A DNA stretch of 64,000 nucleotides from Streptomyces sp. CNQ-509 (GTDB lineage Bacteria > Actinomycetota > Actinomycetes > Streptomycetales > Streptomycetaceae), in contig NZ_CP011492.1 of assembly GCF_001011035.1 (NCBI RefSeq), positions 1,867,501 to 1,931,500 of the forward strand, in the 5' to 3' direction. The notes beneath the pieces were generated by a model. That model searched no databases. It worked only from the letters and a program-made list of their open reading frames with translations, and had not been told where the DNA came from. The position numbers and the translations under genes are program-made. Shown one piece after another: positions 1 through 64,000 of this stretch. How positions within the stretch are numbered: the stretch's first letter is position 1; each line of letters begins with the position of its first letter.

Positions 1-137
1 CCCACGTACGCCGCGTCCTCCGCCAGCACCCCGCCGTCCGCATCGCGCACCACGGCGCCGTACCCCGCGGGCCCCGGATTCCCCCGTGAGCCGCCGTCCG
101 CCTCGACGGTGAACACGCGCCGGGCCGGTCCTGCCAT
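1..137 (-). CDS. Bifunctional RNase H/acid phosphatase, N-terminal fragment
   Basis: Only the first 45 codons lie in the window; the gene runs off the left edge. The visible N-terminus has the first beta-strand of an RNase HI fold, with EADGGSRGNPGPAGYGAVV. The aspartate of DGGSRGNPG is the first catalytic metal-binding residue of the family. In actinobacteria this start belongs to a fusion of RNase HI with a histidine-phosphatase (CobC-like) domain. That second domain is not visible, so the fusion is inferred from family and context. The ATG shares one base with the TGA of the upstream zinc-ribbon gene (TGATG), so translation is probably coupled. Confidence 0.85.
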   Translation of the reverse strand, partial: MAGPARRVFTVEADGGSRGNPGPAGYGAVVRDADGGVLAEDAAYV

Positions 138-880
138 CAGACGCCGGATTCGGGTGTACGGACCAGGATCCGGCGGCAGTTCTCGCACCGTACGACGGTG
201 TCGGGGGCCGCGGCCCGTACCTCGTTGATCTCCGTGATGTTCAGCTCCAGCCGGCAGCCCTCGCAGCGCCGCTGGTACAGCCGGGCCGCGCCGACGCCGC
301 CCTGCTGCTCGCGCAGCTTGTCGTACAGCTTCAGCAGGTCCGCCGGGATCTCGCCCGCGGCGGCCGCGCGCTCCTTGGCGACCGCGCCGGCCTCGGCGTC
401 GATCTCGCCGACCGTCGCGTCGCGCCGCGCCGTGGCGTCCGCGATCTTGGCCTGAACCGACTCGACCCGGCCGGTCAGCTCCGCCACCCGCTCCTGCACG
501 GTCTCGCGGCGCTCCATGACCTCCAGGACCACGTCCTCCAGGTCGCTCTGCCGCCGGGCCAGCGAGGCGATCTCGCTCTGCAGGTTCTCCAGGTCCTTCG
601 GCGAGGTCACCGCGCCGGAGTCCAGCCGCTGCTGGTCGCGCGCGGCGCGCTGGCGCACCTGGTCGACGTCCTTCTCGGCCTTGACCTGCTCGCGTTCGGT
701 GTCGCTCTCCTCGGTCTGCGCGGCGACGAGCAGGTCGCGGTGCTGCGCGAGGTCGGCCTCCAGTCCCGCGACCTCCTCGTGTTCCGGGAGGGTGCGGCGG
801 CGGTGCTGGAGCTGGGTGAGGCGGACGTCGAGGGCCTGGACGTCCAGCAGGCGGATCTGGTCGGCGGGCGCTGCGTTCAA
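137..880 (-). CDS. Coiled-coil zinc-ribbon protein (C4-type, zf-RING_7)
   Basis: This is a 247-residue protein. Residues ~1-185 are a long charged coiled coil, and the C-terminus is a zinc ribbon with two CxxC pairs (RRCEGCRLELN and VRCENCRRILV). The family is widespread in actinobacteria and is thought to bind nucleic acid; the exact role is not settled. I chose TTG at 880 because LNAAPADQIRLLDVQALD is where family members begin. The TTG overlaps the stop of the Nif3 gene in a TTGA junction, so these are the middle and first genes of a Nif3/zinc-ribbon/RNase H operon. Upstream in-frame sequence is antisense to Nif3 and was excluded. Confidence 0.88.
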   Translation of the reverse strand: MNAAPADQIRLLDVQALDVRLTQLQHRRRTLPEHEEVAGLEADLAQHRDLLVAAQTEESDTEREQVKAEKDVDQVRQRAARDQQRLDSGAVTSPKDLENLQSEIASLARRQSDLEDVVLEVMERRETVQERVAELTGRVESVQAKIADATARRDATVGEIDAEAGAVAKERAAAAGEIPADLLKLYDKLREQQGGVGAARLYQRRCEGCRLELNITEINEVRAAAPDTVVRCENCRRILVRTPESGV

Positions 881-1818
881 GCTGGCTGCTCCGGGCTCGT
901 AGGGGCAAGGCTGGCGTGGGATGCGGGGGATCCCGCGGTGCCCGCGGACGGTGCGGCAGAGGTGGATCGTGCCGCAGGTGCGGGCGCGTGCGTGGTCCAG
1001 GGGTCGGTCACGATACGCGACACGCGCGTGCGCAGACCCCATGCGTTCCGGTCCGAGATCGCGTCCAACTGCGCGGCGGCCTGCTCGCACCAGGGCCACT
1101 CGCTGGCCCAGTGGCCCGCGTCGATCAGGTACGGGCGGCCGCCGGCGGCGAGCGCGGCGTGCTGCTGCGCCTCGGAGACCGGGTGGTGGCGCAGGTCGGC
1201 GGTGACGTAGACGTCGACGCCCGCGGCGCGCACCGCGTCGAAGAGCCCGTCGCCGGAGCCGCCGCAGACGGCGGCCGTACGGACCTCGCCCTCCGGGTCG
1301 CCGGCGACGCGCAGTCCGGTGGCGGTACGGGGCAGGGCCGCGGCGGCGCGGTCGGCGAACTCCCGCAGCGGCACCGGGGCGTCCAGCTCGCCGAGGCGGC
1401 CGAGGCCGCGGCGGCCCGCGGGGTCGTCGGCGTCGGGCACCAGGGGCCCGGTGACGCGCAGGCCGAGGGCGCCGGCGAGGGCGTCGGAGACGCCGGGGTC
1501 GGCGCGGTCGGCGTTGGTGTGAGCGACGTGCAGCGCGACGTCGTTCTTGATGAGGGTGTGCACGACGCGGCCCTTGAACGTGCCGGCCGAGACGGTCGAC
1601 GTACCGCGCAGGTAGAGGGGGTGGTGCGTGACGAGCAGGTCGGCGCTCCACTCGACGGCCTCGTCGACGACCTCGCGGACCGGGTCGACGGCGAACAGCA
1701 CGCGCTCCACGCGGGCGTCCGGGTCGCCGCACACCGTGCCGACCGCGTCCCACGGCTCGGCGCGGCCGGCGGGCCAGAGGGCTTCGAGCGCGGCGACGAC
1801 GTCGGCAAGTGCAGGCAC
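877..1818 (-). CDS. Nif3-like dinuclear metal-center protein
   Basis: This 313-residue protein belongs to the Nif3/YbgI/YqfO family, which forms hexameric rings with a two-metal site. EPWDAVGTVCGDP lies near residue 21. The metal-binding histidines are H65-H66 in LLVTHHPLYL. The C-terminal block shows ADLRHHPVSEA and IDAGHWASEWPW, which supply the remaining ligands. The family is sometimes annotated as GTP cyclohydrolase 1 type 2, but its activity is poorly defined. The last ~30 residues are low-complexity Ala/Pro/Ser. It is the first gene of a three-gene operon on the minus strand, with junction overlaps. Confidence 0.9.
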   Translation of the reverse strand: MPALADVVAALEALWPAGRAEPWDAVGTVCGDPDARVERVLFAVDPVREVVDEAVEWSADLLVTHHPLYLRGTSTVSAGTFKGRVVHTLIKNDVALHVAHTNADRADPGVSDALAGALGLRVTGPLVPDADDPAGRRGLGRLGELDAPVPLREFADRAAAALPRTATGLRVAGDPEGEVRTAAVCGGSGDGLFDAVRAAGVDVYVTADLRHHPVSEAQQHAALAAGGRPYLIDAGHWASEWPWCEQAAAQLDAISDRNAWGLRTRVSRIVTDPWTTHAPAPAARSTSAAPSAGTAGSPASHASLAPTSPEQPA

Positions 1819-1994
1819 GGGGCAAGGCTACCTCCGCCGGCAGGGCCCCGGTGCGGCGCCCACCGGCAAGCACAGGGGGCGGCGCGGCGAAGCGGAACGG
1901 CGGATCCGCCACCCGTATGTGTGAAGTGACCGGCGCCGCGCCGATTGCTGTGACGTGCGAAAACTACCTTCACGTGCGGAGGTGAGGGAACCGG

Positions 1995-3563
1995 ATGAGG
2001 CCCATTGCAGAATCGATTCCTTCAGTGACGACGGGGACGGCGGCGACGCCCGCCCCGACGACGGCCCCGACGACAGCGGCGGCGGACGCGACGCGGGCGC
2101 CGGATGCGGTACCGGGTCGGGACGCGGCGGCCGCGGGTGCGGAGACGGGCGCGGCGGCCGCCGGGGCGGCGGCGGACCAGGGACCGCCGACGCCTGCGGG
2201 AGCGCGGGCCGTTGCGCGCCGGCCCGGCGCCGCGGACCCGGCACCCCGAGCGGGGACGAGACCCGCCGCGGGAGCGGGGACCGCCGCACCGGCCACTGCG
2301 GGGAACGCCGCCGCTATGGTCGCGGTCACCGCGACGTCGCCCCCGCGACTCCCCGCATCCCCCGGGCGCCACGCCGCCCCGCCGACCGCCGCTCCCCCGA
2401 CCGCCGCTCCCCCGGCCGCCGCCCCCGGCCGCCCCGTGGGACGGGCCGGATTCACCCTCACCGCCGACGGCACGTACGGCGCCTGCCTCGCCGCCGACGC
2501 GGACGGCAACTGGTTCCCCGAACGGTGGACCCTGCACGGCCCGGAGGCGTATACGGTTCCCCTCCCCTGCGCGCAGCCGGAGGAGCCGGGGACCACGGTC
2601 CTGCCGCTGGCCGACGGCCGCGTGCTGGTCCGCCGGCTCGTCGGCGGCGCCGACCACACGTTCTCCCTTCTGCACCCCTCCGGGCCCGACACCACCGAGC
2701 AGACCCTCGGCTCGGTGACGGCGCCCCGGCTCGCGCTCGTGCCGCCCGCGCCGGAGAGCGCGGAGGTGTACGCGCTGGCGCCCCCGGAGCCCGGCGGCGA
2801 GACCACCGCCGTGTGGCGGGTGTACGGGGGCGGGTTCGCCGGCGCCGGCACGGCGCACCCGGAGCGGGTCGGCGAACTCCCCGGCCGGTGCGCGGGCCGC
2901 GGCTGGCTGGACCGTACCGGCCGGGCGCTCGCCGTCGACCAGGAACGTGACGGGCGGACGAAGGCCGTGACGGTCGGGCTGCACGGCGGGGTGGAGGTCA
3001 GCCCGCTGCTGATGCTCACCGAGGAGAGCAACGACCGTCTGCTGCTCGCCGATCCCGACAGCGGGCTGCTGCTCCTGCGCTCCGACGCCCCGGGCCGCGA
3101 CCGGCTGGGGTGGGGGGTGCTGGGCAGCGGACGCCCGGTGCGGTTCCCGGACGCGCTGTGCCCGCGGGACACGGCGGTGACGCCGTTCGCGGTGCAGCCG
3201 GGGCAGGTGCTGACGCCCGAGCACTGCGGGGTGGCGCTGCGGCTCGAAGGACCGGGCGGCTGCCGGCTCGGCGTGTGGCGGCCGGCGGCGCGGCGGCTGG
3301 TCCAACTGCCGCCGCTGCCGGGGTGGATCACCGGCAGCGGGCTGTGGACGCAGTGGGGCGAGCTGCGGCTGCCGTACGCGACCCCCGCCCACCCCTGCGG
3401 CCTGGCCCGCCTGGCGATCCCCGACCCGTCGGCGGCCGAGTTGCTGAACGCACCGCCCCTGAGCGACCCGCCCCCCGACCGCGCACCGGACGAGACCGGC
3501 GAGCCGCCCCCCGAGGAGGACGCCCCCACCCGCCCCGTCCCCCTCCGGCACGCGCCGCTCTGA
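1995..3563 (+). CDS. Hypothetical protein with proline/alanine-rich N-terminus
   Basis: I do not recognise this 522-residue protein. Residues 1-150 are an Ala/Pro/Thr-rich disordered stretch with three PTAAPPTAAP-like repeats. Residues ~150-500 are a regular beta-rich domain with repeated short strands and Gly turns (TLTADGTYGACLAADADGNW, TTVLPLADGRVLVRRLVGG, RLLLADPDSGLLLLRS), reminiscent of a beta-propeller. The C-terminus is Asp/Glu/Pro-rich. No signal peptide or membrane segment is evident. The start has a strong ribosome site (GGAGGTGAGGGA, ending ~6 bases before ATG). It diverges from the Nif3 operon across ~175 bp and ends at a bidirectional hairpin. Confidence 0.65.
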   Translation: MRPIAESIPSVTTGTAATPAPTTAPTTAAADATRAPDAVPGRDAAAAGAETGAAAAGAAADQGPPTPAGARAVARRPGAADPAPRAGTRPAAGAGTAAPATAGNAAAMVAVTATSPPRLPASPGRHAAPPTAAPPTAAPPAAAPGRPVGRAGFTLTADGTYGACLAADADGNWFPERWTLHGPEAYTVPLPCAQPEEPGTTVLPLADGRVLVRRLVGGADHTFSLLHPSGPDTTEQTLGSVTAPRLALVPPAPESAEVYALAPPEPGGETTAVWRVYGGGFAGAGTAHPERVGELPGRCAGRGWLDRTGRALAVDQERDGRTKAVTVGLHGGVEVSPLLMLTEESNDRLLLADPDSGLLLLRSDAPGRDRLGWGVLGSGRPVRFPDALCPRDTAVTPFAVQPGQVLTPEHCGVALRLEGPGGCRLGVWRPAARRLVQLPPLPGWITGSGLWTQWGELRLPYATPAHPCGLARLAIPDPSAAELLNAPPLSDPPPDRAPDETGEPPPEEDAPTRPVPLRHAPL

Positions 3564-3567
3564 AGCC

Positions 3568-3608
3568 CCTTCCCCGCCCCGGCGGCGCATCCCCCGGGGC
3601 GGGGAAGG
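3568..3608. terminator. Bidirectional hairpin terminator
   Basis: A perfect 13-bp inverted repeat, CCTTCCCCGCCCC (3568-3580) and GGGGCGGGGAAGG (3596-3608), encloses a 15-base loop. It fills the gap between two convergent genes that end at 3563 and 3610. Placement and symmetry fit a terminator serving both strands. There is no clear T-tract, which is usual in high-GC actinomycetes. Confidence 0.8.
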
Positions 3609-3609
3609 C

Positions 3610-4488
3610 TCAGTCGTGCTCGATGAGCGCGTCCGCCAGCACCGGGGACTCGTCCCGCTCCACGGCGCTCGCGGTCAGCCGGATCCGCCCGGTCCCCGCG
3701 GGCGCGCCCGCCTCCGGCCACAGCCGGATCCGCAGCGTCTCGCCCGGGTACACCACCCCCGCGAACCGCGTCGCGTACGACCGCACCCGCCCGGGGTCGC
3801 CGGCCAGGACCGTGTCCACCGCCGCCTTCAGCGCCATGCCGTACGAGCACAGCCCGTGCAGGATCGGCCGGTCGAAGCCGGCGAGGGCGGCGAACTCCGG
3901 GTCGGCGTGGAGCGGGTTCCAGTCGCCCGAGAGGCGGTAGAGCAGCGCCTGGTCCTCGCGGATGCCGCGGTCGGCGACGTGCGCCGGGGGGCCCTCGGGG
4001 GCGGGCAGGCGGGGCGACGGACCGCGGTCGCCGCCGAAGCCGCCTTCGCCGCGGACGTAGAGCTGGGTGTCGGAGGTCCACAGCGGGCCGTCCGCGTCGG
4101 CGGCCTCGGTACGCAGCACCAGCACGGCGGCCTTGCCCTTGTCGTGGACGGCGGCGATGCGCGAGGTGCGGGTCGCCTCGCCGGCGGGCGGCAGCGGGCG
4201 GTGGAGTCCGATGCGCTGGGCGCCGTGGAGTACGGCGGTGAGGTCGACGTCGACGCCGGGGGCACCGAGCCCCGCGCCCTCGCCGGCCACGCCGCCGTCG
4301 CCGGCGACGGTGACGAAGGCGGGCAGCACGCGCAGCCGGTCCTCCAGGACGTAGCGCAGTTCGGCCGGGTCGGTGGCGGGGCGTCCCGCGCCGATGCCGA
4401 GGTGGTAGAGGAGGACGTCCTTGCGGGTCCAGGCGATCCTGGTCTCGCGGGGTGCGGCGGCGAGGGCCCGGGCGGCGTCGATGGGCAT
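3610..4488 (-). CDS. MaoC-type hot-dog dehydratase (hydratase-2 like)
   Basis: This 292-residue protein has two hot-dog halves. The C-terminal half carries the hydratase-2 signature RLSGDWNPLHADPEFA, with putative catalytic D189 and H194, followed by GFDRPILHGLCSYGMA. This matches R-specific enoyl-CoA hydratases and MaoC/MFE-2 dehydratases, which hydrate 2-enoyl thioesters in fatty-acid or polyketide metabolism. The N-terminal half (YHLGIGAGRP, RVLPAFVTV) matches the MaoC_dehydrat_N type. I chose ATG 4488 (MPIDAARALA) because upstream in-frame sequence is low quality. The substrate cannot be told. The gene converges on the 1995-3563 gene. Confidence 0.85.
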   Translation of the reverse strand: MPIDAARALAAAPRETRIAWTRKDVLLYHLGIGAGRPATDPAELRYVLEDRLRVLPAFVTVAGDGGVAGEGAGLGAPGVDVDLTAVLHGAQRIGLHRPLPPAGEATRTSRIAAVHDKGKAAVLVLRTEAADADGPLWTSDTQLYVRGEGGFGGDRGPSPRLPAPEGPPAHVADRGIREDQALLYRLSGDWNPLHADPEFAALAGFDRPILHGLCSYGMALKAAVDTVLAGDPGRVRSYATRFAGVVYPGETLRIRLWPEAGAPAGTGRIRLTASAVERDESPVLADALIEHD

Positions 4489-4605
4489 GGTGGCACTGGC
4501 TCCTTCACCGGCCGCGGGGGCGCCCGCGGCCCGAGGTGTCGGCAAGGGGCCGCGGGCCCGGCGCGGCCGTGCGGACGGGGGTGCATGGGTACGCGGGCAC
4601 GGCGG

Positions 4606-4669
4606 CCGAGAGCGCGAGAAGACCCCGGCGTGCCGTCCGCACCAGTCGGCACGCCGGGGTCGCTCTCGG
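4606..4669. repeat. Long inverted repeat in divergent promoter region
   Basis: CCGAGAGCG (4606-4614) and GACCCCGGCGTGCC (4621-4634) are mirrored by GGCACGCCGGGGTC (4648-4661) and CGCTCTCGG (4661-4669). The arms total ~23 bp, with one small left-side bulge and a 13-base loop. It lies in the 406-bp gap between the divergent MaoC (start 4488) and CapA (start 4895) genes, so it terminates neither. It could be an operator, a structured leader of the MaoC transcript, or an attenuator. I see no other gene in 4489-4894. Confidence 0.6.
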
Positions 4670-4894
4670 GGCGCGGCCGGAACCGTGCAACAAGAACACG
4701 TTCTCGCCGCCGGATACATGTATAACGCAGTCCCCGGCGGTTGGGAAGACCGTAAAGCCCCTTTGCTGATACTCCGTCAGCATTCGAGCACACGGGCAGT
4801 CGACGAGGCATGCGCGCGATCCCGGGCGGCCGTTCGGGGGACAGCTCCGGCAAGGCTTCTTGTATGCCTTATCCCGCTCCTGTGCATTCGACAC

Positions 4895-6079
4895 ATGCGC
4901 GGATATAAAAGGACTAGTACGACCGCTACGGCACTGGCGCTCGGCGCCGCCCTGCTCGCCACCGCCTGTGCCCGCGGTCCCGTCGGCACCACGTCCGACG
5001 ACGGCAAGACCACCGGCAAGGAGGCGCGGGCGCCCTTCACCCTCGTCGCCACGGGCGACATCCTGCCGCACGACTCGGTGATCCAGCAGGCGAACCGGGA
5101 CGCCGGCGGCAAGGGCCACGACTTCCGCCCCATGCTCGCCGGCGTGAAGCCCGTCATCTCCGCCGCCGACCTGGCGATCTGCCACATGGAGACGGTCTAC
5201 GGTCCGGCCGGCGGCCCGTTCAGCGGCTACCCCTCCTTCGTCTCCCCGCCGCAACTCGCCGCCGCGGCCGGCGACACCGGCTACGACTCCTGCTCCACCG
5301 CCTCCAACCACACCCTCGACGCCGGCTCCCAGGGCATCGGCCACACCCTCGACGCCCTCGACGCCGCCGGCGTCGCCCACACCGGGTCGGCCCGCACCCC
5401 CGCCGAGGCGCACCGGCCCGCGCTGCTGGAGGCGGGCGGCGCGACGGTGGCCCAACTCGCGTACACCTACGGCACGAACGGCGTCGAGCCGCCGCAGGAC
5501 CAGCCGTGGGCGGTCAACATCACCGACCCCGAGCGGATCGTCTCGGACGCGCGCCGGGCCCGCCGGGCGGGCGCCGACATCGTCGTGGTCAGCCTGCACT
5601 GGGGCACGGAATGGCAGGACGCGCCGGACGCGACGCAGCGGCAGCTCGCCCGCGCGCTGACCGGCTCGCGCTCGGCCGGGGCGCCGGACGTCGACCTGAT
5701 CCTCGGCACGCACGCACACGTGCCGCAGGCGTACGAGAAGGTGAACGGCACCTGGGTGGTCTACGGTATGGGCGACCAGATCGCCGGCCGCATGATCAAC
5801 AACGCCGGGGCCCGCGACCCGCGCGGCAACCAGGGCACCATCGCCCGCTTCACCTTCTCCCCGCCCGCGCCGGACAGCGCGCGCTGGCGGGTGACCAAGG
5901 CGGAGTACCTGCCGCAGCTCATGGACCACGACCGCGCGGGCCCGCCGCGGGTCGTCGACCTGAACGCCGAACTCGCCGCCGGCGACGCCCCGGAGCGCTA
6001 CCAGCGCGTACGCGACCGCATCAGCGACGTCGTCCTCAGCCGCGGCGCGGCCGCGGACGGGCTGACCACACCCCGCTGA
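4895..6079 (+). CDS. CapA-family lipoprotein (metallophosphatase fold)
   Basis: The 394-residue product begins with a lipoprotein signal peptide (MRGYKR then a hydrophobic stretch ending LLATAC, lipidated Cys25). It is followed by a CapA/PgsA poly-gamma-glutamate-synthesis-type domain with calcineurin-like motifs TGDILPHDS, CSTASNHTLDAG, VSLHWGTEW and ILGTHAHVPQ. CapA proteins act in capsule or cell-surface polymer metabolism, but many actinobacterial members stand alone, as here. The ATG at 4895 has no good ribosome site. I kept it because it gives a proper signal peptide. It converges on the drug-exporter gene. Confidence 0.86.
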   Translation: MRGYKRTSTTATALALGAALLATACARGPVGTTSDDGKTTGKEARAPFTLVATGDILPHDSVIQQANRDAGGKGHDFRPMLAGVKPVISAADLAICHMETVYGPAGGPFSGYPSFVSPPQLAAAAGDTGYDSCSTASNHTLDAGSQGIGHTLDALDAAGVAHTGSARTPAEAHRPALLEAGGATVAQLAYTYGTNGVEPPQDQPWAVNITDPERIVSDARRARRAGADIVVVSLHWGTEWQDAPDATQRQLARALTGSRSAGAPDVDLILGTHAHVPQAYEKVNGTWVVYGMGDQIAGRMINNAGARDPRGNQGTIARFTFSPPAPDSARWRVTKAEYLPQLMDHDRAGPPRVVDLNAELAAGDAPERYQRVRDRISDVVLSRGAAADGLTTPR

Positions 6080-6178
6080 CCCCCCGCCGCACACCCGCCG
6101 CCGGAAAGCCCTCGGCCGGCGCCCCCGCCGGAAACCCCGCCCGGCAGCGCCGTACACACACCCCTCGCCCCGCCCGGA

Positions 6179-8497
<2,319 letters not shown>

Positions 8498-8527
8498 CCG
8501 TCGGATTCTTCTGCTACGGTCGCACGG

Positions 8528-9445
8528 ATGTCCAGCCAGAACCGGCGGCCTCTCCGCGCCTATCTCCTGCTCGCACCCGTGGCACCGCTGGCCTTCGCCG
8601 GCGTACTCGTGTGGCAGTCGGCGGACGGCGACGGTTCCGGCGGGAACGGGCGGGAACCCGGCGGGGCTCCGCCTGCGTCCTCCTCCCCGACCCGGCCCAC
8701 CGCCGAGGATCCCGAGGATTCGAGCGACTCGAAGAATGCGAAGGACGCGAAGGACCCGGAGGTGGGCGTGATGCCGCTGGCCGGAAAGGTGATCGTGCTG
8801 GACCCCGGGCACAACCCGAACAACCGCGACCACGCTGCCGAAATCAACCGCCAAGTCGACATAGGCACCGTGCGCAAGGAGTGCGACACCACCGGCACCG
8901 CCACCAACGGCGGTTATGCCGAGGCGGACTTCACCCTGGACGTGGCCCGGCGCGCCCGCACCCTGCTGCGCGCACAGGGCGCGGAGGTGCGGCTCACGCA
9001 GGACGGCAAGCGGGAGTTCGGGCCGTGCATCGACGAACGCGCCGAGGCCGGCAACAAGGCCGGGGCCGACGCGGTCGTCTCCATCCACGCCGACGGCGGC
9101 GGACCGGGTTCGCGCGGGTTCCACGTGATCCTGCCGGGCGAGGTGAACGAGGGAAAGGCGGACACCACCGCCATCGTGAAGCCCTCGCGGAAGCTGGGCA
9201 AAGAGTTGAAGTCACACTTCGCGGAGGAAACCGGAAGTAAGCCCTCCAACTATGTGGGCAACGACACAGGCTTCACGGTCCGCACCGATCTGGGCGGACT
9301 GAACCTCTCGACTGTGCCCAAAGTCTTCATCGAATGCGGCAACATGCGGGACGCTAAGGACGCCGACCGGCTGACGGACGCCGCATGGCGGCAGCGGGCG
9401 GCGCACGGAATCACGAACGGCATCGGGGCTTTCCTGGCAGGGTAG
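8528..9445 (+). CDS. N-acetylmuramoyl-L-alanine amidase (Amidase_3), membrane-anchored
   Basis: The 305-residue protein cleaves the lactyl-amide bond between MurNAc and the stem peptide. An N-terminal hydrophobic segment (residues ~10-29) acts as signal or anchor. A Ser/Glu/Asp/Lys-rich linker follows to ~residue 80, then an Amidase_3 zinc hydrolase domain. Zinc and catalytic motifs are VLDPGHNPNN (His), GGYAEADFTLDVA (Glu), VSIHADGG (His) and VFIECGNMRDAKDA (Glu). All expected residues are present, so it should be active on the outer side of the membrane. Confidence 0.9.
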   Translation: MSSQNRRPLRAYLLLAPVAPLAFAGVLVWQSADGDGSGGNGREPGGAPPASSSPTRPTAEDPEDSSDSKNAKDAKDPEVGVMPLAGKVIVLDPGHNPNNRDHAAEINRQVDIGTVRKECDTTGTATNGGYAEADFTLDVARRARTLLRAQGAEVRLTQDGKREFGPCIDERAEAGNKAGADAVVSIHADGGGPGSRGFHVILPGEVNEGKADTTAIVKPSRKLGKELKSHFAEETGSKPSNYVGNDTGFTVRTDLGGLNLSTVPKVFIECGNMRDAKDADRLTDAAWRQRAAHGITNGIGAFLAG

Positions 9446-9620
9446 GCGCAAGCCGTCGACAGACCGGGAAATGCACACCGGGGGAACAAGGGGGACTCGT
9501 GGCCAGGGGGCCCGATGTGGCCAAACTGCGGACCCGTACGATGGGGCCTCATTTCGCGCTCCGCAGCGTGGGGATCTGCACCAGCAACAGCGTCAACGAC
9601 CAATACGTAAGGGACATTTC

Positions 9621-10547
9621 GTGAACATCCGCTCACTCACTCGGGGCGACGGCGTAGTGATCGGAGCAGCGCTGCTGCTGATTATCGCCTCGTTCCTCGG
9701 CAGCATCTCGGTGGACTGCCCCGGCGGGGCCGACTGCGGCGGGGACGTGCCGAATGGCTGGGACTCCGACCAGTTCCCCCTGCTGCCGTCCGTCTTCCTG
9801 ACCGGCATCTTCGCAGCCGCGCTCATCTTCCTGGGCCGGGTGAAGACCGGCGACCGCGAGTTCGGCGGTCTCCGGCTCGACCAGTGGGGCACCGCGCTGT
9901 CGGCCGCCGCACTCCTCAGCTCGCTCTTCATGCTCTTCGGCGGCGCGCGCAACATGGCCAACGAAGCCGTGGGCCAGGACATCTTCGGCATGGGCGTCGG
10001 CCTGATCCTCGGGCTCATCGCCAACCTCGCGATGGCCGCGGGCGCGATCCTCGGGCAGACCGTCCCGGCGCTCAAGGCGAACCTGCTGAGCAGCCCCGGT
10101 GCCCCGGCGCCCGCCGCCCCGTACGGCGGCGGCCAGCCGCAGCCCGGCTACGGCTACCCCGGCGGCCAGCCCGGTCCCGGCGGCCCCGGCGGCCCGCAGG
10201 GCGGCGCCCCGTTCGGCGGCGGTCAGCAGGCTCCCTTCGGCGGCGGTCCCGGCGCGGGCGGCCCGCAGCCGGGCGGCCCGCAGGCCGGTGGACCGGCGGG
10301 CGCCAGGCCGCAGGCGCAGGCCGCGCCGCAGCCGGCGGCCGGCGGCTCGTTCGCGCCGTTCTGGTTCGCGGTGCCGGCGGCCCGGCCGCTGTTCGCGGAG
10401 GACGGCTCGTCGGCGCAGATCGCCGAGCTGACCCCGGGCATCTGGTACCTGGCGGTGGACCAGCGCGGTGCCGCGCTGGTCGCGCAGACCCAGGACGGCC
10501 GCCGCGGCGTGCTGCAGGACACCACGGGTATCCAGCGCGGCGCCTGA
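9621..10547 (+). CDS. DUF5336-like four-TM protein with Gly/Pro/Gln-rich tail
   Basis: The 308-residue protein has four hydrophobic segments in residues 1-150 (e.g. VVIGAALLLIIASFLGSI, VFLTGIFAAALIFLG, ALSAAALLSSLFMLFGG). A low-complexity stretch of GGQP/GGPG repeats (~155-240) follows, then a compact C-terminal region (FAPFWFAVPAARPLFAEDG). This architecture matches actinobacterial DUF5336 proteins of unknown function. GTG 9621 is preceded by AAGGGA at six bases. The 175 bp upstream contains no gene I can support and probably holds the promoter. A strong hairpin terminator follows. Confidence 0.75.
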   Translation: MNIRSLTRGDGVVIGAALLLIIASFLGSISVDCPGGADCGGDVPNGWDSDQFPLLPSVFLTGIFAAALIFLGRVKTGDREFGGLRLDQWGTALSAAALLSSLFMLFGGARNMANEAVGQDIFGMGVGLILGLIANLAMAAGAILGQTVPALKANLLSSPGAPAPAAPYGGGQPQPGYGYPGGQPGPGGPGGPQGGAPFGGGQQAPFGGGPGAGGPQPGGPQAGGPAGARPQAQAAPQPAAGGSFAPFWFAVPAARPLFAEDGSSAQIAELTPGIWYLAVDQRGAALVAQTQDGRRGVLQDTTGIQRGA

Positions 10548-10569
10548 CGCCCGCGCCTGGCGCATCCCC

Positions 10570-10605
10570 GACGGCCCCCGTCCGACGCTTCGGGCGGGGG
10601 CCGTC
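10570..10605 (+). terminator. Hairpin terminator
   Basis: GACGGCCCCCG (10570-10580) pairs perfectly with CGGGGGCCGTC (10595-10605) across a 14-base loop. It starts 22 bp after the stop of the DUF5336-like gene. A T-run is absent, as is common in this GC range. Confidence 0.8.
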
Positions 10606-10634
10606 GCGTGCGCGCGGTGGAGCGACGGCCGCAC

Positions 10635-10805
10635 GCGGTACGTCCCGCCAGCGCACTCGCCCCCAGGCCGTCGCCGCCAGCCAGGTGTCCAGCACCCCCG
10701 CCCCGCCCAGCACCTCCACCCGGCCGCTGTCCGGCGGCAGCCGCCGGCAGAAGACCCGGAGCACGTCCGCCAGCGGCCCGCGCAGCGCCACCGCCGCCTT
10801 CGCAT
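10635..10805 (-). pseudogene. Remnant of a maleylpyruvate-isomerase-type enzyme, C-terminus only
   Basis: The minus strand reads AKAAVALRGPLADVLRVF, then RVEVLGGAGVLDTWLAAT and AWG. This resembles the end of the MDMPI C-terminal domain of mycothiol-dependent maleylpyruvate isomerase family proteins. Nothing of the N-terminal DinB-like domain is present upstream: the reading runs into unrelated sequence and then the vapC-like stop. I infer a deletion remnant sitting between a terminator and a toxin-antitoxin locus. Recognition is from memory of the family and is moderate. Confidence 0.45.
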
Positions 10806-10869
10806 GCGCCCTGCGACGAATGTGGGGGTAGCCACTCGCTCGGATCAGTCCACGCTCGCACGCCGTCGG

Positions 10870-11289
10870 TCAGAGACTCCCGGGAGCGGCGACCCATACA
10901 GCCTTCAGGTCAGTCGCATCCGCGACAGCCTCGAAGTCACGGTCGTAGTGCAGCAGGATCAGACCGGATAGCTCGGCGACGGCAGCCAGGGCCAGATCCA
11001 CGGCGCCGGCGCTGCGATGCGTGCCCTTCTCCGTGAGCCTGAGCTGGACAGCGTGCGCACGGCCGAAGGTGGCATCCGGCGTCGGGGCCCCGTTGAACAG
11101 GGTGCGGATCTGCTCGTGCATGTGGAGCCGGTCAGCGAGGGAGCGCGCGGAATACAGCAGCTCAAGCTGGGTGATGTCACACATGGCGATGACGCCCTGA
11201 GCGAGGTGATCACGCCATCGTTGCCGTACGCCGGAGTCGGTCAGGATGCGCACCGCTGCTGAGGTATCGATCAGGTGGGTGACGGTCAC
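10870..11289 (-). CDS. vapC: PIN-domain ribonuclease toxin (VapC type)
   Basis: The 139-residue protein is a canonical PIN nuclease. Its acidic residues are D8 in HLIDTSAAVR, the Glu of DITQLELLYSAR, the Asp of SAGAVDLALAAVAE, and the Asp of LLHYDRDFEAVA. VapC toxins cleave tRNA or rRNA when freed from their antitoxin. The ATG overlaps the end of the antitoxin gene by 4 bp. All expected acidic residues are present, so the toxin is probably functional. Confidence 0.9.
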   Translation of the reverse strand: MTVTHLIDTSAAVRILTDSGVRQRWRDHLAQGVIAMCDITQLELLYSARSLADRLHMHEQIRTLFNGAPTPDATFGRAHAVQLRLTEKGTHRSAGAVDLALAAVAELSGLILLHYDRDFEAVADATDLKAVWVAAPGSL

Positions 11290-11498
11290 CGGTAGTTCTT
11301 CTTGTCAAGGAGCAGCTCGATGTCGTAGGCACCGTCCTCGCCCATCTCGACCAGCCGGTCGAGGGCGCGCAGTCGGCTTCGGCGCTGGGTGATCTCCAGC
11401 AGCGCCGCGTTCACGGTGTCCTTCTTGGTCTTCGTGCCGAGAAGCTCGCCGGCTTCGGCGAGTATGGCGTCATCGACCTCTACAAGCAGCTTGGACAT
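11286..11498 (-). CDS. vapB: Antitoxin, VapB family
   Basis: The 70-residue protein starts with a ribbon-helix-helix (MSKLLVEVDDAILAEAGELL, then TKKDTVNAALLEI). Its C-terminal tail, DIELLLDKKNYR, should insert into the PIN toxin. Such antitoxins neutralise VapC and autoregulate by binding their promoter. The 115 bp upstream is notably AT-rich for this genome (around GCCAATATATCCACTGC, 11517-11533), consistent with the promoter/operator. Confidence 0.88.
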   Translation of the reverse strand: MSKLLVEVDDAILAEAGELLGTKTKKDTVNAALLEITQRRSRLRALDRLVEMGEDGAYDIELLLDKKNYR

Positions 11499-11613
11499 TG
11501 CCCGCCTCCAGCGATAGCCAATATATCCACTGCAACTATTTCACATATACCGAGCAGGTGGGGCGTGCCGTCGCGGCGGTCGTCATGGATGCCCGCCGAC
11601 CGCCACTCAGGCA

Positions 11614-12240
11614 TCAGGTCACCCAGCCGGCACGGGCGTCCGTTCCGGTGCCGTCGACCAGCCGGCAGACCGTCTCGATGTCGGTCCGCACCTGCGCGCT
11701 CGACGCGCGCCCCGACAGCCAGGTGATGAGCGCCGCGTGCCACGTGTGCTCGATCACCCGCGCCACCGACAACTGCTCCGGCGCCGGCCGGCCCTCGGCG
11801 CCCATCGCGTCCAGGATGATCGCCGACGTCAGCCGGGAGGCGACCTCGACCTCCGGGCTCGCCGACCGGTCGGCGAAGATCAGGGCACGCACCATCGCGT
11901 CCGCGAGCTGCGGCTCGCGCTGGAGCGCTCGGAAGGCGCGCAGCAGCGTCTGCGCCACCCGGGCGCCCGGCTCGGTGGCGGTCGGCGGGCGCTTGCGCAG
12001 CGTCTCGTGCAACTGCCGCAACTGGTCCTGGAGGGTGGCGACGAGCAGGTGCACCTTGGACGGGAAGTACCGGTACAGCGTGCCGAGCGCGACGCCCGCC
12101 CGCTCCGCGACCTCGCGCATCTGCACCGCGTCGAACCCGCCGCGGCCGGCCAGCTCCGCGGTGGCCTGGAGGATGCGGCGGCGGCGCGCCTCCTGCCGCT
12201 CGGTGAGCTGCGCCCTGCCCGCCCTCGATGTTGTCGTCAT
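11614..12240 (-). CDS. TetR-family regulator, KstR-like
   Basis: The 208-residue regulator has an N-terminal TetR helix-turn-helix (residues ~15-60; AERAGVALGTLYRYFPSKVH). Its ligand domain resembles KstR regulators of lipid/sterol catabolism (LHETLRKRPP, ADAMVRALIFADRS, IEHTWHAALITWLSGRAS). ATG 12240 (MTTTSRAGRAQLTE) was chosen because upstream in-frame sequence crosses the operator and is not conserved-looking. A KstR-like palindrome lies ~94 bp upstream in the divergent region shared with the glycosyltransferase, so it probably controls itself and perhaps that cassette. The ligand is unknown; acyl-CoA is likely by analogy. Confidence 0.85.
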   Translation of the reverse strand: MTTTSRAGRAQLTERQEARRRRILQATAELAGRGGFDAVQMREVAERAGVALGTLYRYFPSKVHLLVATLQDQLRQLHETLRKRPPTATEPGARVAQTLLRAFRALQREPQLADAMVRALIFADRSASPEVEVASRLTSAIILDAMGAEGRPAPEQLSVARVIEHTWHAALITWLSGRASSAQVRTDIETVCRLVDGTGTDARAGWVT

Positions 12241-12333
12241 GTGTCCCGATCTGTGCCGTGCTTCCCCCGACGGCAGCTCCGGCGGGCAGCTCTCGCTACC
12301 AACCGGTAGATTCGAAGCCGCCGAACGTCTGCC

Positions 12334-12347
12334 TGAAACTTGTTCTA
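12334..12347. promoter_or_regulatory. KstR-like operator palindrome
   Basis: TGAAACTTGTTCTA fits the TnnAACnnGTTnnA pattern recognised by KstR-type regulators, with arms GAAAC/GTTCT and one mismatch from symmetry. It lies between the divergent TetR (start 12240) and glycosyltransferase (start 12402) genes. Confidence 0.6.
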
Positions 12348-12401
12348 GATTAGCGCGAGCGGTTACGCTCCGGCGAAACTGCAGTGAGAAGGGGGCCGTA
12401 C

Positions 12402-13733
12402 GTGACCGCCGAGGTGCCACTGCGCATCGCCCTGCTCAGCTACAAGGGCAACCCCTTCTGCGGCGGACAGGGTGTCTACGTCCGCCACCTCTCGCGTGAG
12501 CTGGCCCGCCTCGGCCACCGGGTCGAGGTGATCGGCGCCCAGCCCTATCCCGTGCTCGACCCCGGCGTCACCCTGACGGAGCTGCCCAGCCTCGACCTCT
12601 ACCGGCAGCCCGACCCCTTCCGCACCCCCGCGCGCGGCGAGTACCGCGACTGGATCGACCTGCTCGAGGTCGGCACGATGTGGACCGGCGGCTTCCCCGA
12701 GCCGCTGACGTTCAGCCTCCGCGCCCGCCGCCATCTGGCCGCCCGCCGCGGCGAGTTCGACGTCGTCCACGACAACCAGACCCTGGGCTACGGCCTCCTC
12801 GGCGGCGCCCGCGCCCTCGGCGCCCCGCTCGTGACCACCGTGCACCACCCGATCACCGTCGACCGGGACCTGGAGCTGGCCGCCGCGCCCGACTGGCGGC
12901 GGCGCTACTCGGTGCGCCGCTGGTACGGGTTCACGCGCATGCAGCGCCGCGTCGCCCGCCGGCTGCCCGCGGTGCTGACGGTCTCCGGCTCGTCGCGTAC
13001 ACAGATAACGGCCCAGCTCGGGGCGCGCCCCGAGCGGGTGCACGTGGTGCCGATCGGCGCGGACACCGAGCTGTTCACACCCGACCCTTCCGTGCCGCGG
13101 GTGCCGGGCCGGATCGTCACGACGGCGAGCGCGGACGTGCCGCTGAAGGGTCTCGTGCACCTCGTCGAGGCGCTGGCCAAGATCCGTACGGAGCAGCCGG
13201 ACGCGCACGTGGTCGTGGTCGGCAAGCGCGCGGAGGACGGGCCGGTCGCGCAGGCCGTCGAGCGCTTCGGGCTCGGCGGGGCGATCAGGTTCGTCACCGG
13301 CATCAGCGACGAGGAGTTGGTCGGCCTGCTGCGCAGCGCGCAGGTCGCGTGCGTGCCTTCGCTGTACGAGGGCTTCTCGCTGCCGGCCGCCGAGGCGATG
13401 GCGACGGGCACGCCCCTGGTCGCCACGACGGGCGGCGCGATCCCCGAGGTGGCGGGCCCGGACAACGAGACGAGCCTGGCGGTCCCCCCGGGAGACGCCG
13501 GCGCCCTGGCCGGCGCCCTCACCCGCCTGCTCGCCGACGCCCCGCTGCGGGCCCGTCTGGGCGCGGCGGGCCGCGAGCGGGTACTGGCCCGCTTCACCTG
13601 GGCCCAGGCGGCGAAGCAGACCGCGGAGCGCTACCGGGAGGCGATCGCGGCCGACGCGGCGACGGCCGCCCGCCCCCGGCCGAGGGGCGGCCCGGCGACG
13701 GCAAGGATGCGCGCGGCAGGCGGTGACCGCTGA
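12402..13733 (+). CDS. Family GT4 glycosyltransferase
   Basis: The 443-residue protein has two Rossmann domains. The N-terminal one begins LRIALLSYKGNPFCGGQGVY, with the Gly-rich loop that contacts the nucleotide-sugar phosphate. The C-terminal GT4 domain contains HVVPIGADTELF, PDAHVVVVGK and the donor-site signature CVPSLYEGFSLPAAEAMATG, whose spaced glutamates match EX7E retaining transferases. GTG 12402 is preferred over GTG 12384 because AAGGGGG sits 6 bases upstream. Acceptor and sugar are unknown. Methyltransferase and alpha-toroid genes follow, so a glycoconjugate or lipid-linked product is plausible. Confidence 0.85.
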   Translation: MTAEVPLRIALLSYKGNPFCGGQGVYVRHLSRELARLGHRVEVIGAQPYPVLDPGVTLTELPSLDLYRQPDPFRTPARGEYRDWIDLLEVGTMWTGGFPEPLTFSLRARRHLAARRGEFDVVHDNQTLGYGLLGGARALGAPLVTTVHHPITVDRDLELAAAPDWRRRYSVRRWYGFTRMQRRVARRLPAVLTVSGSSRTQITAQLGARPERVHVVPIGADTELFTPDPSVPRVPGRIVTTASADVPLKGLVHLVEALAKIRTEQPDAHVVVVGKRAEDGPVAQAVERFGLGGAIRFVTGISDEELVGLLRSAQVACVPSLYEGFSLPAAEAMATGTPLVATTGGAIPEVAGPDNETSLAVPPGDAGALAGALTRLLADAPLRARLGAAGRERVLARFTWAQAAKQTAERYREAIAADAATAARPRPRGGPATARMRAAGGDR

Positions 13734-13938
13734 TGCCCCGCGGGGAGGGGGAGCGTGCCGACGCCCGCCCCACCCGCCGTCGCGAGCGGCCGCGCGCCGG
13801 GGCGCCGCACCGCCGCGCCCTCTTCCCCGCTCCCCCGCCCCGTGGCAACGACGCCCCGGACGCCCGCGCCCTCGCGCACTCCTCTCCCCCGCCCCTCCCC
13901 GCCCCCGTACGCCTCCCGCCCACCCCTCCGGAGGAGAT

Positions 13939-14664
13939 TTGCTGACCGTCGACTTCACCCGCTTTCCGCTCGCGCCCGGCGACCGCGTGCTCGACCTCGG
14001 TTGCGGCGCCGGGCGGCACGCCTTCGAGTGCTACCGGCGCGGCGCCCGCGTCGTCGCCCTCGACCGCGACGGCGACGAGATCCGCGAAGTCGCCCGCTGG
14101 TTCGCGGCGATGAAGGAGGCGGGCGAGGCCCCGGCGGGTGCCGCCGCCACCGCCGTCGAAGGCGACGCCCTCGCGCTGCCGTTCCCCGACGACAGTTTCG
14201 ACGTCGTCATCGTCTCCGAGGTGATGGAGCACATCCACGACGACAAGGGCGTGCTCGCCGAAATGGTGCGCGTGCTGCGCCCCGGCGGCCGGATCGCGGT
14301 CACGGTGCCGCGCTACGGCCCCGAGAAGGTCTGCTGGGCGCTCTCGGACGCGTACCACGAGGTCGAGGGCGGCCACATCCGCATCTACAAGGCGGACGAA
14401 CTGGTCGGCAGGATCCGCGAGTCGGGCCTCAAGCCGTACGGACTGCACCACGCGCACGCGCTGCACTCGCCGTACTGGTGGATCAAGTGCGCCGTCGGCG
14501 TCGACAACGACACGTCGCCCGCGGTCCGCGCGTACCACAAGCTGCTGGTCTGGGACATCATGAAGAAGCCGCTCGCGACCCGCCTCGCCGAGCGGCTGCT
14601 CAACCCGGTCATGGGCAAGAGCGTCGTCGTCTACGCGACCAAGCCCCACGAGGGCGGCCGGTGA
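13939..14664 (+). CDS. Class I SAM-dependent methyltransferase (Methyltransf_11)
   Basis: The 241-residue protein has SAM motif I VLDLGCGAGRHAFECYRRGA, acidic loop VVALDRDGDE, motif II LPFPDDSFDVVIVSEVMEHI, and motif III LRPGGRIAVTVPR. TTG 13939 (LLTVDFTRFPL) follows GGAG at 5 bases and matches where relatives start. It lies 205 bp after the GT4 gene across a C-rich, low-complexity spacer with no gene I can support. It overlaps the next gene by 4 bp (GTGA). The conserved trio GT4/methyltransferase/toroid suggests successive modification of one substrate, unknown. Confidence 0.83.
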   Translation: MLTVDFTRFPLAPGDRVLDLGCGAGRHAFECYRRGARVVALDRDGDEIREVARWFAAMKEAGEAPAGAAATAVEGDALALPFPDDSFDVVIVSEVMEHIHDDKGVLAEMVRVLRPGGRIAVTVPRYGPEKVCWALSDAYHEVEGGHIRIYKADELVGRIRESGLKPYGLHHAHALHSPYWWIKCAVGVDNDTSPAVRAYHKLLVWDIMKKPLATRLAERLLNPVMGKSVVVYATKPHEGGR

Positions 14665-15731
14665 CCAGCTCCGAGCGGACCGAGCACCTCGTCCTGCCCG
14701 GCGTGCTGGACGCCGCCGAGGTGGCGCAGACCGTCGCCGGGATCGCCGCGGTGCAGCGGGACGACGGGGCGATCCCGTGGTTCCGGGGGCACCACCTCGA
14801 CCCGTGGGACCACACCGAGGCGGCGATGGCCCTGGACGCCGCGGGCGAGCACGCGCGCGCGGAGGCGGCGTACGAGTGGCTGCGCCGGCACCAGCTCGCG
14901 GACGGCTCCTGGTACGCGGCGTACGCGGACGGGGACGCCGCCCGGCCCACCGACCGCGGCCGGGAGACGAACTTCTGCGCGTACCCCGCGGTCGGCGTCT
15001 GGCACCACTATCTGGCCACCGGGGACGAGGCGTTCCTGCGCCGGATGTGGCCGGTGGTGCGGGGCGCGGTGGAGTTCGTGCTGCGGCTCCAGCAACCCGG
15101 CGGCCAGGTGGGCTGGAAGCGGGAGGCGGCGGACGGCGAGGTGCTCACCGACGCCCTGCTGACCGGCTCCTCGTCCGTGCACCAGGCGCTGCGCTGCGCG
15201 CTGGCCGCCGCCGAGCGGCTCGGCGAGCAGCAGCCCGGCTGGGAGCTGGCCCTCGGCCGGCTCGGGCACGCGATCCGGCGGCATCCGGAGCGGTTCCTGG
15301 ACAAGGACCGCTTCTCGATGGACTGGTACTACCCGGTGCTCGGCGGCGCGGTCACCGGCCCCGCGGCCACCGCGCGCATCGAGCGCGAGTGGGACCGCTT
15401 CGTCGTCCCGGGGCTCGGCGTGCGCTGCGTCGGCGACCGGCCGTGGGTGACCGGCGGCGAGAGCGCGGAGCTGGTGCTCGCGCTCTGGGCGGCGGGCGAC
15501 GGCGACCGGGCGCTGGAGGTGCTGCGCTGGCTGAAGCACCTGCGGGCGGAGGACGGCATGTACTGGACCGGGTACGTCTTCGAGGACGACGCGATCTGGC
15601 CCGCGGAGCGCACGTCGTGGACGGCGGGGGCGCTGCTGCTCGCGCTGGCGGCGGTCGGCGGCGAGGAGGCGACGGGCGCGGTGTTCGGCGGGGCGGGGCT
15701 GCCGCGGGGGCTGGACCCGGACTGCTGCTGA
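14661..15731 (+). CDS. Prenyltransferase/squalene-cyclase-like alpha/alpha-toroid protein
   Basis: The 356-residue protein has helical-repeat signatures of the six-hairpin or (alpha/alpha)6 toroid superfamily: GIAAVQRDDGAIPWFRGHH, HTEAAMALDAAGEHARAEAA, LRRHQLADGSWYAAY, LRLQQPGGQVGWKREA, and TSWTAGALLLALAAVG. No signal peptide is visible, so it is probably cytoplasmic. Such proteins are annotated as prenyltransferases, but the DxDD/DDxxD motifs of terpene cyclases are not evident. A glycoside hydrolase-like role (Trp-rich, ETNFCAYPAVGVWHHY) is equally possible. GTG 14661 overlaps the methyltransferase stop. Confidence 0.7.
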   Translation: MTSSERTEHLVLPGVLDAAEVAQTVAGIAAVQRDDGAIPWFRGHHLDPWDHTEAAMALDAAGEHARAEAAYEWLRRHQLADGSWYAAYADGDAARPTDRGRETNFCAYPAVGVWHHYLATGDEAFLRRMWPVVRGAVEFVLRLQQPGGQVGWKREAADGEVLTDALLTGSSSVHQALRCALAAAERLGEQQPGWELALGRLGHAIRRHPERFLDKDRFSMDWYYPVLGGAVTGPAATARIEREWDRFVVPGLGVRCVGDRPWVTGGESAELVLALWAAGDGDRALEVLRWLKHLRAEDGMYWTGYVFEDDAIWPAERTSWTAGALLLALAAVGGEEATGAVFGGAGLPRGLDPDCC

Positions 15732-15750
15732 GGGATACGGGACGGGGCGT

Positions 15751-15781
15751 TCGTACGGGCCCCGAAGGCCCGGTCCGTACG
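15751..15781 (+). terminator. Probable hairpin terminator
   Basis: CGTACGGGCC (15752-15761) pairs with GGCCCGGTCCGTACG (15767-15781), with a small internal bulge, 20 bp after the toroid gene stop and before the riboswitch leader. The imperfect stem lowers confidence. Confidence 0.45.
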
Positions 15782-15854
15782 GGATCCGCACCGCAACCGC
15801 CCTCGTCAGCCGCCTCCCGGCCGGGACCGGCGCTGACCTCCGCGGGTACGGGCG

Positions 15855-15985
15855 GTAAGGTGAGCGGCGACAACTTCAACTGCGCCCCGCAGGGGAAGCC
15901 GGTGCGAAACCGGCGCTGACCCGCAACCGTGAGCGCGGCCGCCATGGCCGTGCGAGCCGGAGCACCCGCGGGGCGCGGCAGGCTC
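15855..15985 (+). promoter_or_regulatory. Cobalamin (B12) riboswitch
   Basis: The conserved core reads GGGGAAGCCGGTGCGAAACC then GGCGCTGACCCGCAACCGT (15891-15930). The downstream B12 box GAGCCGGAGCACCCGC (15954-15969) matches the AGYCMGGAGACCKGC consensus. These elements bind adenosyl- or methylcobalamin and shut off downstream expression. The outer boundaries are estimated from pairing (CCCCGC near 15885 with GCGGGGCG near 15967). The spacer between core and B12 box is short, so this may be a compact variant. It heads the five-gene operon at 16136-21996. Confidence 0.92.
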
Positions 15986-16087
15986 AAAGGGGCCCCGCCG
16001 GTACCGATGCCGGCCCGGGCCCCGTCCGTCGCGGTATGCGGAGCTGAGCCCGGTCCCCCGGCGCGCGTCGAGCGCGGACGGGCGGCC

Positions 16088-16108
16088 GCGGCCGGCTGTG
16101 CCGGCCGC
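16088..16108 (+). promoter_or_regulatory. Leader hairpin, candidate riboswitch expression platform
   Basis: GCGGCCGGC (16088-16096) and GCCGGCCGC (16100-16108) form a perfect 9-bp all-GC stem with a 3-base loop. It lies about 100 nt after the aptamer and 28 nt before the start codon. It could act as the terminator or ribosome-site sequestering stem switched by the aptamer; no T-run follows. Confidence 0.45.
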
Positions 16109-16135
16109 CCCGTCCCGAAAGGCCCCCGCTCCGTC

Positions 16136-17461
16136 ATGGCTCCGATAGGCCGGACCGCCGCCGCCCGCGGCACGCGCGCCGCACTCGCCGCCGCAGTGCT
16201 GCTGCCCCTCACCGTCGCCGGCCCGGCGTCGGCGGCCTCGGCCGCCACCGCGCCGCAGGCGGCACCGCGGGTCGCCGCGCAGGGCGCGCCCGCGCAGGCC
16301 GTACCCGCACAGAAGAAGCTGCCCGAGGGGCTTTACGGCACCGCGGACCCCGAGTTCGACGGCGTCTGGCGGCAGTCGCTGGCCCTTCTCGCCCAGCGCT
16401 CGCAGCAGTTGCGCCCGGCTCCGGCCGCGGTCGCCTTCCTCACCGGGCAGCAGTGCGCGGACGGCGGCTTCGCCGCGTACCGCGCGGATGTCGCGAAGCC
16501 CTGCGACGAGGCGGCCGAGGACACCAACGCGACCGCCGCCGCGGTGCAGGCGCTGAGCGCAGTGGGCGGGGAGCGCAAGGCCGTGGCCGAGGGCGTGGCC
16601 TGGCTGAAGGAGATCCAGAACGAGGACGGCGGCTGGGGCTTCAACCCCGGCGGCCCGACGGACGCCAACTCGACCGCGGTCGTGGTCGGTGCGCTCGCCG
16701 CGGTCGGCGAGGAGCCGGAGAAGACGACGGCGGGCGGCGGCAGCCCGTACGACGCGCTCGCGACGCTCCAACTCGGCTGCGACGCGAAGAAGGCGGAGCG
16801 GGGGGCGTACGCGTACCAGCCGGAGGACGACGGTGCGCTCTTCCCCAACGACTACGCGACCGCGGCGGCCGTGCTCGCGGGGACGGGCAGCGGCCTCGGT
16901 GCCGGCCTGGCGAAGGGGGGCGGCAAGGACGAGCCGGTCGAGGCGGGCGCCTGCACGGAGGACCCGTCCCCCGCGGAGGCGGCGGACGCGGGTGCGGCAT
17001 ACCTGGCGCAGAAGCTGGCGGCCGGCGACGGGCACCTCCCGATGGTGACCGGCGAGGGCCCCGACCACAACGCGACCGCCGTCGCCGTGCTGGCGCTGGC
17101 CGCGGGCGGCCACGGCAGCGCGGCGCGCGAGCCGTACGGCTGGCTGGAGCGCGACAAGGGCACCCTGTCCTGGTCGAAGGAGAACCCGGCGGCCCTGGCC
17201 ACCCTCATCCTCGCCGCCGACGCGGTGGACGCCGACCCGAGCGCCTTCGCGGGCGGTACGGACCTGGTGGCGAGCCTCAACGCCACGGGCCCGCAGCCGA
17301 CGGCGGAGAAGCCGGCGACGGACCCGGCGGCGTCGGAGGAGTCGTCGGACGACGACGGCGGCGGCCCGGGTGTGGCGGTCTGGTCGCTGCTGGCGGTGGG
17401 CCTGGCGGCGGGCGCGGGCATCGGCCTGCTGGCGAGCGCCCGCAGAAAGAAGCGCGCATGA
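16136..17461 (+). CDS. Secreted, membrane-anchored alpha/alpha-toroid protein (transcobalamin-like fold)
   Basis: The 441-residue protein has a signal peptide (residues 1-~33, ending GPASAAS). Its body is built from squalene-oxidase-type repeats (CADGGFAAYRAD, DTNATAAAVQALSAVGGE, NEDGGWGFNPGGPTDANSTA, GPDHNATAVAVLALAAGG). An acidic linker (~395-415) leads to a C-terminal TM segment and an RRKKRA cytoplasmic tail. Intrinsic factor and transcobalamin use the same alpha6/alpha6 barrel with D-T-x-x-A repeats. With the B12 riboswitch upstream and an ECF importer downstream, I infer a surface cobalamin or corrinoid binder. It corresponds to SCO2321. Its TGA overlaps the next ATG. Confidence 0.85.
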   Translation: MAPIGRTAAARGTRAALAAAVLLPLTVAGPASAASAATAPQAAPRVAAQGAPAQAVPAQKKLPEGLYGTADPEFDGVWRQSLALLAQRSQQLRPAPAAVAFLTGQQCADGGFAAYRADVAKPCDEAAEDTNATAAAVQALSAVGGERKAVAEGVAWLKEIQNEDGGWGFNPGGPTDANSTAVVVGALAAVGEEPEKTTAGGGSPYDALATLQLGCDAKKAERGAYAYQPEDDGALFPNDYATAAAVLAGTGSGLGAGLAKGGGKDEPVEAGACTEDPSPAEAADAGAAYLAQKLAAGDGHLPMVTGEGPDHNATAVAVLALAAGGHGSAAREPYGWLERDKGTLSWSKENPAALATLILAADAVDADPSAFAGGTDLVASLNATGPQPTAEKPATDPAASEESSDDDGGGPGVAVWSLLAVGLAAGAGIGLLASARRKKRA

Positions 17462-18186
17462 CGAGCGGCGGGCAACCGCGCCGCGGGCGGAGGACGATAC
17501 GGCAGGCGATACCACGGGTGCTCGTTGCCGTGGTCGGGGGTGCCCTGCTGGTGCTCGGGGCGGGTGCGCCGGGGGCGCAGGCCGCGGAGGGATACCGGTA
17601 CTGGTCCTTCTGGGACCGGGACGGGGACTCCTGGGTCTACGCCACCAAGGGCCCCGGGCTCGAACGGCCCGCGGACGGGGACGTGCACGGCGTGCGGTTC
17701 GCCGTCAGCGAGGAGTCCGGCGGCGGCCCGCGCCCCCGCGGGGCCGCCGGCTTCGACGCCATCTGCGGCGGCACCCCGCCCGGCGACGGCGGCAAACGCG
17801 TCGCCCTCGTCCTGGACTTCGGCACCGCCGCGGACGCCCCCGGCGGCCGGACCCCGCCCCCGGCCCGTACGGAATGCGCCTCGGTCGCCGAGGACGCCAC
17901 CCTCGGCGACGCGCTCGCCGCCGTCGCGGAGCCGCTGCGCTACGACTCCAACGGCCTGCTCTGCGCCATCGACGGATACCCGCGCAGCGGCTGCGCCGAG
18001 CCGGCGGCGTCCGACGACGGCGCCGGCGCCGGCGAGGCGCGCGACAAGGTCGACATCTCCACCGTCCCGGCGGACGAAGCCGACGACGGCGACTCCGGCC
18101 CGTCCACCGGCACGGTCGGCGGCCTCGTCATGGTCGCGGTCCTCGCCGGCCTCACGGTCTGGCAGTTGCGCCGCCGCCGCACATGA
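17458..18186 (+). CDS. SCO2322-family anchored surface protein
   Basis: The 242-residue protein has a basic N-terminus and signal peptide (cleavage near GAQAAEG, residue ~42). A Trp/Tyr-rich extracytoplasmic domain follows (GYRYWSFWDRDGDSWVYATK, VHGVRFAVSE, LRYDSNGLLCAIDGYPRSGC), then an acidic Ser/Asp linker, a C-terminal TM helix and an RRRR tail. It matches the SCO2322 family, of unknown biochemical role. Four cysteines in the ectodomain (FDAICGG, ARTECAS, LLCAID, SGCAEP) could form two disulfides. ATGA overlaps join it to both neighbours, so it is made with the toroid protein and the transporter. Confidence 0.82.
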   Translation: MTSGGQPRRGRRTIRQAIPRVLVAVVGGALLVLGAGAPGAQAAEGYRYWSFWDRDGDSWVYATKGPGLERPADGDVHGVRFAVSEESGGGPRPRGAAGFDAICGGTPPGDGGKRVALVLDFGTAADAPGGRTPPPARTECASVAEDATLGDALAAVAEPLRYDSNGLLCAIDGYPRSGCAEPAASDDGAGAGEARDKVDISTVPADEADDGDSGPSTGTVGGLVMVAVLAGLTVWQLRRRRT

Positions 18187-19400
18187 CGCCCGAGGTTCCC
18201 CACCGCCCCGGCTCCCCGCGCACCGCCGAGGGGCGGAGCGCGGCCGTGCAGGCCGTGCGCGGGGGCGGTGTCCTCCGGCCGCCCCTCGCCGACCGGGCCA
18301 ACGCCCTGCACGCCGGGGCCTGGTGGCTCTGGGCGCTCGGCCTCGCCACCGCCGCCTCCCGCACCACCAACCCCCTCCTCCTCGCCCTCCTGGTCGCCGT
18401 CGCCGGCTACGTCGTCGCCGCCCGCCGCACCGACGCGCCGTGGGCCCGCTCGTACGCCCTCTTCCTCAAGCTCGGCCTCCTCGTCATCGCCGTCCGGCTC
18501 CTCTTCGCCACCTTCCTCGGCTCCCCCATCCCCGGCACCCACACGCTCTTCACCCTCCCCGAGGTCCCTCTCCCCGAGTGGGCGCAGGGGGTGCGCCTCG
18601 GCGGCCGGGTCACCGCCGAGCAACTGACGTTCGCCTTCTACGACGGCATGAAGCTGGCCACCCTTCTCATCTGCGTCGGCGCCGCCAACGCCCTCGCCAA
18701 CCCCGCCCGTCTGCTGAAGTCCCTGCCCGCCGCGCTGTACGAACTCGGCGTCGCCGTCGTCGTCGCGATGACCTTCGCCCCGCACTTCGTCGCCGATGTC
18801 GCCCGGCTGCGCCGCGCCCGCCGGCTGCGCGGCCGCGACGACCGCGGCCCGCGGGCCCTCGTCCAGGTCGGACTCCCGGTGCTGGAGGGCGCGTTGGAGC
18901 GTTCGGTGGCGCTGGCCGCGGCGATGGACGCGCGCGGCTACGGCCGTACGGCCCGGCTCCCCCGCGCCGTCAGGATCACCACCGCCGCGCTCACCCTCGG
19001 CGGGCTCCTCGGCATCTGCGCCGGCACATACGGGCTGCTCGCCGCTTCCGGCGCCGGCTACGGCCTGCCGGTGCTGGCGCTCGGCGCCGCCGCCGCGGCC
19101 TGCGGGCTGTGGCTCGGCGGACGCCGCGCGGTGCGCAGCCGCTACCGCCCCGACCGCTTCGGCCCGCGCGCCTGGCTCGTCGCCGCCTCCGGCGCGGCCG
19201 TCGGCGGTCTGATGATCTACGCCAACTCCTACGGACCCGACGCCCTGCACCCCACCGCCGTACCCCTGACCGCGCCGGAACTGCCGCTGTGGCCGGCCGC
19301 GAGCTGCCTGCTCGGCCTGCTGCCGGCGCTCGTCGCCCCCGTACCGCCGCGGCCGCGCGAACCACGCGCCCCGAGAACCACCGAGGAGACCGCCCAGTGA
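18183..19400 (+). CDS. ECF transporter T component (CbiQ/EcfT family)
   Basis: The 405-residue integral membrane protein is the energy-coupling T component that links S component and ATPases. EcfT-type features are ADRANALHAGAWWLWALGLA at the N-terminus and two Ala-Arg-Gly-like coupling motifs, RRARRLRGRDDRGPR and AAAMDARGYGRTARL, which dock in the ATPase grooves. The C-terminal ~130 residues add further hydrophobic segments, making it longer than typical EcfT (~260). Translation is coupled on both sides (ATGA at 18183; GTGA at 19397). Confidence 0.88.
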   Translation: MTPEVPHRPGSPRTAEGRSAAVQAVRGGGVLRPPLADRANALHAGAWWLWALGLATAASRTTNPLLLALLVAVAGYVVAARRTDAPWARSYALFLKLGLLVIAVRLLFATFLGSPIPGTHTLFTLPEVPLPEWAQGVRLGGRVTAEQLTFAFYDGMKLATLLICVGAANALANPARLLKSLPAALYELGVAVVVAMTFAPHFVADVARLRRARRLRGRDDRGPRALVQVGLPVLEGALERSVALAAAMDARGYGRTARLPRAVRITTAALTLGGLLGICAGTYGLLAASGAGYGLPVLALGAAAAACGLWLGGRRAVRSRYRPDRFGPRAWLVAASGAAVGGLMIYANSYGPDALHPTAVPLTAPELPLWPAASCLLGLLPALVAPVPPRPREPRAPRTTEETAQ

Positions 19401-21055
19401 TCCGTTTCGAGGACGTGTCCGTCGTCTACGACGGCGCCGCGAAGCCCGCGATCCGGGGCGTGGACCTCACCGTCCCCGAGGGCGAACTCGCCCTGCTCGT
19501 CGGCCCCTCCGGAGTCGGCAAGTCGACGCTGCTGAACGCCGTCTGCGGGCTCGTGCCGCACTTCACCGGCGGCACCCTGCGCGGCCGCGTCACCGTCGAC
19601 GGCCGCGACACCCGTACGCACCCGCCGCGCGAACTGGCCGACGTCGTCGGCACGGTGGGCCAGGACCCGCTGGCGCACTTCGTCACGGACACGGTCGAGG
19701 ACGAACTCGCCTACGGCATGGAGTCCCTGGGCCTGCCGCGCGACACGATGCGGCGGCGGGTGGAGGAGACGCTCGACCTGCTGGGCCTCGCCGAGCTGCG
19801 CGACCGGCCGATCGCCTCGCTCTCCGGCGGCCAGCAGCAGCGTGTGGCGATCGGCTCGGTGCTGACGCCGCACCCGCGGGTGCTGGTCCTGGACGAGCCG
19901 ACGTCGGCGCTGGATCCGGCGGCGGCGGAGGAGGTGCTGGCGGTGCTCCAGCGGCTGGTGCACGACCTGGGCACGACGGTGCTGCTGGCGGAGCACCGGC
20001 TGGAGCGGGTGGTGCAGTACGCGGACCAGGTCATCGTCCTGCCGTCCCCGGGCGCGGCACCGGAGACGGGCGCGCCGGCGGAGATGATGGCGGTCTCGCC
20101 GGTACGCCCCCCGGTGGTCGCGCTGGGCCGGCTGGCGGGCTGGTCGCCGCTGCCGCTGACGGTACGGGACGCGCGCAGGCGCGCGGCGCCGCTGCGGGAA
20201 CGGCTGGCGGGGCTGGCTCCGGGCGGCGGCGAGGGCGGACCGGACGGGCGGGCCGCCGGGCCCGTCGCCGTCGCGGAGCGGTTCACCGTGCGCCGCGGGC
20301 GGGCGGAGGTGCTGCGCGGGGTGTCGCTCTCCGTCGCCGCGGGCGAGACCGTCGCGGTCATGGGGCGCAACGGCGCGGGGAAGTCCACGCTGCTGGCCGG
20401 TTTCGTCGGCATGCACCGGCCGGCCGCCGGTTCCGTACGGCTCGGGGACCTCGCCCCGCACCGCACCCGCCCGGCCGAACTCCTGCGGTACGCCGGGCTC
20501 GTACCGCAGGATCCGCGGGATCTGCTGTACGCGGACACCGTCGCCGCGGAGTGCGCAGCCGCCGACGGCGACGCGGGGGCCGCGGCCGGCACCTGCCGGG
20601 CCCTGGTCTCCGGGCTGCTGCCCGGCGTACCGGACGAGGCGCACCCCCGCGACCTGTCGGAGGGTCAGCGGCTCGCGCTCGCCCTGGCCGTGATCCTCAC
20701 CGCCCGCCCCCGGCTGCTGCTGCTCGACGAGCCGACCCGCGGCCTCGACTACGCCGCGAAGGCGCGGCTCGTCGGCGTGCTGCGCGGGCTCGCCGCGGCG
20801 GGCCACGCGATCGTGCTGGCGACGCACGACGTGGAGCTCGCCGCGGAACTGGCGCACCGGGTGGTGATCCTGGCGGACGGCGAGGTGGTCGCGGACGGGC
20901 CGACGGCGGAGGTCGTCGTCGCCTCGCCGTCGTTCGCGCCGCAGGTGGCGAAGATCCTCAGCCCGGCAGGCAGCGGCACGGCGGGCGGCACGGCGGCGGG
21001 GAGAACGTGGCTGACGGTCGCCCAGGTCCGGCACGCCCTGGAGGCGGCGGCATGA
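19397..21055 (+). CDS. ECF transporter ATPase, two ABC domains fused
   Basis: The 552-residue protein combines both ECF ATPases. The first half has Walker A GPSGVGKST, signature LSGGQQQRVAIGS, and Walker B VLVLDEPTSALD. The second half has Walker A GRNGAGKST, a variant signature LSEGQRLALALAVIL, and Walker B LLLLDEPTRGLD, with the switch His in LATHDVELA. The Q-loop and H-loop (LAEHRLERV) of domain 1 are present. The fused EcfA1-EcfA2 arrangement fits one ATPase dimer per transporter. GTG 19397 overlaps the T-component stop. Confidence 0.9.
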   Translation: MIRFEDVSVVYDGAAKPAIRGVDLTVPEGELALLVGPSGVGKSTLLNAVCGLVPHFTGGTLRGRVTVDGRDTRTHPPRELADVVGTVGQDPLAHFVTDTVEDELAYGMESLGLPRDTMRRRVEETLDLLGLAELRDRPIASLSGGQQQRVAIGSVLTPHPRVLVLDEPTSALDPAAAEEVLAVLQRLVHDLGTTVLLAEHRLERVVQYADQVIVLPSPGAAPETGAPAEMMAVSPVRPPVVALGRLAGWSPLPLTVRDARRRAAPLRERLAGLAPGGGEGGPDGRAAGPVAVAERFTVRRGRAEVLRGVSLSVAAGETVAVMGRNGAGKSTLLAGFVGMHRPAAGSVRLGDLAPHRTRPAELLRYAGLVPQDPRDLLYADTVAAECAAADGDAGAAAGTCRALVSGLLPGVPDEAHPRDLSEGQRLALALAVILTARPRLLLLDEPTRGLDYAAKARLVGVLRGLAAAGHAIVLATHDVELAAELAHRVVILADGEVVADGPTAEVVVASPSFAPQVAKILSPAGSGTAGGTAAGRTWLTVAQVRHALEAAA

Positions 21056-21996
21056 CGGCGGAGGAGCCCGGAGCCGTACCCGGGACACCGGGCGGCGATG
21101 CGTACGCGAACCCCTCGGACACCCCGGGCACGACCGGCACGCCCGGCCCCGCCGACAGGCCCCCGGCCGCCGCCCCCGCCCGCACCCCCCGGCTCCGCGT
21201 GGTGCGTCTCGGCCCCGTCTCCGCCGCCGCCCTGCTGCTCGTCTCCGTCATCGGCGTCGCCGCCTTCGGCTGGCCGCTGCTCGCCGGGCCCGACTCCGGG
21301 CTCGCCCACTCCGGCGACGCCCCCTGGCTCTTCGCCGCCCTCCTGCCCCTCCTCGTCGCCGTGGTCGGCGCGACCATCGCCGACGCCGGGCTCGACGCCA
21401 AGGCCGTCGCGATGCTCGGCGTCCTCGCCGCCGTGGGCGCCGCGCTGCGGCCCCTCGGGGCGGGGACGGCGGGGATCGAACCGATGTTCTTCCTCATGGT
21501 GCTCTCCGGCCGGGTGCTGGGACCGGGCTTCGGGTTCGTGCTCGGGGCCGTGACGATGTTCGCGTCCGCCCTGCTCACGGGCGGGGTCGGGCCCTGGATG
21601 CCGTTCCAGATGCTGGCCATGGGCTGGGTCGCGATGGGCGCCGGGCTGCTGCCGGGGGCGGAGCGGCTGCGGGGGCGCCGGGAGTTGTGGCTGCTTGCCT
21701 CGTATGGAGCAATCGCTTCAGTTCTTTACGGCACGGTCATGAATCTCCAGGGGTGGCCGTATCTGAGCGGTATGTCCACGGGCGTGTCGTTCGTCGCGGG
21801 CGATCCGCTGCCGGAGAACCTGGCCCGTTTCGTCGCGTACTGCCTCGCCACGTCCCTGGGTTGGGATCTGCCGCGCGCGGTGGTGACGGCGGTGTGCACG
21901 CTGACCCTCGGCCGGGCCGTGCTCGCCGCGCTGCGCCGCGCCACCCGAAAGGCCGCATTCAGCACTCCGGTGACATTCGAGACGCGAAACCCCTGA
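21052..21996 (+). CDS. ECF transporter S component, predicted cobalamin/corrinoid-specific
   Basis: The 314-residue protein has a ~48-residue Pro/Thr/Gly-rich cytoplasmic extension followed by about six TM segments (e.g. LGPVSAAALLLVSVIGVAAF, KAVAMLGVLAAVGAALRP, FFLMVLSGRVLGPGFGFVLG, VGPWMPFQMLAMGWVAMGAG). The G-P-G-x-G-F and GGVGPWMPFQM segments are typical of S components that carry vitamins. Substrate assignment rests on the B12 riboswitch and the toroid protein, not on S-component residues. It is the last gene of the operon; ATG 21052 overlaps the ATPase stop. Confidence 0.85.
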   Translation: MTAEEPGAVPGTPGGDAYANPSDTPGTTGTPGPADRPPAAAPARTPRLRVVRLGPVSAAALLLVSVIGVAAFGWPLLAGPDSGLAHSGDAPWLFAALLPLLVAVVGATIADAGLDAKAVAMLGVLAAVGAALRPLGAGTAGIEPMFFLMVLSGRVLGPGFGFVLGAVTMFASALLTGGVGPWMPFQMLAMGWVAMGAGLLPGAERLRGRRELWLLASYGAIASVLYGTVMNLQGWPYLSGMSTGVSFVAGDPLPENLARFVAYCLATSLGWDLPRAVVTAVCTLTLGRAVLAALRRATRKAAFSTPVTFETRNP

Positions 21997-22006
21997 ATGC
22001 GCGGGC

Positions 22007-22022
22007 ATCTCATATGTGAGAT
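22007..22022. promoter_or_regulatory. Palindrome upstream of HTH-enolpyruvyl transferase
   Basis: ATCTCA-TATG-TGAGAT is a perfect 6-bp-arm inverted repeat ending 12 bp before the ATG at 22035. Because the encoded protein has its own XRE domain, an autoregulatory operator is likely but unproven. Confidence 0.5.
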
Positions 22023-22034
22023 AGCGTCCAAGTC

Positions 22035-23564
22035 ATGGCAGACGACTACCTCGTGCGCATCGGCAGGCTCATCCGTGACGCCCGGCAGCACCGCGGATGG
22101 TCGCAGAGCCAGCTCGCCGCCGCGCTGGGCACCAGTCAGAGCGCCGTCAACCGCATCGAGCGCGGCCATCAGAACATCAGCCTGGAGATGATCGCCCGCA
22201 TCGGCGAGGCACTGGACAGCGAGATCGTCGCCCTGGGCACCGCGGGCCCGATGCATCTGCGGGTGAGCGGCGGCCGCCGGCTGTCCGGCGCGATCGACGT
22301 GAAGACCAGCAAGAACGCCTGCGTCGCGCTGCTCTGCGCCACGCTGCTGAACTCCGGCCGCACGGTGCTGCGCCGGGTGGCGCGGATCGAGGAGGTCTTC
22401 CGCATCCTGGAGGTGCTGAACAGCATCGGGGTGCGGACCCGCTGGATCAACGACGCCGCCGACCTGGAGGTCGTCCCCCCGGCGGAGCTGGACCTGGACT
22501 CCATGGACAACGCGGCGGCGCGCCGCACCCGCAGCGTGATCATGTTCCTCGGCCCGCTGCTGCACCGGGTGGAGCGCTTCAAACTCCCGTACGCGGGCGG
22601 CTGCGACCTCGGCACCAGGACCGTACAGCCGCACATGGCCGTGCTGCGCCGCTTCGGCCTGGACGTGACGGCCACCGAGGGCGTCTACCACTGCGAGGTC
22701 GTCTCGGACGTCGGCCCCGACCGGGCCATCGTGCTGACCGAGCGCGGCGACACCGTGACCGAGAACGCGCTGCTGGCCGCCGCCCGGCACGACGGCGTGA
22801 CCGAGATCCGCAACGCCAGCTCCAACTACATGGTCCAGGACCTGTGCTTCTTCCTGGAGCACCTGGGCGTGCGCGTGGACGGCGTGGGCTCGACCACGCT
22901 GCGGGTGCACGGCGTGCCGTACATCGACAGGGACGTCGACTTCTCCCCGTCCGAGGACCCGGTGGAGGCGATGAGCCTGCTGGCGGCGGCGGTCGTCACG
23001 TCGTCGGAGCTGACGGTGCGGCGGGCGCCGGTGGAGTTCCTGGAGATCGAGCTGTCGGTGCTGGAGGAGATGGGCCTCGACCTCGACCGCACCCCGGAGT
23101 ACGCGGCCGACAACGGCCGTACCCGGCTGGTGGATCTGACCGTTCGCCCGTCGAAGCTCCAGGCGCCGATCGACAAGATCCACCCGATGCCGTTTCCCGG
23201 CGTCAACATCGACAACGTGCCGTTCTTCGCGGCCATCGCCGCCTCCGCGCAGGGCTCGACCCTCATCCACGACTGGGTCTACGACAACCGCGCCATCTAC
23301 CTCACGGAACTGACCCGCCTGGGCGCCGGCGTGAAACTCCTCGACCCGCACCGCGTGCTGGTCGAGGGCCCGACGCGGTGGCGCGAGACGGAGATGATGT
23401 GCCCGCCCGCGCTGCGCCCCGCGGTGGTGGTGCTGCTGGGCATGATGGCGGCGGAGGGCACGTCGGTGCTCCGCAACGTCTATGTCATCAACCGGGGTTA
23501 CGAGTCCCTGGCCGACCGCCTCAACTCGGTGGGCGCCCGCATCGAGACCTTCCGCGACATCTGA
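22035..23564 (+). CDS. XRE DNA-binding domain fused to MurA-like enolpyruvyl transferase
   Basis: The 509-residue protein has an XRE helix-turn-helix at residues ~5-65 (RDARQHRGWSQSQLAAALGT, QSAVNRIERG). An EPSP-synthase/MurA fold follows from ~72. MurA-like residues are K93-N94 in VKTSKNACVAL and a cysteine (C190) in YAGGCDLGTRTVQPH, matching the catalytic loop of MurA. GVNIDNVPFFAAIAASAQG and DWVYDNRAIYLTELTRLGA are late MurA-type blocks. It resembles SCO5998-type proteins, distinct from housekeeping MurA. It could make enolpyruvyl-UDP-GlcNAc, or act as a regulator sensing that substrate. It lies 38 bp after the B12 operon. Confidence 0.87.
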   Translation: MADDYLVRIGRLIRDARQHRGWSQSQLAAALGTSQSAVNRIERGHQNISLEMIARIGEALDSEIVALGTAGPMHLRVSGGRRLSGAIDVKTSKNACVALLCATLLNSGRTVLRRVARIEEVFRILEVLNSIGVRTRWINDAADLEVVPPAELDLDSMDNAAARRTRSVIMFLGPLLHRVERFKLPYAGGCDLGTRTVQPHMAVLRRFGLDVTATEGVYHCEVVSDVGPDRAIVLTERGDTVTENALLAAARHDGVTEIRNASSNYMVQDLCFFLEHLGVRVDGVGSTTLRVHGVPYIDRDVDFSPSEDPVEAMSLLAAAVVTSSELTVRRAPVEFLEIELSVLEEMGLDLDRTPEYAADNGRTRLVDLTVRPSKLQAPIDKIHPMPFPGVNIDNVPFFAAIAASAQGSTLIHDWVYDNRAIYLTELTRLGAGVKLLDPHRVLVEGPTRWRETEMMCPPALRPAVVVLLGMMAAEGTSVLRNVYVINRGYESLADRLNSVGARIETFRDI

Positions 23565-23942
23565 CATACAGATGCGCGCGGGTCGCCTCGGCTCTCGTAC
23601 CCGGCCCGCCCTCCTGCCGCGGCGTCGCGCCACTTGCGTACTCGTGCCGTCAGTTCACTCCTGCTGCGACGGCCTCGCCCCCACCGCCCCCGGACCCCTT
23701 CACCGGCTGAGGCAACGACTGCGGCGCAGGACCCGCCGACGCCGGCGCCGTACTCCGCGCCCTCGTTCTGCGCGCCGCCGAAGCGGACCCCGCCGCCGGT
23801 CCGCGGGTGGCCTGACGGCCCGCCTCGCCGATCACGTCCGTTTGGCGGATTACGGCGGGTACGGCCGCTCCGCCCGTTCTAGATTGGCAGGGGGGTGGCA
23901 GGTCGGCATTCTTCCGGGGGTGGAAAGGGCTGGTAAGGAACT
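23565..23942. other. Intergenic region, no supported gene
   Basis: The 378 bp between the enolpyruvyl transferase and PAS-PP2C genes shows no reading frame with family features. It is C-rich at first. Nearer the PP2C gene, TTCTAGATTGGCA with a following GGGGTGG-rich stretch probably belongs to that gene's promoter and leader. Confidence 0.4.
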
Positions 23943-25193
23943 GTGACCTCGCAGATCGACTACGAAGCGCTGTTCACGGCCGCGCCCGATCCGAACCTGG
24001 TACTGGGCCCTGATCTGGTGATCGTCGACGTCAACGAGGCATACCTGCGGGCGACCGGCCGGACCCGGGAAGACCTGATCGGCAGGTATCTGTTCGACGC
24101 CTTCCCCCACAATCCCGCAGACCCGCACTCCACCGGGATGCAGGACCTGGAAGCCTCGCTGCACCGGGCCCTGCGCACGAAGCAGCCGGACACCCTGGCG
24201 CTGACGAAGTACGACATCCCCCGCCCCGGCCGGCCGGGGACGTTCGACGAGCGGTGGTGGTCTCCCGTCAACACCCCCGTCCTCGGGCCGGACGGACAGG
24301 TCGCCTGGATCATCCACCGCGTGGAGGACGTGACCTCGTTCATCCTGGCCCGCGCAGCCCAGCCGGCCGAGAACGGCGACCAGGACCGGGCCCTGAGCGA
24401 ACGGGAAGCGATGGACGCCGAGCTGTACGTGCGGGCGCGAGAGCTGCAGCGGCTCAACGAGGAACTGCGCCGTGCCCACGCCCGGGAACGGCAGGTCGCC
24501 GTCACCTTGCAGGAGACCATGCTCCGCTCACCGGACCTGGCACACCACCCGCACATCACCGTGCGCTACCTGCCCGCTTCCGGCTCCCTGAACGTGTGCG
24601 GCGACTGGTACGACGTCATCGATCTCCCGGACAACGGCTTCGCCGTCGCCGTCGGCGACGTCGTCGGCCACGGCCTGCAAGCCGCGGCCACCATGGGCAT
24701 GCTGCGCAGCGCACTGTCCGCCGGGGTCCGGGCACTCCGCGAACCGGGCAGGGCGCTGGATCTCCTGGACCTGTACTCCTACGCCGTGGAAGGGGCGACG
24801 GCCACCACCGCCGTCAAGGCCGTCATCGACCCCGACGGCCGCCGGATCACCTACAGCAGCGCCGGCCACCTCCCGCCGATCCTGCTCCACCCCGACGGCA
24901 CCTGCGATCTGCTGGACAAGTCCACCGACCCACCGCTGGGCACACGCCCCCGGCACATCCCACGCCCCCACGCCAGCCTGCCCTACCGCACCGGCGACAC
25001 CCTCGTCCTGTACACCGACGGGCTCATCGAGCGACGCGGCGAAGACATCGACGCCGGCCTGCACCGGCTGACGGACACACTCGCCCGCTACGGCACGCTC
25101 GGCACCGAACGCCTCGCCGACACCCTCCTCGCCCGCCTCGGCGTGGCCGGCGGCGCCCCCGACGACATCGCCCTGATCATCGTCCGCCTGTGA
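23943..25193 (+). CDS. PAS domain-PP2C (SpoIIE/RsbU-type) protein phosphatase
   Basis: The 416-residue protein has a PAS sensor at residues 1-~130 (FTAAPDPNLVLGPDLVIVDV, TGRTREDLIGRYLFDAF). A coiled-coil connector follows (~140-180; ELQRLNEELRRAHARERQVA), then a SpoIIE-type PP2C domain. Metal-binding aspartates are seen in CGDWYDVIDLPDNGFAVAVG, VGDVVGHG, LVLYTDGLIERRG and PDDIALIIV. Such proteins dephosphorylate anti-anti-sigma factors in stress and differentiation partner-switching. No partner lies nearby, so it probably acts in trans. GTG 23943 follows GGAACT; the gene stands alone. Confidence 0.88.
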   Translation: MTSQIDYEALFTAAPDPNLVLGPDLVIVDVNEAYLRATGRTREDLIGRYLFDAFPHNPADPHSTGMQDLEASLHRALRTKQPDTLALTKYDIPRPGRPGTFDERWWSPVNTPVLGPDGQVAWIIHRVEDVTSFILARAAQPAENGDQDRALSEREAMDAELYVRARELQRLNEELRRAHARERQVAVTLQETMLRSPDLAHHPHITVRYLPASGSLNVCGDWYDVIDLPDNGFAVAVGDVVGHGLQAAATMGMLRSALSAGVRALREPGRALDLLDLYSYAVEGATATTAVKAVIDPDGRRITYSSAGHLPPILLHPDGTCDLLDKSTDPPLGTRPRHIPRPHASLPYRTGDTLVLYTDGLIERRGEDIDAGLHRLTDTLARYGTLGTERLADTLLARLGVAGGAPDDIALIIVRL

Positions 25194-25447
25194 GGGGGCT
25201 CCCACGAGCCCTCCGAGGGCGTCGCCGGGGACCGGAGGCTACGTTGCTGGCGGAACACCGCCTACGGCTTCGCAGACGCCCAGACCTCCTACGACGAGAG
25301 CCTGCGCTACCGAGAAACCGGCCCGGCAACCGAGCCCGATCACTGCCACTGAGCTTTACGGCGGTGTCCTCGCCGACGTGGTGGCCGACCCGGATCGACA
25401 CGCCTCCGCGCCCACGCTGCGGCCGGATCGTCATCGAGGGGCGGGCG

Positions 25448-26065
25448 TCAGCGTCCGGGAGGCGTCCAGCCGGGGTCGCGGCCGCTGAGCCCCGCCACCC
25501 GGTCCAGCAGGGGCGCGTCCTCCGGCACGGCGACGACCGGCCCGAACATTCCTTCCCGCGCGGGCCCGCCGGGGGTGGCCGCCAGCAGGTCGTAGGAGAC
25601 GCGCAGGGCTTCGTCGTCCGGCTCGTACGGCCGGCCGGTGGCGCGGGCGAGGTCCCAGCCGTGCAGGACCAGCTCGTTGAGGGCGACCCGGCCGGCCACC
25701 GCGGCCGGGAGCGCGACGCCGCCGGCCTGGGTGTCGCCCTCCCAGGCCGCCGGGTCGTGCCACGCCTCGGCGAGCTCGGGGAGCCGCCGGGCCAGTTCCT
25801 CGCGCCAGCCGGGGCCGATGTCGGGGCGCGGCGCGGAGTTCGGGTCGGTGCCGGTGGTGGGGCCGAGGTCCTTGCGGCCCGCGTCGCGGAACGCGACCGT
25901 CAGGCCGGCCAGGTGGCCCAGCAGGTGGCGGACGGCCATGCCCTCGCACGGCGTGGGGTCCTCCAGCCGGTCGTCGGGGACGCCGGCGGCGAGCCGGGCG
26001 ACGACTCTGGTCTGCGGGCCGAGGTCCGGGTGGGCGGCCGGTGCGGCGGGGTTTGCGTCGGTCAT
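25448..26065 (-). CDS. TIGR03086-type DinB-fold protein
   Basis: The 205-residue protein belongs to the mycothiol-dependent maleylpyruvate isomerase-like/DinB superfamily (TIGR03086). It shows LEDPTPCEGMAVRHLLGHL with the first metal-binding His, and VALNELVLHGWDLARATGRP with the second His pair. Members are four-helix-bundle metalloenzymes, often mycothiol S-transferases, whose substrates are rarely known. ATG 26065 (MTDANPAAPA) follows AAGGAAC at a good distance. It is transcribed away from the AraC gene. Confidence 0.82.
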   Translation of the reverse strand: MTDANPAAPAAHPDLGPQTRVVARLAAGVPDDRLEDPTPCEGMAVRHLLGHLAGLTVAFRDAGRKDLGPTTGTDPNSAPRPDIGPGWREELARRLPELAEAWHDPAAWEGDTQAGGVALPAAVAGRVALNELVLHGWDLARATGRPYEPDDEALRVSYDLLAATPGGPAREGMFGPVVAVPEDAPLLDRVAGLSGRDPGWTPPGR

Positions 26066-26184
26066 GCGGAGTTCCTTCCGTGGCGTACTGCCTCCACCGA
26101 TCATGACTCGCGCAGGACGCGAAACTCATCGCCGAACCGCCCCGCCCTCCCACTCGCGCCGGACTCGCCGCCGCCCCCAGCGCG

Positions 26185-27027
26185 CTATCGCCGTACGGCG
26201 TGGGCGAATTCGCCCGGGGTGATGCCGTAGGTGCGGACGAACCAGCGGTGCAGGTGGCTCTGGTCCGCGAACCCCGACGCCGCCGCGGCCCCGGCCGCGC
26301 TCTCCCCCGCCGTCAGCCGGTGGCGGGCGTCGCGGAGGCGGAAGAGGCGCTGGAGGTCGCTCGGGGGCATGCCGTACTCCGTCTGGAACGCCCGGTACAG
26401 CGCGTAGCGGCTGCAGCCCGCCGCCGCGGCCAGCTCCGCCGCCGGGATCTCCTCCGCGAACCGCTCCCGGAGCACCGCCCGCGCCCGCCGGGCGGCGCCG
26501 GCCTGCGGGCCGCCGGGGCGCAGCGTGCGGGCGCGCGGCGGGGCCGTCGAGGCGCGGTGGACCATCGCCGTCACGGCGGCGGTGAGCCGTTCGTCGCGTA
26601 CCAGCGGGCCCGCGCCCTCCGTGAGCGCCGCGTGCAGCCGCAGCAGCGCGCGCCACAGCGGCGGGTCGCGGTGCACGGGGTCGGCGAAGAGCGGGAGGGC
26701 GGCGGCGCCGCCGGGAGCGCCGGCGTCGGCGAGGACGTCCCGTACGACGTCGGGGCCGATGTGCACCATCCGGTAGGTGAACCCCAGCTCGGCCGCCGAC
26801 TCGCCGTCGTGCGGGTCGTCGGGGTTGAAGGCCATGACGAGGCCCGCGGCGGAGGTGTGCGAGCCGCCGCGGCAGACGAAGCGCTGGGCTCCGCTCTCGG
26901 TGAGGCCGAAGGAGTAGGCGTCGTGGCTGTGGCGGTGGAAGACGTGCTCCTCGAAGTGGGCGCGCATGGCCTCCACCGGCCGCTGCGCGTCCCGCCAGTA
27001 GGAGACCCAGTCGCTCACGCCTTCCAT
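26185..27027 (-). CDS. AraC-family regulator
   Basis: The 280-residue protein has an N-terminal cupin-like AraC ligand-binding domain (AHFEEHVFHRHSHDAYSFGL, GLVMAFNPDDPHDGE). A C-terminal double helix-turn-helix follows (ELAAAAGCSRYALYRAFQTE and GFADQSHLHRWFVRTYGITP). ATG 27027 (MEGVSDWVSYWRD) was chosen; it diverges from the DUF2000 gene over 80 bp. AraC/DUF2000 neighbours recur in actinobacteria, so DUF2000 is a probable target. The inducer is unknown. Confidence 0.87.
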   Translation of the reverse strand: MEGVSDWVSYWRDAQRPVEAMRAHFEEHVFHRHSHDAYSFGLTESGAQRFVCRGGSHTSAAGLVMAFNPDDPHDGESAAELGFTYRMVHIGPDVVRDVLADAGAPGGAAALPLFADPVHRDPPLWRALLRLHAALTEGAGPLVRDERLTAAVTAMVHRASTAPPRARTLRPGGPQAGAARRARAVLRERFAEEIPAAELAAAAGCSRYALYRAFQTEYGMPPSDLQRLFRLRDARHRLTAGESAAGAAAASGFADQSHLHRWFVRTYGITPGEFAHAVRR

Positions 27028-27107
27028 GGTGCCGCACCAGGTGAGCGCACCGCGGTGCCGCACCAGCGTTCAAGACCGCCGCCACCCGCGGGGGCCAGGC
27101 TGGCGGC

Positions 27108-27518
27108 ATGCGCTTCGAGACCAAGATCGCCGTGGTCGTCCGGCAGGACCTGGCCGCCTGGCAGCGGCTGAACGTCACCGCCTTCCTGTGCAGCGGCGTC
27201 GCCCACGCCGCCGACGACATCATGGGCAAGCCGTACGAGGACGGCAGCGGCAACCGGTACCTGCCGATGTTCCGCGAGCCCGTCCTCGTCTTCGCCGCCG
27301 ACGCCGCGGGCCTGACCCGTACCCACGCCCGGGCGCTGTCCCGCGGTCTGGCCACCGCCGTCTACACCGACGAGCTCTTCGCCACCGGCAACGACGACGA
27401 CAACCGCGCCGCCGTCCGCGACGTCCCCGCCGCCGACCTGACCCTGGCGGGCCTCGCTCTCTACGGGCCGAGGAACGCCGTCGACCGTACGGTCAAGGGC
27501 CTGTCACTGCACACCTGA
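27108..27518 (+). CDS. DUF2000 family protein
   Basis: The 136-residue cytoplasmic protein begins MRFETKIAVVVRQDLAAWQR and continues LNVTAFLCSGVAHAADDIMG. It matches the DUF2000 family, whose structures show a peptidyl-tRNA-hydrolase-like fold without assigned activity. Later blocks are LVFAADAAGLTRTHARAL and VAVYTDELF-like AVYTDELFATGNDDDNRA. It is divergently paired with an AraC regulator. Its 3' end overlaps the convergent deacetylase-like gene by 15 bp. Confidence 0.85.
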   Translation: MRFETKIAVVVRQDLAAWQRLNVTAFLCSGVAHAADDIMGKPYEDGSGNRYLPMFREPVLVFAADAAGLTRTHARALSRGLATAVYTDELFATGNDDDNRAAVRDVPAADLTLAGLALYGPRNAVDRTVKGLSLHT

Positions 27519-28739
27519 GCCGCGTCTGCCCAGCGTGCCCCAGCCGCCCTCCGGCGCCTGCCCCACCTCCAGGCCGCGCAGCGCCCGCAGGGTCCGCGGG
27601 TCCTGCGCGTCGAGCCAGTCGGCGAGCTGCCGGAAGGACACGCAGCGCACGTCCTCGCGGGGGCAGACCTCCTTGATGGTCTCCTCGACCGCGCGCATGT
27701 ACGCGCCGTCGTGCCAGGTCTCGAAGTGGTTGCCGACGATGAGCGGCGCGCGGTTGCCCGTGTACGCGCGCCGGAAGCCGGCGAGCAGCCCGTCGCGCAT
27801 CTGCGACTGGGCGTTGGCGGGGGTGGTGAGGGGGTTGACCTTGAAGTTGTAGTCCATGGTCAGCTCTTCGCGGTCGCTGCCGGGGTACGGCACGAGCTGC
27901 ATCGACAGGTCCCACAGGCCGTCCTCCTTCGCCGGCCACACCTGTTCGCTCACGCCGCTCGTGTCGTACCGCCAGCCCAGTTCGCGGGCGGCGGCGCGGA
28001 GGTTGTCGGCCCCTTCGAGGCAGGGGGTCCGGGCGCCGGTCAGCTCCTTGTCGTAGTCGAAGGGCAGCGGCGCGGCGTCGCGCATTCCGGTGTGCGTCTT
28101 CCACCGCTTGACGAACTGCTTGGCCTGCGCGATCTCGCTCTTCCACTCCTCCTTCGACCAGCTCGCGACGCCGGTGGGGCCGCAGAAGTGGCCGTTGAAG
28201 TGGGTGCCGATCTCGCTGCCGTCGAGCCAGGCGCCGCGGACCTGGTCGACGGTCTCCTCGATGTGCGCGTCGCTGAGCAGCCCGATGTCGGAGGCGCCGG
28301 GGGCGTGGCCGGGGGGCTCGTACAGCGAGCGCTTGGACTCGGGCAGGAGGTAGATGCCGGAGAGGAAGTACGTCATGGCGGCGTCGTACCTCCGCCCGAT
28401 CTCCCGGAAGTGCTGGAAGAGGCCGTCGCCGGTCTCACCCGCGCCGTCCCAGGAGAAGACGACGAACTGCGGCGGCTTCTCGCCCGGGGCGAGTGTGCGC
28501 ACCCGCGGCTGCGCGGGCTGCGCGCCGGTCCAGGCGGTGGAGCCGTCGCCGATGAGGTGGGCGCTCGTGCTCTTCCGGGCGGCGGCGCGGGCGTCTGTCC
28601 TGGCGTCCGCGTGCTCGCTGCTCTTCTCCCCGGCCTTGCCGCCGCCGTCCCCCGGCCCCGCCGTGCACCCGGCCGCCGCCACCGGCGCCAGCACCGCCGC
28701 CGCGCACGCGCCGACCACCGCACGCCTCGCCCTGCCCAT
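27504..28739 (-). CDS. Lipoprotein with polysaccharide-deacetylase-like domain
   Basis: The 411-residue protein has a lipoprotein signal peptide ending VAAAGC (Cys25), an Ala/Lys/Asp-rich linker, then a deacetylase-like TIM-barrel from ~90. Family-like features are FVVFSWDGAGETGDGLFQHF, AMTYFLSGIYLL, GSEIGTHFNGHFCG with the GTHxxxH metal pattern, LPFDYDKELTGARTPCL, and a late NHFETWHDGAYM. These suggest a membrane-attached polysaccharide deacetylase variant acting outside the cell. The usual TFDD motif is replaced by SWDG, so catalysis is not certain. Confidence 0.78.
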   Translation of the reverse strand: MGRARRAVVGACAAAVLAPVAAAGCTAGPGDGGGKAGEKSSEHADARTDARAAARKSTSAHLIGDGSTAWTGAQPAQPRVRTLAPGEKPPQFVVFSWDGAGETGDGLFQHFREIGRRYDAAMTYFLSGIYLLPESKRSLYEPPGHAPGASDIGLLSDAHIEETVDQVRGAWLDGSEIGTHFNGHFCGPTGVASWSKEEWKSEIAQAKQFVKRWKTHTGMRDAAPLPFDYDKELTGARTPCLEGADNLRAAARELGWRYDTSGVSEQVWPAKEDGLWDLSMQLVPYPGSDREELTMDYNFKVNPLTTPANAQSQMRDGLLAGFRRAYTGNRAPLIVGNHFETWHDGAYMRAVEETIKEVCPREDVRCVSFRQLADWLDAQDPRTLRALRGLEVGQAPEGGWGTLGRRGSGVQ

Positions 28740-28885
28740 GGGTCACCTCTCTCCCGCGCCGATTCGCTGGAGTGATAACCCGAAAAACATACAAATACCG
28801 GATGCTCACCCGGATGCCCGAGCACGTAGACCGCCCGGACGACGGACCTGGGCCTGATGCGCTACGCGGCCGGGGCGGCGGCGCC

Positions 28886-29587
28886 TCAGAGTCGGCCCCA
28901 GCCGGCGCGGGCGCCCTGGCCGTGGTCCGTGATCGCGAAGCGGTGTTCCTGCGCCCAGCGCTGGGCCGCGTACCCGAGCCGCGGGGAACCGCTGTTGAGG
29001 TAGTCCTCGGCGATCTCGCGGTCCCCGCGGCGCCCCAGCTCCTCCTCCAGCACGGCGAGGAAGTCCGGGCGGCCGAGCCGGATGGCGGTGCGGAGCACCG
29101 CGCGCAGCGGCTCGCCGTCCCCGGTCCTGGCGAGGACGTTGGTCAGCGCCGCAGGATAGACGGGGGCGCGGTGGTACGGGCGCAGCTCTTCGGCCAGCTC
29201 CGCGGCCCGGGCGGTCGCTTCACCGTCGTACCGGCGGAGGAGGTCGACGAGTTCCTCAATGCGCAGCTCCGCCTCGGCCACCTCGGCGAGCTGGTGCGGC
29301 AGCAGCCCGTCGCGGTTGTACGACTCCTCGCGCGCGCCGAGGGCGAGCAGCGTCTGGACGAGTTCGTGGTCGCCCGCGTAGTAGGCATAGTGCAGCGCCG
29401 TGTCGCCCCGGGCGTCGGAGATGCCGAGGCCGTAGCCCCGGTCCACCAGCGCGCGCACCTCGGCGGGGTCCCCGCGCAGGACGGCACCGAGGAACGCGGT
29501 GCCGCGGCGGCGCCGCCGGAAGCGGGACACGGCGAGGACGAGACACGTCACGAGTGCGATCAGCAGACCCAGCACGGGGCCCTCCAC
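28886..29587 (-). CDS. Ankyrin-repeat protein with N-terminal membrane helix
   Basis: The 233-residue protein starts with a TM helix (VLGLLIALVTCLVLAVSRF) and a basic RRRRR stop-transfer. Two to three ankyrin repeats follow (FLGAVLRGDPAEVRALVDRG, GDTALHYAYYAGDHELVQTL, LLALGAREESYN). The C-terminal half is helical, with PAALTNVLARTGDGEPLRAV and LGYAAQRWAQEHRFAITDHG. The repeats presumably bind a partner protein at the inner membrane face. There is no operon partner. Confidence 0.78.
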   Translation of the reverse strand: MEGPVLGLLIALVTCLVLAVSRFRRRRRGTAFLGAVLRGDPAEVRALVDRGYGLGISDARGDTALHYAYYAGDHELVQTLLALGAREESYNRDGLLPHQLAEVAEAELRIEELVDLLRRYDGEATARAAELAEELRPYHRAPVYPAALTNVLARTGDGEPLRAVLRTAIRLGRPDFLAVLEEELGRRGDREIAEDYLNSGSPRLGYAAQRWAQEHRFAITDHGQGARAGWGRL

Positions 29588-29674
29588 TTCTCCGCGGTCG
29601 GGAGTGGAGGCAGTGTCGCCCGGTCGCCCCGGGACCGCTCCCGGGGCCGGAGCGGTCCCGGGGAGCCCGCCGAT

Positions 29675-30328
29675 CTACAGGGTCAGCAGCCGCTCCGCGA
29701 GGTCGCGTGAGTCACGGAGGGCGAGGCGGAGCCGCTCGGTCTGCGCGTTCGCCTCGCCGTCGGTGGTCCTGGCCTGGCGGGTCAGGTCCCGGGAGGCGTC
29801 GCGGCGCTCCGCGAGCAGCGCGGCGATGCGCTCGCCGAGATCGCCGAGGACGGCGCAGGCGTCATCGACGGCCCCCGGCGGATCGTCGACGAAGCGACCC
29901 GTCGCCCGGTGCAGCCGGTCACCCCACTCGTCCCGCTCGGACGGCGGCAGGAGGGGGCCGTCCGGCCGGCGGCCGTGGCCGGGCGCGGAGGGGGGCGCCG
30001 CGGGTGCGGGGGCCACGGGGTCCGCGACCGCCACCGGGTCGGCGGCCACGTGGCCGGCGGTCGCGACGGGATCGGTGGTCGCAGGGCCGCCCTTCGCCGG
30101 GCCTGCCCGGTCCGCCGCCGGGGCGGCCGGTACGAGGACACCGGGGGACCCGGCGCGGGACGGCTCTCCGGCCGCCGCGGCACCGGACCCTTCGGGCGCA
30201 CTCTCGCCGGAACCGCTCCCGGGCGCCACGACTCCTCGCGCAGCCGCCCCGGTGTGCTCGCCTTCCCTGTCAGGGGAGTTGCCCGCCGGCTTGCCCGCCG
30301 TCTCGTCGCGTTCCCCCGTGCCGGTCAC
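29675..30328 (-). CDS. Hypothetical protein, Pro/Ala-rich with C-terminal helical domain
   Basis: The 217-residue product has ~115 residues of Ala/Pro/Gly/Asp low-complexity sequence. A helical domain follows, with DEWGDRLHRATGRFVDDPPG, AVDDACAVLGDLGERIAALL, and a final coiled coil TERLRLALRDSRDLAERLL. The W-x(8-9)-FVD-P-x(4)-A-x-A pattern also occurs in the upstream gene, suggesting related domains. GTG 30328 overlaps the stop of that gene (GTGA). Function unknown. Confidence 0.68.
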   Translation of the reverse strand: MTGTGERDETAGKPAGNSPDREGEHTGAAARGVVAPGSGSGESAPEGSGAAAAGEPSRAGSPGVLVPAAPAADRAGPAKGGPATTDPVATAGHVAADPVAVADPVAPAPAAPPSAPGHGRRPDGPLLPPSERDEWGDRLHRATGRFVDDPPGAVDDACAVLGDLGERIAALLAERRDASRDLTRQARTTDGEANAQTERLRLALRDSRDLAERLLTL

Positions 30329-31062
30329 GAAGCGCTCCCGCCCCGGCCGTCGCCGCGGCGCATCGCCCACGGCGTGGGCACGCGGCCCGCCAGCCGGCGC
30401 CCGCCGCCGCCCTCGCGGGCCGGGGCCGCCTTCTCGTTCTCCGGGGTCCCGGGCGCTTCCGGCGCCTCCGGCGCCTCCGGGAGGGTGGCGGAGGTGCCGG
30501 GCCGGCCCGCCAGCTCCGTGTACAACTCCCGGGTGCGGAGCAGCGCCGTGCGGGCCTCCTCCGTGGGCGGCTCCCCGCCCGCCCGGCCGGGTTCGCGCTG
30601 GGCGAGCCGGTGCAGCCGGCGGTAGTCGCCGATGTGGCGCGGGTAGTGGACGGAAAGGGCGGAGACCCGCTCGTCGTACTCCTCGGCGGGGTAGCCGAGT
30701 TCGCCCGCGAGCCGGGCGATCAGCGCGTCCGCCTCCGCGGCGGCACGCACGGGCGAGTCGACGAAGTGCTGCTGGATCAGGCTCCATTCGGCGTCGTAGC
30801 GCCCGCGGGCCGCGGGGTCGAGCCGTACGGTCCGCAGCTTGCCGTACGCGCGGACGCGCCGGGCCAGTTCCTTCTCGGCGGCCTTGCGGTCGCCGTCGTG
30901 GCGCTCGACCGTCCGGTCGTACTCCGGTCCGAAGCGCCGCCGCAGCCCTCGCGGCCCGCCGGGCAGGCCGAGGGCGGCGATACCGCCACGGGTGCGCATC
31001 AGTAACAGGGCCGCTGCTGCGACGGCGGCCACGACCACGATGATGATCAGCCACACAGTCAT
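30325..31062 (-). CDS. Conserved membrane-anchored helical protein
   Basis: The 245-residue protein has an N-terminal TM segment (MTVWLIIIVVVAAVAAAALL) then a cytoplasmic or exterior helical domain. Hallmarks are LRRRFGPEYDRTVERHDGDR, KAAEKELARRVRAYGKL, WSLIQQHFVDSPVRAAAEAD, ALIARLAGELGYPAEEYDER and LSVHYPRHIGDYRRLH. I recognise the pattern as common in Streptomyces but without assigned function. The C-terminus is Pro/Glu-rich. It is first in a two-gene operon. Confidence 0.75.
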   Translation of the reverse strand: MTVWLIIIVVVAAVAAAALLLMRTRGGIAALGLPGGPRGLRRRFGPEYDRTVERHDGDRKAAEKELARRVRAYGKLRTVRLDPAARGRYDAEWSLIQQHFVDSPVRAAAEADALIARLAGELGYPAEEYDERVSALSVHYPRHIGDYRRLHRLAQREPGRAGGEPPTEEARTALLRTRELYTELAGRPGTSATLPEAPEAPEAPGTPENEKAAPAREGGGGRRLAGRVPTPWAMRRGDGRGGSAS

Positions 31063-31258
31063 AGTTGGCGGCTAGCCCGTATCGTCCGCCGCAAACACGG
31101 CCGTACGGCTGCGGGCCGGACGTGCACGGTACGACCGGGTGACGGGCCGGTGGCGTGCGAACCGCGGTGCGCGGCACGGGAGTTCCGCGCCGCGCCCGCG
31201 TGCCGCCGGACTGCGGGACCGGGCCCTCGGGCCCTCGGAGCGCAGCCCTTCGGGCCCG

Positions 31259-31921
31259 TCAGCAGCCGGAGAGGACGGACTCCAGCTTCGCCTTCTCGGC
31301 GTCGTCGGCGGTCAGGTCGTACGTGTGCTTGACCCACACCCACATGCTCGCGTAGGTGCAGTGGTAGCCGGTCGACGGCGGCATCCACTCCGCCGGGTCC
31401 TTGTCGCCCTTCGACTGGTTGACGTTGTCGGTCACCGCGAGCAGTTGCGCGATCTCGAGGTCGTTGGCGAACTGCTCGCGCTCGCCGGTGCTCCACGCGC
31501 TCGCGCCGGAGCGCCAGGCTTCGGCGAGCGGCACCATGTGGTCGATGTCGACGTCGGAGGACTGGGTCCAGGTCGCGCCGTCGTACGGCGAGTACCACGA
31601 ACCGCCCACCGCGGCGCAGCTCGCGTCCTGCTCGACGTTGTCGCCGTCCCGTTCGAGGACGACCTCGCGGGTGTTGCAGGCCCCGGACTGGGTGCTCCAG
31701 TGCGGGAAGAGGTCGCGGTCGTAGCCGTCGGAGGAGCCCTCGGGCGCGGTGGTGATCTCCGCGAGGTAGCCGAGGGCGGTGTCGGCGCCGGGCGGGGCGG
31801 GCGGCTCGGCCTGGGCGCTGGGCGCCGCGGTCAGCAGCAGCGCCGCCGCCGCGAGCGGCGCGGCGAGGTGACGCGCGTAGACCTTCAGCCGCGCGAACGG
31901 CCGCTGAGAAATGCCGGACAT
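31259..31921 (-). CDS. Secreted HNH-type nuclease
   Basis: The 220-residue protein has a signal peptide (residues 1-~38, ending APSAQAEP) and a DUF1524-like HNH domain. DVDIDHMVPLAEAWRSGA carries the core Asp-His. LLAVTDNVNQSKGDKDPAEW provides the Asn/metal region, and YHCTYASMWVWVKHTYDL the last strand-helix. Such exported nucleases are widespread in Streptomyces and probably degrade extracellular DNA. ATG 31921 follows GGGAGTTCGT. The 196 bp downstream (31063-31258) shows no gene. Confidence 0.87.
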   Translation of the reverse strand: MSGISQRPFARLKVYARHLAAPLAAAALLLTAAPSAQAEPPAPPGADTALGYLAEITTAPEGSSDGYDRDLFPHWSTQSGACNTREVVLERDGDNVEQDASCAAVGGSWYSPYDGATWTQSSDVDIDHMVPLAEAWRSGASAWSTGEREQFANDLEIAQLLAVTDNVNQSKGDKDPAEWMPPSTGYHCTYASMWVWVKHTYDLTADDAEKAKLESVLSGC

Positions 31922-32113
31922 ACGAACTCCCGGATCTATGGGGGGTGTTGTGCATGTGCACGTGATGCTGACGCCGCGAAGTGTCGTTTCTGCAGGCGCC
32001 AGGTAACACCTTGAGGACATGGCCATGTCATCCGCAAGACCGCCTACCGGGTTTGCCCTCGCCACGCCCCCGGGGCCGCCGCCCCCGACCGGACTGCGCT
32101 CGGCTGGTGTTGC

Positions 32114-32946
32114 CCGTCAACGTCACCCGCGCGGCCGTGCTCACCGCCCTGTCGGCCGCCGCCGTCACCGTCGCCGCGGTGGCCCGGCTCGGCGAGGGAA
32201 ACGAGCAGCGGCAGAGCGGAGAAGGCGGCGCAGGCGGCGGGAACGAGGGGGCGGGAAGAGCCGGATAACCCCCGGGGGCTCACCACACACGCGCGCGCCA
32301 TCGCCCCCGCCGGGCTGCGCGCCGCCGCCCGACTCGCCACCGCCCCGGTCGTCATCGGCTACGTCGTACGCGCCGTACCCCTGCTCCTCGCCTTCGTGGC
32401 CCTGATGTTCGCCGTCGGCGCCTGGACGGCGGGCCGCCGCATCACCCACAACCGCACCTGGCGCCGGGCCGCCGTCCCCATCGCCGCCGGGGGCACCGCG
32501 GTCGCTGCGACACTGCCGCTCACCGGCCTCGTCAGGGTCGACGACATCGCCCTCACCCCGGTCAGCGGCATCCTCATCGGCGGCGCACTGACCGGCACCG
32601 TACTCGCCGGCCGCCGCGCGCTGGACGAGTTGACCGCCCGGCGCGGCGAGGTGGAGGCGGCGCTCGCGCCCGGCTTCCTGGAGCACGAGGCGCGCCTGGA
32701 GATAGCCCGCCCGGCCGCCTCCGACGCCCTGATCCCGGGCCTCGACCAGACCCGCACCGTGAGCCTCGTCACACTCCCGGCGCGTACGTCGGCTTGCTCA
32801 TGGGCGGCGCGTCCCCCGTAGCGGCCGGTGCGGTACAGCTCTTCGTGCTGGTCGCGCTCATAGCGGTGCAGGCGGTGGCGGTCGCGGTGGTGCTGGAGCT
32901 GATCGCCCCGGGGCCGGGTGCATCGCCTAGACTCGGGGACGTCTGA
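32114..32946 (+). pseudogene. fetB: Decayed fetB-type (UPF0014) metal-exporter permease gene
   Basis: Fragments in different frames match the FetB membrane permease, which exports iron or related metals with FetA. VNVTRAAVLTALSAAAVTVA starts in frame 1 and ends at a TAA at 32266 after an odd Gly/Glu-rich insert. ATAPVVIGYVVRAVPLLLAF, MFAVGAWTAGRRITHNRTW, PVSGILIGGALTGTVLAGRR and LIPGLDQTRTVSLVTLP run in another frame to a TAG at 32819. A single missing base near 32780 would restore the last part, YVGLLMGGASPVAAGAVQLF. At least two lesions make it non-functional unless they are sequencing errors. No fetA is nearby. Confidence 0.8.
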
Positions 32947-33088
32947 AGGGGAGTAGCCCTCAGCCGGTGTCGTCGACATACTGCCCAGCCCGCTGGGCCG
33001 GCGCCCGGAGCGCGGAACCGCACGGCCGGCAGGCCGCGGGATCTCCGCGCCGGCGAGACCTTCGGCCGCAGTGTCCGTTGACGCTGCC
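32944..33088 (+). promoter_or_regulatory. yybP-ykoY (Mn2+) riboswitch
   Basis: The 5' hallmark is AAGGGGAGTAGCC directly after the fetB remnant stop, followed by GTGTCGTCGACATACTG and two GC stems. The 3' side ends with the conserved CCGGCGAGACCTTCGGCC, as in actinobacterial members of this class. The aptamer binds Mn2+ and turns on exporter genes. The following gene encodes a GDT1/TMEM165-type exporter, a classic target. The 3' boundary is approximate; the ribosome site GAGG (33094-33097) lies just after it and may be sequestered. Confidence 0.85.
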
Positions 33089-33103
33089 GTGCCGAGGTCT
33101 GCC

Positions 33104-33730
33104 ATGCGCTTACGCTCTCGGTACGGCGCCCGACCGAGAGTAGGCACCTTGCTCAGCCTCAGCACCGTCGCGATCGTCTTCGGCGTCGTCTTCCTCGCCG
33201 AACTCCCCGACAAGACCGCGCTCGCGGGACTCATGCTCGGCACCCGCTACCGCGCCTCCTACGTCTTCGCCGGCGTCGCCGCCGCCTTCGTCGTCCACGT
33301 GAGCCTCGCGATCGCTGCGGGCAGCCTGCTCGCACAGCTCCCCCAGCGTCCGGTGCAGGGGATCGTCGGCGCGCTGTTCCTGGCCGGTGCGCTGGTCCTG
33401 CTGCTGAAGAAGGACGACGACGAGGAAGAGGTCAAGGCCCCCGCCGACCAGAGCTTCCTGAAGGTGGCGGGGGCGGGCTTCATGCTGATCCTGGTCGCCG
33501 AGTTCGGCGACCTGACGCAGATCATGACGGCGAACCTGGCCGCGCGCTTCGACGACTGGCTGTCGGTCGGCATCGGCGCGGTGCTGGCGCTGTGGGCGGT
33601 GGCGGCGATAGGGATCCTGGGCGGCAGGACGCTGATGCGGTACGTACCGCTGAAGCTGATCACGAAGGTGGCGGCGGGCGTGATGCTGGTCCTGGCGGGC
33701 TTCAGCATCTACGAGGCCATCACGGGCTGA
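33104..33730 (+). CDS. GDT1/TMEM165-family cation (Mn2+) exporter
   Basis: The 208-residue membrane protein has the two signature motifs of UPF0016: VVFLAELPDKTALAGLMLGT and LILVAEFGDLTQIMTANLAA. These form the cation-exchange site in a pseudo-twofold six-TM fold. An acidic loop, KKDDDDEEEVKAPADQ, separates the halves. A Mn2+ riboswitch precedes it, so Mn2+ efflux is the likely job. ATG 33104 has GAGG at 6 bases. TTG 33149 (LLSLSTVAIVF) is an alternative that fits the usual short N-terminus better, so the true start is unsettled. Confidence 0.9.
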   Translation: MRLRSRYGARPRVGTLLSLSTVAIVFGVVFLAELPDKTALAGLMLGTRYRASYVFAGVAAAFVVHVSLAIAAGSLLAQLPQRPVQGIVGALFLAGALVLLLKKDDDEEEVKAPADQSFLKVAGAGFMLILVAEFGDLTQIMTANLAARFDDWLSVGIGAVLALWAVAAIGILGGRTLMRYVPLKLITKVAAGVMLVLAGFSIYEAITG

Positions 33731-34049
33731 GGAGGGACGCCGGGGCGGGGGCGGGCCGACCTGTCGGTGCGTGCGCGCCGTGGGGCGGAAGTCGGGCTCC
33801 GGGGCCCGTTTTGGGCCGGATCCCGGGGTATTACCGCGGGTTACGACACGCTTTCTCCGGTCGGGGACTGCGGGGGCCGGCGGCTGGGCGTCGGAGCAGC
33901 CGCGTGTGCGCGGATGGGCGAAAGTCGGCCGCCCGGGGGTCGTTTGTCCTGATGTGAGCGAGGGTCACGGCGAGTCTTGTCTCGGCGGCACGCGTGGCGT
34001 GGGCTGGGCACGCGCGGGGAGGCAAGTTGGACGCAGCAGGAACCGACGC
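33731..34049. other. Intergenic region
   Basis: A short hairpin, GGCCCGTTTTGGGCC (33802-33816), about 70 bp after the exporter stop may terminate its transcript. The rest shows no gene I can support. It leads into the first copy of the duplicated repeat. Confidence 0.35.
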
Positions 34050-34212
34050 GGAAGGCTGCGACAACAGGGCCTCCCGGGGCAGCTCTTGGCTTCGACAGCC
34101 TCTGAGCCACCGAGAGGCCCTGCTTTCATGCACGATCCCGACAAGATCACCCATCCCGAACGCCACTGTCGATCACACCGCACTCAAGATCGATAGAACA
34201 ACGGCTTCTCAC
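34050..34212. repeat. Hairpin-bearing repeat, copy 1
   Basis: A stem, CAGGGCCTC (34065-34073) with GAGGCCCTG (34114-34122), is followed by CATGCACGATCCCGACAAGA, TCACCC, and near the end GATCGATAGAACAACGGCTT, CTCA. The same order of elements recurs at 36915-37070 with clear sequence similarity, so the two are diverged copies in direct orientation. It ends 3 bp before the YihY stop codon. It may be a solo insertion-sequence end or a MITE. Confidence 0.65.
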
Positions 34213-34214
34213 TC

Positions 34215-35261
34215 TCATTCCTCCTCCAGTTCCTCCTTCGTCTCCTTCTTCTTCAGCTTGCGCGTGTCGCGGGGCTCGGCGTAGGGCTCCGCCTCCGGGG
34301 GGTGACCCGTCTCCAGGGCGCGCCCGCGCTCCAGCTCGGCATTCAGCTCCAGGCCGAGCAGCGCCGCGATGTTGGAGATCCACAACCAGATCAGGAAGAT
34401 GATGATGGCGGCGAAGCTGCCGTAGGTCTTGTTGTAGCTGCCGAAGTTGGCCACGTAGAGCCCGAACGCCGCCGAGGCGAGCAGCCAGATGAGGACGGCC
34501 AGCAGGCTCCCCGGCGTCACCCAGCGGAAGGAGTGGCGGATGTTGGGGGCCGCCCAGTACAGCACCGCAATGACGAGGCTGACCAGGATGACCAGCACGG
34601 GCCATTTGGCCCAGTTCCACACCGTGACGGCCGTGTCGCTCAGCCCCAGCACGTCGCCCGCCCGGCGGGCGAGCGTGCCGGTGAAGACGACGCCGACGGA
34701 GATGAGCCCCGTCAGGAGCACCAGGACGACGGTGATGGCCAGCCGGGTGGGCATGGTTTTCCACACTGGGCGGCCCTCGGGAACGTCGTAGACGGTGTTG
34801 GCCGCCCGCATGAATCCGGCCACGTAGCCGGAGGCAGACCACAGGGCGAGCGCGACGCTGATGATCAGCGCGATCCCGGCCTCGCCCTGCTTGTCCTTCA
34901 ACTGCTCCAGCATGGTGGTGAGAATGTCCTGGGTCGCCCCGGGTGCCAGCGTGGCCACGTTGTCGATCAGCGGGTCGATGGCAGAGTCGCCGATCAGGCC
35001 CACGATCGACACCAGTGCGAGCAGCCCGGGGAAGATCGCCAGCACCCCGTAGTAGGTGAGCGCGGCCGCCCAGTCGCTGAGGCCGTCGTCCTTGTACTCC
35101 TTGGGCGTCCGCTTGACGGCAGCCCACCACGACCCTCCGGACAGGTCGGTCGGTCCCTTGGCAGGGGGCCGCTCTCTGGGCCGCTCCTCCGGTCTGTCCT
35201 CCGGCGGTGGCCCGGGGCCCCCGGCCCGCGACGGCTCCTCGGTGTCGTCGCTCCTCGTCAT
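34215..35261 (-). CDS. YihY/BrkB-family inner-membrane protein
   Basis: The 348-residue protein has a Pro/Arg/Glu-rich N-terminus (1-~45), then the YihY core with six TM segments: DDGLSDWAAALTYYGVLAIF, ALIISVALALWSASGYVAGF, WVTPGSLLAVLIWLLASAAF and FAAIIIFLIWLWISNIAALL. GRPVWKTMPTRLAITVVLVL is also typical. Proteins of this group (once called RNase BN) have unclear roles, possibly in lipid or envelope homeostasis. The C-terminus is a charged Lys/Glu tail. ATG 35261 overlaps the upstream DUF3618 stop by 4 bp. Confidence 0.88.
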   Translation of the reverse strand: MTRSDDTEEPSRAGGPGPPPEDRPEERPRERPPAKGPTDLSGGSWWAAVKRTPKEYKDDGLSDWAAALTYYGVLAIFPGLLALVSIVGLIGDSAIDPLIDNVATLAPGATQDILTTMLEQLKDKQGEAGIALIISVALALWSASGYVAGFMRAANTVYDVPEGRPVWKTMPTRLAITVVLVLLTGLISVGVVFTGTLARRAGDVLGLSDTAVTVWNWAKWPVLVILVSLVIAVLYWAAPNIRHSFRWVTPGSLLAVLIWLLASAAFGLYVANFGSYNKTYGSFAAIIIFLIWLWISNIAALLGLELNAELERGRALETGHPPEAEPYAEPRDTRKLKKKETKEELEEE

Positions 35262-35779
35262 CGCCGCTCCTCTCCGGTCCGTTCCTTGACCTCCCGGGCG
35301 GCCTCCTTGGCCGTCTGCGTGGCGTCCTCCTTCATCCGTTGCGCGGACTCGCGCGCGACGTCCTTCACCGGCCCGGCGAACTCCCCGGCCCGGTCCGCCA
35401 TCTGGGCGGCGGCCCGTTCCTCGGCCGGGGACTCCGGGATCATCGACGCGGCCAGCATCCCGGCGCCGAACGCCACCAGGCCGGCCGCTAGCGGGTTGCC
35501 CTGCGTCTGCCGCGCGAGCCGCTCCGGCGCCTGCCTGGCCGCCTCGCCCGCTGCCTCGGTGGCTTGCCGGGTGCGTTCCCTGGCCTGCTCGGTGCTCTCG
35601 GTGGCGCTGCCCATGACGCGCTCGCGAAGCCCCGTGGCGGCGCCGCGCACGCGCTCGCCCTGGCGGCCGGCCGCTGCGCGAGGGCTGACGCGCTCGGCCA
35701 GGCGGTCCAGGTCGGCGGTGAGCCTGGAACGGGTGTCCTCGATCTCGGCCCTCAGCTTCTCCGGGGATGCCGTGCCCAT
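35258..35779 (-). CDS. DUF3618 family protein
   Basis: The 173-residue protein starts with the DUF3618 signature SPEKLRAEIEDTRSRLTADL, DRLAERVSP, followed by a long amphipathic helical region of Ala/Glu/Gln/Arg (~60-110). A hydrophobic segment (GNPLAAGLVAFGAGMLAASM) follows, then a further helical tail rich in AKEAAREV-like repeats. Members are thought to sit at the membrane; function unknown. It overlaps the upstream holin-type gene by 28 bp and YihY by 4 bp, indicating strong coupling. Confidence 0.82.
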   Translation of the reverse strand: MGTASPEKLRAEIEDTRSRLTADLDRLAERVSPRAAAGRQGERVRGAATGLRERVMGSATESTEQARERTRQATEAAGEAARQAPERLARQTQGNPLAAGLVAFGAGMLAASMIPESPAEERAAAQMADRAGEFAGPVKDVARESAQRMKEDATQTAKEAAREVKERTGEERR

Positions 35780-36210
35780 TGTGCGTCCTCCTTCAGGGTT
35801 GCCATGGTCTGGTCAGGTGTGGGCGACACGCTCCGCATCCCGGAGCGGGCCCGTGCGAAGAGGATCAGGCCGATCAACGCCCATACACCGGTGATGATCA
35901 GCGCGGCCCAGGCGGCGTCCATCACGTTGTTCAGCGCGGCCACACCCGCCAGCGAGAGGAAGACGGCCACCATGTAGCCGGCGAACCCGGCGCCGCCGAA
36001 CATGCCGGCGGCCTTCCCGGCCTTGACGGCCTCCTGCCGCATCTCGGCCTTGGCGAGTTCCATCTCCTGGCGGAAGAGGGTCTGCGCGTCCGAGGTCACC
36101 GCCGACACCAGCTCGCCCACCGAGCCGTCGGCGCCGGAGGGCTCCTGGGCACCCGCCTCGGCGGGCTGCTCGGCCCGCTCCTCGGCGGCCTGCCGTTCGG
36201 TCGTCGCCAT
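35752..36210 (-). CDS. Actinobacterial holin-X/DUF1469-type membrane protein
   Basis: The 152-residue protein has an acidic N-terminus, a helix GSVGELVSAVTSDAQTLFRQ EMELAKAE typical of the phage-holin/holin-X superfamily, and two TM helices (GFAGYMVAVFLSLAGVAALN and AAWAALIITGVWALIGLILF). Such proteins in Streptomyces usually accompany DUF3618 genes and are not phage lysis factors. ATG 36210 lies 1 bp after the upstream stop; the 3' end overlaps DUF3618. Confidence 0.82.
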   Translation of the reverse strand: MATTERQAAEERAEQPAEAGAQEPSGADGSVGELVSAVTSDAQTLFRQEMELAKAEMRQEAVKAGKAAGMFGGAGFAGYMVAVFLSLAGVAALNNVMDAAWAALIITGVWALIGLILFARARSGMRSVSPTPDQTMATLKEDAQWARHPRRS

Positions 36211-36211
36211 C

Positions 36212-36682
36212 TCACGCCTCCCTTCGCTCTTCTCTCTGTTCTGGCTGTCCGGGGCCCGCCTCCCCGGCCCGCGCCTGGACGCGGCCGGCCTGGGAGCCGC
36301 CCGCCTTGGCCAGCCGCCCGACGGCGAAGCCGGCCAGCGCCGCTCCGCCGAGGAACGCCGTCGGCCGCTCACGGGCGAATCCCTGCACGTCGTCGGTGAC
36401 CCCTCGGGGGCCACGTTCCTCCAGGTACTCGGCGACACGGTGCCCGCCGTCGGCGGCGCGGGCCACGAGCCCGCGCGTCGGCGAGTCATCCGGAGCCCGC
36501 TCCGCCATGCGGGCCAGGTCGTCCGCCCACTGGCGCACGGTGCCGGCGGTCTGCAGTGCCTGCCGCTCCGCCTGCTGCTGTGCCTGCTCCTTGGCCTGCC
36601 CGGCCTGGTCCTGAACCGTCTCCTGGACCTGCTGCCCGGCCTCGGTGGCGGCAGATGTCCGCCGCTCGGGAGTCTCGGTCAT
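36212..36682 (-). CDS. Helical Gln/Ala-rich protein of the membrane-stress operon
   Basis: The 156-residue protein has an N-terminal amphipathic helix (AGQQVQETVQDQAGQAKEQA, QQQAERQALQ). A central region RMAERAPDDSPTRGLVARAA follows, then a short hydrophobic stretch FLGGAALAGFAVGRLAKAGG and a polar tail. It resembles proteins encoded just before holin-X/DUF3618 genes, but I cannot name a family. ATG 36682 (MTETPERRTS) is the first gene of the four-gene operon. The 230 bp upstream, AT-richer than average, should hold its promoter. Confidence 0.7.
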   Translation of the reverse strand: MTETPERRTSAATEAGQQVQETVQDQAGQAKEQAQQQAERQALQTAGTVRQWADDLARMAERAPDDSPTRGLVARAADGGHRVAEYLEERGPRGVTDDVQGFARERPTAFLGGAALAGFAVGRLAKAGGSQAGRVQARAGEAGPGQPEQREERREA

Positions 36683-36914
36683 CGTCGTGTCCCTCTTCTG
36701 TCGCTGTCTGTCGCTCTCCGTTGACCTGTCGTCTTCCGTCTGCTCACCCCGCCAGAGCCGGGTAGCCACCGATAACGGGAGTGAAACAACATTACGGATA
36801 TTTATGGGCAAAGCAGCCAGAAAAAGGGACAACCCTGCACTGCGTCAGCGGAAGGAGCCGCCACGCCCGACCCCGATGACCAACGCGACGCGAACGCCAA
36901 GCGCGAGCAGCTGG

Positions 36915-37070
36915 ACAGCTGCGACATCAGGGCCCCCTGGCACTCGAGTGGTCGCAAACCCGAGCTACCAAGGGGCCCTGTACTCATGCATCCATCCGAC
37001 CGAGATCACCCGGCCAAGGACCGCGTTCGATCAGAACCGTCCACGTGATCGATAGAGATACGGCTTCTCA
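36915..37070. repeat. Hairpin-bearing repeat, copy 2, abutting an IS
   Basis: CAGGGCCCC (36928-36936) pairs with GGGGCCCTG (36972-36980), and the inner parts CTGGCACTCGAGT and ACCCGAGCTACCA extend the stem. Downstream TACTCATGCATCCATCCGAC, GATCACCC and GATCGATAGAGATACGGCTT, CTCA parallel copy 1. It ends exactly where the terminal repeat of the adjacent insertion sequence begins. It may be part of the element or its preferred target. Confidence 0.65.
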
Positions 37071-38690
37071 GCTTGTTCTTTATCTACCAAGATCTGCCGG
37101 GTCTGCCGATGGCCTTGAGGGTCTCGGGGCGTCTGACGGTTTTCCCCACGTCGTAGCGGGGTGCGGGACGTCGGTTCTTGGTCCCGGGCGGTCGTCCGGG
37201 ACCGGTGCCGCGAGGTTGGGGAACACGGGCCGGACAGAGCAGGTGGGCTCGAATGTTCCTGAACCCCCGGCGGACCCGGGCCGGGGTGAGGCGTTCGGGC
37301 TTGGTCGGCTTCTCCCAGGGGCGACGGAGGTCGGCGGCCAGCGGCCGAGCCAGGCGGAGCTGGGTATGGGCGACGACCACGAGCCATGTCCACCGGTCCG
37401 CGGCCTCGGGAGCACGGACCTTCGGGGTGGTCCAGCCAAGAATCTGCTTTCCGAACCTGAAGGTGTGCTCAAGATCGAACCTTCTGAGGAACACCTGCCA
37501 CCACAGATCCACGTCGGTCGGGGCGGCGCCGGTCTTGGAGGACCACAGCCAGACCGGCGGTGCTTCCCGTTCCTTGGAGAGGTGCTCGACCTTCAACCGG
37601 ACCAAAGTACCCTCGACGACGGGGAGTTCACCGTCGTGCTCCAGCCAGGCCGAACGGTGGGTCAGCCTCGGGTGGACCCGGTCCCATGCCTGGGCTTCGG
37701 CCTTGCCGTAGTTGGCGGTGTCGGTGATGGTGGTGATCGCCGCCTCGGGCCAGGTCTCGGGTTTAGCGAAGCGGAACTCCTTGCCGTGCTTCGGCGGTCG
37801 CCCGCCCTGGGGATAGGCCAGGGAGTACTCCTCGGGCGAGGGCTTCGGCAGCCGCATCACCCGGTCACTGCGGATCCGTCCGACCAGCTCGACAGGAAGA
37901 TCCCGCAGGACCCAGGCCAGGCGGGTGACGTCGTAACCCGCGTCCATGACGATCGTGATGTCCGGGTCACCGGGCGTCCACTGGCCAGCTGAGATGAGCC
38001 GCTCGGCCACGGCACGGAGCTGGGCGGCGGTGACGGCGGTCGCATCGTCTTCGGGCCCGAGCCGGACCACGTCCAGGATCGATGTCCACGAGGTGGCTCC
38101 CGGTTCGAGGACGGCGACGAAGGAGTACGGCCAGCCCGGGATGAACTGGGACGCGGACTTCGCCCGGCCATAGACGTGGCAGAACAACCGGTCTGCCGAG
38201 CACGGCGCGTCCGAGCGCAGCCACGGCGACACGTCGACCGCCAGCACCAGGCGCCCGCTCTCGAACCGGGGCAACGGCAGCCCGGCGAGCAGGGTCCGCA
38301 GCCTCTCAACGTCGATCCCGCCCCTGTTGAGAGCTCCGTACAACGCGCCGTGCCCACGCCGGTGCTCGGGCACCATCGTCAGATCCACCGGCGAGGTGAC
38401 CGGCCCGTCGACACACAGCAGCGCGTCGGTGAGTTCGAACAACTCATCCCGCCGGGCAGTCAGACACTCGTAGAACTCGCCCCGGAAGCGTGACGCTTCC
38501 GCGAACGCTTCACGCCGGACATCGCGGCACACCACACTCATGACAACGGCCTTCGGTTGATCCCGTATCTCTGTGACGGAGCACAGGATCAAGCGAAGGC
38601 CGCCCTCACGTCCGACGAATGCCCAGGTGAGCGACGCAGTTCGAGCCGCCGTTCGAGGGTGGAAGAAAAAGAACAAGCTCAGCTTCAGAC
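37060..38690 (-). mobile_element. Insertion sequence with intact DDE transposase
   Basis: Inverted ends are visible: AGCTTGTTCTTTATCT at 37070-37085 and its near-complement AGAAAAAGAACAAGCT at 38664-38679 (15 of 16 matching). They enclose one transposase gene on the minus strand. Exact tips and target duplication could not be fixed because a related repeat adjoins the left end. Size is ~1.6 kb. Confidence 0.75.
37084..38541 (-). CDS. DDE transposase (IS701/IS4-like, NF041680 type)
   Basis: The 485-residue protein starts MSVVCRDVRREAFAEASRFR and carries DDE-fold blocks RLVLAVDVSPWLRSDAPCSA (first Asp), ITIVMDAGYDVTRLAWVLRD (second Asp), and FLRRFDLEHTFRFGKQILGW (catalytic Glu). DRLFCHVYGRAKSASQFIPG and RLARPLAADLRRPWEKP are also typical of this Streptomyces transposase group. 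It is full length and unbroken. The TAG stop lies inside the left terminal repeat. Confidence 0.9.
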   Translation of the reverse strand: MSVVCRDVRREAFAEASRFRGEFYECLTARRDELFELTDALLCVDGPVTSPVDLTMVPEHRRGHGALYGALNRGGIDVERLRTLLAGLPLPRFESGRLVLAVDVSPWLRSDAPCSADRLFCHVYGRAKSASQFIPGWPYSFVAVLEPGATSWTSILDVVRLGPEDDATAVTAAQLRAVAERLISAGQWTPGDPDITIVMDAGYDVTRLAWVLRDLPVELVGRIRSDRVMRLPKPSPEEYSLAYPQGGRPPKHGKEFRFAKPETWPEAAITTITDTANYGKAEAQAWDRVHPRLTHRSAWLEHDGELPVVEGTLVRLKVEHLSKEREAPPVWLWSSKTGAAPTDVDLWWQVFLRRFDLEHTFRFGKQILGWTTPKVRAPEAADRWTWLVVVAHTQLRLARPLAADLRRPWEKPTKPERLTPARVRRGFRNIRAHLLCPARVPQPRGTGPGRPPGTKNRRPAPRYDVGKTVRRPETLKAIGRPGRSW

Positions 38691-38801
38691 CAGGCGCATA
38701 CCCTTGGGCGAGCGTGAGGGGACGTACCGGCGCGAGCGAACGCCTCAGACCAGCCGCTCGCCCTCGCGCCGGACCCAGCGAAAACCCGCCCCCGCCCCCG
38801 C

Positions 38802-39464
38802 CTACCCCACCGTCAAGCGCAGCGCGCCCCCGCCCAGAGGCCGGACCCGCACCCCCGCCAGCGACTCCACGTGGACGTCCGTCCCCTCCCCCGCCGCTCG
38901 CGGGCCGACCCCCACGACGCGCATCCCCGCCGCCCGTGCCGCCGCGATGCCCGCCGCCGCGTCCTCGAACACGACGCACTCCGAAGGCGCGAATCCCAGG
39001 TCGGCCGCCCCCTTCAGGAACCCCTCCGGGTCCGGCTTGCTCGCGCTCACGCACTCCGCCGTGATGGAGATCGCCGGCACCGGCAGCCCCGCCGCCGCCA
39101 TCCGCGCCTGCGACAGCGCCCGGTCCGCCGACGTGACGAGCGCGTGCGGCAGCCCGGCCAGACCCGCCATGAACTCCGGCGCACCCAGCACCGGCACGAT
39201 GCCGTCCGTGTCCGCGGTCTCCCAGGCGAGCATGCGCGCATTGTCCGCGAGGTTCTGCTCGACGGGCCGCTCGGGGAAGAGGTGCGCCATGGTGGCGTGC
39301 GCCTGCCGGCCGTGGGCGTGGCGCAGGATCTCCTCGGGGTCCTTCCCGTTTTCCGCTGCCCAGCGGCGCCAGATGCGCTCAACGACGGCGTCGGAGTTGA
39401 GGAGCGTCCCGTCCATGTCGAGGAGCAGTGCCTTGAAGACACCTATGTCCGTGGGCCTGCCCAT
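38802..39464 (-). CDS. HAD-superfamily sugar/glycolate-type phosphatase
   Basis: The 220-residue protein has all four HAD motifs: LLLDMDGTLLNSD (nucleophile and acid/base Asp), LPHALVTSADRAL (Ser/Thr), SASKPDPEGFLKGA (Lys), and ECVVFEDAAAGIAAARAAGM (acidic pair). The helical cap lies at ~20-85. It resembles beta-phosphoglucomutase/phosphoglycolate phosphatase-like hydrolases; the substrate cannot be told. ATG 39464 starts MGRPTDIGVFK. Confidence 0.88.
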   Translation of the reverse strand: MGRPTDIGVFKALLLDMDGTLLNSDAVVERIWRRWAAENGKDPEEILRHAHGRQAHATMAHLFPERPVEQNLADNARMLAWETADTDGIVPVLGAPEFMAGLAGLPHALVTSADRALSQARMAAAGLPVPAISITAECVSASKPDPEGFLKGAADLGFAPSECVVFEDAAAGIAAARAAGMRVVGVGPRAAGEGTDVHVESLAGVRVRPLGGGALRLTVG

Positions 39465-39550
39465 ACGTAACCCCCAGGGGTGGAGAACCGATTTTGTTTC
39501 CCTACGATACAAAACGCCGCACCCACCGCCAAGAGCCACCTGAGCCCCGC

Positions 39551-40174
39551 TCACCCCCAGAGGCCCGCCAGGTGCGCATGCAGCACCTCGTGCGCCTCGT
39601 GCGGGGTGAGATGGCCGACGAGGACGTGGACGGTCAGGCCGTCGGCGAGCGCGAGGAGCGTACGGGCCTCGCGCTCCGGATCGAGGGGCTCCGCCCCCTC
39701 GGGTGCCGGGTCCCCGGACTCCTCCCGCCCCGCACCCCCACGCGCCTCCGCCACGAGCCGGGCGAACACCTCGTGCAGGCCCGCGTAGTTCGCCCGCAGC
39801 GTCCCGGCGAGCGCTTCACTGACCGCCGCCTGGGCGACGAAGGCGAGCCAGACCCTGGCTTCGGCGCGGTGCTCGTCCCCGAGCAGTGACACCTCGGCGG
39901 CGGCGTGCCCCAGCGCCGTGCCCGCCGACTGGGCCGGGCTCCGGACGAGACGGGCCCGTACGCGCTCGCCGATGCGCTCGCCCACGTACCCGAGCGCGAA
40001 CACCAGCATCTCTTCCTTGGTACGGAAGCACCGCTGCACGGCCCCCATGGACACCTCCGCACGGGCGGCGACGTCGCGCAGGGTCACGCCCTCCAGGCCG
40101 CGTTCGTCGGCGAGACGGCAGACGGCCTCTGCGATGGTGCGGCGCCGGCTCTCGTGATCCACCTGTCTGGGCAT
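39551..40174 (-). CDS. TetR-family regulator of the adjacent amidase gene
   Basis: The 207-residue regulator has a TetR helix-turn-helix at residues ~5-50 (RDVAARAEVSMGAVQRCFRT KEEM). A variable helical ligand domain follows, resembling the BetI-like C-terminal type (WLAFVAQAAVSEALAGTLRA). It is divergent from the amidase gene. The 115-bp gap contains a perfect 17-bp-arm palindrome, so repression of both genes is likely. The ligand is unknown. Confidence 0.86.
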   Translation of the reverse strand: MPRQVDHESRRRTIAEAVCRLADERGLEGVTLRDVAARAEVSMGAVQRCFRTKEEMLVFALGYVGERIGERVRARLVRSPAQSAGTALGHAAAEVSLLGDEHRAEARVWLAFVAQAAVSEALAGTLRANYAGLHEVFARLVAEARGGAGREESGDPAPEGAEPLDPEREARTLLALADGLTVHVLVGHLTPHEAHEVLHAHLAGLWG

Positions 40175-40224
40175 GCTCCCGGCCGCCTCCTTATTCGATG
40201 CGCGCGTATCGGATCCAGGGTACG

Positions 40225-40260
40225 GTGACCGTTCCGATGCGGTCGCATCGGAACGGTCAC
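40225..40260. promoter_or_regulatory. Perfect 36-bp operator palindrome
   Basis: GTGACCGTTCCGATGCG (40225-40241), spacer GT, then CGCATCGGAACGGTCAC (40244-40260) is fully symmetric. It lies between the divergent TetR (40174) and amidase (40290) starts. This size and symmetry suit a TetR dimer pair. Confidence 0.75.
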
Positions 40261-40289
40261 ACCGAAAGAAGAGAGGAACCAGAAAGGCC

Positions 40290-41798
40290 ATGCCCGACGA
40301 CCTCTGGAAGTTGCCGGCCGCCGCACAGGCGGAAGCCGTACGCGGCGCACACGTCTCCGCCGTCGAACTGGTCGACAGCCACCTCGACCGCATCGCCGAG
40401 ATCAACCCGCAGGTGAACGCGGTCACCCAGCTCCTCGCGGAGCGCGCACGCGAGGCCGCGGCCAGGACCGACCGCCTCCGGTCCGCCGGGGTGGCGCTCG
40501 GACCGCTGGCGGGTGTGCCTTTCACGGTGAAGGAGAGCACCCCCGTCGAGGGGGTGGCGACCACGTTCGGGGTGCCGCGCTTCCGCGATCTCGTGGCCGC
40601 CGCGGACGCGCCTCCCGTGGCGCGGCTGCGCGCGGCCGGGGCCATCCCGATCGGGCACGCCAACATCCCCACCCTGATCCTCGCGGGGATGCACACGCGC
40701 AGCGAACTCTTCGGCGGCACCGTCAACCCCTGGGACAGCAGCCGCACCCCCGGCGGGTCCAGCGGCGGCGACGCGGTCGCCGTGGCCACGGGCATGGCGG
40801 CGCTGGGGCTCGGCAACGACTCCGGAGGCTCGGTGCGGATACCGGCCCAGTTCTGCGGGATCGCCGGGCTGAAGCCGTCCACGGGCAGGTTCCCGGCCGA
40901 CCACCGCGTGCTCGGCCCCGACGACCCGGGCCCGGCATCCCAATTGCTCGTCACCGAAGGACCGCTGGCCCGGACGGTGGCCGACCTGCGGCTCGCGTAC
41001 GAGGCGCTGGCCGGGACCGACCCGCGCGACCCCAGGGCCGTACCGGTGCCGCTGTACGGCGAGGCGATCCCCGGGCCGCTGACGGTCGCGGTCGTGGCCG
41101 ACCCGGGCGGCCACGGCGTCCACCCCGCGGTCCGCGGGGCCGTCGAGACCGCGGCCGACGCGCTCCGCGACGCGGGGTACGCCGTGCGCGAGGTGGCGGA
41201 CGTGCCGCGGCTGGACGAGGTGCTGGAGGCGTACGGGCGCCTGACCGTCACCGAGTTCGCGCCGACCTGGCCGGCGGTGCGGACGCTGCTCGGCGAGGGT
41301 GGGGACCGCTACATCGCGATGGCGATGGAGCGGACCCCGCCCGCGACCGCGGACGAGTTGGTGAAGCTCATGGGCACGTGGATGTCCCTCCGCCGCTCGT
41401 GGGCCGAATTCCTCGACTCCTACCCGCTGTTGCTGGGCCCGTCGTTCACCGAACCACCCGTCGAACCGGGGCTGGAGTCCCGCGACCGGGCGGGCCTGGA
41501 CCGGGTCACCTCGGCGATGCGGCTGTGCAGCGCGACGAGCTTCGTGGGGGTGCCGGGCGTGGCGGTACCGACCGGTGTCGTGGACGGCCTGCCCGTCGGG
41601 GTGCAGATCATCGGGCGGGCGTTCCGGGAGGACCTGTGCCTGGAGGCGGCGCAGGCGGTCGAGGACCGGCTCGGGGTGCTGACGCCGATCGAGCCGGAGG
41701 CCGGACGGGGCGGGGGAAAACGACTTTCGGGCGGGCCGGGGGACGCGGTACGTGTACGGGACGACACCGGCACCACGACGGGATGGAACGCTCCATGA
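40290..41798 (+). CDS. Amidase-signature hydrolase
   Basis: The 502-residue protein has the amidase-signature catalytic triad: K81 in FTVKESTPVEG, the cis-Ser S157 in TPGGSSGGDAVAVATG, and nucleophile S181 in GNDSGGSVRIPAQFCG. Other conserved blocks are GPLAGVPFTVKE, IPIGHANIPTLILAG and ATSFVGVPGVAVPTGVVDGL. It hydrolyses a carbon-nitrogen bond of an unknown amide. A lone GatA role is unlikely because no gatB/C are nearby. AGAAAGG precedes ATG 40290. Its stop overlaps the DUF2087 ATG. Confidence 0.9.
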   Translation: MPDDLWKLPAAAQAEAVRGAHVSAVELVDSHLDRIAEINPQVNAVTQLLAERAREAAARTDRLRSAGVALGPLAGVPFTVKESTPVEGVATTFGVPRFRDLVAAADAPPVARLRAAGAIPIGHANIPTLILAGMHTRSELFGGTVNPWDSSRTPGGSSGGDAVAVATGMAALGLGNDSGGSVRIPAQFCGIAGLKPSTGRFPADHRVLGPDDPGPASQLLVTEGPLARTVADLRLAYEALAGTDPRDPRAVPVPLYGEAIPGPLTVAVVADPGGHGVHPAVRGAVETAADALRDAGYAVREVADVPRLDEVLEAYGRLTVTEFAPTWPAVRTLLGEGGDRYIAMAMERTPPATADELVKLMGTWMSLRRSWAEFLDSYPLLLGPSFTEPPVEPGLESRDRAGLDRVTSAMRLCSATSFVGVPGVAVPTGVVDGLPVGVQIIGRAFREDLCLEAAQAVEDRLGVLTPIEPEAGRGGGKRLSGGPGDAVRVRDDTGTTTGWNAP

Positions 41799-42403
41799 AC
41801 GCCGCCTCCAACGCCGCCGCCTCCGACGCCGCCTCCGCCGAGGACTCCTCCGCCGAGGACTCCTCCGCCGACGCCTCCGCCCCCGCGGGCCACCCGCCCT
41901 CCTGCCGCGACCTCGTCGGCCTCCTCGCCCAGACCGACCGCCGCGCCGCCTACGCCGCCCTCGCCCTCGGCGCCACCTCGGTGACCGACGTCGCCACCCG
42001 CACCGGGCTCCGCCCCCCGGCCGCCGCGGCGGCGCTCCAGAAGCTCACGGCGGGCGGGATCGCCGCCTTCGACGCCGCCACCCGCGCGTACACCCTGCGC
42101 GACGACGCCTTCCGGCTCGCGGTCCAGGCCGAGGTCCGGCTCACCGGCCGGGGAGGCGGCGACGGCGCGGGCGGGTACTTCCGCCGCGGCCGGCTGACGT
42201 CGATCCCGGGCAACGCGGAGGTACGGAGCCGGGTGCTGGCGGTGGTGAAGGACTCGTTCGAGCCCGGTACCACGTACTCCGAGGCGAAGGTGAACGCGAT
42301 CTGCGGCGAATGGCTCGACGACTGGGTGACCCTGCGCCGCGCCCTGGTCGACGAGGGCCTGCTGCGGCGGAACGAGTCCGGCACCGCGTACGAACGCGCG
42401 TGA
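41795..42403 (+). CDS. DUF2087 winged-helix protein
   Basis: The 202-residue protein starts with a repeated acidic linker (SAEDSSAEDSSADASAP) and has a winged-helix segment (YAALALGATSVTDVATRTGL, RPPAAAAALQKLTAGGIAAF). It ends with DUF2087 (GTTYSEAKVNAICGEWLDDW, VTLRRALVDEGLLRR). The family is linked to DNA binding. Its ATG overlaps the amidase stop (ATGA), so it belongs to the TetR-controlled transcript. Its role there is unknown. Confidence 0.82.
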   Translation: MNAASNAAASDAASAEDSSAEDSSADASAPAGHPPSCRDLVGLLAQTDRRAAYAALALGATSVTDVATRTGLRPPAAAAALQKLTAGGIAAFDAATRAYTLRDDAFRLAVQAEVRLTGRGGGDGAGGYFRRGRLTSIPGNAEVRSRVLAVVKDSFEPGTTYSEAKVNAICGEWLDDWVTLRRALVDEGLLRRNESGTAYERA

Positions 42404-42480
42404 CGGGCGGCCGGTGACCGGCGGGCGCCCCGCCGCCGGACGGCCGCCGGCGGTGGGGCGCTTGCGGTCCTGCGGTTCCG

Positions 42481-42684
42481 TTACCGGCCGTACTCCCCGC
42501 CCCGCACGGCGGCGACGAAGGCACGCCAGGCGTCGGGGGCGAACGTCAGCACCGGTCCTGAGGGGTCCTTGCTGTCACGCGCGGCCACGACGCCGTCGGC
42601 GACCGCCACCTCGATGCAATCGCGCTGTCCGTCGCTGTAGCTCGACTTGTACCAGTGCACACCTGCGAGATCAGACCTGTCCAT
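42481..42684 (-). CDS. DUF397 family protein
   Basis: This 67-residue protein has the DUF397 signature WYKSSYSDGQRDCIEVAVAD, VVAARDSKDPSGPVLTFAPD, AWRAFVAAVRGGEYG. DUF397 proteins partner XRE regulators of the WhiJ type in Streptomyces development, possibly as antitoxin-like inhibitors. Its 5' end overlaps the XRE gene by 14 bp. Confidence 0.9.
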   Translation of the reverse strand: MDRSDLAGVHWYKSSYSDGQRDCIEVAVADGVVAARDSKDPSGPVLTFAPDAWRAFVAAVRGGEYGR

Positions 42685-43558
42685 GACTCCCTGCCGTGTC
42701 TGCGATCAGGCGCTGTGACACCTGCTCATCGGGCGATGATTCCCAGACGTCGTCGAACACCTCCTGGTAGCTCTGCACCTCGCTCGCCTTGTCGAGGTAC
42801 AGGCTCCCGGTGAAGCCGTCCGAGTAGACGGTCGGGGGCTCCGTTTCCGTGCCGTCGCCGTTCACCGGGAAGCGAAGGACGACGAAGGACCCCGACAGCA
42901 TGCCCAGATGCAGCCCCGTGGCGAAAGGTGCCACCCGGATCGCGATGTTGGAGCGCTCGGCCGCCTCCGCGAGGTACGTCAACTGCCCTGCCATGACCTC
43001 CGGTCCGCCCACGGGCCGCGCCAGCACCGCCTCGTTGAGCACCAGCCGCAGGGACGGGGGCGCGGTCGCCCGGGTGAGAAGCGATTGCCGTTCGATACGC
43101 AGCCGGACCCGACGGTCGATCTCCGCTTCCGTCTCGTCCGGATTGTGGTGACGGATGACCGCCCGCGCGTAGCCTTCCGTCTGCAGCAGTCCCGGCACCA
43201 GATCGCTCTGGTACGAGGTGAGACTCGACGCCGCCTCCTGAAGCCCGATGTACACGTCGAAGCCCTCCGGAATGACGTCACCGTAAGCGTGCCACCACCC
43301 CTTCGCCTTCGTCTCCTTCGCGAGCCCCATGAGGGCCTCGGTGATATCAGCCGGCGCCCCGTACACCTTGCACATGGTCTCCACGTCGAAGCTGCGCAGC
43401 GACGACTGCCCCGTCTCGATGCGCCACATCTTCGCTTCCGACCACTCCAGTCGGTGCGCCGCCGAGCGCACCGTGAGCCGTGCCTGATTCCGCAGGTCAC
43501 GTAAGTACCGGCCGAGTTGCCTCCGCGGCACCGTCGATCCCGTCGCCCGTTCCGCCAT
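42671..43558 (-). CDS. XRE regulator with DUF5753 domain (WhiJ-like)
   Basis: The 295-residue protein has an XRE helix-turn-helix at residues ~12-65 (LGRYLRDLRNQARLTVRSAA, SEAKMWRIETGQSS). A DUF5753 domain fills the rest (YIGLQEAASSLTSYQSDLVP, GLLQTEGYARAVIRHHNPDE, RLRIERQSLLTRATAPPSLR). Such regulators act with DUF397 partners in sporulation or antibiotic control. ATG 43558 has AAGGGGAAAAC upstream; ATG 43582 is an alternative. It is divergent from the ATPase gene. Confidence 0.88.
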   Translation of the reverse strand: MAERATGSTVPRRQLGRYLRDLRNQARLTVRSAAHRLEWSEAKMWRIETGQSSLRSFDVETMCKVYGAPADITEALMGLAKETKAKGWWHAYGDVIPEGFDVYIGLQEAASSLTSYQSDLVPGLLQTEGYARAVIRHHNPDETEAEIDRRVRLRIERQSLLTRATAPPSLRLVLNEAVLARPVGGPEVMAGQLTYLAEAAERSNIAIRVAPFATGLHLGMLSGSFVVLRFPVNGDGTETEPPTVYSDGFTGSLYLDKASEVQSYQEVFDDVWESSPDEQVSQRLIADTAGSHGQV

Positions 43559-43823
43559 ACGTTTTCCCCTTCCCCATGCCATTCAAAGTGAAGGACTTCC
43601 GACGCTCGAAATGAAAGCACCGGGGTCCCCGAATTCACAATGAACTTCACTCGTTCGAGTGCCCGGCTCAGATTCTCGGAATCCAGTCTTGCAGAATTCA
43701 AAAGGCGGCGGCACTCTAGTCTTCCGATAGCTCAGCGTGTCAAGCCCGCCGCGTAGAACGCTACTTGAACCCCTACTTTTTCGTACGCCTACGGCCACGC
43801 GCGGAAGACGAGGAGACGTGCCC

Positions 43824-44438
43824 ATGGCCGCAGAAGAACCGGTTATTCCCAAGTGCCACCACGAAACGCACGGTTCGCCGGGCGCCTGGCCCGCCGACGC
43901 CCACGCGGCGCTGCCGCACCGCATCCGCGGCGCCGGCATCCGGTATCGCGCCTGCCGCACCGGCCGGTGCACCGGCAGCCCCGGAGGCTGCCACCACCCC
44001 GCCCGTAGCGGCGGGCGATCGCAGCCCGCTTCCCGGGCCCGGCGGCCGATCCCGCTGGAGCCCGTGCACAAGCGGCAGTTCGCCCGCGACGCGGGTGAGG
44101 TCGGCCGGGCGCGCGACTTCGTCGCGGCGGCGCTCGGCGGCATCGCGTGCGCCGAGCTGCTCGCCGACATCCGGCTCTGCACCTCGGAGCTGGCCACCAA
44201 CGCCGTCCGGTACGGGCCGGCCGGCCGGGATTTCCTGGTCCGCGTCGTCACGCTGCACGACACGGTGCGGGTCGAGGTGCACGACACCGGCGACGGATGT
44301 CCGCGTACGCGCGCGCCGCGACACGACGACGACCACGGGCGGGGGCTCCTCGTCGTCGCCGCGCTCGCCGACGAGTGGGGCGTGGCCGAGCGGTCGGGAC
44401 CCGGGAAAGCCGTCTGGGCCGAGTTCGTCCTTCGGTGA
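43824..44438 (+). CDS. HATPase_c anti-sigma-factor-like ATP-binding protein
   Basis: The 204-residue protein has a Cys/His/Arg-rich N-terminus (CRTGRCTGSPGGCHHPARSG) and a C-terminal HATPase domain of the RsbW/SpoIIAB-like group. N-box ICTSELATNAVRYGPAG-like LCTSELATNAVRYGPAGRDF, VEVHDTGDGCP (G1 box), and HGRGLLVVAALADEWGVAER (G2) are visible. It could be an anti-sigma kinase. In Streptomyces it completes the WhiJ-type triad with XRE and DUF397 genes. AGGAG lies upstream. Confidence 0.86.
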   Translation: MAAEEPVIPKCHHETHGSPGAWPADAHAALPHRIRGAGIRYRACRTGRCTGSPGGCHHPARSGGRSQPASRARRPIPLEPVHKRQFARDAGEVGRARDFVAAALGGIACAELLADIRLCTSELATNAVRYGPAGRDFLVRVVTLHDTVRVEVHDTGDGCPRTRAPRHDDDHGRGLLVVAALADEWGVAERSGPGKAVWAEFVLR

Positions 44439-44497
44439 GGCCGCGGCGCTGTCCGCGCGGGGACCCCACCCGGGCGGGCGGCGGTGGAAACGCCGTC

Positions 44498-44775
44498 ATG
44501 ACCACAGCGGCGTGTGCGGACGGAAGCTGCACGGTCGTGGTGCAGAAGGGCACCGGGATCCCGGCGGTTCCCGGTCTCCGGCGGGACCGTTCCAGGTGAC
44601 CGGCGTGGGCGCCGAGGGCGTGGACCTGACGTCCACCGACGCGACGGGATTCACCTCCAGCCTCCTCGGCCAGCACCCCGACCAGGGCGGAGCCTCCACC
44701 ATCAACGAGTTGTCCATTGAGGTCGTCACCCTCACCGGGGACACCGCGAGGCTGCGGCTCTTCCCGGCGGAGCAG
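44498..44775 (+). pseudogene. Frameshifted small surface-type protein gene
   Basis: MTTAACADGSCTVVVQKGTG reads to a TGA at 44597. One base out of frame, GPFQVTGVGAEGVDLTSTDA, SLLGQHPDQGGASTI and LSIEVVTLTGDTARLRLFPA continue the same kind of short beta-rich protein known in Streptomyces. A one-base indel near 44580 explains the split. The second half has no stop before the convergent MFS gene end, so the 3' end is also disturbed. Confidence 0.5.
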
Positions 44776-44803
44776 GCAGCGCGCGTGCGCGACCGCCGCG
44801 GGG

Positions 44804-46096
44804 TCAGCCGGCGCCGTCCCGTCGGCGCCGCGCTCGCGCGTGGTCGGCGAGGATCAGCGGGACCGCGCACGTGGCGAGCGCGGCGCCGATCAGGCAGACC
44901 GCGGTGAGGTCCGCTCCCCGGTTGAGCACGGCTGCCGCGAGGACCGGCGTGCCGCTGATGCCCAGTTGGAAGGCCGAGACCGTGGTCGCACCGGCGAGGG
45001 TCGGCGCGTCCGCGGCGATCGCGAAGACGCGGCCGTAGACGGCGGGGTTGAGGACGAACGCCGCGACGCCGAGGACGAACACGACGGGAGTCACCGCCCA
45101 GGCGTGCCGTACCGCGACGGTCATCGCGAGCGACAGCACCGCGATCGCCGCGGTGCCGGTGAGCAGCGCGCGGTGGGGCCGCCGGTCCGAGATGCGGCCG
45201 CCGATCGAGAGGCCGGTGAAGGCGCCGACGCCGAAGAGGGCGAGGACGGCGGGGATCCAGACCTCCGGCAGGGCGGTGATCTCGGTGAGCATGGCCGCGA
45301 GGTAGTTGAACGTGATCATGTACGCGGCGGTGGTCAGGATCGTGATCGCGTAGATGCCCCACAGGTGCGGGTTGCGGATCGTGGCCAACTCCCGGGACAC
45401 GCCCGGCCGGACGTCCGCCGCCCCCGGGCCCGGCCGGGGGGCGGCGGGTATGCCGGCGAAGCAGCCGGCCATCCCCGCCAGCGTGAGGACGACGACGACC
45501 CAGAAGCCGCCCCGCCACTCGATGAAGTGGCTGAGCAGCGTCCCGGCAGGACCGCCGGCGATCATCGCCACGCTGAGCCCGCTGACCACGACGCCCGACG
45601 CGCGGGCGTTGCGGTCCGGGGTGACCAGGCCGATCGCGGTCACCGACGCCACGGCGAAGAAGCCCGCGTAGGCGATGCCGGAGACCACCCGGGTCAGCAG
45701 CAGGACCTCGTAGCCGCCCAGCAGCCCGACGGTGATCCCGGCGGCGAAGACGCCCTGCGTCGCCAGCAGCGCGGTACGCCGCGGCCAGCGGAGGCTGAGC
45801 ACCGCGAACGGCGGCCCGCCGAGCACGACGCCGAGGGCGAAAGCGGTGATCAGGAAGCCCGCCGAGGAGAGCGTGACGTCCAGGTCCGCGGCGACCGCGG
45901 GCAGCACGCCCGCGAGCAGGAACTCCGCGGTCCCCATGGCGAACAGGCTGAAGGCGAGCAGATACACCCCGGCGGGCAGCCGGTCCGGCCGCCCGCTCCC
46001 GGCGGCCGCCTCGTCCGCACGCCCCGGCCCCCGGCCGCCCCGCGCCTTCCCGGGACCTCCGGCCCCGGTGAATCCGTCGTCCTGCGCCGTCCGCAT
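44804..46096 (-). CDS. MFS transporter (12 TM, arabinose/sugar-efflux-like)
   Basis: The 430-residue protein has a charged N-terminus (1-~42), then 12 predicted helices. Features are VYLLAFSLFAMGTAEFLLAG, AFALGVVLGGPPFAVLSLRW PRR (motif A-like), and LTRVVSGIAYAGFFAVASVT. This pattern is close to the AraJ/YdhP (DHA1) efflux group. It is divergent from the XRE-cupin regulator at 46187, a likely controller. The export substrate is unknown. Confidence 0.86.
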   Translation of the reverse strand: MRTAQDDGFTGAGGPGKARGGRGPGRADEAAAGSGRPDRLPAGVYLLAFSLFAMGTAEFLLAGVLPAVAADLDVTLSSAGFLITAFALGVVLGGPPFAVLSLRWPRRTALLATQGVFAAGITVGLLGGYEVLLLTRVVSGIAYAGFFAVASVTAIGLVTPDRNARASGVVVSGLSVAMIAGGPAGTLLSHFIEWRGGFWVVVVLTLAGMAGCFAGIPAAPRPGPGAADVRPGVSRELATIRNPHLWGIYAITILTTAAYMITFNYLAAMLTEITALPEVWIPAVLALFGVGAFTGLSIGGRISDRRPHRALLTGTAAIAVLSLAMTVAVRHAWAVTPVVFVLGVAAFVLNPAVYGRVFAIAADAPTLAGATTVSAFQLGISGTPVLAAAVLNRGADLTAVCLIGAALATCAVPLILADHARARRRRDGAG

Positions 46097-46186
46097 GTCG
46101 ACCACCTCCGCGGGCAGCGTCCGGGCAGCAGTGCGGAAACGACAACTTCCGTTGCCGATTCCGGGACACGTCGGTTGACTGGGCCC

Positions 46187-46774
46187 ATGGACGACCAGCC
46201 CAGCGTCGGCGCCGTCATCGACCAGATCGCCCCCCGGCTGCGCCGCGCGCGCGAGACCAAGGGCGTCAGTCTCGCCACCCTCGCGCGCACCACCGGCATC
46301 TCGACCAGCACGCTGTCCCGGCTGGAGTCGGGCCGGCGCAAGCCGAGCCTCGAACTGCTCCTGCCGGTCACCGCGGCCCTCGGCGTCCCGCTCGACGAGA
46401 TCGTCGCAGCACCCCGCATCGTCGACCCGCGGGTGCGCCAGCAGCCCACCACGCGGGACGGCCGGGTGCTGATCCCGCTCTCCCGGCAGCAGGGCGAGCC
46501 ACGCGCCTACAAGATGACCATCCCGGCACACGACAAGGAACCCCATCTACGGACGCACGCCGGCCACGAATGGCTGTACGTGCTGCGCGGGCGCCTGCGG
46601 GTACGGCTCGCGGAGCGCGACTTCGTCATGACCGCCGGCGAAGCCGCCGAGTTCGACTGCCGGATCCCGCACTGGTTCGGCGCCGCGGGCCGCGGCCCCG
46701 TCGACGTACTGAGCCTCTTCGGCAAGTCCGGCGAGCGCATCCACCTCCGCACCGGCGGGGGCCGGAGGACCTAG
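46187..46774 (+). CDS. XRE-cupin regulator
   Basis: The 195-residue protein has an XRE HTH (residues ~17-70; LATLARTTGISTSTLSRLES, GRRKPSLELLLPVTAALGVP) and a C-terminal cupin sensor (HLRTHAGHEWLYVLRGRLRV, MTAGEAAEFDCRIPHWFGAA). This architecture senses a small molecule and controls nearby genes. It is divergent from the MFS gene across 90 bp and followed by an SDR; these are plausible targets. ATG 46187 was chosen. Confidence 0.88.
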   Translation: MDDQPSVGAVIDQIAPRLRRARETKGVSLATLARTTGISTSTLSRLESGRRKPSLELLLPVTAALGVPLDEIVAAPRIVDPRVRQQPTTRDGRVLIPLSRQQGEPRAYKMTIPAHDKEPHLRTHAGHEWLYVLRGRLRVRLAERDFVMTAGEAAEFDCRIPHWFGAAGRGPVDVLSLFGKSGERIHLRTGGGRRT

Positions 46775-46881
46775 GCCGAAGGTCTCGTTCCCCTGCCCGG
46801 CCCGCGTGTGATGGTGTCGACGTACCGATCACAGCAGGGCGGCAGGGCAGCACGGACACTCCAGGGGCGGCAGGCAACCAC

Positions 46882-47616
46882 ATGACCTTCGCAGGGCAAC
46901 GCGTCGTCATCACCGGTGCGTCCCGGGACTTCGGCCGGACTCTCGCCATCCGTTTCGCCCGGCGGGGTGCCGAGGTCTTCGTCTCCTCCCGCAGCCTGGC
47001 GGCGTCACGACGGGTGGCGGACGAGATCCGCGACCTGGGCCACACCCAGGTGCACGCCCTCGTCTGCGACCTGTCGGACCCCGCCTCGGTCCGCCGGTTC
47101 GCCGCCGACGTGGCGCAGCGCACCGACCGGGTGGACGTGCTGGTGAACAACGGCGCACGCTGGCTGGGCGGTCCTGATCTCCTCTCCGCCACCGACGAGG
47201 ACGTGATCGACACCGTCGCCGCCGGGGCGACCGGCACGATCCTCGTCGTCAAGCGCCTGCTGCCGCTGCTGCTCGCGTCCGACAGGCCGGACATCGTCAA
47301 CATGATCTCCGCCGCCGGGCTCCCGGCCCACCAGCGCTCCGACGCGCACGACGCCTTCTACGCCGCCAAGAGCGCACAGGCCGGCTTCGCCGACATCCTC
47401 TCCACCCGGCTACGGCCCCGGGGGGTGCGGGTCATCTCGCTCTACCCGCCGGACTTCAGCAACCCGGACCCGCTGTCCCCGGAGTGGGAGAGCACGCCGC
47501 GCGGCTCCGGCGACATGCTGACGGCCCACTCGGTGGCGGAGTGCGTCTTCTTCGCCCTCGGACAGCCCCGGGACTGCTTCATCAAGGCGTTCCACTTCGA
47601 ACAGGCATGCGGCTGA
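46882..47616 (+). CDS. SDR-family oxidoreductase
   Basis: The 244-residue protein has a short-chain dehydrogenase fold. The cofactor loop is VVITGASRDFGRTLA (TGxxxGxG variant with a D-F replacement), DVLVNNGARWLG is the NNAG block, S143 lies in NMISAAGLPAHQ, and Y160/K164 in AFYAAKSAQAGF. The catalytic triad is intact. The D-F in the Gly-rich loop is unusual and may shift cofactor preference. The gene ends 15 bp before the Tn3 transposon, so downstream co-transcription has been cut by the insertion. Confidence 0.85.
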   Translation: MTFAGQRVVITGASRDFGRTLAIRFARRGAEVFVSSRSLAASRRVADEIRDLGHTQVHALVCDLSDPASVRRFAADVAQRTDRVDVLVNNGARWLGGPDLLSATDEDVIDTVAAGATGTILVVKRLLPLLLASDRPDIVNMISAAGLPAHQRSDAHDAFYAAKSAQAGFADILSTRLRPRGVRVISLYPPDFSNPDPLSPEWESTPRGSGDMLTAHSVAECVFFALGQPRDCFIKAFHFEQACG

Positions 47617-47631
47617 AGGGCCGTCCGCCTC

Positions 47632-47681
47632 GGCCCTGTAGTCCCACCTCGGACACCCGGGAGCAAGTAACCCGTCGGTAG
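47632..47681 (+). repeat. Left terminal inverted repeat of Tn3 element
   Basis: Begins GGCCCTGTAGTCCCACCTCG and includes GGGAGCAAGTAACCCG. Complementary to 54185-54234 with four mismatches. The resolvase stop codon lies 3 bp inside it. Confidence 0.92.
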
Positions 47682-47684
47682 CTT

Positions 47685-48287
47685 TCAGGGCTTCGCGGCG
47701 GTGGTCTTCTTCGGCTGGCGGGGGACAGTCTTGGTCTTGTCGAGGTGGCCGTACACCGTCGACCGGGGCACGCCGAACATGTCGGCGATCTGCTGGACGG
47801 TCTTCTCCCGCTCATCGTAGAGCCGTTGGGCGAGTGCGGCCTGGTCCTCGGTGAGCTTCGGCCGGCGCCCGCCGACCCGGCCTCGGGCCCGCGCGGAGGC
47901 AAGCCCGTCGTTGGTGTTCGCCACAATCAGTTCGCGCTGGAGCTCGGCGAGGACGGAGAGCATGCCGAACATCGCGCGGCCCTCCATGGTGGAGGTGTCG
48001 ATGCCCTGCTCGATGACGTGCAGGCCGATGCCGCGCTCGCGCAGATCGGCGCCGAGGGTCACCAGGTGGAGGACGGAGCGGGAGAGCCGGTCAAGCCGGG
48101 TGACCTTGAGAGTGTCGCCCTCGCGCAGCAGCTGCATGACGAGATCGAGCTTCGGGCGGGACGCCTTCGCGCCGCTCGCGGAGTCGACGTGGATGTGGTC
48201 GCGGTCGACGCCGGCCCGCAGCAGGGCATCGATCTGGTGATCGGGGTTCTGGTCGGCGGTCGAGACCCGCGCGTAGCCGATGAGCAT
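47685..48287 (-). CDS. tnpR: Tn3-type serine resolvase
   Basis: The 200-residue protein has a serine-recombinase domain: nucleophile S9 in GYARVSTADQNPDHQ, and catalytic arginines in KVTRLDRLSRSVLHLV and TMEGRAMFGMLSVLAE. A C-terminal HTH follows (QQIADMFGVPRSTVYGHLDK). It resolves transposition cointegrates at res. The Lys/Pro tail PRQPKKTTAAKP is short. ATG 48287 is preferred; a longer start at 48323 would run into the res site. It appears intact, unlike the transposase. Confidence 0.92.
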   Translation of the reverse strand: MLIGYARVSTADQNPDHQIDALLRAGVDRDHIHVDSASGAKASRPKLDLVMQLLREGDTLKVTRLDRLSRSVLHLVTLGADLRERGIGLHVIEQGIDTSTMEGRAMFGMLSVLAELQRELIVANTNDGLASARARGRVGGRRPKLTEDQAALAQRLYDEREKTVQQIADMFGVPRSTVYGHLDKTKTVPRQPKKTTAAKP

Positions 48288-48288
48288 G

Positions 48289-48409
48289 TGTCGGAATCTA
48301 TCGTCCGGACCGTCTGTCGACACTCAGGGAGTCGATCACGAACCCGCGGGTGAGCACTGTCGGAAACTCGCGTCGGAAATCAACGTCGGTGAACGGTCGT
48401 TTGCCGACA
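48289..48409. promoter_or_regulatory. res-like resolution sites
   Basis: Site I candidate: TGTCGGAATC...GTCTGTCGACA (48289-48322, 34 bp) with inverted TGTCGG/TCGACA ends. A second block, TGTCGGAAACTCGCGTCGG...TTTGCCGACA (48358-48409), has matching ends. The location immediately upstream of tnpR is standard for Tn3 res. Subsite boundaries are inferred. Confidence 0.65.
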
Positions 48410-48454
48410 CTCCGGTTGGGCCTTGCAGGCTGTTCGCCGCCGCACGTGTGAAGG

Positions 48455-48967
48455 TCAGGTTGTGGCCTGGGTCCCGCAGTCTTCCGGCAGTAGGGCCAGG
48501 AGCTGCTGCGTGTGGCCGGGCAGCTCGACTTCTGCGAGGCCGGTGATGAGGTCCCTCAGGGGTACGGGCTGGTCGACCAGGACTTTGCCGTTGGACAGGA
48601 GCAGGGCGGGCACCAGAGTGTCGAGTTCGGTCTCGCTGAGCATCGGTCCGCCGAGTGCGCACAGGGCGTCTGCCTGGAGACGGATGCGGTCGCGGAGCCC
48701 TGCGTTGCCGCCGGCGAGCGTGATGACGCGGTCGAGTGTCCAGGTGTCCTGCGCTGTGCGGTTGTCGTACGTCGTGGTTGCTCCCGTGGCGGCGGAGGAG
48801 ACGGCGGTGATGGTGGCGGCGTTGACGAGGGCGACGTGCGCCAGGATCTGGTCGGCGTTCCACTCGCCGGCCGGTGGGGCGGGGCTCGTATCACCGGATT
48901 CGGCCACGGTGGTGGCAGCGTTCAGCAGTGCTCGGTAGGCGTCACGGAGCGGGGTGGTGTCCATCAT
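48455..48967 (-). CDS. DinB-fold/TIGR03086-like protein (transposon cargo)
   Basis: The 170-residue protein begins MMDTTPLRDAYRALLNAATT and shows WNADQILAHVALVNAATITA and GHTQQLLALLPEDCG, patterns of the DinB/MDMPI-like four-helix superfamily. The usual metal-ligand triple is only partly visible, so it may be degenerate or a binding protein. It is the last gene of the cargo, 214 bp after DUF899; the intervening stretch shows no gene. Function unknown. Confidence 0.68.
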   Translation of the reverse strand: MMDTTPLRDAYRALLNAATTVAESGDTSPAPPAGEWNADQILAHVALVNAATITAVSSAATGATTTYDNRTAQDTWTLDRVITLAGGNAGLRDRIRLQADALCALGGPMLSETELDTLVPALLLSNGKVLVDQPVPLRDLITGLAEVELPGHTQQLLALLPEDCGTQATT

Positions 48968-49181
48968 GGTCTTCTTCCTTCTGCGGGTGTGTGCGGAGTG
49001 GATACGGAACAGGTATGGCGGATGCCGGTTCAGGCGGGCGCACGGTAGATCTACCTTGGCGCCTGCGGGAGGCTCGTGTCACTCGCAGTGCCCGGTCGCG
49101 TAGCGGACGGCGCGCGTGTCCTGCGGACGAGGCGCGTCAAGCGGGCGCAGCGCCCTGCCAGATGCTGCTCTTCGGCGTCTG

Positions 49182-50045
49182 TCAGTGGCAACGGTGGGGC
49201 GGATCCGGTGGTGGCTCTGGGGTGCCGAGGTCGTCGGAGCGTCCGGCTTGGAGTCGCGGCCACTGGGCGGCGGGGCGTCCGCCCGGCCACGTCGGCACGG
49301 GTGGCCATTCGGGCGAGCCGCTGTTGGTCCTGGTGTTGGAGCACTGCTGCGGCCAGTTGGGGGGTGAGTCCTCCCATGGCTCCTGGCGTCCGTACACGGT
49401 GAGGTCCATGAGCGCGTAACTATAGTCCTTCGCCTCGACGCCGCGGCGGGTCGTCCAGTAGGTCTCGAAGATGCGGTTGCCGTCGCGGAGGTAGCACACC
49501 AGGTGGAACAAGCCGATCTTGCGCCCGACCAGGAGTGGGTCGAGGGACGGTAGCGCCGAGTACCACGGCATGCGCCAGTCCATGAACTCGCGGTAGCGGA
49601 GGCTCTGGTCGTAGGACGCCTGGGGCTCGACCTCCTCGACGGCGTCGTTGCGGCCCTGGCAGAAGACGGCGTAGGTGATGTCGCGGGAATGGAGGTAGGA
49701 CAGCTCGGCGACCTGGGTGGTGTAGAACGTGCAGCCTACGCACTGCTCGGCCGCGGGCCGTCGGGGGTCCCGCATGAAGTAGTAGGCGATGAGCTGCTGG
49801 CGTCCTTCGAACGCGTCGAGCAAGGTCACCGGCCCGAGTGGCCCGAGCAGCTCAAGGTCGGCGTCCACCTCGACCATGGGCAGGCGCCGTCGGGCCGCGG
49901 CGATCGCGTCGGCTTCCCGGGTGTGCGCCTTCTCCCGTGCGCGCAGCCGGTCCAGTTCGGCCTGGAAGCTGCGGCGGTCGACCACGGTAGGCATGACAGG
50001 CGCGGCGGGGGAGTGAGGTGCGTGGGCGCCTTCCCGATTACTCAT
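49182..50045 (-). CDS. DUF899 thioredoxin-fold protein (transposon cargo)
   Basis: The 287-residue protein has the DUF899 blocks LIAYYFMRDPRRPAAEQCVG, CTFYTTQVAELSYLHSRDIT, and SYDQSLRYREFMDWRMPWYS. The C-terminus is a Pro/Trp-rich extension (~225-287). ATG 50045 follows GGAG at 5 bases and is preferred over GTG 50051. DUF899 proteins often travel with ArsR/SRPBCC genes, as here. No enzyme activity is assigned. Confidence 0.85.
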   Translation of the reverse strand: MSNREGAHAPHSPAAPVMPTVVDRRSFQAELDRLRAREKAHTREADAIAAARRRLPMVEVDADLELLGPLGPVTLLDAFEGRQQLIAYYFMRDPRRPAAEQCVGCTFYTTQVAELSYLHSRDITYAVFCQGRNDAVEEVEPQASYDQSLRYREFMDWRMPWYSALPSLDPLLVGRKIGLFHLVCYLRDGNRIFETYWTTRRGVEAKDYSYALMDLTVYGRQEPWEDSPPNWPQQCSNTRTNSGSPEWPPVPTWPGGRPAAQWPRLQAGRSDDLGTPEPPPDPPHRCH

Positions 50046-50077
50046 GGTCACTCCGTGAAAGGGGATTGCCGGAAGGG

Positions 50078-50431
50078 TTACTGCGCGTCCCGCTCGGCCG
50101 CCTCCGCGATGCGCTTGATCCTTGCCAGTCGGCGATCCCAGTCGGATGCGAGCGCGGCCATCCAGCGGGCCGTGGCATCCAGCGCCTCGGAGCGCACCGC
50201 ATACCGCACCTCACGTCCGACCTTCACGCTGCCGACCAGCCCGGCCGCATCGAGAACAGCCAGGTGCTTGACCACCGCCTGACGCGAGATCGGAAGCCCG
50301 CCGGCGAGCGTGGTCGCGGTGGCCTGGCCACGTGCGGAGAGCAGGTCCAACATCTGACGACGGGTCGGGTCGGCCAGGGCGGCCAGGACGCTGTCGACGA
50401 CCTCACCGTCCGCGGGAGGTTGATCCACCAC
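50078..50431 (-). CDS. ArsR-family repressor (transposon cargo)
   Basis: The 117-residue winged-helix regulator shows VLAALADPTRRQMLDLLSAR, GGLPISRQAVVKHLAVLDAA, and LVGSVKVGREVRYAVRSEAL. No metal-binding CxC motif is visible, so it belongs to the SRPBCC-linked group that is not metal sensing. GTG 50431 starts 7 bp after the SRPBCC stop. The palindrome near 50904 is its probable operator. Confidence 0.9.
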   Translation of the reverse strand: MVDQPPADGEVVDSVLAALADPTRRQMLDLLSARGQATATTLAGGLPISRQAVVKHLAVLDAAGLVGSVKVGREVRYAVRSEALDATARWMAALASDWDRRLARIKRIAEAAERDAQ

Positions 50432-50438
50432 GGTGGGG

Positions 50439-50873
50439 TCACTCAGCCCGGGCGGTGAGAGCCGCGAGGCATTGCTCCCATCCGGCGGTGTGGTCGTTGA
50501 TCACGTTGCGACGGTTGTCCTCCGACGTCGGCAGAGCGGCGAACCCGCTCTCCACGACGCGCAGCCGGGTGCCGTCGCCCTCAGGCGTCAGGGTGAACTC
50601 CACGAGCGTGGAGTTGTCCTCGCGCAGTTCCTCGCCGGGGAACGCACTCACCCACCGATACGCCAGATACTTCGGCGGATCGGCCTTCTCCACGCGCATC
50701 GGGAAGTCGCCGTGTTCCGAGTGCCGGGCCACCAGGGATTGGCCTGCCGCGGCCTGCGTGCCACGGATGCTCTCATCGTCGGTTGCCCAGAACCCGGGCT
50801 CGGCCACCAGCGGCCAGACCTTCTCCGGCGCTGCCGCGATCACGATCTCACGCTCGATGCGGTCACCAGTCAT
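50439..50873 (-). CDS. SRPBCC (AHSA1-like) domain protein (transposon cargo)
   Basis: The 144-residue protein is a Bet v1-like helix-grip: EREIVIAAAPEKVWPLVAEP, PKYLAYRWVSAFPGEELRED, TLVEFTLTPEGDGTRLRVVE SGF, and a C-terminal helix HTAGWEQCLAALTARAE. Such proteins bind hydrophobic ligands and are usually paired with ArsR repressors. Here it is first in the operon, with the operator palindrome 30 bp upstream of its ATG. Function unknown. Confidence 0.88.
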   Translation of the reverse strand: MTGDRIEREIVIAAAPEKVWPLVAEPGFWATDDESIRGTQAAAGQSLVARHSEHGDFPMRVEKADPPKYLAYRWVSAFPGEELREDNSTLVEFTLTPEGDGTRLRVVESGFAALPTSEDNRRNVINDHTAGWEQCLAALTARAE

Positions 50874-50903
50874 GGCGTACTCCTTCGTTTCTGCGGATCC
50901 AAT

Positions 50904-50957
50904 GTGCAACTTTAGAGTTGCACAGCAGTGAGGTGCTGCGTAACCCCAGAGTTGCAC
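50904..50957. promoter_or_regulatory. ArsR-type operator upstream of SRPBCC gene
   Basis: GTGCAACT-TTAG-AGTTGCAC (50904-50923) is a perfect 8-bp palindrome. A further half-site, AGTTGCAC, lies at 50950-50957. Position just upstream of the cargo operon suggests autorepression by the ArsR protein. Confidence 0.7.
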
Positions 50958-51129
50958 TTTCTTGAATCAGAAGCCGCTCCGGCACGCCTCGGCGGGCCGG
51001 TCTCGTGCCCGCGGCCATCGAGCAACAGTGGCCACCGGCTGGCAACCATCGGCCCGCATGTCCCTCCGTCAATCGAGAATGCGGCAAGACACCACGACAC
51101 CACCTGCGGCGGCAGCCTTCTGGGCTGGC

Positions 51130-54096
51130 TCATTGCCTCATTGGCAGTTGACCGTCAGCGGCCTGTCGTGGGCCGGGCACGGGCAGCAGGTCGAGGCGCT
51201 TGTCCATGTCGAGCCGGAAGGTTCCGTACGGGTTGATGTTCGACCAGAACAGCGCGGTCAGGCCGCGACGGTCCTCCTCCGAGAGCTTCTTGGCCCAGGT
51301 CTGTGCGGCGAGGACCTGCTGGAGCAACAGGGTGTTGATGTGGACGAGGCTCGATTGGAGCAGGTGCAGGGCGAGCATCGACGTCTCGGCGTGCTCCTTG
51401 TCCGGGCCGGTAAGAGCGCCGTCTTTGCCGTAGTGCAGGACGCTGTTCGCGCTGTTCCAGCTCTCCACGACCTGGAGCCCGCCGTGGATCTCGCGGCGCA
51501 GGTCGGGGCTGGCCAGGTAGTCGCACGCGAAGATCGTGCGGACGGCCCGGCCGAGTTCTTCCAGCGCGGCGGAGGTGGGGTTCTTCGGTCCGCCGCGGGT
51601 GAAGCGCCGCAGCACCTGCTCGGCCTCGGCGGTGCCCAGGCGCAGAGCGGTGGCGTACTTGACCATCTGGTCGTACTGCTGCTCGATCAGGTCCCACTTG
51701 ACGGCCTGGGCCAGCGAGCTCCCGAGGGCCGGCCAGCCGGGCGGGTCGTCGTCGGGCCGGTGCAGGCGGATGCTGCCGATGTTCTTCAACCGGGGCAGCA
51801 GCCTGAAGTTGAGCAGCTCGGTGAAGGCGAAGCCCACCACCGAGGCGCCGTGGGTGTCCACGTAGTTGGACTCGATCTCCGCGTCGGTGCAGTGCTGCAG
51901 CAGCCCTTCGATCATCGCCGCGACCTCGGACGACGAGCAGCTCTTGAGCTGGGAGTAGATGCAGACGTTCTTCTTCTCGACGTGCCAGTAGATCATCACG
52001 TCGTTGCCGCCGTAGCGGGCGTGATACTCGGTCATGAAATTCGAGGACCGCGAGCCGAACTTCTTCGAGTCCGACGCGCACGCGTTTCCCTACCCCCACC
52101 AGGCCGTATCGCGGGCGGCGAAGGTGGCGTTCACCAGTGTGGTGACCGCGGCCCGCAGGTTGTCGACGGTGATGAAGTGCCGGCGTACATGCCGCAGCGC
52201 GGCCTCGCTCTCCCCGTGCTCGCCGGTCGCCACGATCGCGCGGATGCCCATATTCGTGCCCAGCCCGAAGAGCGCGAGCAACAGGCGGCGCTGGAGGGTG
52301 GCGCGGTCGATGCGCTCGTACGCGGCCACGGAGGCGAACTCGTCGGTGAAGCCGGTCGCGAAGTCGGCGTTCTTCAGCACGTCCAGGAGATCGAGGACGC
52401 CCCAGCGTCGTACGACCTCTTCCTTCAGGGCCGCCAGGCCGGTGGGCTCGTCCAGCTTCTCCAGCTTCGCACGGTGATCCACGGCTCGCCCTTGCGGGTG
52501 GTGACCTTCACCCCGCCCGCCGAACCGTCCGCGAGCGCGGCGGACACCCGGTCCAGGCCATCCGTCATCCGCCGCTTAAGGCTCTGGATGAATGCCTTGG
52601 GGTCCAAGGGCTGGCGGATCGCGGCATAGTGCACAGCGCGGGTGGCCTCGAAGTCGCCAGGTAGGTCGTCTTCCGGGTTACGCCAGCGCAGCCCGCCCTC
52701 GACGTAGATCTCGCGGCGCCGGATCGCTTCCCGCAGCGCGACCATGACGCACAGCTCGTACGGGATGCGCTCGACCCTGCCCTTGTCGTCCACGACTGCC
52801 TCGCGCCAGTCCTTGCGTACGACGCCGTCCATCGGCACCGCGTCGGCGGTGTCGTAGAAGCGGGTCTTGCCGTCGACCTCCGCGTACTTCTCCAGTAGCT
52901 TCATCGCGTCCATCACCGGCCGGTAGGCGGTGTTGTTACACTTGAAGCCCAGTGTCCGCAGCGGCGGCAGCAGCATCTGCCGGTAGTACGAGCTGTAGGA
53001 AGAGCGCAGGGTGGTGCGGACCTTGGCCTTGAAGACCTTCTCGTTCGCCTTGGCCTCTCCCACCAGGTCGCGCAGCGTCTTCTCTCCGACCACCGGGTAC
53101 AGCGCTATGCGCACCGCCTCGTCCGTCTTGCCGATCGCCGCGTCGGCGAGCTTGAAGAGGATGCCCTCCTTGCCACGGACCTTCTTCAGCTCCGCCGTCA
53201 GCCGCTGATCCACCCGCCGCTCGGCACGGGCGTTGATCTTGTGGACCAGAGCCACCAGCAGCTCCACCAGCGCGTCTGTGATCTCCGCCTGGCGGGAGGA
53301 GCACAGCGCCGCGAGCAGCGTGATCCGTGCGTCCTCGGCGGTGTCGCGGAAGTCCGAGGGGTACATCTTGATTGCCCGTGCCCGCCACGCAGCCACCATC
53401 TTCTCCGAGCAGTCCGCGAACAGCCCCTCGGGAAGGCCGAGTTTGCGCACGTCGTTCAGCTTGGTGATCTCGGTCAGCAGCGAGTCCAGGTTGACCGCGC
53501 CCGGGTCGCGCTTGAGTGCGGCCAGCAGGGCGGCGCCGTCCTCGTTGTCCTCCGTCACCAGCGCCAGCAGGCGGGCCACCCCGACGTCGCCCAGGCGCTC
53601 GATGGTCCACGTGCAGAACGCCCGCTCCCACCGGTTGCGGGCCGCCACCAGCACCTTCTCCACACGGGTACGGCCCGGCGGCTCGATCCGCTCAACACGG
53701 CACTGCACGAGCAGGGCCTCCCGCGGCCGGTCCTCGACCAGCTCGACCGGGCAGACCTCCGTCGACAGCCACTCCGTCAGCCGTTCCTCGTCCGCCACGG
53801 TTGATGGCCGGAACCCCAGTGCCTCGCGGATCTGCTTCCGGTGCCGCTTCGCGCCCGGCCGGGTCGTACTTCGTGAGCTCGGCCGCCGACACCTTGACCA
53901 GACCGGCTACGTACTCGACAGCGGGCTGCGGGAACTCGTCGATAAACTCCGGGAACCGGCCCTTGATCTCGAAGAACTTGAGCATCAGGCAGAACCCGAG
54001 CCTGGTCGGGCCGGATTTGTTGGCCACCAGGTCCCAGTCGCCATCCACCAGCGTCCAGCACGCCACCACGTCTTCCGGCGACCACTCCTGTCGCAC
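51130..54096 (-). pseudogene. tnpA: Tn3-family transposase gene with three lesions
   Basis: Segments of one TnpA read in successive frames. The N-terminal DUF4158 part (MRQEWSPEDVVACWTLVDGD through AAELTKYDPAGRE) breaks near 53860. The middle part (AKRHRKQIREALGFRPST to KGEPWITV) breaks near 52475, apparently by loss of one base. The C-terminal DDE part (KLEKLDEPTGLAALKEEVVR) carries an in-frame TAG just after AARDTAWWG at ~52088, where family members usually have Glu, then continues [10 protein letters not shown] and ends near PMRQ. The catalytic domain is otherwise well preserved, so decay is recent. Confidence 0.88.
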
Positions 54097-54184
54097 AACC
54101 GCCCCTTGCCGTCAAACCGTCGGTTCATCCGATCAGCCCAACGAGGCGCCCCAGCGGCAGGAAACGGCAGGCCCATACCCCAAC

Positions 54185-54234
54185 CTACCGGCGGGTTACT
54201 TGCTCCCTGGTGTCCGAGCTAGGACTACAGGGCC
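54185..54234 (-). repeat. Right terminal inverted repeat of Tn3 element
   Basis: Reads CTACCGGCGGGTTACTTGCT to CTACAGGGCC on the plus strand. Its complement matches the left end at 46 of 50 positions. Confidence 0.92.
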
Positions 54235-54259
54235 ACCTCTCCTGCCCGCGTCCGGGCCG

Positions 54260-54925
54260 TCACGTTCCCACGAAGGTCACCGTCTCCGCCGGGTCCGCCC
54301 GGTCCGTACGCAGCGGCGGCACGCCCGCCTTCGCGTGGCCGACCGCGACACCGCACAGCAGCACGAGCCCGTCACCGGCCCCGACCGCCTCGGCGACGGT
54401 CCGCCGGTACATCGTCCACATCACCTGGGGGCAACTGTGCAGCCCCTCCGCCCGCAGCAGCAGCATGACCGTCTGCAGATACATCCCCGCGTCCGCCCAC
54501 TGCCCAGGACCCATCGCCCGATCGAGATAGCAGAAGAGGACGACCGGGGCCCCGAACGCCCCCGCGTTCAGGGCGGCGATCTTCCGCGGCCTCCCGGGGT
54601 CGTCGCGCTCGATGCCCAGCGCCGCGTACCGCTGGGCCGCCGCCGCGGTGAACCGGTCCCGGTACGGCGGGCCGAGGTCGGCCGGGTACATCGGGTACTC
54701 CCGCTCGTCGCCCGGGTCCCCGGCCAGCGCCCTGGCCGTCGCGCGCTTCTTCAGGCCGGCCAGCGGTTCCCCGGTGACCACGTACAGGTGCCACGGCTGG
54801 AGGTTTCCGCTCGACGGGGCGCGGGCGGCCGCGGAGAGCACCCGCTGGAGGACCTCCACGGGTACGGGCTCGTCGCCGAACGCCCGCACGGCCCGGCGGG
54901 TGTCCACGGCCTCGTACACGTCCAC
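54260..54925 (-). CDS. Nitroreductase-family flavoprotein
   Basis: The 221-residue protein shows nitroreductase features: TRRAVRAFGDEPVPVEVLQR, AARAPSSGNLQPWHLYVVTG (FMN phosphate), ADAGMYLQTVMLLLRAEGLH SCPQ, and a late GHAKAGVPPLRTDRADPAE. It reduces nitro or quinone-like compounds with NAD(P)H. GTG 54925 lies 2 bp after the upstream stop, with AAGGAG inside the upstream gene. It lies directly right of the Tn3 element. Confidence 0.88.
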   Translation of the reverse strand: MDVYEAVDTRRAVRAFGDEPVPVEVLQRVLSAAARAPSSGNLQPWHLYVVTGEPLAGLKKRATARALAGDPGDEREYPMYPADLGPPYRDRFTAAAAQRYAALGIERDDPGRPRKIAALNAGAFGAPVVLFCYLDRAMGPGQWADAGMYLQTVMLLLRAEGLHSCPQVMWTMYRRTVAEAVGAGDGLVLLCGVAVGHAKAGVPPLRTDRADPAETVTFVGT

Positions 54926-54927
54926 GC

Positions 54928-56058
54928 TCAGGGCTCCTTCGTCATCGACTCCAGCGCGCGGCGCGTCTCCGGGCCGTAGACGCCGCGTTCGTCGCCGTCG
55001 ATGTCGTTGTCCCGCTGGAAGCGCTCGACCCCCCGTCGCGTGAAGAAGCCGTACTGGCCGTCCGCGTCCGACAGGAAGTTGTCGTACCCCGCATCGATGA
55101 GCCGCTTCTGCAACTCGACGACCTCCGGGCCCGTATCGCCCTCCCGCAGCGTGGGCGGCGGCGGGGGCGGGTCCGGGTCCTCGGGGGTGGTGCCGGGGTC
55201 GGGGTCACCCGGCGTGCTGGGGCCGGAGTCGGGCGGGGCGGCGGTGACCTGGCCGGCCTCGGTGCGCTCGGTGGGTGCATCGTCCGGGCCGGCCGAAGCG
55301 GAACCGGTGCGGTCGGATTCGCCGGCGCTGGGCTCCGCCGGGTCGTCGCCGTCCGCGGGGGCGGTGGGGGCGCCGCTGTGCGCGTCGTCGGGACCGGGCT
55401 TCGTGCCGCCGCCGGTGGGGACCGCGGTGATGGTGTCCGGCTTCGGCAGGGCGCGGTCGTCCGCCCCGTCGTCCGAGAAGAGCCCGGAGCCCAGCAGCCC
55501 GACGCTGAGCGCGGCCACGACGCCGCCGACCGTGAGGACCAGCGTCAGCCGGCGGCGCCGGCGGGCGGCGAGGCGGTCGCCGCGGCGGCGCGGGTCGTAC
55601 GGGTCGCGGGGGTCGTCCGCGTCGTACGGGTCCCGGGCGGCGCGCGGCGCGGCCGGGTCGTCGGCGAAGAGGCCGAGGTCGGCGTCCGCGGGCCCCTCCG
55701 GCGCGGCGCCGATGGGGCCGTAGGGGGCGGCGAAGGTGCTGTCGGGAGCGGCGAGGGAGCCGTCGGGGGACGGTGCCCCCGGCCCGTAGCCCTCCGGCGT
55801 GCCGCCGTGGGGCGGCGCTGCCTCCGTGCCGTAGCCCTCCGCCGCACCGCCGGCCCCGGCCCCCTCGCCGTCCCATCCCCCGACCGGACCCGGCGCCTTC
55901 ATGACGTACGGCCGCAGCAGCGGTCTGTCGGGCTCCCGCCGGCCCTCCGTGCCCGCCTCGGCGCCGTCCTCCGCACCGCTCTCCGCGCCGCAGGCGCAGC
56001 CTCGCCCGCCGTCCTCCCGGGGCGGCTCGCCGCAGGTGCGGCATGCGCGAGGTATCAC
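54928..56058 (-). CDS. Membrane protein with C-terminal peptidoglycan-binding domain
   Basis: The 376-residue protein has a Cys-rich start (ACRTCGEPPREDGGRGCACG, possible zinc ribbon) and a Gly/Ala/Pro/Asp-rich cytoplasmic stretch. A TM helix lies near residue 175 (LTLVLTVGGVVAALSVGLLG). An acidic Pro/Thr linker leads to a PG_binding_1 domain (TGPEVVELQKRLIDAGYDNF, GQYGFFTRRGVERFQRDNDI, GVYGPETRRALESM). It should link membrane and cell wall. It shares a transcript with the nitroreductase, 2 bp apart; the functional link is unclear. Confidence 0.83.
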   Translation of the reverse strand: MIPRACRTCGEPPREDGGRGCACGAESGAEDGAEAGTEGRREPDRPLLRPYVMKAPGPVGGWDGEGAGAGGAAEGYGTEAAPPHGGTPEGYGPGAPSPDGSLAAPDSTFAAPYGPIGAAPEGPADADLGLFADDPAAPRAARDPYDADDPRDPYDPRRRGDRLAARRRRRLTLVLTVGGVVAALSVGLLGSGLFSDDGADDRALPKPDTITAVPTGGGTKPGPDDAHSGAPTAPADGDDPAEPSAGESDRTGSASAGPDDAPTERTEAGQVTAAPPDSGPSTPGDPDPGTTPEDPDPPPPPPTLREGDTGPEVVELQKRLIDAGYDNFLSDADGQYGFFTRRGVERFQRDNDIDGDERGVYGPETRRALESMTKEP

Positions 56059-56273
56059 CGTGCTCCCCCTCCTGTGGGCTGGAGGCGATTATGCAGACCC
56101 CGCGGAACCCTGCGCACCGCACCCCGGCCGCAACCCGGCCCGAGCGGACCGCCCCGGCGGGCCGTATCGACGCATCCGGGCGACTATGAGGCAAACGCCC
56201 CGCGCATCACCGGCACCACGAGGCTCAAAAGCACCACCCGCCGCACGGTCACACCACCAGAGGGGAGCCGCGT

Positions 56274-58349
56274 ATGTCCCGGACCGCCGGCGCCCCGCCC
56301 GCCCCCGAGGTCCCCGGGCAGGGCCTGCCCCGGCGGGCCGTCCTGGTGTCCATGGGCGCCCTGCTCTCCGGGATGCTCCTCGCGGCACTCGACCAGACCA
56401 TCGTCGCCACCGCCCTGCCCACCATCGTCAGCGACCTCGGCGGGCTGGAGCACCTGTCCTGGGTGGTGACCGCCTATCTCCTCGCCGCCACCGCCGGCAC
56501 CCCCCTCTGGGGCAAGCTGGGCGACCAGTACGGCCGGAAGAAGCTCTTCCAGACCGCCATCGTCATCTTCCTCGTCGGCTCCGCGCTCTGCGGCATCGCG
56601 CAGGACATGGGCCAGCTCATCGGCTTCCGCGCCCTCCAGGGCATCGGCGGCGGCGGGCTCATGTCGCTGGCCATGGCGATCGTCGGCGACATCGTGCCGC
56701 CGCGCGAACGCGGCCGCTACCAGGGTCTGTTCGGCGCCGTCTTCGGCACCACCAGTGTCCTCGGCCCGCTCCTCGGCGGCATCTTCACCCAGCACCTGAG
56801 CTGGCGCTGGGTCTTCTACATCAACCTGCCCATCGGCCTCGCCGCCCTCGTCGTCATCGCCGTCGTCCTGCACATTCCGCGCCGCGCCACCAGGCACCGC
56901 ATCGACTACCTCGGCACCGCCCTCATCGCCTCGTTCGCCATCTGCCTCGTCGGCGTCACCTCCCTCGGCGGTACGACCTGGGCGTGGGGCTCCTGGGAGG
57001 TCGTCGTGGCCGGGCTGCTGGCGGTCTCGCTGCTCACCGCGTTCATCCGGGTCGAGCGGCGGGCGGCGGAGCCGGTCATCCCGCCGAAGCTCTTCGCCAT
57101 CCGCACCTTCACGCTCTGCTCGGTCATCGGGTTCGTCGTCGGCTTCGCGATGTTCGGCGCCATGACGTACCTGCCGACGTTCCTCCAGGTCGTCCGCGGC
57201 GTCTCCCCGACCACCTCCGGCGTCCACATGCTGCCGATGGTCGCGGGCATGCTCATCGCCTCCACCGGCTCCGGGCAGCTCATCAGCCGCACCGGCCGCT
57301 GGAAGGTCTTCCCCGTCCTGGGCACCGCCGTCACCACCGTCGGTCTCCTCCTGCTCCACCGGCTGCACCAGGGCAGCAACAACTGGGAGCTGAGCGGCTA
57401 CTTCTTCGTCTTCGGCTTCGGCCTCGGCCTCGTCATGCAGGTCCTCGTGCTCGCCGTGCAGAACGCCGTCTCCTACGGTGACCTCGGCGTCGCCACCTCC
57501 GGCGCCACCTTCTTCCGCTCCATCGGCGCGTCCTTCGGCGTCGCCGTCTTCGGCACCGTCTTCACCAGCCGGCTGCGGCACAAGCTGGAGGCGGAGCTGA
57601 GCGGCGTGTCCCTGCCCGGCGGGATCAGCATGAAGACGCTGGAGTCCGACCCCCGCTCGATCGTCCGGCTCCCCGCCTCCCTGCGGCAGGAAGTGGTGAA
57701 CGCCTACTCCACCTCCATCACCGACGTCTTCCTCTACGCCGCCCCCGTCGCCTTCCTCGCCTTCCTCATCGCGCTCCTCCTGCGCGAGGACCCGCTGCGC
57801 GGCACCGTCACCGTCCCCGACGGCAGCGAGACCGTCGCCACCAACCCCGTCGAGCGCTCCCCCCACGACGAGGTGTGCCGCGCGCTCAGCGCGCTCAGCA
57901 CCCGGGAGGGGCGGCGGGAGTTGTACGAGGACATCACCCGCCGCGCCGGCCTCGGCCTGCGGCCCGCGTCGAGCTGGCTGCTGCTGCGCGTCCAGCGGTA
58001 CGAGTGCACCGAGCCGGTGGCGCTCGCCGAGCGCACCGGGCTGCCGCTCGACGTGGTCCTCGGCGCGGCACAGGAGTTGGAGGAGCAGGGCCTGACCCGC
58101 CGGGAGGGGCTGCCGGTGCTCTGTACGGAGGAGGGCACCCGGGCCGCGAAGCGGCTCTCGGCGGCGCGGCAGGCGGCGCTGGGCGAGATGCTCGGCGACT
58201 GGTGGACGCCCGACCGGCCCACGGACCTCACCGAACTGGTGGAGCAGTTGTCCGCCGAGCTGTGCGGCTCCGACCACGAGGCGCCGCCCGGCGAGGCCGT
58301 GGAGAAATGGCGGCCGGACCCGGACTCCCCGCCGAAACCCCCCGCTTGA
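56274..58349 (+). CDS. DHA2 drug exporter fused to a MarR-like winged helix
   Basis: The 691-residue protein has a 14-TM MFS domain (residues ~15-510) with LAALDQTIVATALPTIVSDL (motif C region), GKLGDQYGRKKLFQTAIVIF (motif A), and WRWVFYINLPIGLAALVVIA. From ~525 a soluble domain shows winged-helix logic: RPASSWLLLRVQRYECTEPV, ALAERTGLPLDVVLGAAQEL, EEQGLTRREGLPVLCTEEGT. The fusion could sense a drug or DNA at the membrane. It exports cationic or amphipathic compounds by family. No separate regulator is adjacent. Confidence 0.88.
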   Translation: MSRTAGAPPAPEVPGQGLPRRAVLVSMGALLSGMLLAALDQTIVATALPTIVSDLGGLEHLSWVVTAYLLAATAGTPLWGKLGDQYGRKKLFQTAIVIFLVGSALCGIAQDMGQLIGFRALQGIGGGGLMSLAMAIVGDIVPPRERGRYQGLFGAVFGTTSVLGPLLGGIFTQHLSWRWVFYINLPIGLAALVVIAVVLHIPRRATRHRIDYLGTALIASFAICLVGVTSLGGTTWAWGSWEVVVAGLLAVSLLTAFIRVERRAAEPVIPPKLFAIRTFTLCSVIGFVVGFAMFGAMTYLPTFLQVVRGVSPTTSGVHMLPMVAGMLIASTGSGQLISRTGRWKVFPVLGTAVTTVGLLLLHRLHQGSNNWELSGYFFVFGFGLGLVMQVLVLAVQNAVSYGDLGVATSGATFFRSIGASFGVAVFGTVFTSRLRHKLEAELSGVSLPGGISMKTLESDPRSIVRLPASLRQEVVNAYSTSITDVFLYAAPVAFLAFLIALLLREDPLRGTVTVPDGSETVATNPVERSPHDEVCRALSALSTREGRRELYEDITRRAGLGLRPASSWLLLRVQRYECTEPVALAERTGLPLDVVLGAAQELEEQGLTRREGLPVLCTEEGTRAAKRLSAARQAALGEMLGDWWTPDRPTDLTELVEQLSAELCGSDHEAPPGEAVEKWRPDPDSPPKPPA

Positions 58350-58539
58350 GCGGCACTCCGTGCCGTACGGCATCCGAGTGACAGCAGATGCGCGGGCCCT
58401 CAGGAGTGATGCAGGTTACATCTGGTCCCCCCGTGCGAATTCCGGCGACGCGCCAGGCGTACGCTGTGATCCGCCCGGCGCTCTCGTCCGCGGCGGAAAA
58501 TCACCGGATGGCCACCGGGACACGGGGAGCAGGGGAACA

Positions 58540-59178
58540 GTGGAGTTTGTGGGGTCACTGAGCGGTACCCCGTGGATGTACGCCATCGTCGCCACCTCCG
58601 TCCTCCTCGACGTCTTCCTGCCGCTGCTGCCCAGCGGCGCGCTCGTCATAATGGCCGCCACCGCCGCCGCCGGCACCACCACCGCGGCCGACGCCGTACG
58701 CAACGGCGCCACCCTGCCCGCCGCCGACCACCTCGCCGAGCTGCTGGCGCTCCTGCTCTGCGCCGCCACCGCCTCGGTCCTCGGCGACATGCTCGCCTTC
58801 CGGCTCGCCAGCAGGGGCCGCGAGAAGTTCGCCAACTCCCGCCTCCTGGTCCGCGCGCAGGAGCGCCTCGGCCACCACCTCAGCGGCCGGCGGGGCGGCG
58901 GGATCGTCGTCCTGGCCCGGTTCGCGCCCGCGGGGCGCAGCGTGGTGATGCTCGGCGCGGGCGCGATGCACCGGCAGGTGCGGGAGTTCCTGCCGTGGTC
59001 CGTGCTCGCCGGGCTGCTGTGGGCGGCGTACGGCGTGACGCTCGGGTACTTCGGCAGCCGCTGGCTGGGCGCCGGGTGGCTGGCGACGGGTGTGTCGGTG
59101 CTGGCGCTCTTCGTCGGCGGGCTCGGCGCGGCGTACCTGGTGCGCAGGCCGCGCCCGCAGCCGGCCGCCTCCGACTGA
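58540..59178 (+). CDS. DedA-family membrane protein
   Basis: The 212-residue protein is a DedA/SNARE-associated-type membrane protein: VLLDVFLPLLPSGALVIMAA, AATASVLGDMLAFRLASRGR, VVLARFAPAGRSVVMLGAGA, and LPWSVLAGLLWAAYGVTLGY. DedA proteins flip lipids such as undecaprenyl phosphate or phosphatidylethanolamine and support envelope integrity. GTG 58540 follows GGGGAGCAGGGG. The 190 bp upstream shows no gene. Confidence 0.85.
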   Translation: MEFVGSLSGTPWMYAIVATSVLLDVFLPLLPSGALVIMAATAAAGTTTAADAVRNGATLPAADHLAELLALLLCAATASVLGDMLAFRLASRGREKFANSRLLVRAQERLGHHLSGRRGGGIVVLARFAPAGRSVVMLGAGAMHRQVREFLPWSVLAGLLWAAYGVTLGYFGSRWLGAGWLATGVSVLALFVGGLGAAYLVRRPRPQPAASD

Positions 59179-59206
59179 CCGCCCGCCCCGCGCGCGGACG
59201 GGGGCG

Positions 59207-60178
59207 TCAGCCGCGCAGATAGGCGTCGACCTCGTCCTCGATCGCCCGCGTGTAGCGCTCCAGACCCGGGGACTTGGCCGGACACGGCCGCCCGCCCTCC
59301 GGGGTCGGCGCGAGGCAGAAGTGCAACGGGTCGTCGTCGCGGTGCAGTCGGGCGGTGCCGCCGGGGCCGGTGCAGAAGCCGGCGGTGCGCTGCTCGTAGT
59401 CGTTGCACGGCAGGTACTGCGTCCACTTCCCGTCACCGTCGCGCAGTTCGCGGCCGCCGTCGGCCAGCAGGTCGCCCGACGCGGCGGACTGCCGCTCGTA
59501 CAGGTCGTTGACCTGCTCGATCCGGTCGGGGTGCAGCGCGTCGGGCGGCTGCTGCACCCAGACGATCCGGGGCCGCGGGACGTCCGCTTCGCGTGCGGCG
59601 TCGGTGATCTGCCCGGTGAGGGCGCGCAGGTCTTCCGCGTAGCGCTCGTAGTACGCGGGCGTCCCCCACTCGACGCCCTCCATGCAGGGCGTGTAGCCCC
59701 AGGTGTTGCCCCAGAACTGCAGCACGATCACGCCCGGTTCGCGCTTCCTCACCAGGGCGGCGGCCTTGTCCTCGTCCGGGACGAGGGAACGTCCCGGACG
59801 GCCCTGGAGGTAGTCGCAGACGGTGACGCCGGCGACGGGCTCACTGCTGTACGAGCCGACGCGGGCGGAGCGTTCGAGCCGGCTGCCGAGGATGTCCTGG
59901 GCCTCCATGGCGAGGGAGTCGCCGAGGTAGAGCACGTCCTGCGGGGCGCGCGGGGGCGCGCCGGGATCGGCCGGGGCGGAGCCGGAGGCGCCGGGCCCCG
60001 GGGTGGCGGGGTCGGGGGGCGTGAAGCGGGAGCGGTCGGGCGCCTGGTCGCGTACCGCGCTGTCCACCGTGTCGCCACCCGCCTCGCCGTCGCCGGAATG
60101 CGACACCGTGCCCCAGCCGATGGCCACGGCCGCCAACGCCACGGCGAGCACGGGCCCGGCCCAGCGCTTCGTCTCCAT
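59207..60178 (-). CDS. Exported SGNH/GDSL-type hydrolase
   Basis: The 323-residue protein has an N-terminal signal anchor (METKRWAGPVLAVALAAVAI), an Asp/Pro-rich linker, and an SGNH domain. The nucleophile block is VLYLGDSLAMEAQDIL, the Asn block VLQFWGNTWGYTPC, and the DxxH block RDDDPLHFCLAP near the end. Four cysteines may form disulfides. It probably deacylates a cell-wall or extracellular ester. GGAGG lies 6 bases before ATG 60178; an upstream start at 60265 seems less likely. Confidence 0.78.
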   Translation of the reverse strand: METKRWAGPVLAVALAAVAIGWGTVSHSGDGEAGGDTVDSAVRDQAPDRSRFTPPDPATPGPGASGSAPADPGAPPRAPQDVLYLGDSLAMEAQDILGSRLERSARVGSYSSEPVAGVTVCDYLQGRPGRSLVPDEDKAAALVRKREPGVIVLQFWGNTWGYTPCMEGVEWGTPAYYERYAEDLRALTGQITDAAREADVPRPRIVWVQQPPDALHPDRIEQVNDLYERQSAASGDLLADGGRELRDGDGKWTQYLPCNDYEQRTAGFCTGPGGTARLHRDDDPLHFCLAPTPEGGRPCPAKSPGLERYTRAIEDEVDAYLRG

Positions 60179-60566
60179 CAGATCCTCCGGCACGCGGTGA
60201 CAACTGGCCAGTAGGGTAGGGAGTCGACCGCCTCCGGGTCGAGGCCGTTCGGCCCTTTCCGGCAACGGGCGGCAGACTCAGGCCGGATGCCGCCCGGCCA
60301 CCGCCTCGTACGCCGCCGGTCTCGCCCGTGACGTACGAAATGCCTCTGAGGATCAGGCCCATGACGGCCATGAGGGCAAGAGGGGTGCCTCGCGGTCAGC
60401 GGTCCAGTGGGGCGGAAGTGGCCGCGGACCGGGGTGGGTGCGGGGTCGTAGCGTACGGAACGTGGTCGGCGTACGGCGCGTCGCCGCAGGTCGCGGCGGG
60501 GTTGGCCGCCGTCCCGCGGGCGTCGCCCGCCGGCCGCCGCCCGCCGTACGCCCCAGGAGGCCCCCC
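60179..60566. other. Divergent intergenic region
   Basis: The 388 bp between the SGNH and decarboxylase genes contains no supported gene. A short minus-strand stretch, MAVMGLILRGISYVTGETGG (start ~60371), looks faintly like the first helix of small actinobacterial membrane proteins, but runs out into low-complexity sequence. Confidence 0.35.
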
Positions 60567-61970
60567 GTGCACCCCGCCCTCGCCGCCGACCTCGACCGCT
60601 TCGACCGGCTCCTCGACGCCGCCCGCGCCCGCGCCGTCGCCGCCCTCCGCGGCCTCGCCGACCGCCCGGTCGCCGCCCCCGCGCCGCACGCCCCCGGCCC
60701 GTACGAGCCGCTGCCCGAGCGCGGCGCCGGGGGTGTGGCGGCGCTCGCGCGCTTCGGGGAGCGCTGGGAGCCGGGTCTTTCGGGCAGCGCGGGGCCGCGC
60801 TACCTCGGGTTCGTGACCGGCGGCGCGACGCCGGCGGCGGTGGCGGGCGACTGGCTGGTGGGTGCGTACGACCAGAACGTGGTCGCCGCGGGCGACTCCG
60901 CCGCGACGGACCTGGAGCGCGAGACAGTGGGCTGGCTGCGCGAGCTGTTCGGTCTGGGCGAGGCGCACGCCGGCGCGTTCGTGTCCGGGGCGACGATGTC
61001 GAACGCCGCGGGTCTGGCCGTCGCCCGGGAGTGGCTGGGCGAACGGCTCGGGATCTCGGTCGCGGACGCCGGGGCGGGGGCGCTGGGTGAGGTCGCGGTC
61101 CTGTCGGGCGCGGCGCACTCCAGCGTCCCCAAGGCGCTGTCCCTCCTCGGACTCGGCCGCGACGCGCTGCGCGCGGTGCCGCTGCTGCCGGGGCGCGAGG
61201 CCGTGGACGTGGACCGGCTGGCCGCCGAACTGGCTGCTCTGGACGGCAGGCCGGCGATCGTGGTGGCGAACAGCGGCACGGTGAACACCGTGGACTTCGA
61301 CGACCTGCGCGCGATCGCCGCGCTGCGGGAGCGGTATCCGTTCTGGCTGCACGTGGACGCGGCGTTCGGCGCGTTCGCGGCGCTGTCGCCGGAGCACGCG
61401 CACCTGGTGGCGGGGCTGGACGCGGCGGACTCCGTCTGCGTGGACCTGCACAAGTGGCTGAACGTCCCGTACGACGCGGCGGTGCAGTTCACCCGCCGCC
61501 GGGACCTCCAGGTCCGCGTCTTCCGCAACGCCGCCGCATACATGGCACAGCCGGGCGACGACCCCGACTTCGTCCACCTCACCCCGGAGAACTCCCGCCG
61601 CCTGCGCGCCCTGCCGGCGTGGCTGACGCTGGCGGCGTACGGGCGCGAGGGCCACCGGGAGGTGGTGGAGCGCAACGCGGCGCTGGCGCGTCGCTTCGGC
61701 TCGGGGGTCGCGGGCGGCTCCGGGGGCGGGCTGCGGCTGCTGGCGCCGGTGCGGCTGAACGTCGTGTGCTTCACGCTCGCGGCGGAGCCGACACGGGAGC
61801 GGGTGGCGGCGCTGGCGGCGGCGGTGGCGGCGAGCGGGGAGGCGGTGGTCACGCCGACGGTGTACGGGGGGACGCACGGCCTGAGGGCGGCGTTCAGCAA
61901 CTGGCGTACGGGACCGGAGGATGCGGACCGCGCGGTGACGGCGGTGCTCACCGCGGCCCGGAGCGTGTAG
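60567..61970 (+). CDS. PLP-dependent decarboxylase (group II)
   Basis: The 467-residue enzyme is a fold-type-I PLP decarboxylase like aromatic-L-amino-acid or glutamate decarboxylases. D264 in FWLHVDAAFGAFAALS contacts the pyridine nitrogen, and K296 in VCVDLHKWLNVPYD binds PLP. NPAGLAV-like VSGATMSNAAGLAVAREWLG and TVNTVDFDDLRAIAAL are also typical. Its substrate, probably an aromatic or acidic amino acid, cannot be decided. GTG 60567 follows CAGGAGG. Confidence 0.87.
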   Translation: MHPALAADLDRFDRLLDAARARAVAALRGLADRPVAAPAPHAPGPYEPLPERGAGGVAALARFGERWEPGLSGSAGPRYLGFVTGGATPAAVAGDWLVGAYDQNVVAAGDSAATDLERETVGWLRELFGLGEAHAGAFVSGATMSNAAGLAVAREWLGERLGISVADAGAGALGEVAVLSGAAHSSVPKALSLLGLGRDALRAVPLLPGREAVDVDRLAAELAALDGRPAIVVANSGTVNTVDFDDLRAIAALRERYPFWLHVDAAFGAFAALSPEHAHLVAGLDAADSVCVDLHKWLNVPYDAAVQFTRRRDLQVRVFRNAAAYMAQPGDDPDFVHLTPENSRRLRALPAWLTLAAYGREGHREVVERNAALARRFGSGVAGGSGGGLRLLAPVRLNVVCFTLAAEPTRERVAALAAAVAASGEAVVTPTVYGGTHGLRAAFSNWRTGPEDADRAVTAVLTAARSV

Positions 61971-62011
61971 CGGACGCCCGGGGGCGGCACTGCGGTCGCC
62001 GGTCGGCCCTC

Positions 62012-62767
62012 TCACTCCGCCCCGAATTCCACCACCGTCCCCGGCCGCGCCACCCCCGCCTCCCCGCCGAACCCCCGGCGCGCCGCGGCGATCGCCGCGG
62101 CCTCGTCCCCGCCGGGCCACAGGTGCGTGAGCAGCAGCCGCTCCGCGCCCGCGCGGGCCGCGTGTTCGCCGGCCTGGCGGGCGCTCGACAGGTACGGCGC
62201 GTCCTCCTCCGGCACCTCCTCCGGGTACGTGGCCTCCGCGAGGAACAGGTCAGCCGCGGCAGCGAGTTCCGCGAGCGCCGGGCTCGGGCCGGTGTCACCC
62301 GTGTACGCGAGCACCCGGCCCGCCGCCGTCAGCCGCAGCCCGGCGTTGGGGACGTGGTGCGGAAGCGAGCGGGTCTGGACGCGGAACGGGCCGGAGGTGA
62401 ACTCCGGCTCCGTCGCCGGGTCGAACGCGCGCAGCTCGTACGAGCCGCGCAGCATCCCCGGCCGGTCCAGCGCCAGCACCGCGTCGAGCGCACCGGCAGG
62501 GGCGTAGACCGGCAGCGCGGGCCACGGCCGGTCGGCGAGCGCGCGGGCGCGGAGGAGGGGGTTGAGGTCGGCGCAGTGGTCGGGGTGCCCGTGGGTGACG
62601 ACGACGGCGTCGACGTCACCGGGCCGCAGGTGCCGGAGGAGCTGCGGCATCACCGCGTACCCGGGGTCGAGCAGCAGCCGGTGCCCGTCGTGCTCGACGA
62701 GGTAGCCGCTGCAGGCGGCGTCCGCGGTCGGCCAGGCGCCGCGGCCGCCGAGCACGGTGAGCTTCAT
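62012..62767 (-). CDS. MBL-fold metallo-hydrolase
   Basis: The 251-residue enzyme has the metal-binding motif HxHxDH at H59-x-H61-x-D63-H64 (VTHGHPDHCADLNP), a further His in SLPHHVPNAGLRLT, Asp in LAYTGDTGPSPALAEL, and His in LLLTHLWPGGDE. It resembles RNase Z/ElaC-like and cyclic phosphodiesterase members; the exosite arm of tRNase Z is not evident. The role is therefore unclear. ATG 62767 starts MKLTVLGGRGAW. Confidence 0.87.
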   Translation of the reverse strand: MKLTVLGGRGAWPTADAACSGYLVEHDGHRLLLDPGYAVMPQLLRHLRPGDVDAVVVTHGHPDHCADLNPLLRARALADRPWPALPVYAPAGALDAVLALDRPGMLRGSYELRAFDPATEPEFTSGPFRVQTRSLPHHVPNAGLRLTAAGRVLAYTGDTGPSPALAELAAAADLFLAEATYPEEVPEEDAPYLSSARQAGEHAARAGAERLLLTHLWPGGDEAAAIAAARRGFGGEAGVARPGTVVEFGAE

Positions 62768-62855
62768 GCCGTTCCTCCGGTACGCGCACGGAGGCGGATC
62801 CGCCTCCGTGCGCCACGGTAGCGGTGGGCCGCCCTCCGTGCCCGCGTGGGGCCGG

Positions 62856-63062
62856 TCACCAGGCGATGTGCACCAGGAACCAGCCCGCGAAGCCCACCCA
62901 GGCCGCGACGAAGACCGCCTTGCCCACCGGCGTGCGCACCCGGAACCACGCCCGGGTCCGCTCCGAGAGGGTGTCGCCCTTCTTCGGGGTCCACAGCGCG
63001 ACGACCTCCACTACCGCGCCGAGGGCGAGCAGTCCGCCCCAGATCCAGTCGGACCCGCTCAC
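62856..63062 (-). CDS. Small two-TM protein
   Basis: The 68-residue product reads VSGSDWIWGGLLALGAVVEV, VALWTPKKGDTLSERTRAWF, and VGKAVFVAAWVGFAGWFLVH. Two hydrophobic segments flank a charged loop, as in small holin-like or phage membrane proteins. GTG 63062 overlaps the stop of the upstream membrane gene (GTGA), supporting a real two-gene unit. I cannot name a family. Confidence 0.6.
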   Translation of the reverse strand: MSGSDWIWGGLLALGAVVEVVALWTPKKGDTLSERTRAWFRVRTPVGKAVFVAAWVGFAGWFLVHIAW

Positions 63063-63388
63063 GCCGGCCGCCCCTCGGCGTCGGGCGGCGGTACGGCGGC
63101 CACCGGCGCCGCGGACTGCCGCGCGCCCGACGCCCGCGCCGGGTACTCCGGCGGTCGCGCCCAGCCCAGCAGCACGCCCGCGACGAGCCGCAGCGGCTTC
63201 CAGTCCCGCTTCGCCGCCCACTCCTCCAGCGCCCGGAACACCGCGTAGTACACGGCGGTGACCAGCGCGGTGACCCCGGCGGTCACGGTCGTGCCTTCGG
63301 CGTCGACGCCGAAGGCACCGGCCGCGGTCACGACCCAGCCGACGAACAGCGGCACCAGGGTACGTAAGACAGAGATGTAGAGATTCAT
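63059..63388 (-). CDS. Small holin-like membrane protein
   Basis: The 109-residue protein begins MNLYISVLRTLVPLFVGWVV, TAAGAFGVD, followed by a second hydrophobic segment (VTAGVTALVTAVYYAVFRAL) and a Pro/Ala-rich tail. Length, two TM helices and proximity to a GH25 lysozyme fit a phage-type holin, but sequence alone does not prove it. It is cotranscribed with the 68-residue gene. Confidence 0.62.
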   Translation of the reverse strand: MNLYISVLRTLVPLFVGWVVTAAGAFGVDAEGTTVTAGVTALVTAVYYAVFRALEEWAAKRDWKPLRLVAGVLLGWARPPEYPARASGARQSAAPVAAVPPPDAEGRPA

Positions 63389-63433
63389 GGTCAGATCCCC
63401 CGATCCGCGGCCACCTAGGGTAAAGCGGCCTTC

Positions 63434-63655
63434 TCACACGGGAGATGCCCGCACAGCGGCCCCCTGAACCACAACCTGAACCTCCTCTTCCGCATCGAAC
63501 TCCCCCCGGCGGCGCCGCCCCTTGGGGGCGCACACCGCGAACGCGCGATTGGACGACGGCGCTTGCGCGGCGCCCGCAGCGGGGATGAGGGGAGAAACGC
63601 ACGAGACGGCAAGGACGGCAAAGAACGCGAAAGACAGCGCGAGGGATTTGGCCAC
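63434..63655 (-). CDS. Small secreted protein (hypothetical)
   Basis: The 73-residue product has a plausible signal peptide (VAKSLALSFAFFAVLAVSCV, cleavage near PAAGAAQA) and a mature part of ~40 residues (CAPKGRRRRGEFDAEEEVQV). It is divergent from the GH25 gene by 36 bp. GTG 63655 has a weak GGGACGG upstream. No family is recognised; it may be spurious. Confidence 0.4.
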   Translation of the reverse strand: MAKSLALSFAFFAVLAVSCVSPLIPAAGAAQAPSSNRAFAVCAPKGRRRRGEFDAEEEVQVVVQGAAVRASPV

Positions 63656-63691
63656 CGTCCCGTCCCGACCCCCACTCGAAAGGGACGAGTG

Positions 63692-64000
63692 ATGACCATC
63701 AAGGGCATCGACGTCAGTTCACACCAGTCAGGCAACTACTCCACACGAGGCATGGACTTCGTCTTCGTCAAGGCGTCGGAAGGCCGCAGCTACGTCAACC
63801 CCAAGCAGGGCGACCAGGCCGCACACGGCCGCGAGGCGGGCCTGGTGCTGGGGTTCTACCACTTCCTCTGGCCGGGCAACATCAAGACACAGGCCCAGTA
63901 CTTCGTCGACAAGGCGAAGGAGAAGCCGGGCGACATGCTCGCCTGCGACTGGGAGCACACGAGCGAGGGCACCGCGGCGAGCAACAAGGAGAAGGACGCC
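63692..64000 (+). CDS. GH25 lysozyme (endolysin-like), N-terminal part
   Basis: The first 103 residues of a glycoside hydrolase family 25 muramidase lie here; the gene runs off the right edge. D7 in TIKGIDVSSHQSGNY, D86 and E88 in MLACDWEHTSEG correspond to the catalytic acid cluster. FVFVKASEGRSYVNPKQGDQ and GFYHFLWPGNIKTQAQYF are typical blocks. It cleaves the MurNAc-GlcNAc bond. The missing C-terminus would show whether a cell-wall-binding domain is attached. No signal peptide is visible, which suits a holin-dependent endolysin. Confidence 0.88.
   Translation, partial: MTIKGIDVSSHQSGNYSTRGMDFVFVKASEGRSYVNPKQGDQAAHGREAGLVLGFYHFLWPGNIKTQAQYFVDKAKEKPGDMLACDWEHTSEGTAASNKEKDA

Follow-up and report, generated by a model that had tools for sequence, protein, structure and literature searches.

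Organization of the operon

The operon lies within a window of 64,000 nucleotides from Streptomyces sp. CNQ-509 and comprises a cobalamin aptamer followed by five genes, all read from the forward strand, for two predicted surface proteins (P1 and P2) and for the EcfT, ATPase and S subunits of an ECF importer (Table 1). All four gene junctions are overlaps of four bases (ATGA, ATGA, GTGA and ATGA). Both P1 and P2 carry a hydrophobic signal-like segment at the N-terminus and, at the C-terminus, a hydrophobic segment followed by an Arg/Lys-rich tail. This arrangement, an aptamer heading five genes joined by stop-start overlaps and encoding two anchored exoproteins, EcfT, a fused double ATPase and an S component, is that given in the initial annotation, and each of its parts was recovered here.

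Table 1. Features of the operon, with positions in the window
Feature	Position	Strand	Evidence
Cobalamin aptamer core (RF00174 model 45-169)	15892..15967	+	31.5 bits, E 4.2e-6
Leader, continuing from the aptamer	to 16135	+	
P1, SCO2321 family; toroid protein, predicted to be secreted and anchored at the C-terminus	16136..17461	+	NF053823, 453.7 bits (cut-off 300); PF13243, 28.9 bits
P1 residues 26-248, similar to toroid-profile positions 84-288, first in P1	16211..16879	+	133.5 bits
P1 residues 275-384, similar to toroid-profile positions 11-117, second in P1 (apparently permuted order)	16958..17287	+	42.6 bits; rotation tests
P2, SCO2322 family (PF28005); beta-domain protein, predicted to be secreted and anchored at the C-terminus	17458..18186	+	NF040672, 214.2 bits (cut-off 85)
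P2 piece, C-terminal in colinear relatives: YWSFW...WVYATKG...DGDVHGVRF	17587..17790	+	profile match
P2 piece, N-terminal in colinear relatives: KRVALVLDFG...DALAAV...LLCAIDGYP..GC	17791..18009	+	profile match
EcfT membrane subunit	18183..19400	+	PF02361, 34.1 bits (cut-off 25)
Fused double ECF ATPase (EcfA-EcfA')	19397..21055	+	two ABC_tran stretches; TIGR04520/TIGR04521 best, both below own cut-offs
ECF S component, family profile similar to CbrT	21052..21996	+	PF12822, 42.2 bits (cut-off 30.7); 6fnp_A, E 2.2e-7

Riboswitch aptamer

In a search of 801 bases the aptamer was detected with a score equal to the gathering score of RF00174. A scan of the whole window with the Rfam fast filters listed no RF00174 match, so that the aptamer, taken alone, is borderline. 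It was among the four RF00174 matches found in a search of the whole genome, and an aptamer occupies the same position in many relatives. A genomic survey, a kind of check that the initial annotation had called for, bore out this linkage: of 44 genomes with a P2-family match, drawn from 296 sampled across the phylum, 37 have an RF00174 match on the same strand and at most 4 kb upstream, which indicates an association exceeding chance. No upstream aptamer was found in 12 of 32 Streptomyces, nor in the three of these searched at E≤0.05. Another Streptomyces cobalamin riboswitch is dealt with in PMC8914203.

The beta-domain protein P2

P2 belongs to the SCO2322 family (NF040672); its assignment to PF28005, a family known by number only, was taken from the precomputed annotation of an identical protein (P0001). 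The structure model of P2 itself (35 close sequences, pLDDT 53.5) was too poor to be entered in the fold search. For colinear relatives of P2, structure modelling and fold comparison predicted the beta fold of transcobalamin, and P2 is tied to these relatives by a profile with swapped halves. The beta domain of the transcobalamin and intrinsic factor family is thus predicted on a colinear relative, and the domain order of P2, as judged from its profile matches, is circularly permuted. In three beta proteins (L035, L040 and L147) the second piece either scored too low to be counted or escaped detection, and for that reason alone they were classed as colinear; NF040672 matches all three over their full length.

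Searches with the beta-protein profiles (A1 and A5) against PDB sequences gave no animal carrier at E≤10, and hmmscan of their members gave no significant Pfam match. DUF4430 (PF14478), to which 3u7z of Ruminococcus gnavus belongs, was not matched by P2; among the 64 A5 members there was a single match to it, at E 0.16, which does not amount to membership at the sequence level. The portions of PMC4350170 and PMC9963975 drawn on here for DUF4430 give no bacterial cobalamin function. The class was sampled with 345 genomes, 144 of which have a P2-family match.

The toroid protein P1

P1 is a member of the SCO2321 family (NF053823) and also matches toroid Pfams. Its domain order is apparently permuted by profile rotation, on a signal weaker than that for P2 and, at 12.3 bits, the weakest of 57 tested. 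The presence of extra repeats instead of a permutation was considered and discounted, given that the pieces of P1 matching the toroid profile jointly approximate one toroid length and that colinear toroids across clades gain nothing by rotation (more than 5 bits in none of 49). A stepwise history in which the toroid was permuted first was hinted at by two loci (L062 and L077) and is not claimed, since their trimmed sequences gained less than 5 bits on rotation.

When the P1 profile was searched against PDB sequences, squalene cyclases scored best; squalene-hopene cyclases are also the best matches of the toroid family, and SQHop_cyclase_C matches 52 of 55 family toroids at E≤1. No animal carrier, intrinsic factor included, was found with the P1 profile (A2) at E≤1, and no animal carrier was among the best 60 of 94 PDB matches of the toroid-family profile (A6). 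The alpha-toroid family PF01122 was not matched by P1 of the window at E≤1; it was matched at this threshold by 9 of the 55 family toroids, and the toroid of one locus (L104) passes its cut-off. The toroid is also optional, being present in four and absent from six of ten sampled Actinomycetes loci, and absent from 20 of 91 loci, some of these truncated at contig ends.

These observations could suggest that the toroid is a surface enzyme, either a cyclase or a hydrolase, with only P2 and the ECF importer being relevant to B12. The acid motif of squalene-hopene and class II cyclases, DxDD, occurs somewhere in 8 of the 55 family toroids, but nowhere in P1. An enzymatic role is considered improbable given this lack, the toroid above the PF01122 cut-off and the fusion of toroid with beta domain in relatives from two separate lineages; in the window the two are encoded by separate genes. 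Toroids of other lineages end in CWB2, SLH or LPxTG-like anchors. It is P2, and not the toroid, that is predicted to be the constant binder of the locus.

ECF module and S component

EcfT, two ATPase domains and an S component in one operon correspond to a dedicated group I ECF importer. The name of the EcfT family, PF02361 (CbiQ), could point to cobalt as the substrate. This family covers EcfT subunits in general, PF12822 was the only Pfam matched by the S protein, whose family is similar to CbrT, and the partner P2 belongs to a family with a predicted cobalamin-carrier fold; a cobalt importer is therefore highly improbable. A profile of the S family (A7, 51 sequences) had CbrT (6fnp_A) as its sole PDB match at E≤1, so that by sequence homology the family goes with CbrT and with none of the other S components of solved structure. 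Neither the binder (PF01497) nor the permease (PF01032) of BtuFCD was found in the operon.

Recurrence of the locus

The aptamer, beta protein, EcfT, ATPase and S component recur together in Actinomycetota and Chloroflexota, and P2 adjoins T, A and S in all ten sampled Actinomycetes loci. A further 36 loci, which the first survey did not include, comprise 16 with all five parts and seven that have EcfT and the ATPase with no S match, four of these seven also being without an aptamer above the cut-off.

The predicted C-terminal anchors of P1 and P2, and the wall anchors of relatives, would also suit proteins that store corrinoid at the surface or deny it to competitors, with no hand-over to S, and the portions of PMC5997447 drawn on here mention no partner protein for CbrT, which the S family resembles. 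The overlap of the P2 stop with the EcfT start and the constant adjacency of P2 to the importer genes speak against this, and pure storage or denial is considered improbable.

Other B12 genes of the genome

A second candidate importer, consisting of Peripla_BP_2, FecCD and an ABC ATPase, lies beside a 103-bit RF00174 aptamer, the strongest of the genome, and the B12-synthesis genes cobJ and CobN are also present; the operon is therefore not required as the sole B12 route. It is conceivable, if rather unlikely, that this BtuFCD-type system takes up cobalamin itself and that the operon salvages another corrinoid, such as cobinamide or incomplete or other cobamides. Cobinamide is taken by CbrT as well as cobalamin, according to the portions of PMC5997447 used here, in which both the animal carriers and CbrT are termed polyspecific. 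The present data fit either ligand, and because of this polyspecificity cobalamin is the simplest.

Proposed role of the operon

It is considered probable, with good confidence, that the operon is a dedicated corrinoid (B12) importer in which P1 and P2 serve as intrinsic-factor-like alpha-toroid and beta halves feeding the ECF module. The proposal of the initial annotation that an extracellular binder serves an ECF B12 importer gains support from the conserved aptamer linkage, the transcobalamin beta fold predicted for colinear relatives of P2, the match of the S family to CbrT and the toroid-beta fusions of relatives. The weight that it had placed on the toroid as the capture protein is reduced by the patchy occurrence of the toroid, its resemblance to squalene cyclases and the constancy of P2.

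Under this proposal, low intracellular cobalamin would switch the operon on. P2 would bind the corrinoid, with P1, where present, closing the other face, and both would be kept near the membrane by their C-terminal anchors. The ligand would then be passed to the CbrT-like S component, which would release it inward upon ATP hydrolysis by the ECF module. As a speculation, the circular permutations may change the direction in which the binding face points with respect to the anchor.

A broader reading, favoured with less assurance, is that of a bacterial intrinsic-factor system in which two surface-anchored halves, a toroid and a beta domain of the transcobalamin type, joined in some lineages and separate in others, serve a CbrT-type ECF importer, both being permuted in Streptomyces. 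Should this hold, the protein fold on which B12 travels in animal blood and gut would have a counterpart in common bacteria, wired to a membrane importer and standing as sister to, or source of, the animal carriers, with a possible origin for intrinsic factor and transcobalamin. ECF importers could then possess dedicated extracellular binders, two named, functionless families would gain a function, and two domains of one machine would both seemingly have been altered by circular permutation.

Comparison with known systems

To our knowledge, no earlier ECF importer has a dedicated extracellular binder, and no description of such a riboswitch-toroid-beta-ECF system was found among the open-access matches listed. 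The NF053823 and NF040672 entries give names without function; to these the present analysis adds a predicted relation to the beta domain of the carriers, and the permutations. No open-access literature was found for SCO2322, and that listed for SCO2321, SCO2323, SCO2324 and SCO2325 was on a transdermal peptide.

The S component belongs to the same sequence family as that of ECF-CbrT of Lactobacillus delbrueckii (PDB 6FNP, PMC5997447), with cobalamin as the proposed ligand here too. A single ECF module serves CbrT along with further S components, whereas here T, A and S are encoded in one operon, together with the aptamer and two predicted surface proteins for which that source, as far as drawn on, mentions no counterpart. 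The neighbour of CbrT is cbrS. PMC5997447 also describes an E. coli laboratory strain without btuF, btuC and metE. BtuFCD likewise represents riboswitch-linked import with an extracytoplasmic binder, but its binder and permease families differ from those of the operon.

In predicted beta fold the colinear relatives of P2 resemble animal transcobalamin, haptocorrin and intrinsic factor, although neither P1 nor P2 has a significant sequence match to these carriers. The pairing of toroid and beta domain is alike and is fused in some bacterial relatives; unlike the animal carriers, P1 and P2 are separate proteins in the window, P2 being permuted by profile and P1 apparently so. The animal carriers deliver to an endocytic receptor, whereas the proposed ligand of the operon would be delivered to an ECF importer.

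Organisation of the operon

The source genome is a single contig of 8.04 Mb, of which the window represents positions 1867501–1931500. The initial annotation had described a cobalamin aptamer followed by five overlapping genes for two exoproteins, EcfT, a double ATPase and an S component, an arrangement borne out by the RF00174 match and the family matches (see table) and by the 4-base overlap read from the sequence between each successive pair of genes. The aptamer was recovered in a whole-genome search and was absent from a fast whole-window RNA-family scan. The toroid protein P1 and P2, a predicted transcobalamin-beta-type protein, each possess a hydrophobic segment at either end and a basic tail, as expected of secreted proteins anchored at the C-terminus, which both are predicted to be. 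The closest named proteins were from Streptomyces sp. CMB-StM0423 for P1 (94%) and Streptomyces sp. NBC_01808 for P2 (92% over 81%). A gene for an enolpyruvyl transferase resembling MurA, with a helix-turn-helix domain at its N-terminus, begins 38 bases past the S component and is not counted here with the B12 operon.

Features of the B12 operon and the adjoining gene (window positions)
Feature	Position	Strand	Family	Remark
Cobalamin aptamer core	15892–15967	+	RF00174	31.5 bits, exactly the Rfam gathering score
P1	16136–17461		NF053823, SCO2321 family	first gene after leader
P2	17458–18186		NF040672, SCO2322 family	second gene
EcfT	18183–19400		PF02361	third gene
ATPase	19397–21055			fourth gene, fused double
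S component	21052–21996		PF12822	fifth gene
MurA-like transferase	22035–23564			38 bases after S component

Relationship of the toroid and beta domains

Animal cobalamin carriers combine a toroid and a beta domain in one chain. The same pair occurs in a single chain in a genus of the Actinomycetota that the records name Euzebya, together with CWB2 wall-binding repeats, and at five Chloroflexota loci, where a beta domain is joined to two toroid matches; the toroid and the beta domain belong together. The best matches of the family toroids were cyclases. A match to PF01122 (Cobalamin_bind) at E ≤ 1 was obtained for 9 of 55 family toroids and none for P1; of ten toroids scanned individually, one alone, from an Anaerolineae genome, had PF01122 at E ≤ 0.01, and for this toroid the family was the top match and exceeded its cut-off (30.6 bits). 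The cyclase motif DxDD is absent from P1 and occurs somewhere in 8/55 family toroids. Toroid ends vary by lineage, with a membrane segment in P1, CWB2 in Euzebya, an SLH end (PF00395) in 2/55, and an LPxTG-like end, read from the sequence, at the Streptomyces locus L056.

Circular permutation of P2 and, apparently, of P1

The earliest sign of permutation came from two genomes, in whose proteins the parts of the SCO2322 model were matched in exchanged order. Against a profile made only from colinear relatives, two segments of P2 matched separately and in inverted order, at 35.7 and 13.1 bits, and exchanging its halves gave a single match of 62.7 bits; shuffled P2 reached at most 8.3 bits among 163 scored of 200 shuffles. 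The swapped form outscored the native one in 120/120 P2 homologues listed, the window's own included (means 65.2 vs 39.5), the named members being nearly all Streptomyces, and in none of 61 colinear control domains (64 supplied, three unparsed; 48 of the 61 from loci outside the profile). Judged by these profile scores, P2 is a circular permutation of a domain found colinear in its relatives.

P1 also appears to be circularly permuted. Against a toroid profile that excluded both the window and its relatives in Streptomyces, it gave a reversed two-piece match (profile positions 84–288 first, 11–117 second) with a combined length of approximately one toroid. Rotation was then scored for 57 Streptomyces-type toroids (the window's and 56 of 120 retrieved with parseable ends) against profiles of Chloroflexota and of colinear Actinomycetota toroids. 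The median best-rotation gain was 48.0 and 65.6 bits, respectively, with gains above 15 bits in 56/57 and 57/57; the sole toroid below was P1 itself, at 12.3 bits against the Chloroflexota profile and 33.5 against the other. Three toroids of other permuted lineages gained 3.2–27.6 and 36.9–56.6 bits, and a fourth (L152) 5.9 bits in a separate rotation test, while 0/20 and 0/29 control toroids gained more than 5 bits. The case for P1 is weaker than that for P2, because toroids carry internal repeats. At two loci (L062 and L077), the toroid matches are in permuted order with a colinear beta domain, and rotation of these toroids gave no gain; they are possibly intermediates in the history of both permutations.

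Distribution within the Actinomycetota and variant arrangements

The initial annotation had proposed a survey of the co-occurrence of riboswitch, toroid and ECF genes. In a sample of 296 genomes across the phylum, 44 had a P2-family match, and in 37 of these an RF00174 match lay upstream in the same orientation, no more than 4 kb away. The window aside, 44 regions surrounding such matches were fetched; EcfT, ATPase and S component were encoded in 38 as well, the remaining six including short contigs, and 37 contained a toroid (39 open frames). Among 345 genomes of the class Actinomycetes, 144 had a P2-family match and 118 of these were above cut-off, including 32 of the 33 Streptomyces among the matches listed. 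Beyond ten genomes examined earlier, 103 of the 107 others listed above cut-off were analysed; an upstream aptamer was found in 14/23 Streptomyces and 69/80 others, giving 20/32 Streptomyces overall with the first nine (6/9); three Streptomyces without an aptamer, searched again at E ≤ 0.05, still showed none.

The aptamer-to-P2 distance is bimodal (38 loci below 700 bases, 46 at 1.1–1.93 kb), which fits the presence or absence of the toroid gene. The order P2-EcfT-ATPase-S was present at 10/10 sampled class loci and the toroid at only 4/10; therefore, it is the beta protein that is always present, with the toroid as an optional addition.

Three other arrangements were observed. The sole detected cobalamin aptamer of one small genome (L145; one 1.35 Mb contig), at 29.3 bits below cut-off, heads the four genes without a toroid. 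One Streptomyces carries the system a second time in colinear form at L056: its aptamer, which at 26.9 bits falls short of the cut-off, precedes beta, EcfT, ATPase and S, and the toroid comes last. At L070:1098–1661, a small beta-domain protein whose start resembles that of a lipoprotein stands alone immediately after a second cobalamin aptamer (G294:C5:48899–49039, 37.8 bits); the ECF operon lies elsewhere on this contig.

Occurrence beyond the phylum

When colinear P2 relatives were made into a profile and used to scan named genomes, 48 loci were recovered: 12 duplicates of loci already in the set, one Acidimicrobiales genome, two records without phylum name, and the rest Chloroflexota by title or class (Anaerolineae, Thermomicrobia, Thermoflexus, Dehalococcoidia and others). 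Among the 36 non-duplicate loci, many interrupted by contig ends, a toroid was present in 29, all five components in 16, and two beta-domain frames in 19. Two of the 16 complete loci (L113, L116) have a weak ATPase match set apart, and at L091 the ECF genes lie on the opposite strand. Many Chloroflexota have two divergent beta proteins per locus, with separate, nearby genes at L095, L097, L098, L099, L101, L104, L108, L109, L111, L114, L115, L118, L120 and L124. Seven Thermomicrobia-type loci (L096, L105, L106, L110, L112, L119, L123) have toroid, beta, EcfT and ATPase with no match to the S profile; their S component may have diverged or be located elsewhere. RNA families were searched at 26 of the 36 loci, and a cobalamin aptamer above cut-off was found in 8/12 and 13/14 loci of two batches, the exceptions being L094, L096, L105, L112 and L123; no other RNA family appeared in the result tables.

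Probable substrate and other B12 sites

Fifty-one S components drawn from these loci, headed by the window's own, were combined in a profile. At E ≤ 1 it matched a single PDB sequence, 6fnp_A, which is CbrT, an S component for B12 (E 2.2e-7 for the whole sequence and 3e-5 for the best stretch). ECF-CbrT transports both cobalamin and cobinamide (PMC5997447).

The source genome has four aptamer sites, all B12-related. The strongest (103.3 bits) lies directly above a BtuFCD-type Peripla_BP_2/FecCD/ABC cassette (L136:2541–6407, genome 3572540–3576406; PF01497, PF01032 and an ABC ATPase, then a protein with a FhuF_C domain). An aptamer of 47.9 bits adjoins the ribonucleotide reductase large subunit (L137:2864–5440), and one of 29.4 bits, below cut-off, precedes a CobN frame (L138:2593–6972) by approximately 1.3 kb. 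Because this cassette, the CobN frame and a cobJ match above cut-off were found, the genome probably makes B12 and also has a BtuFCD-type importer, which weakens the case for the operon as the main B12 route and would allow its ligand to be another corrinoid.

Proposed mechanism and comparison with known importers

It is proposed that the leader would open as cobalamin falls, that the corrinoid would be held at the cell surface by P2, assisted by P1 in those loci that have it, and that the CbrT-like S component would take it over, with the ECF module driving its release inside the cell. NCBIfam entries for the SCO2321 and SCO2322 families give names without function, and none of the papers listed in searches of an open-access collection described such a system. 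The operon is best read as encoding an ECF B12 importer, a known kind of transporter, to which a predicted transcobalamin-type surface binder is added.
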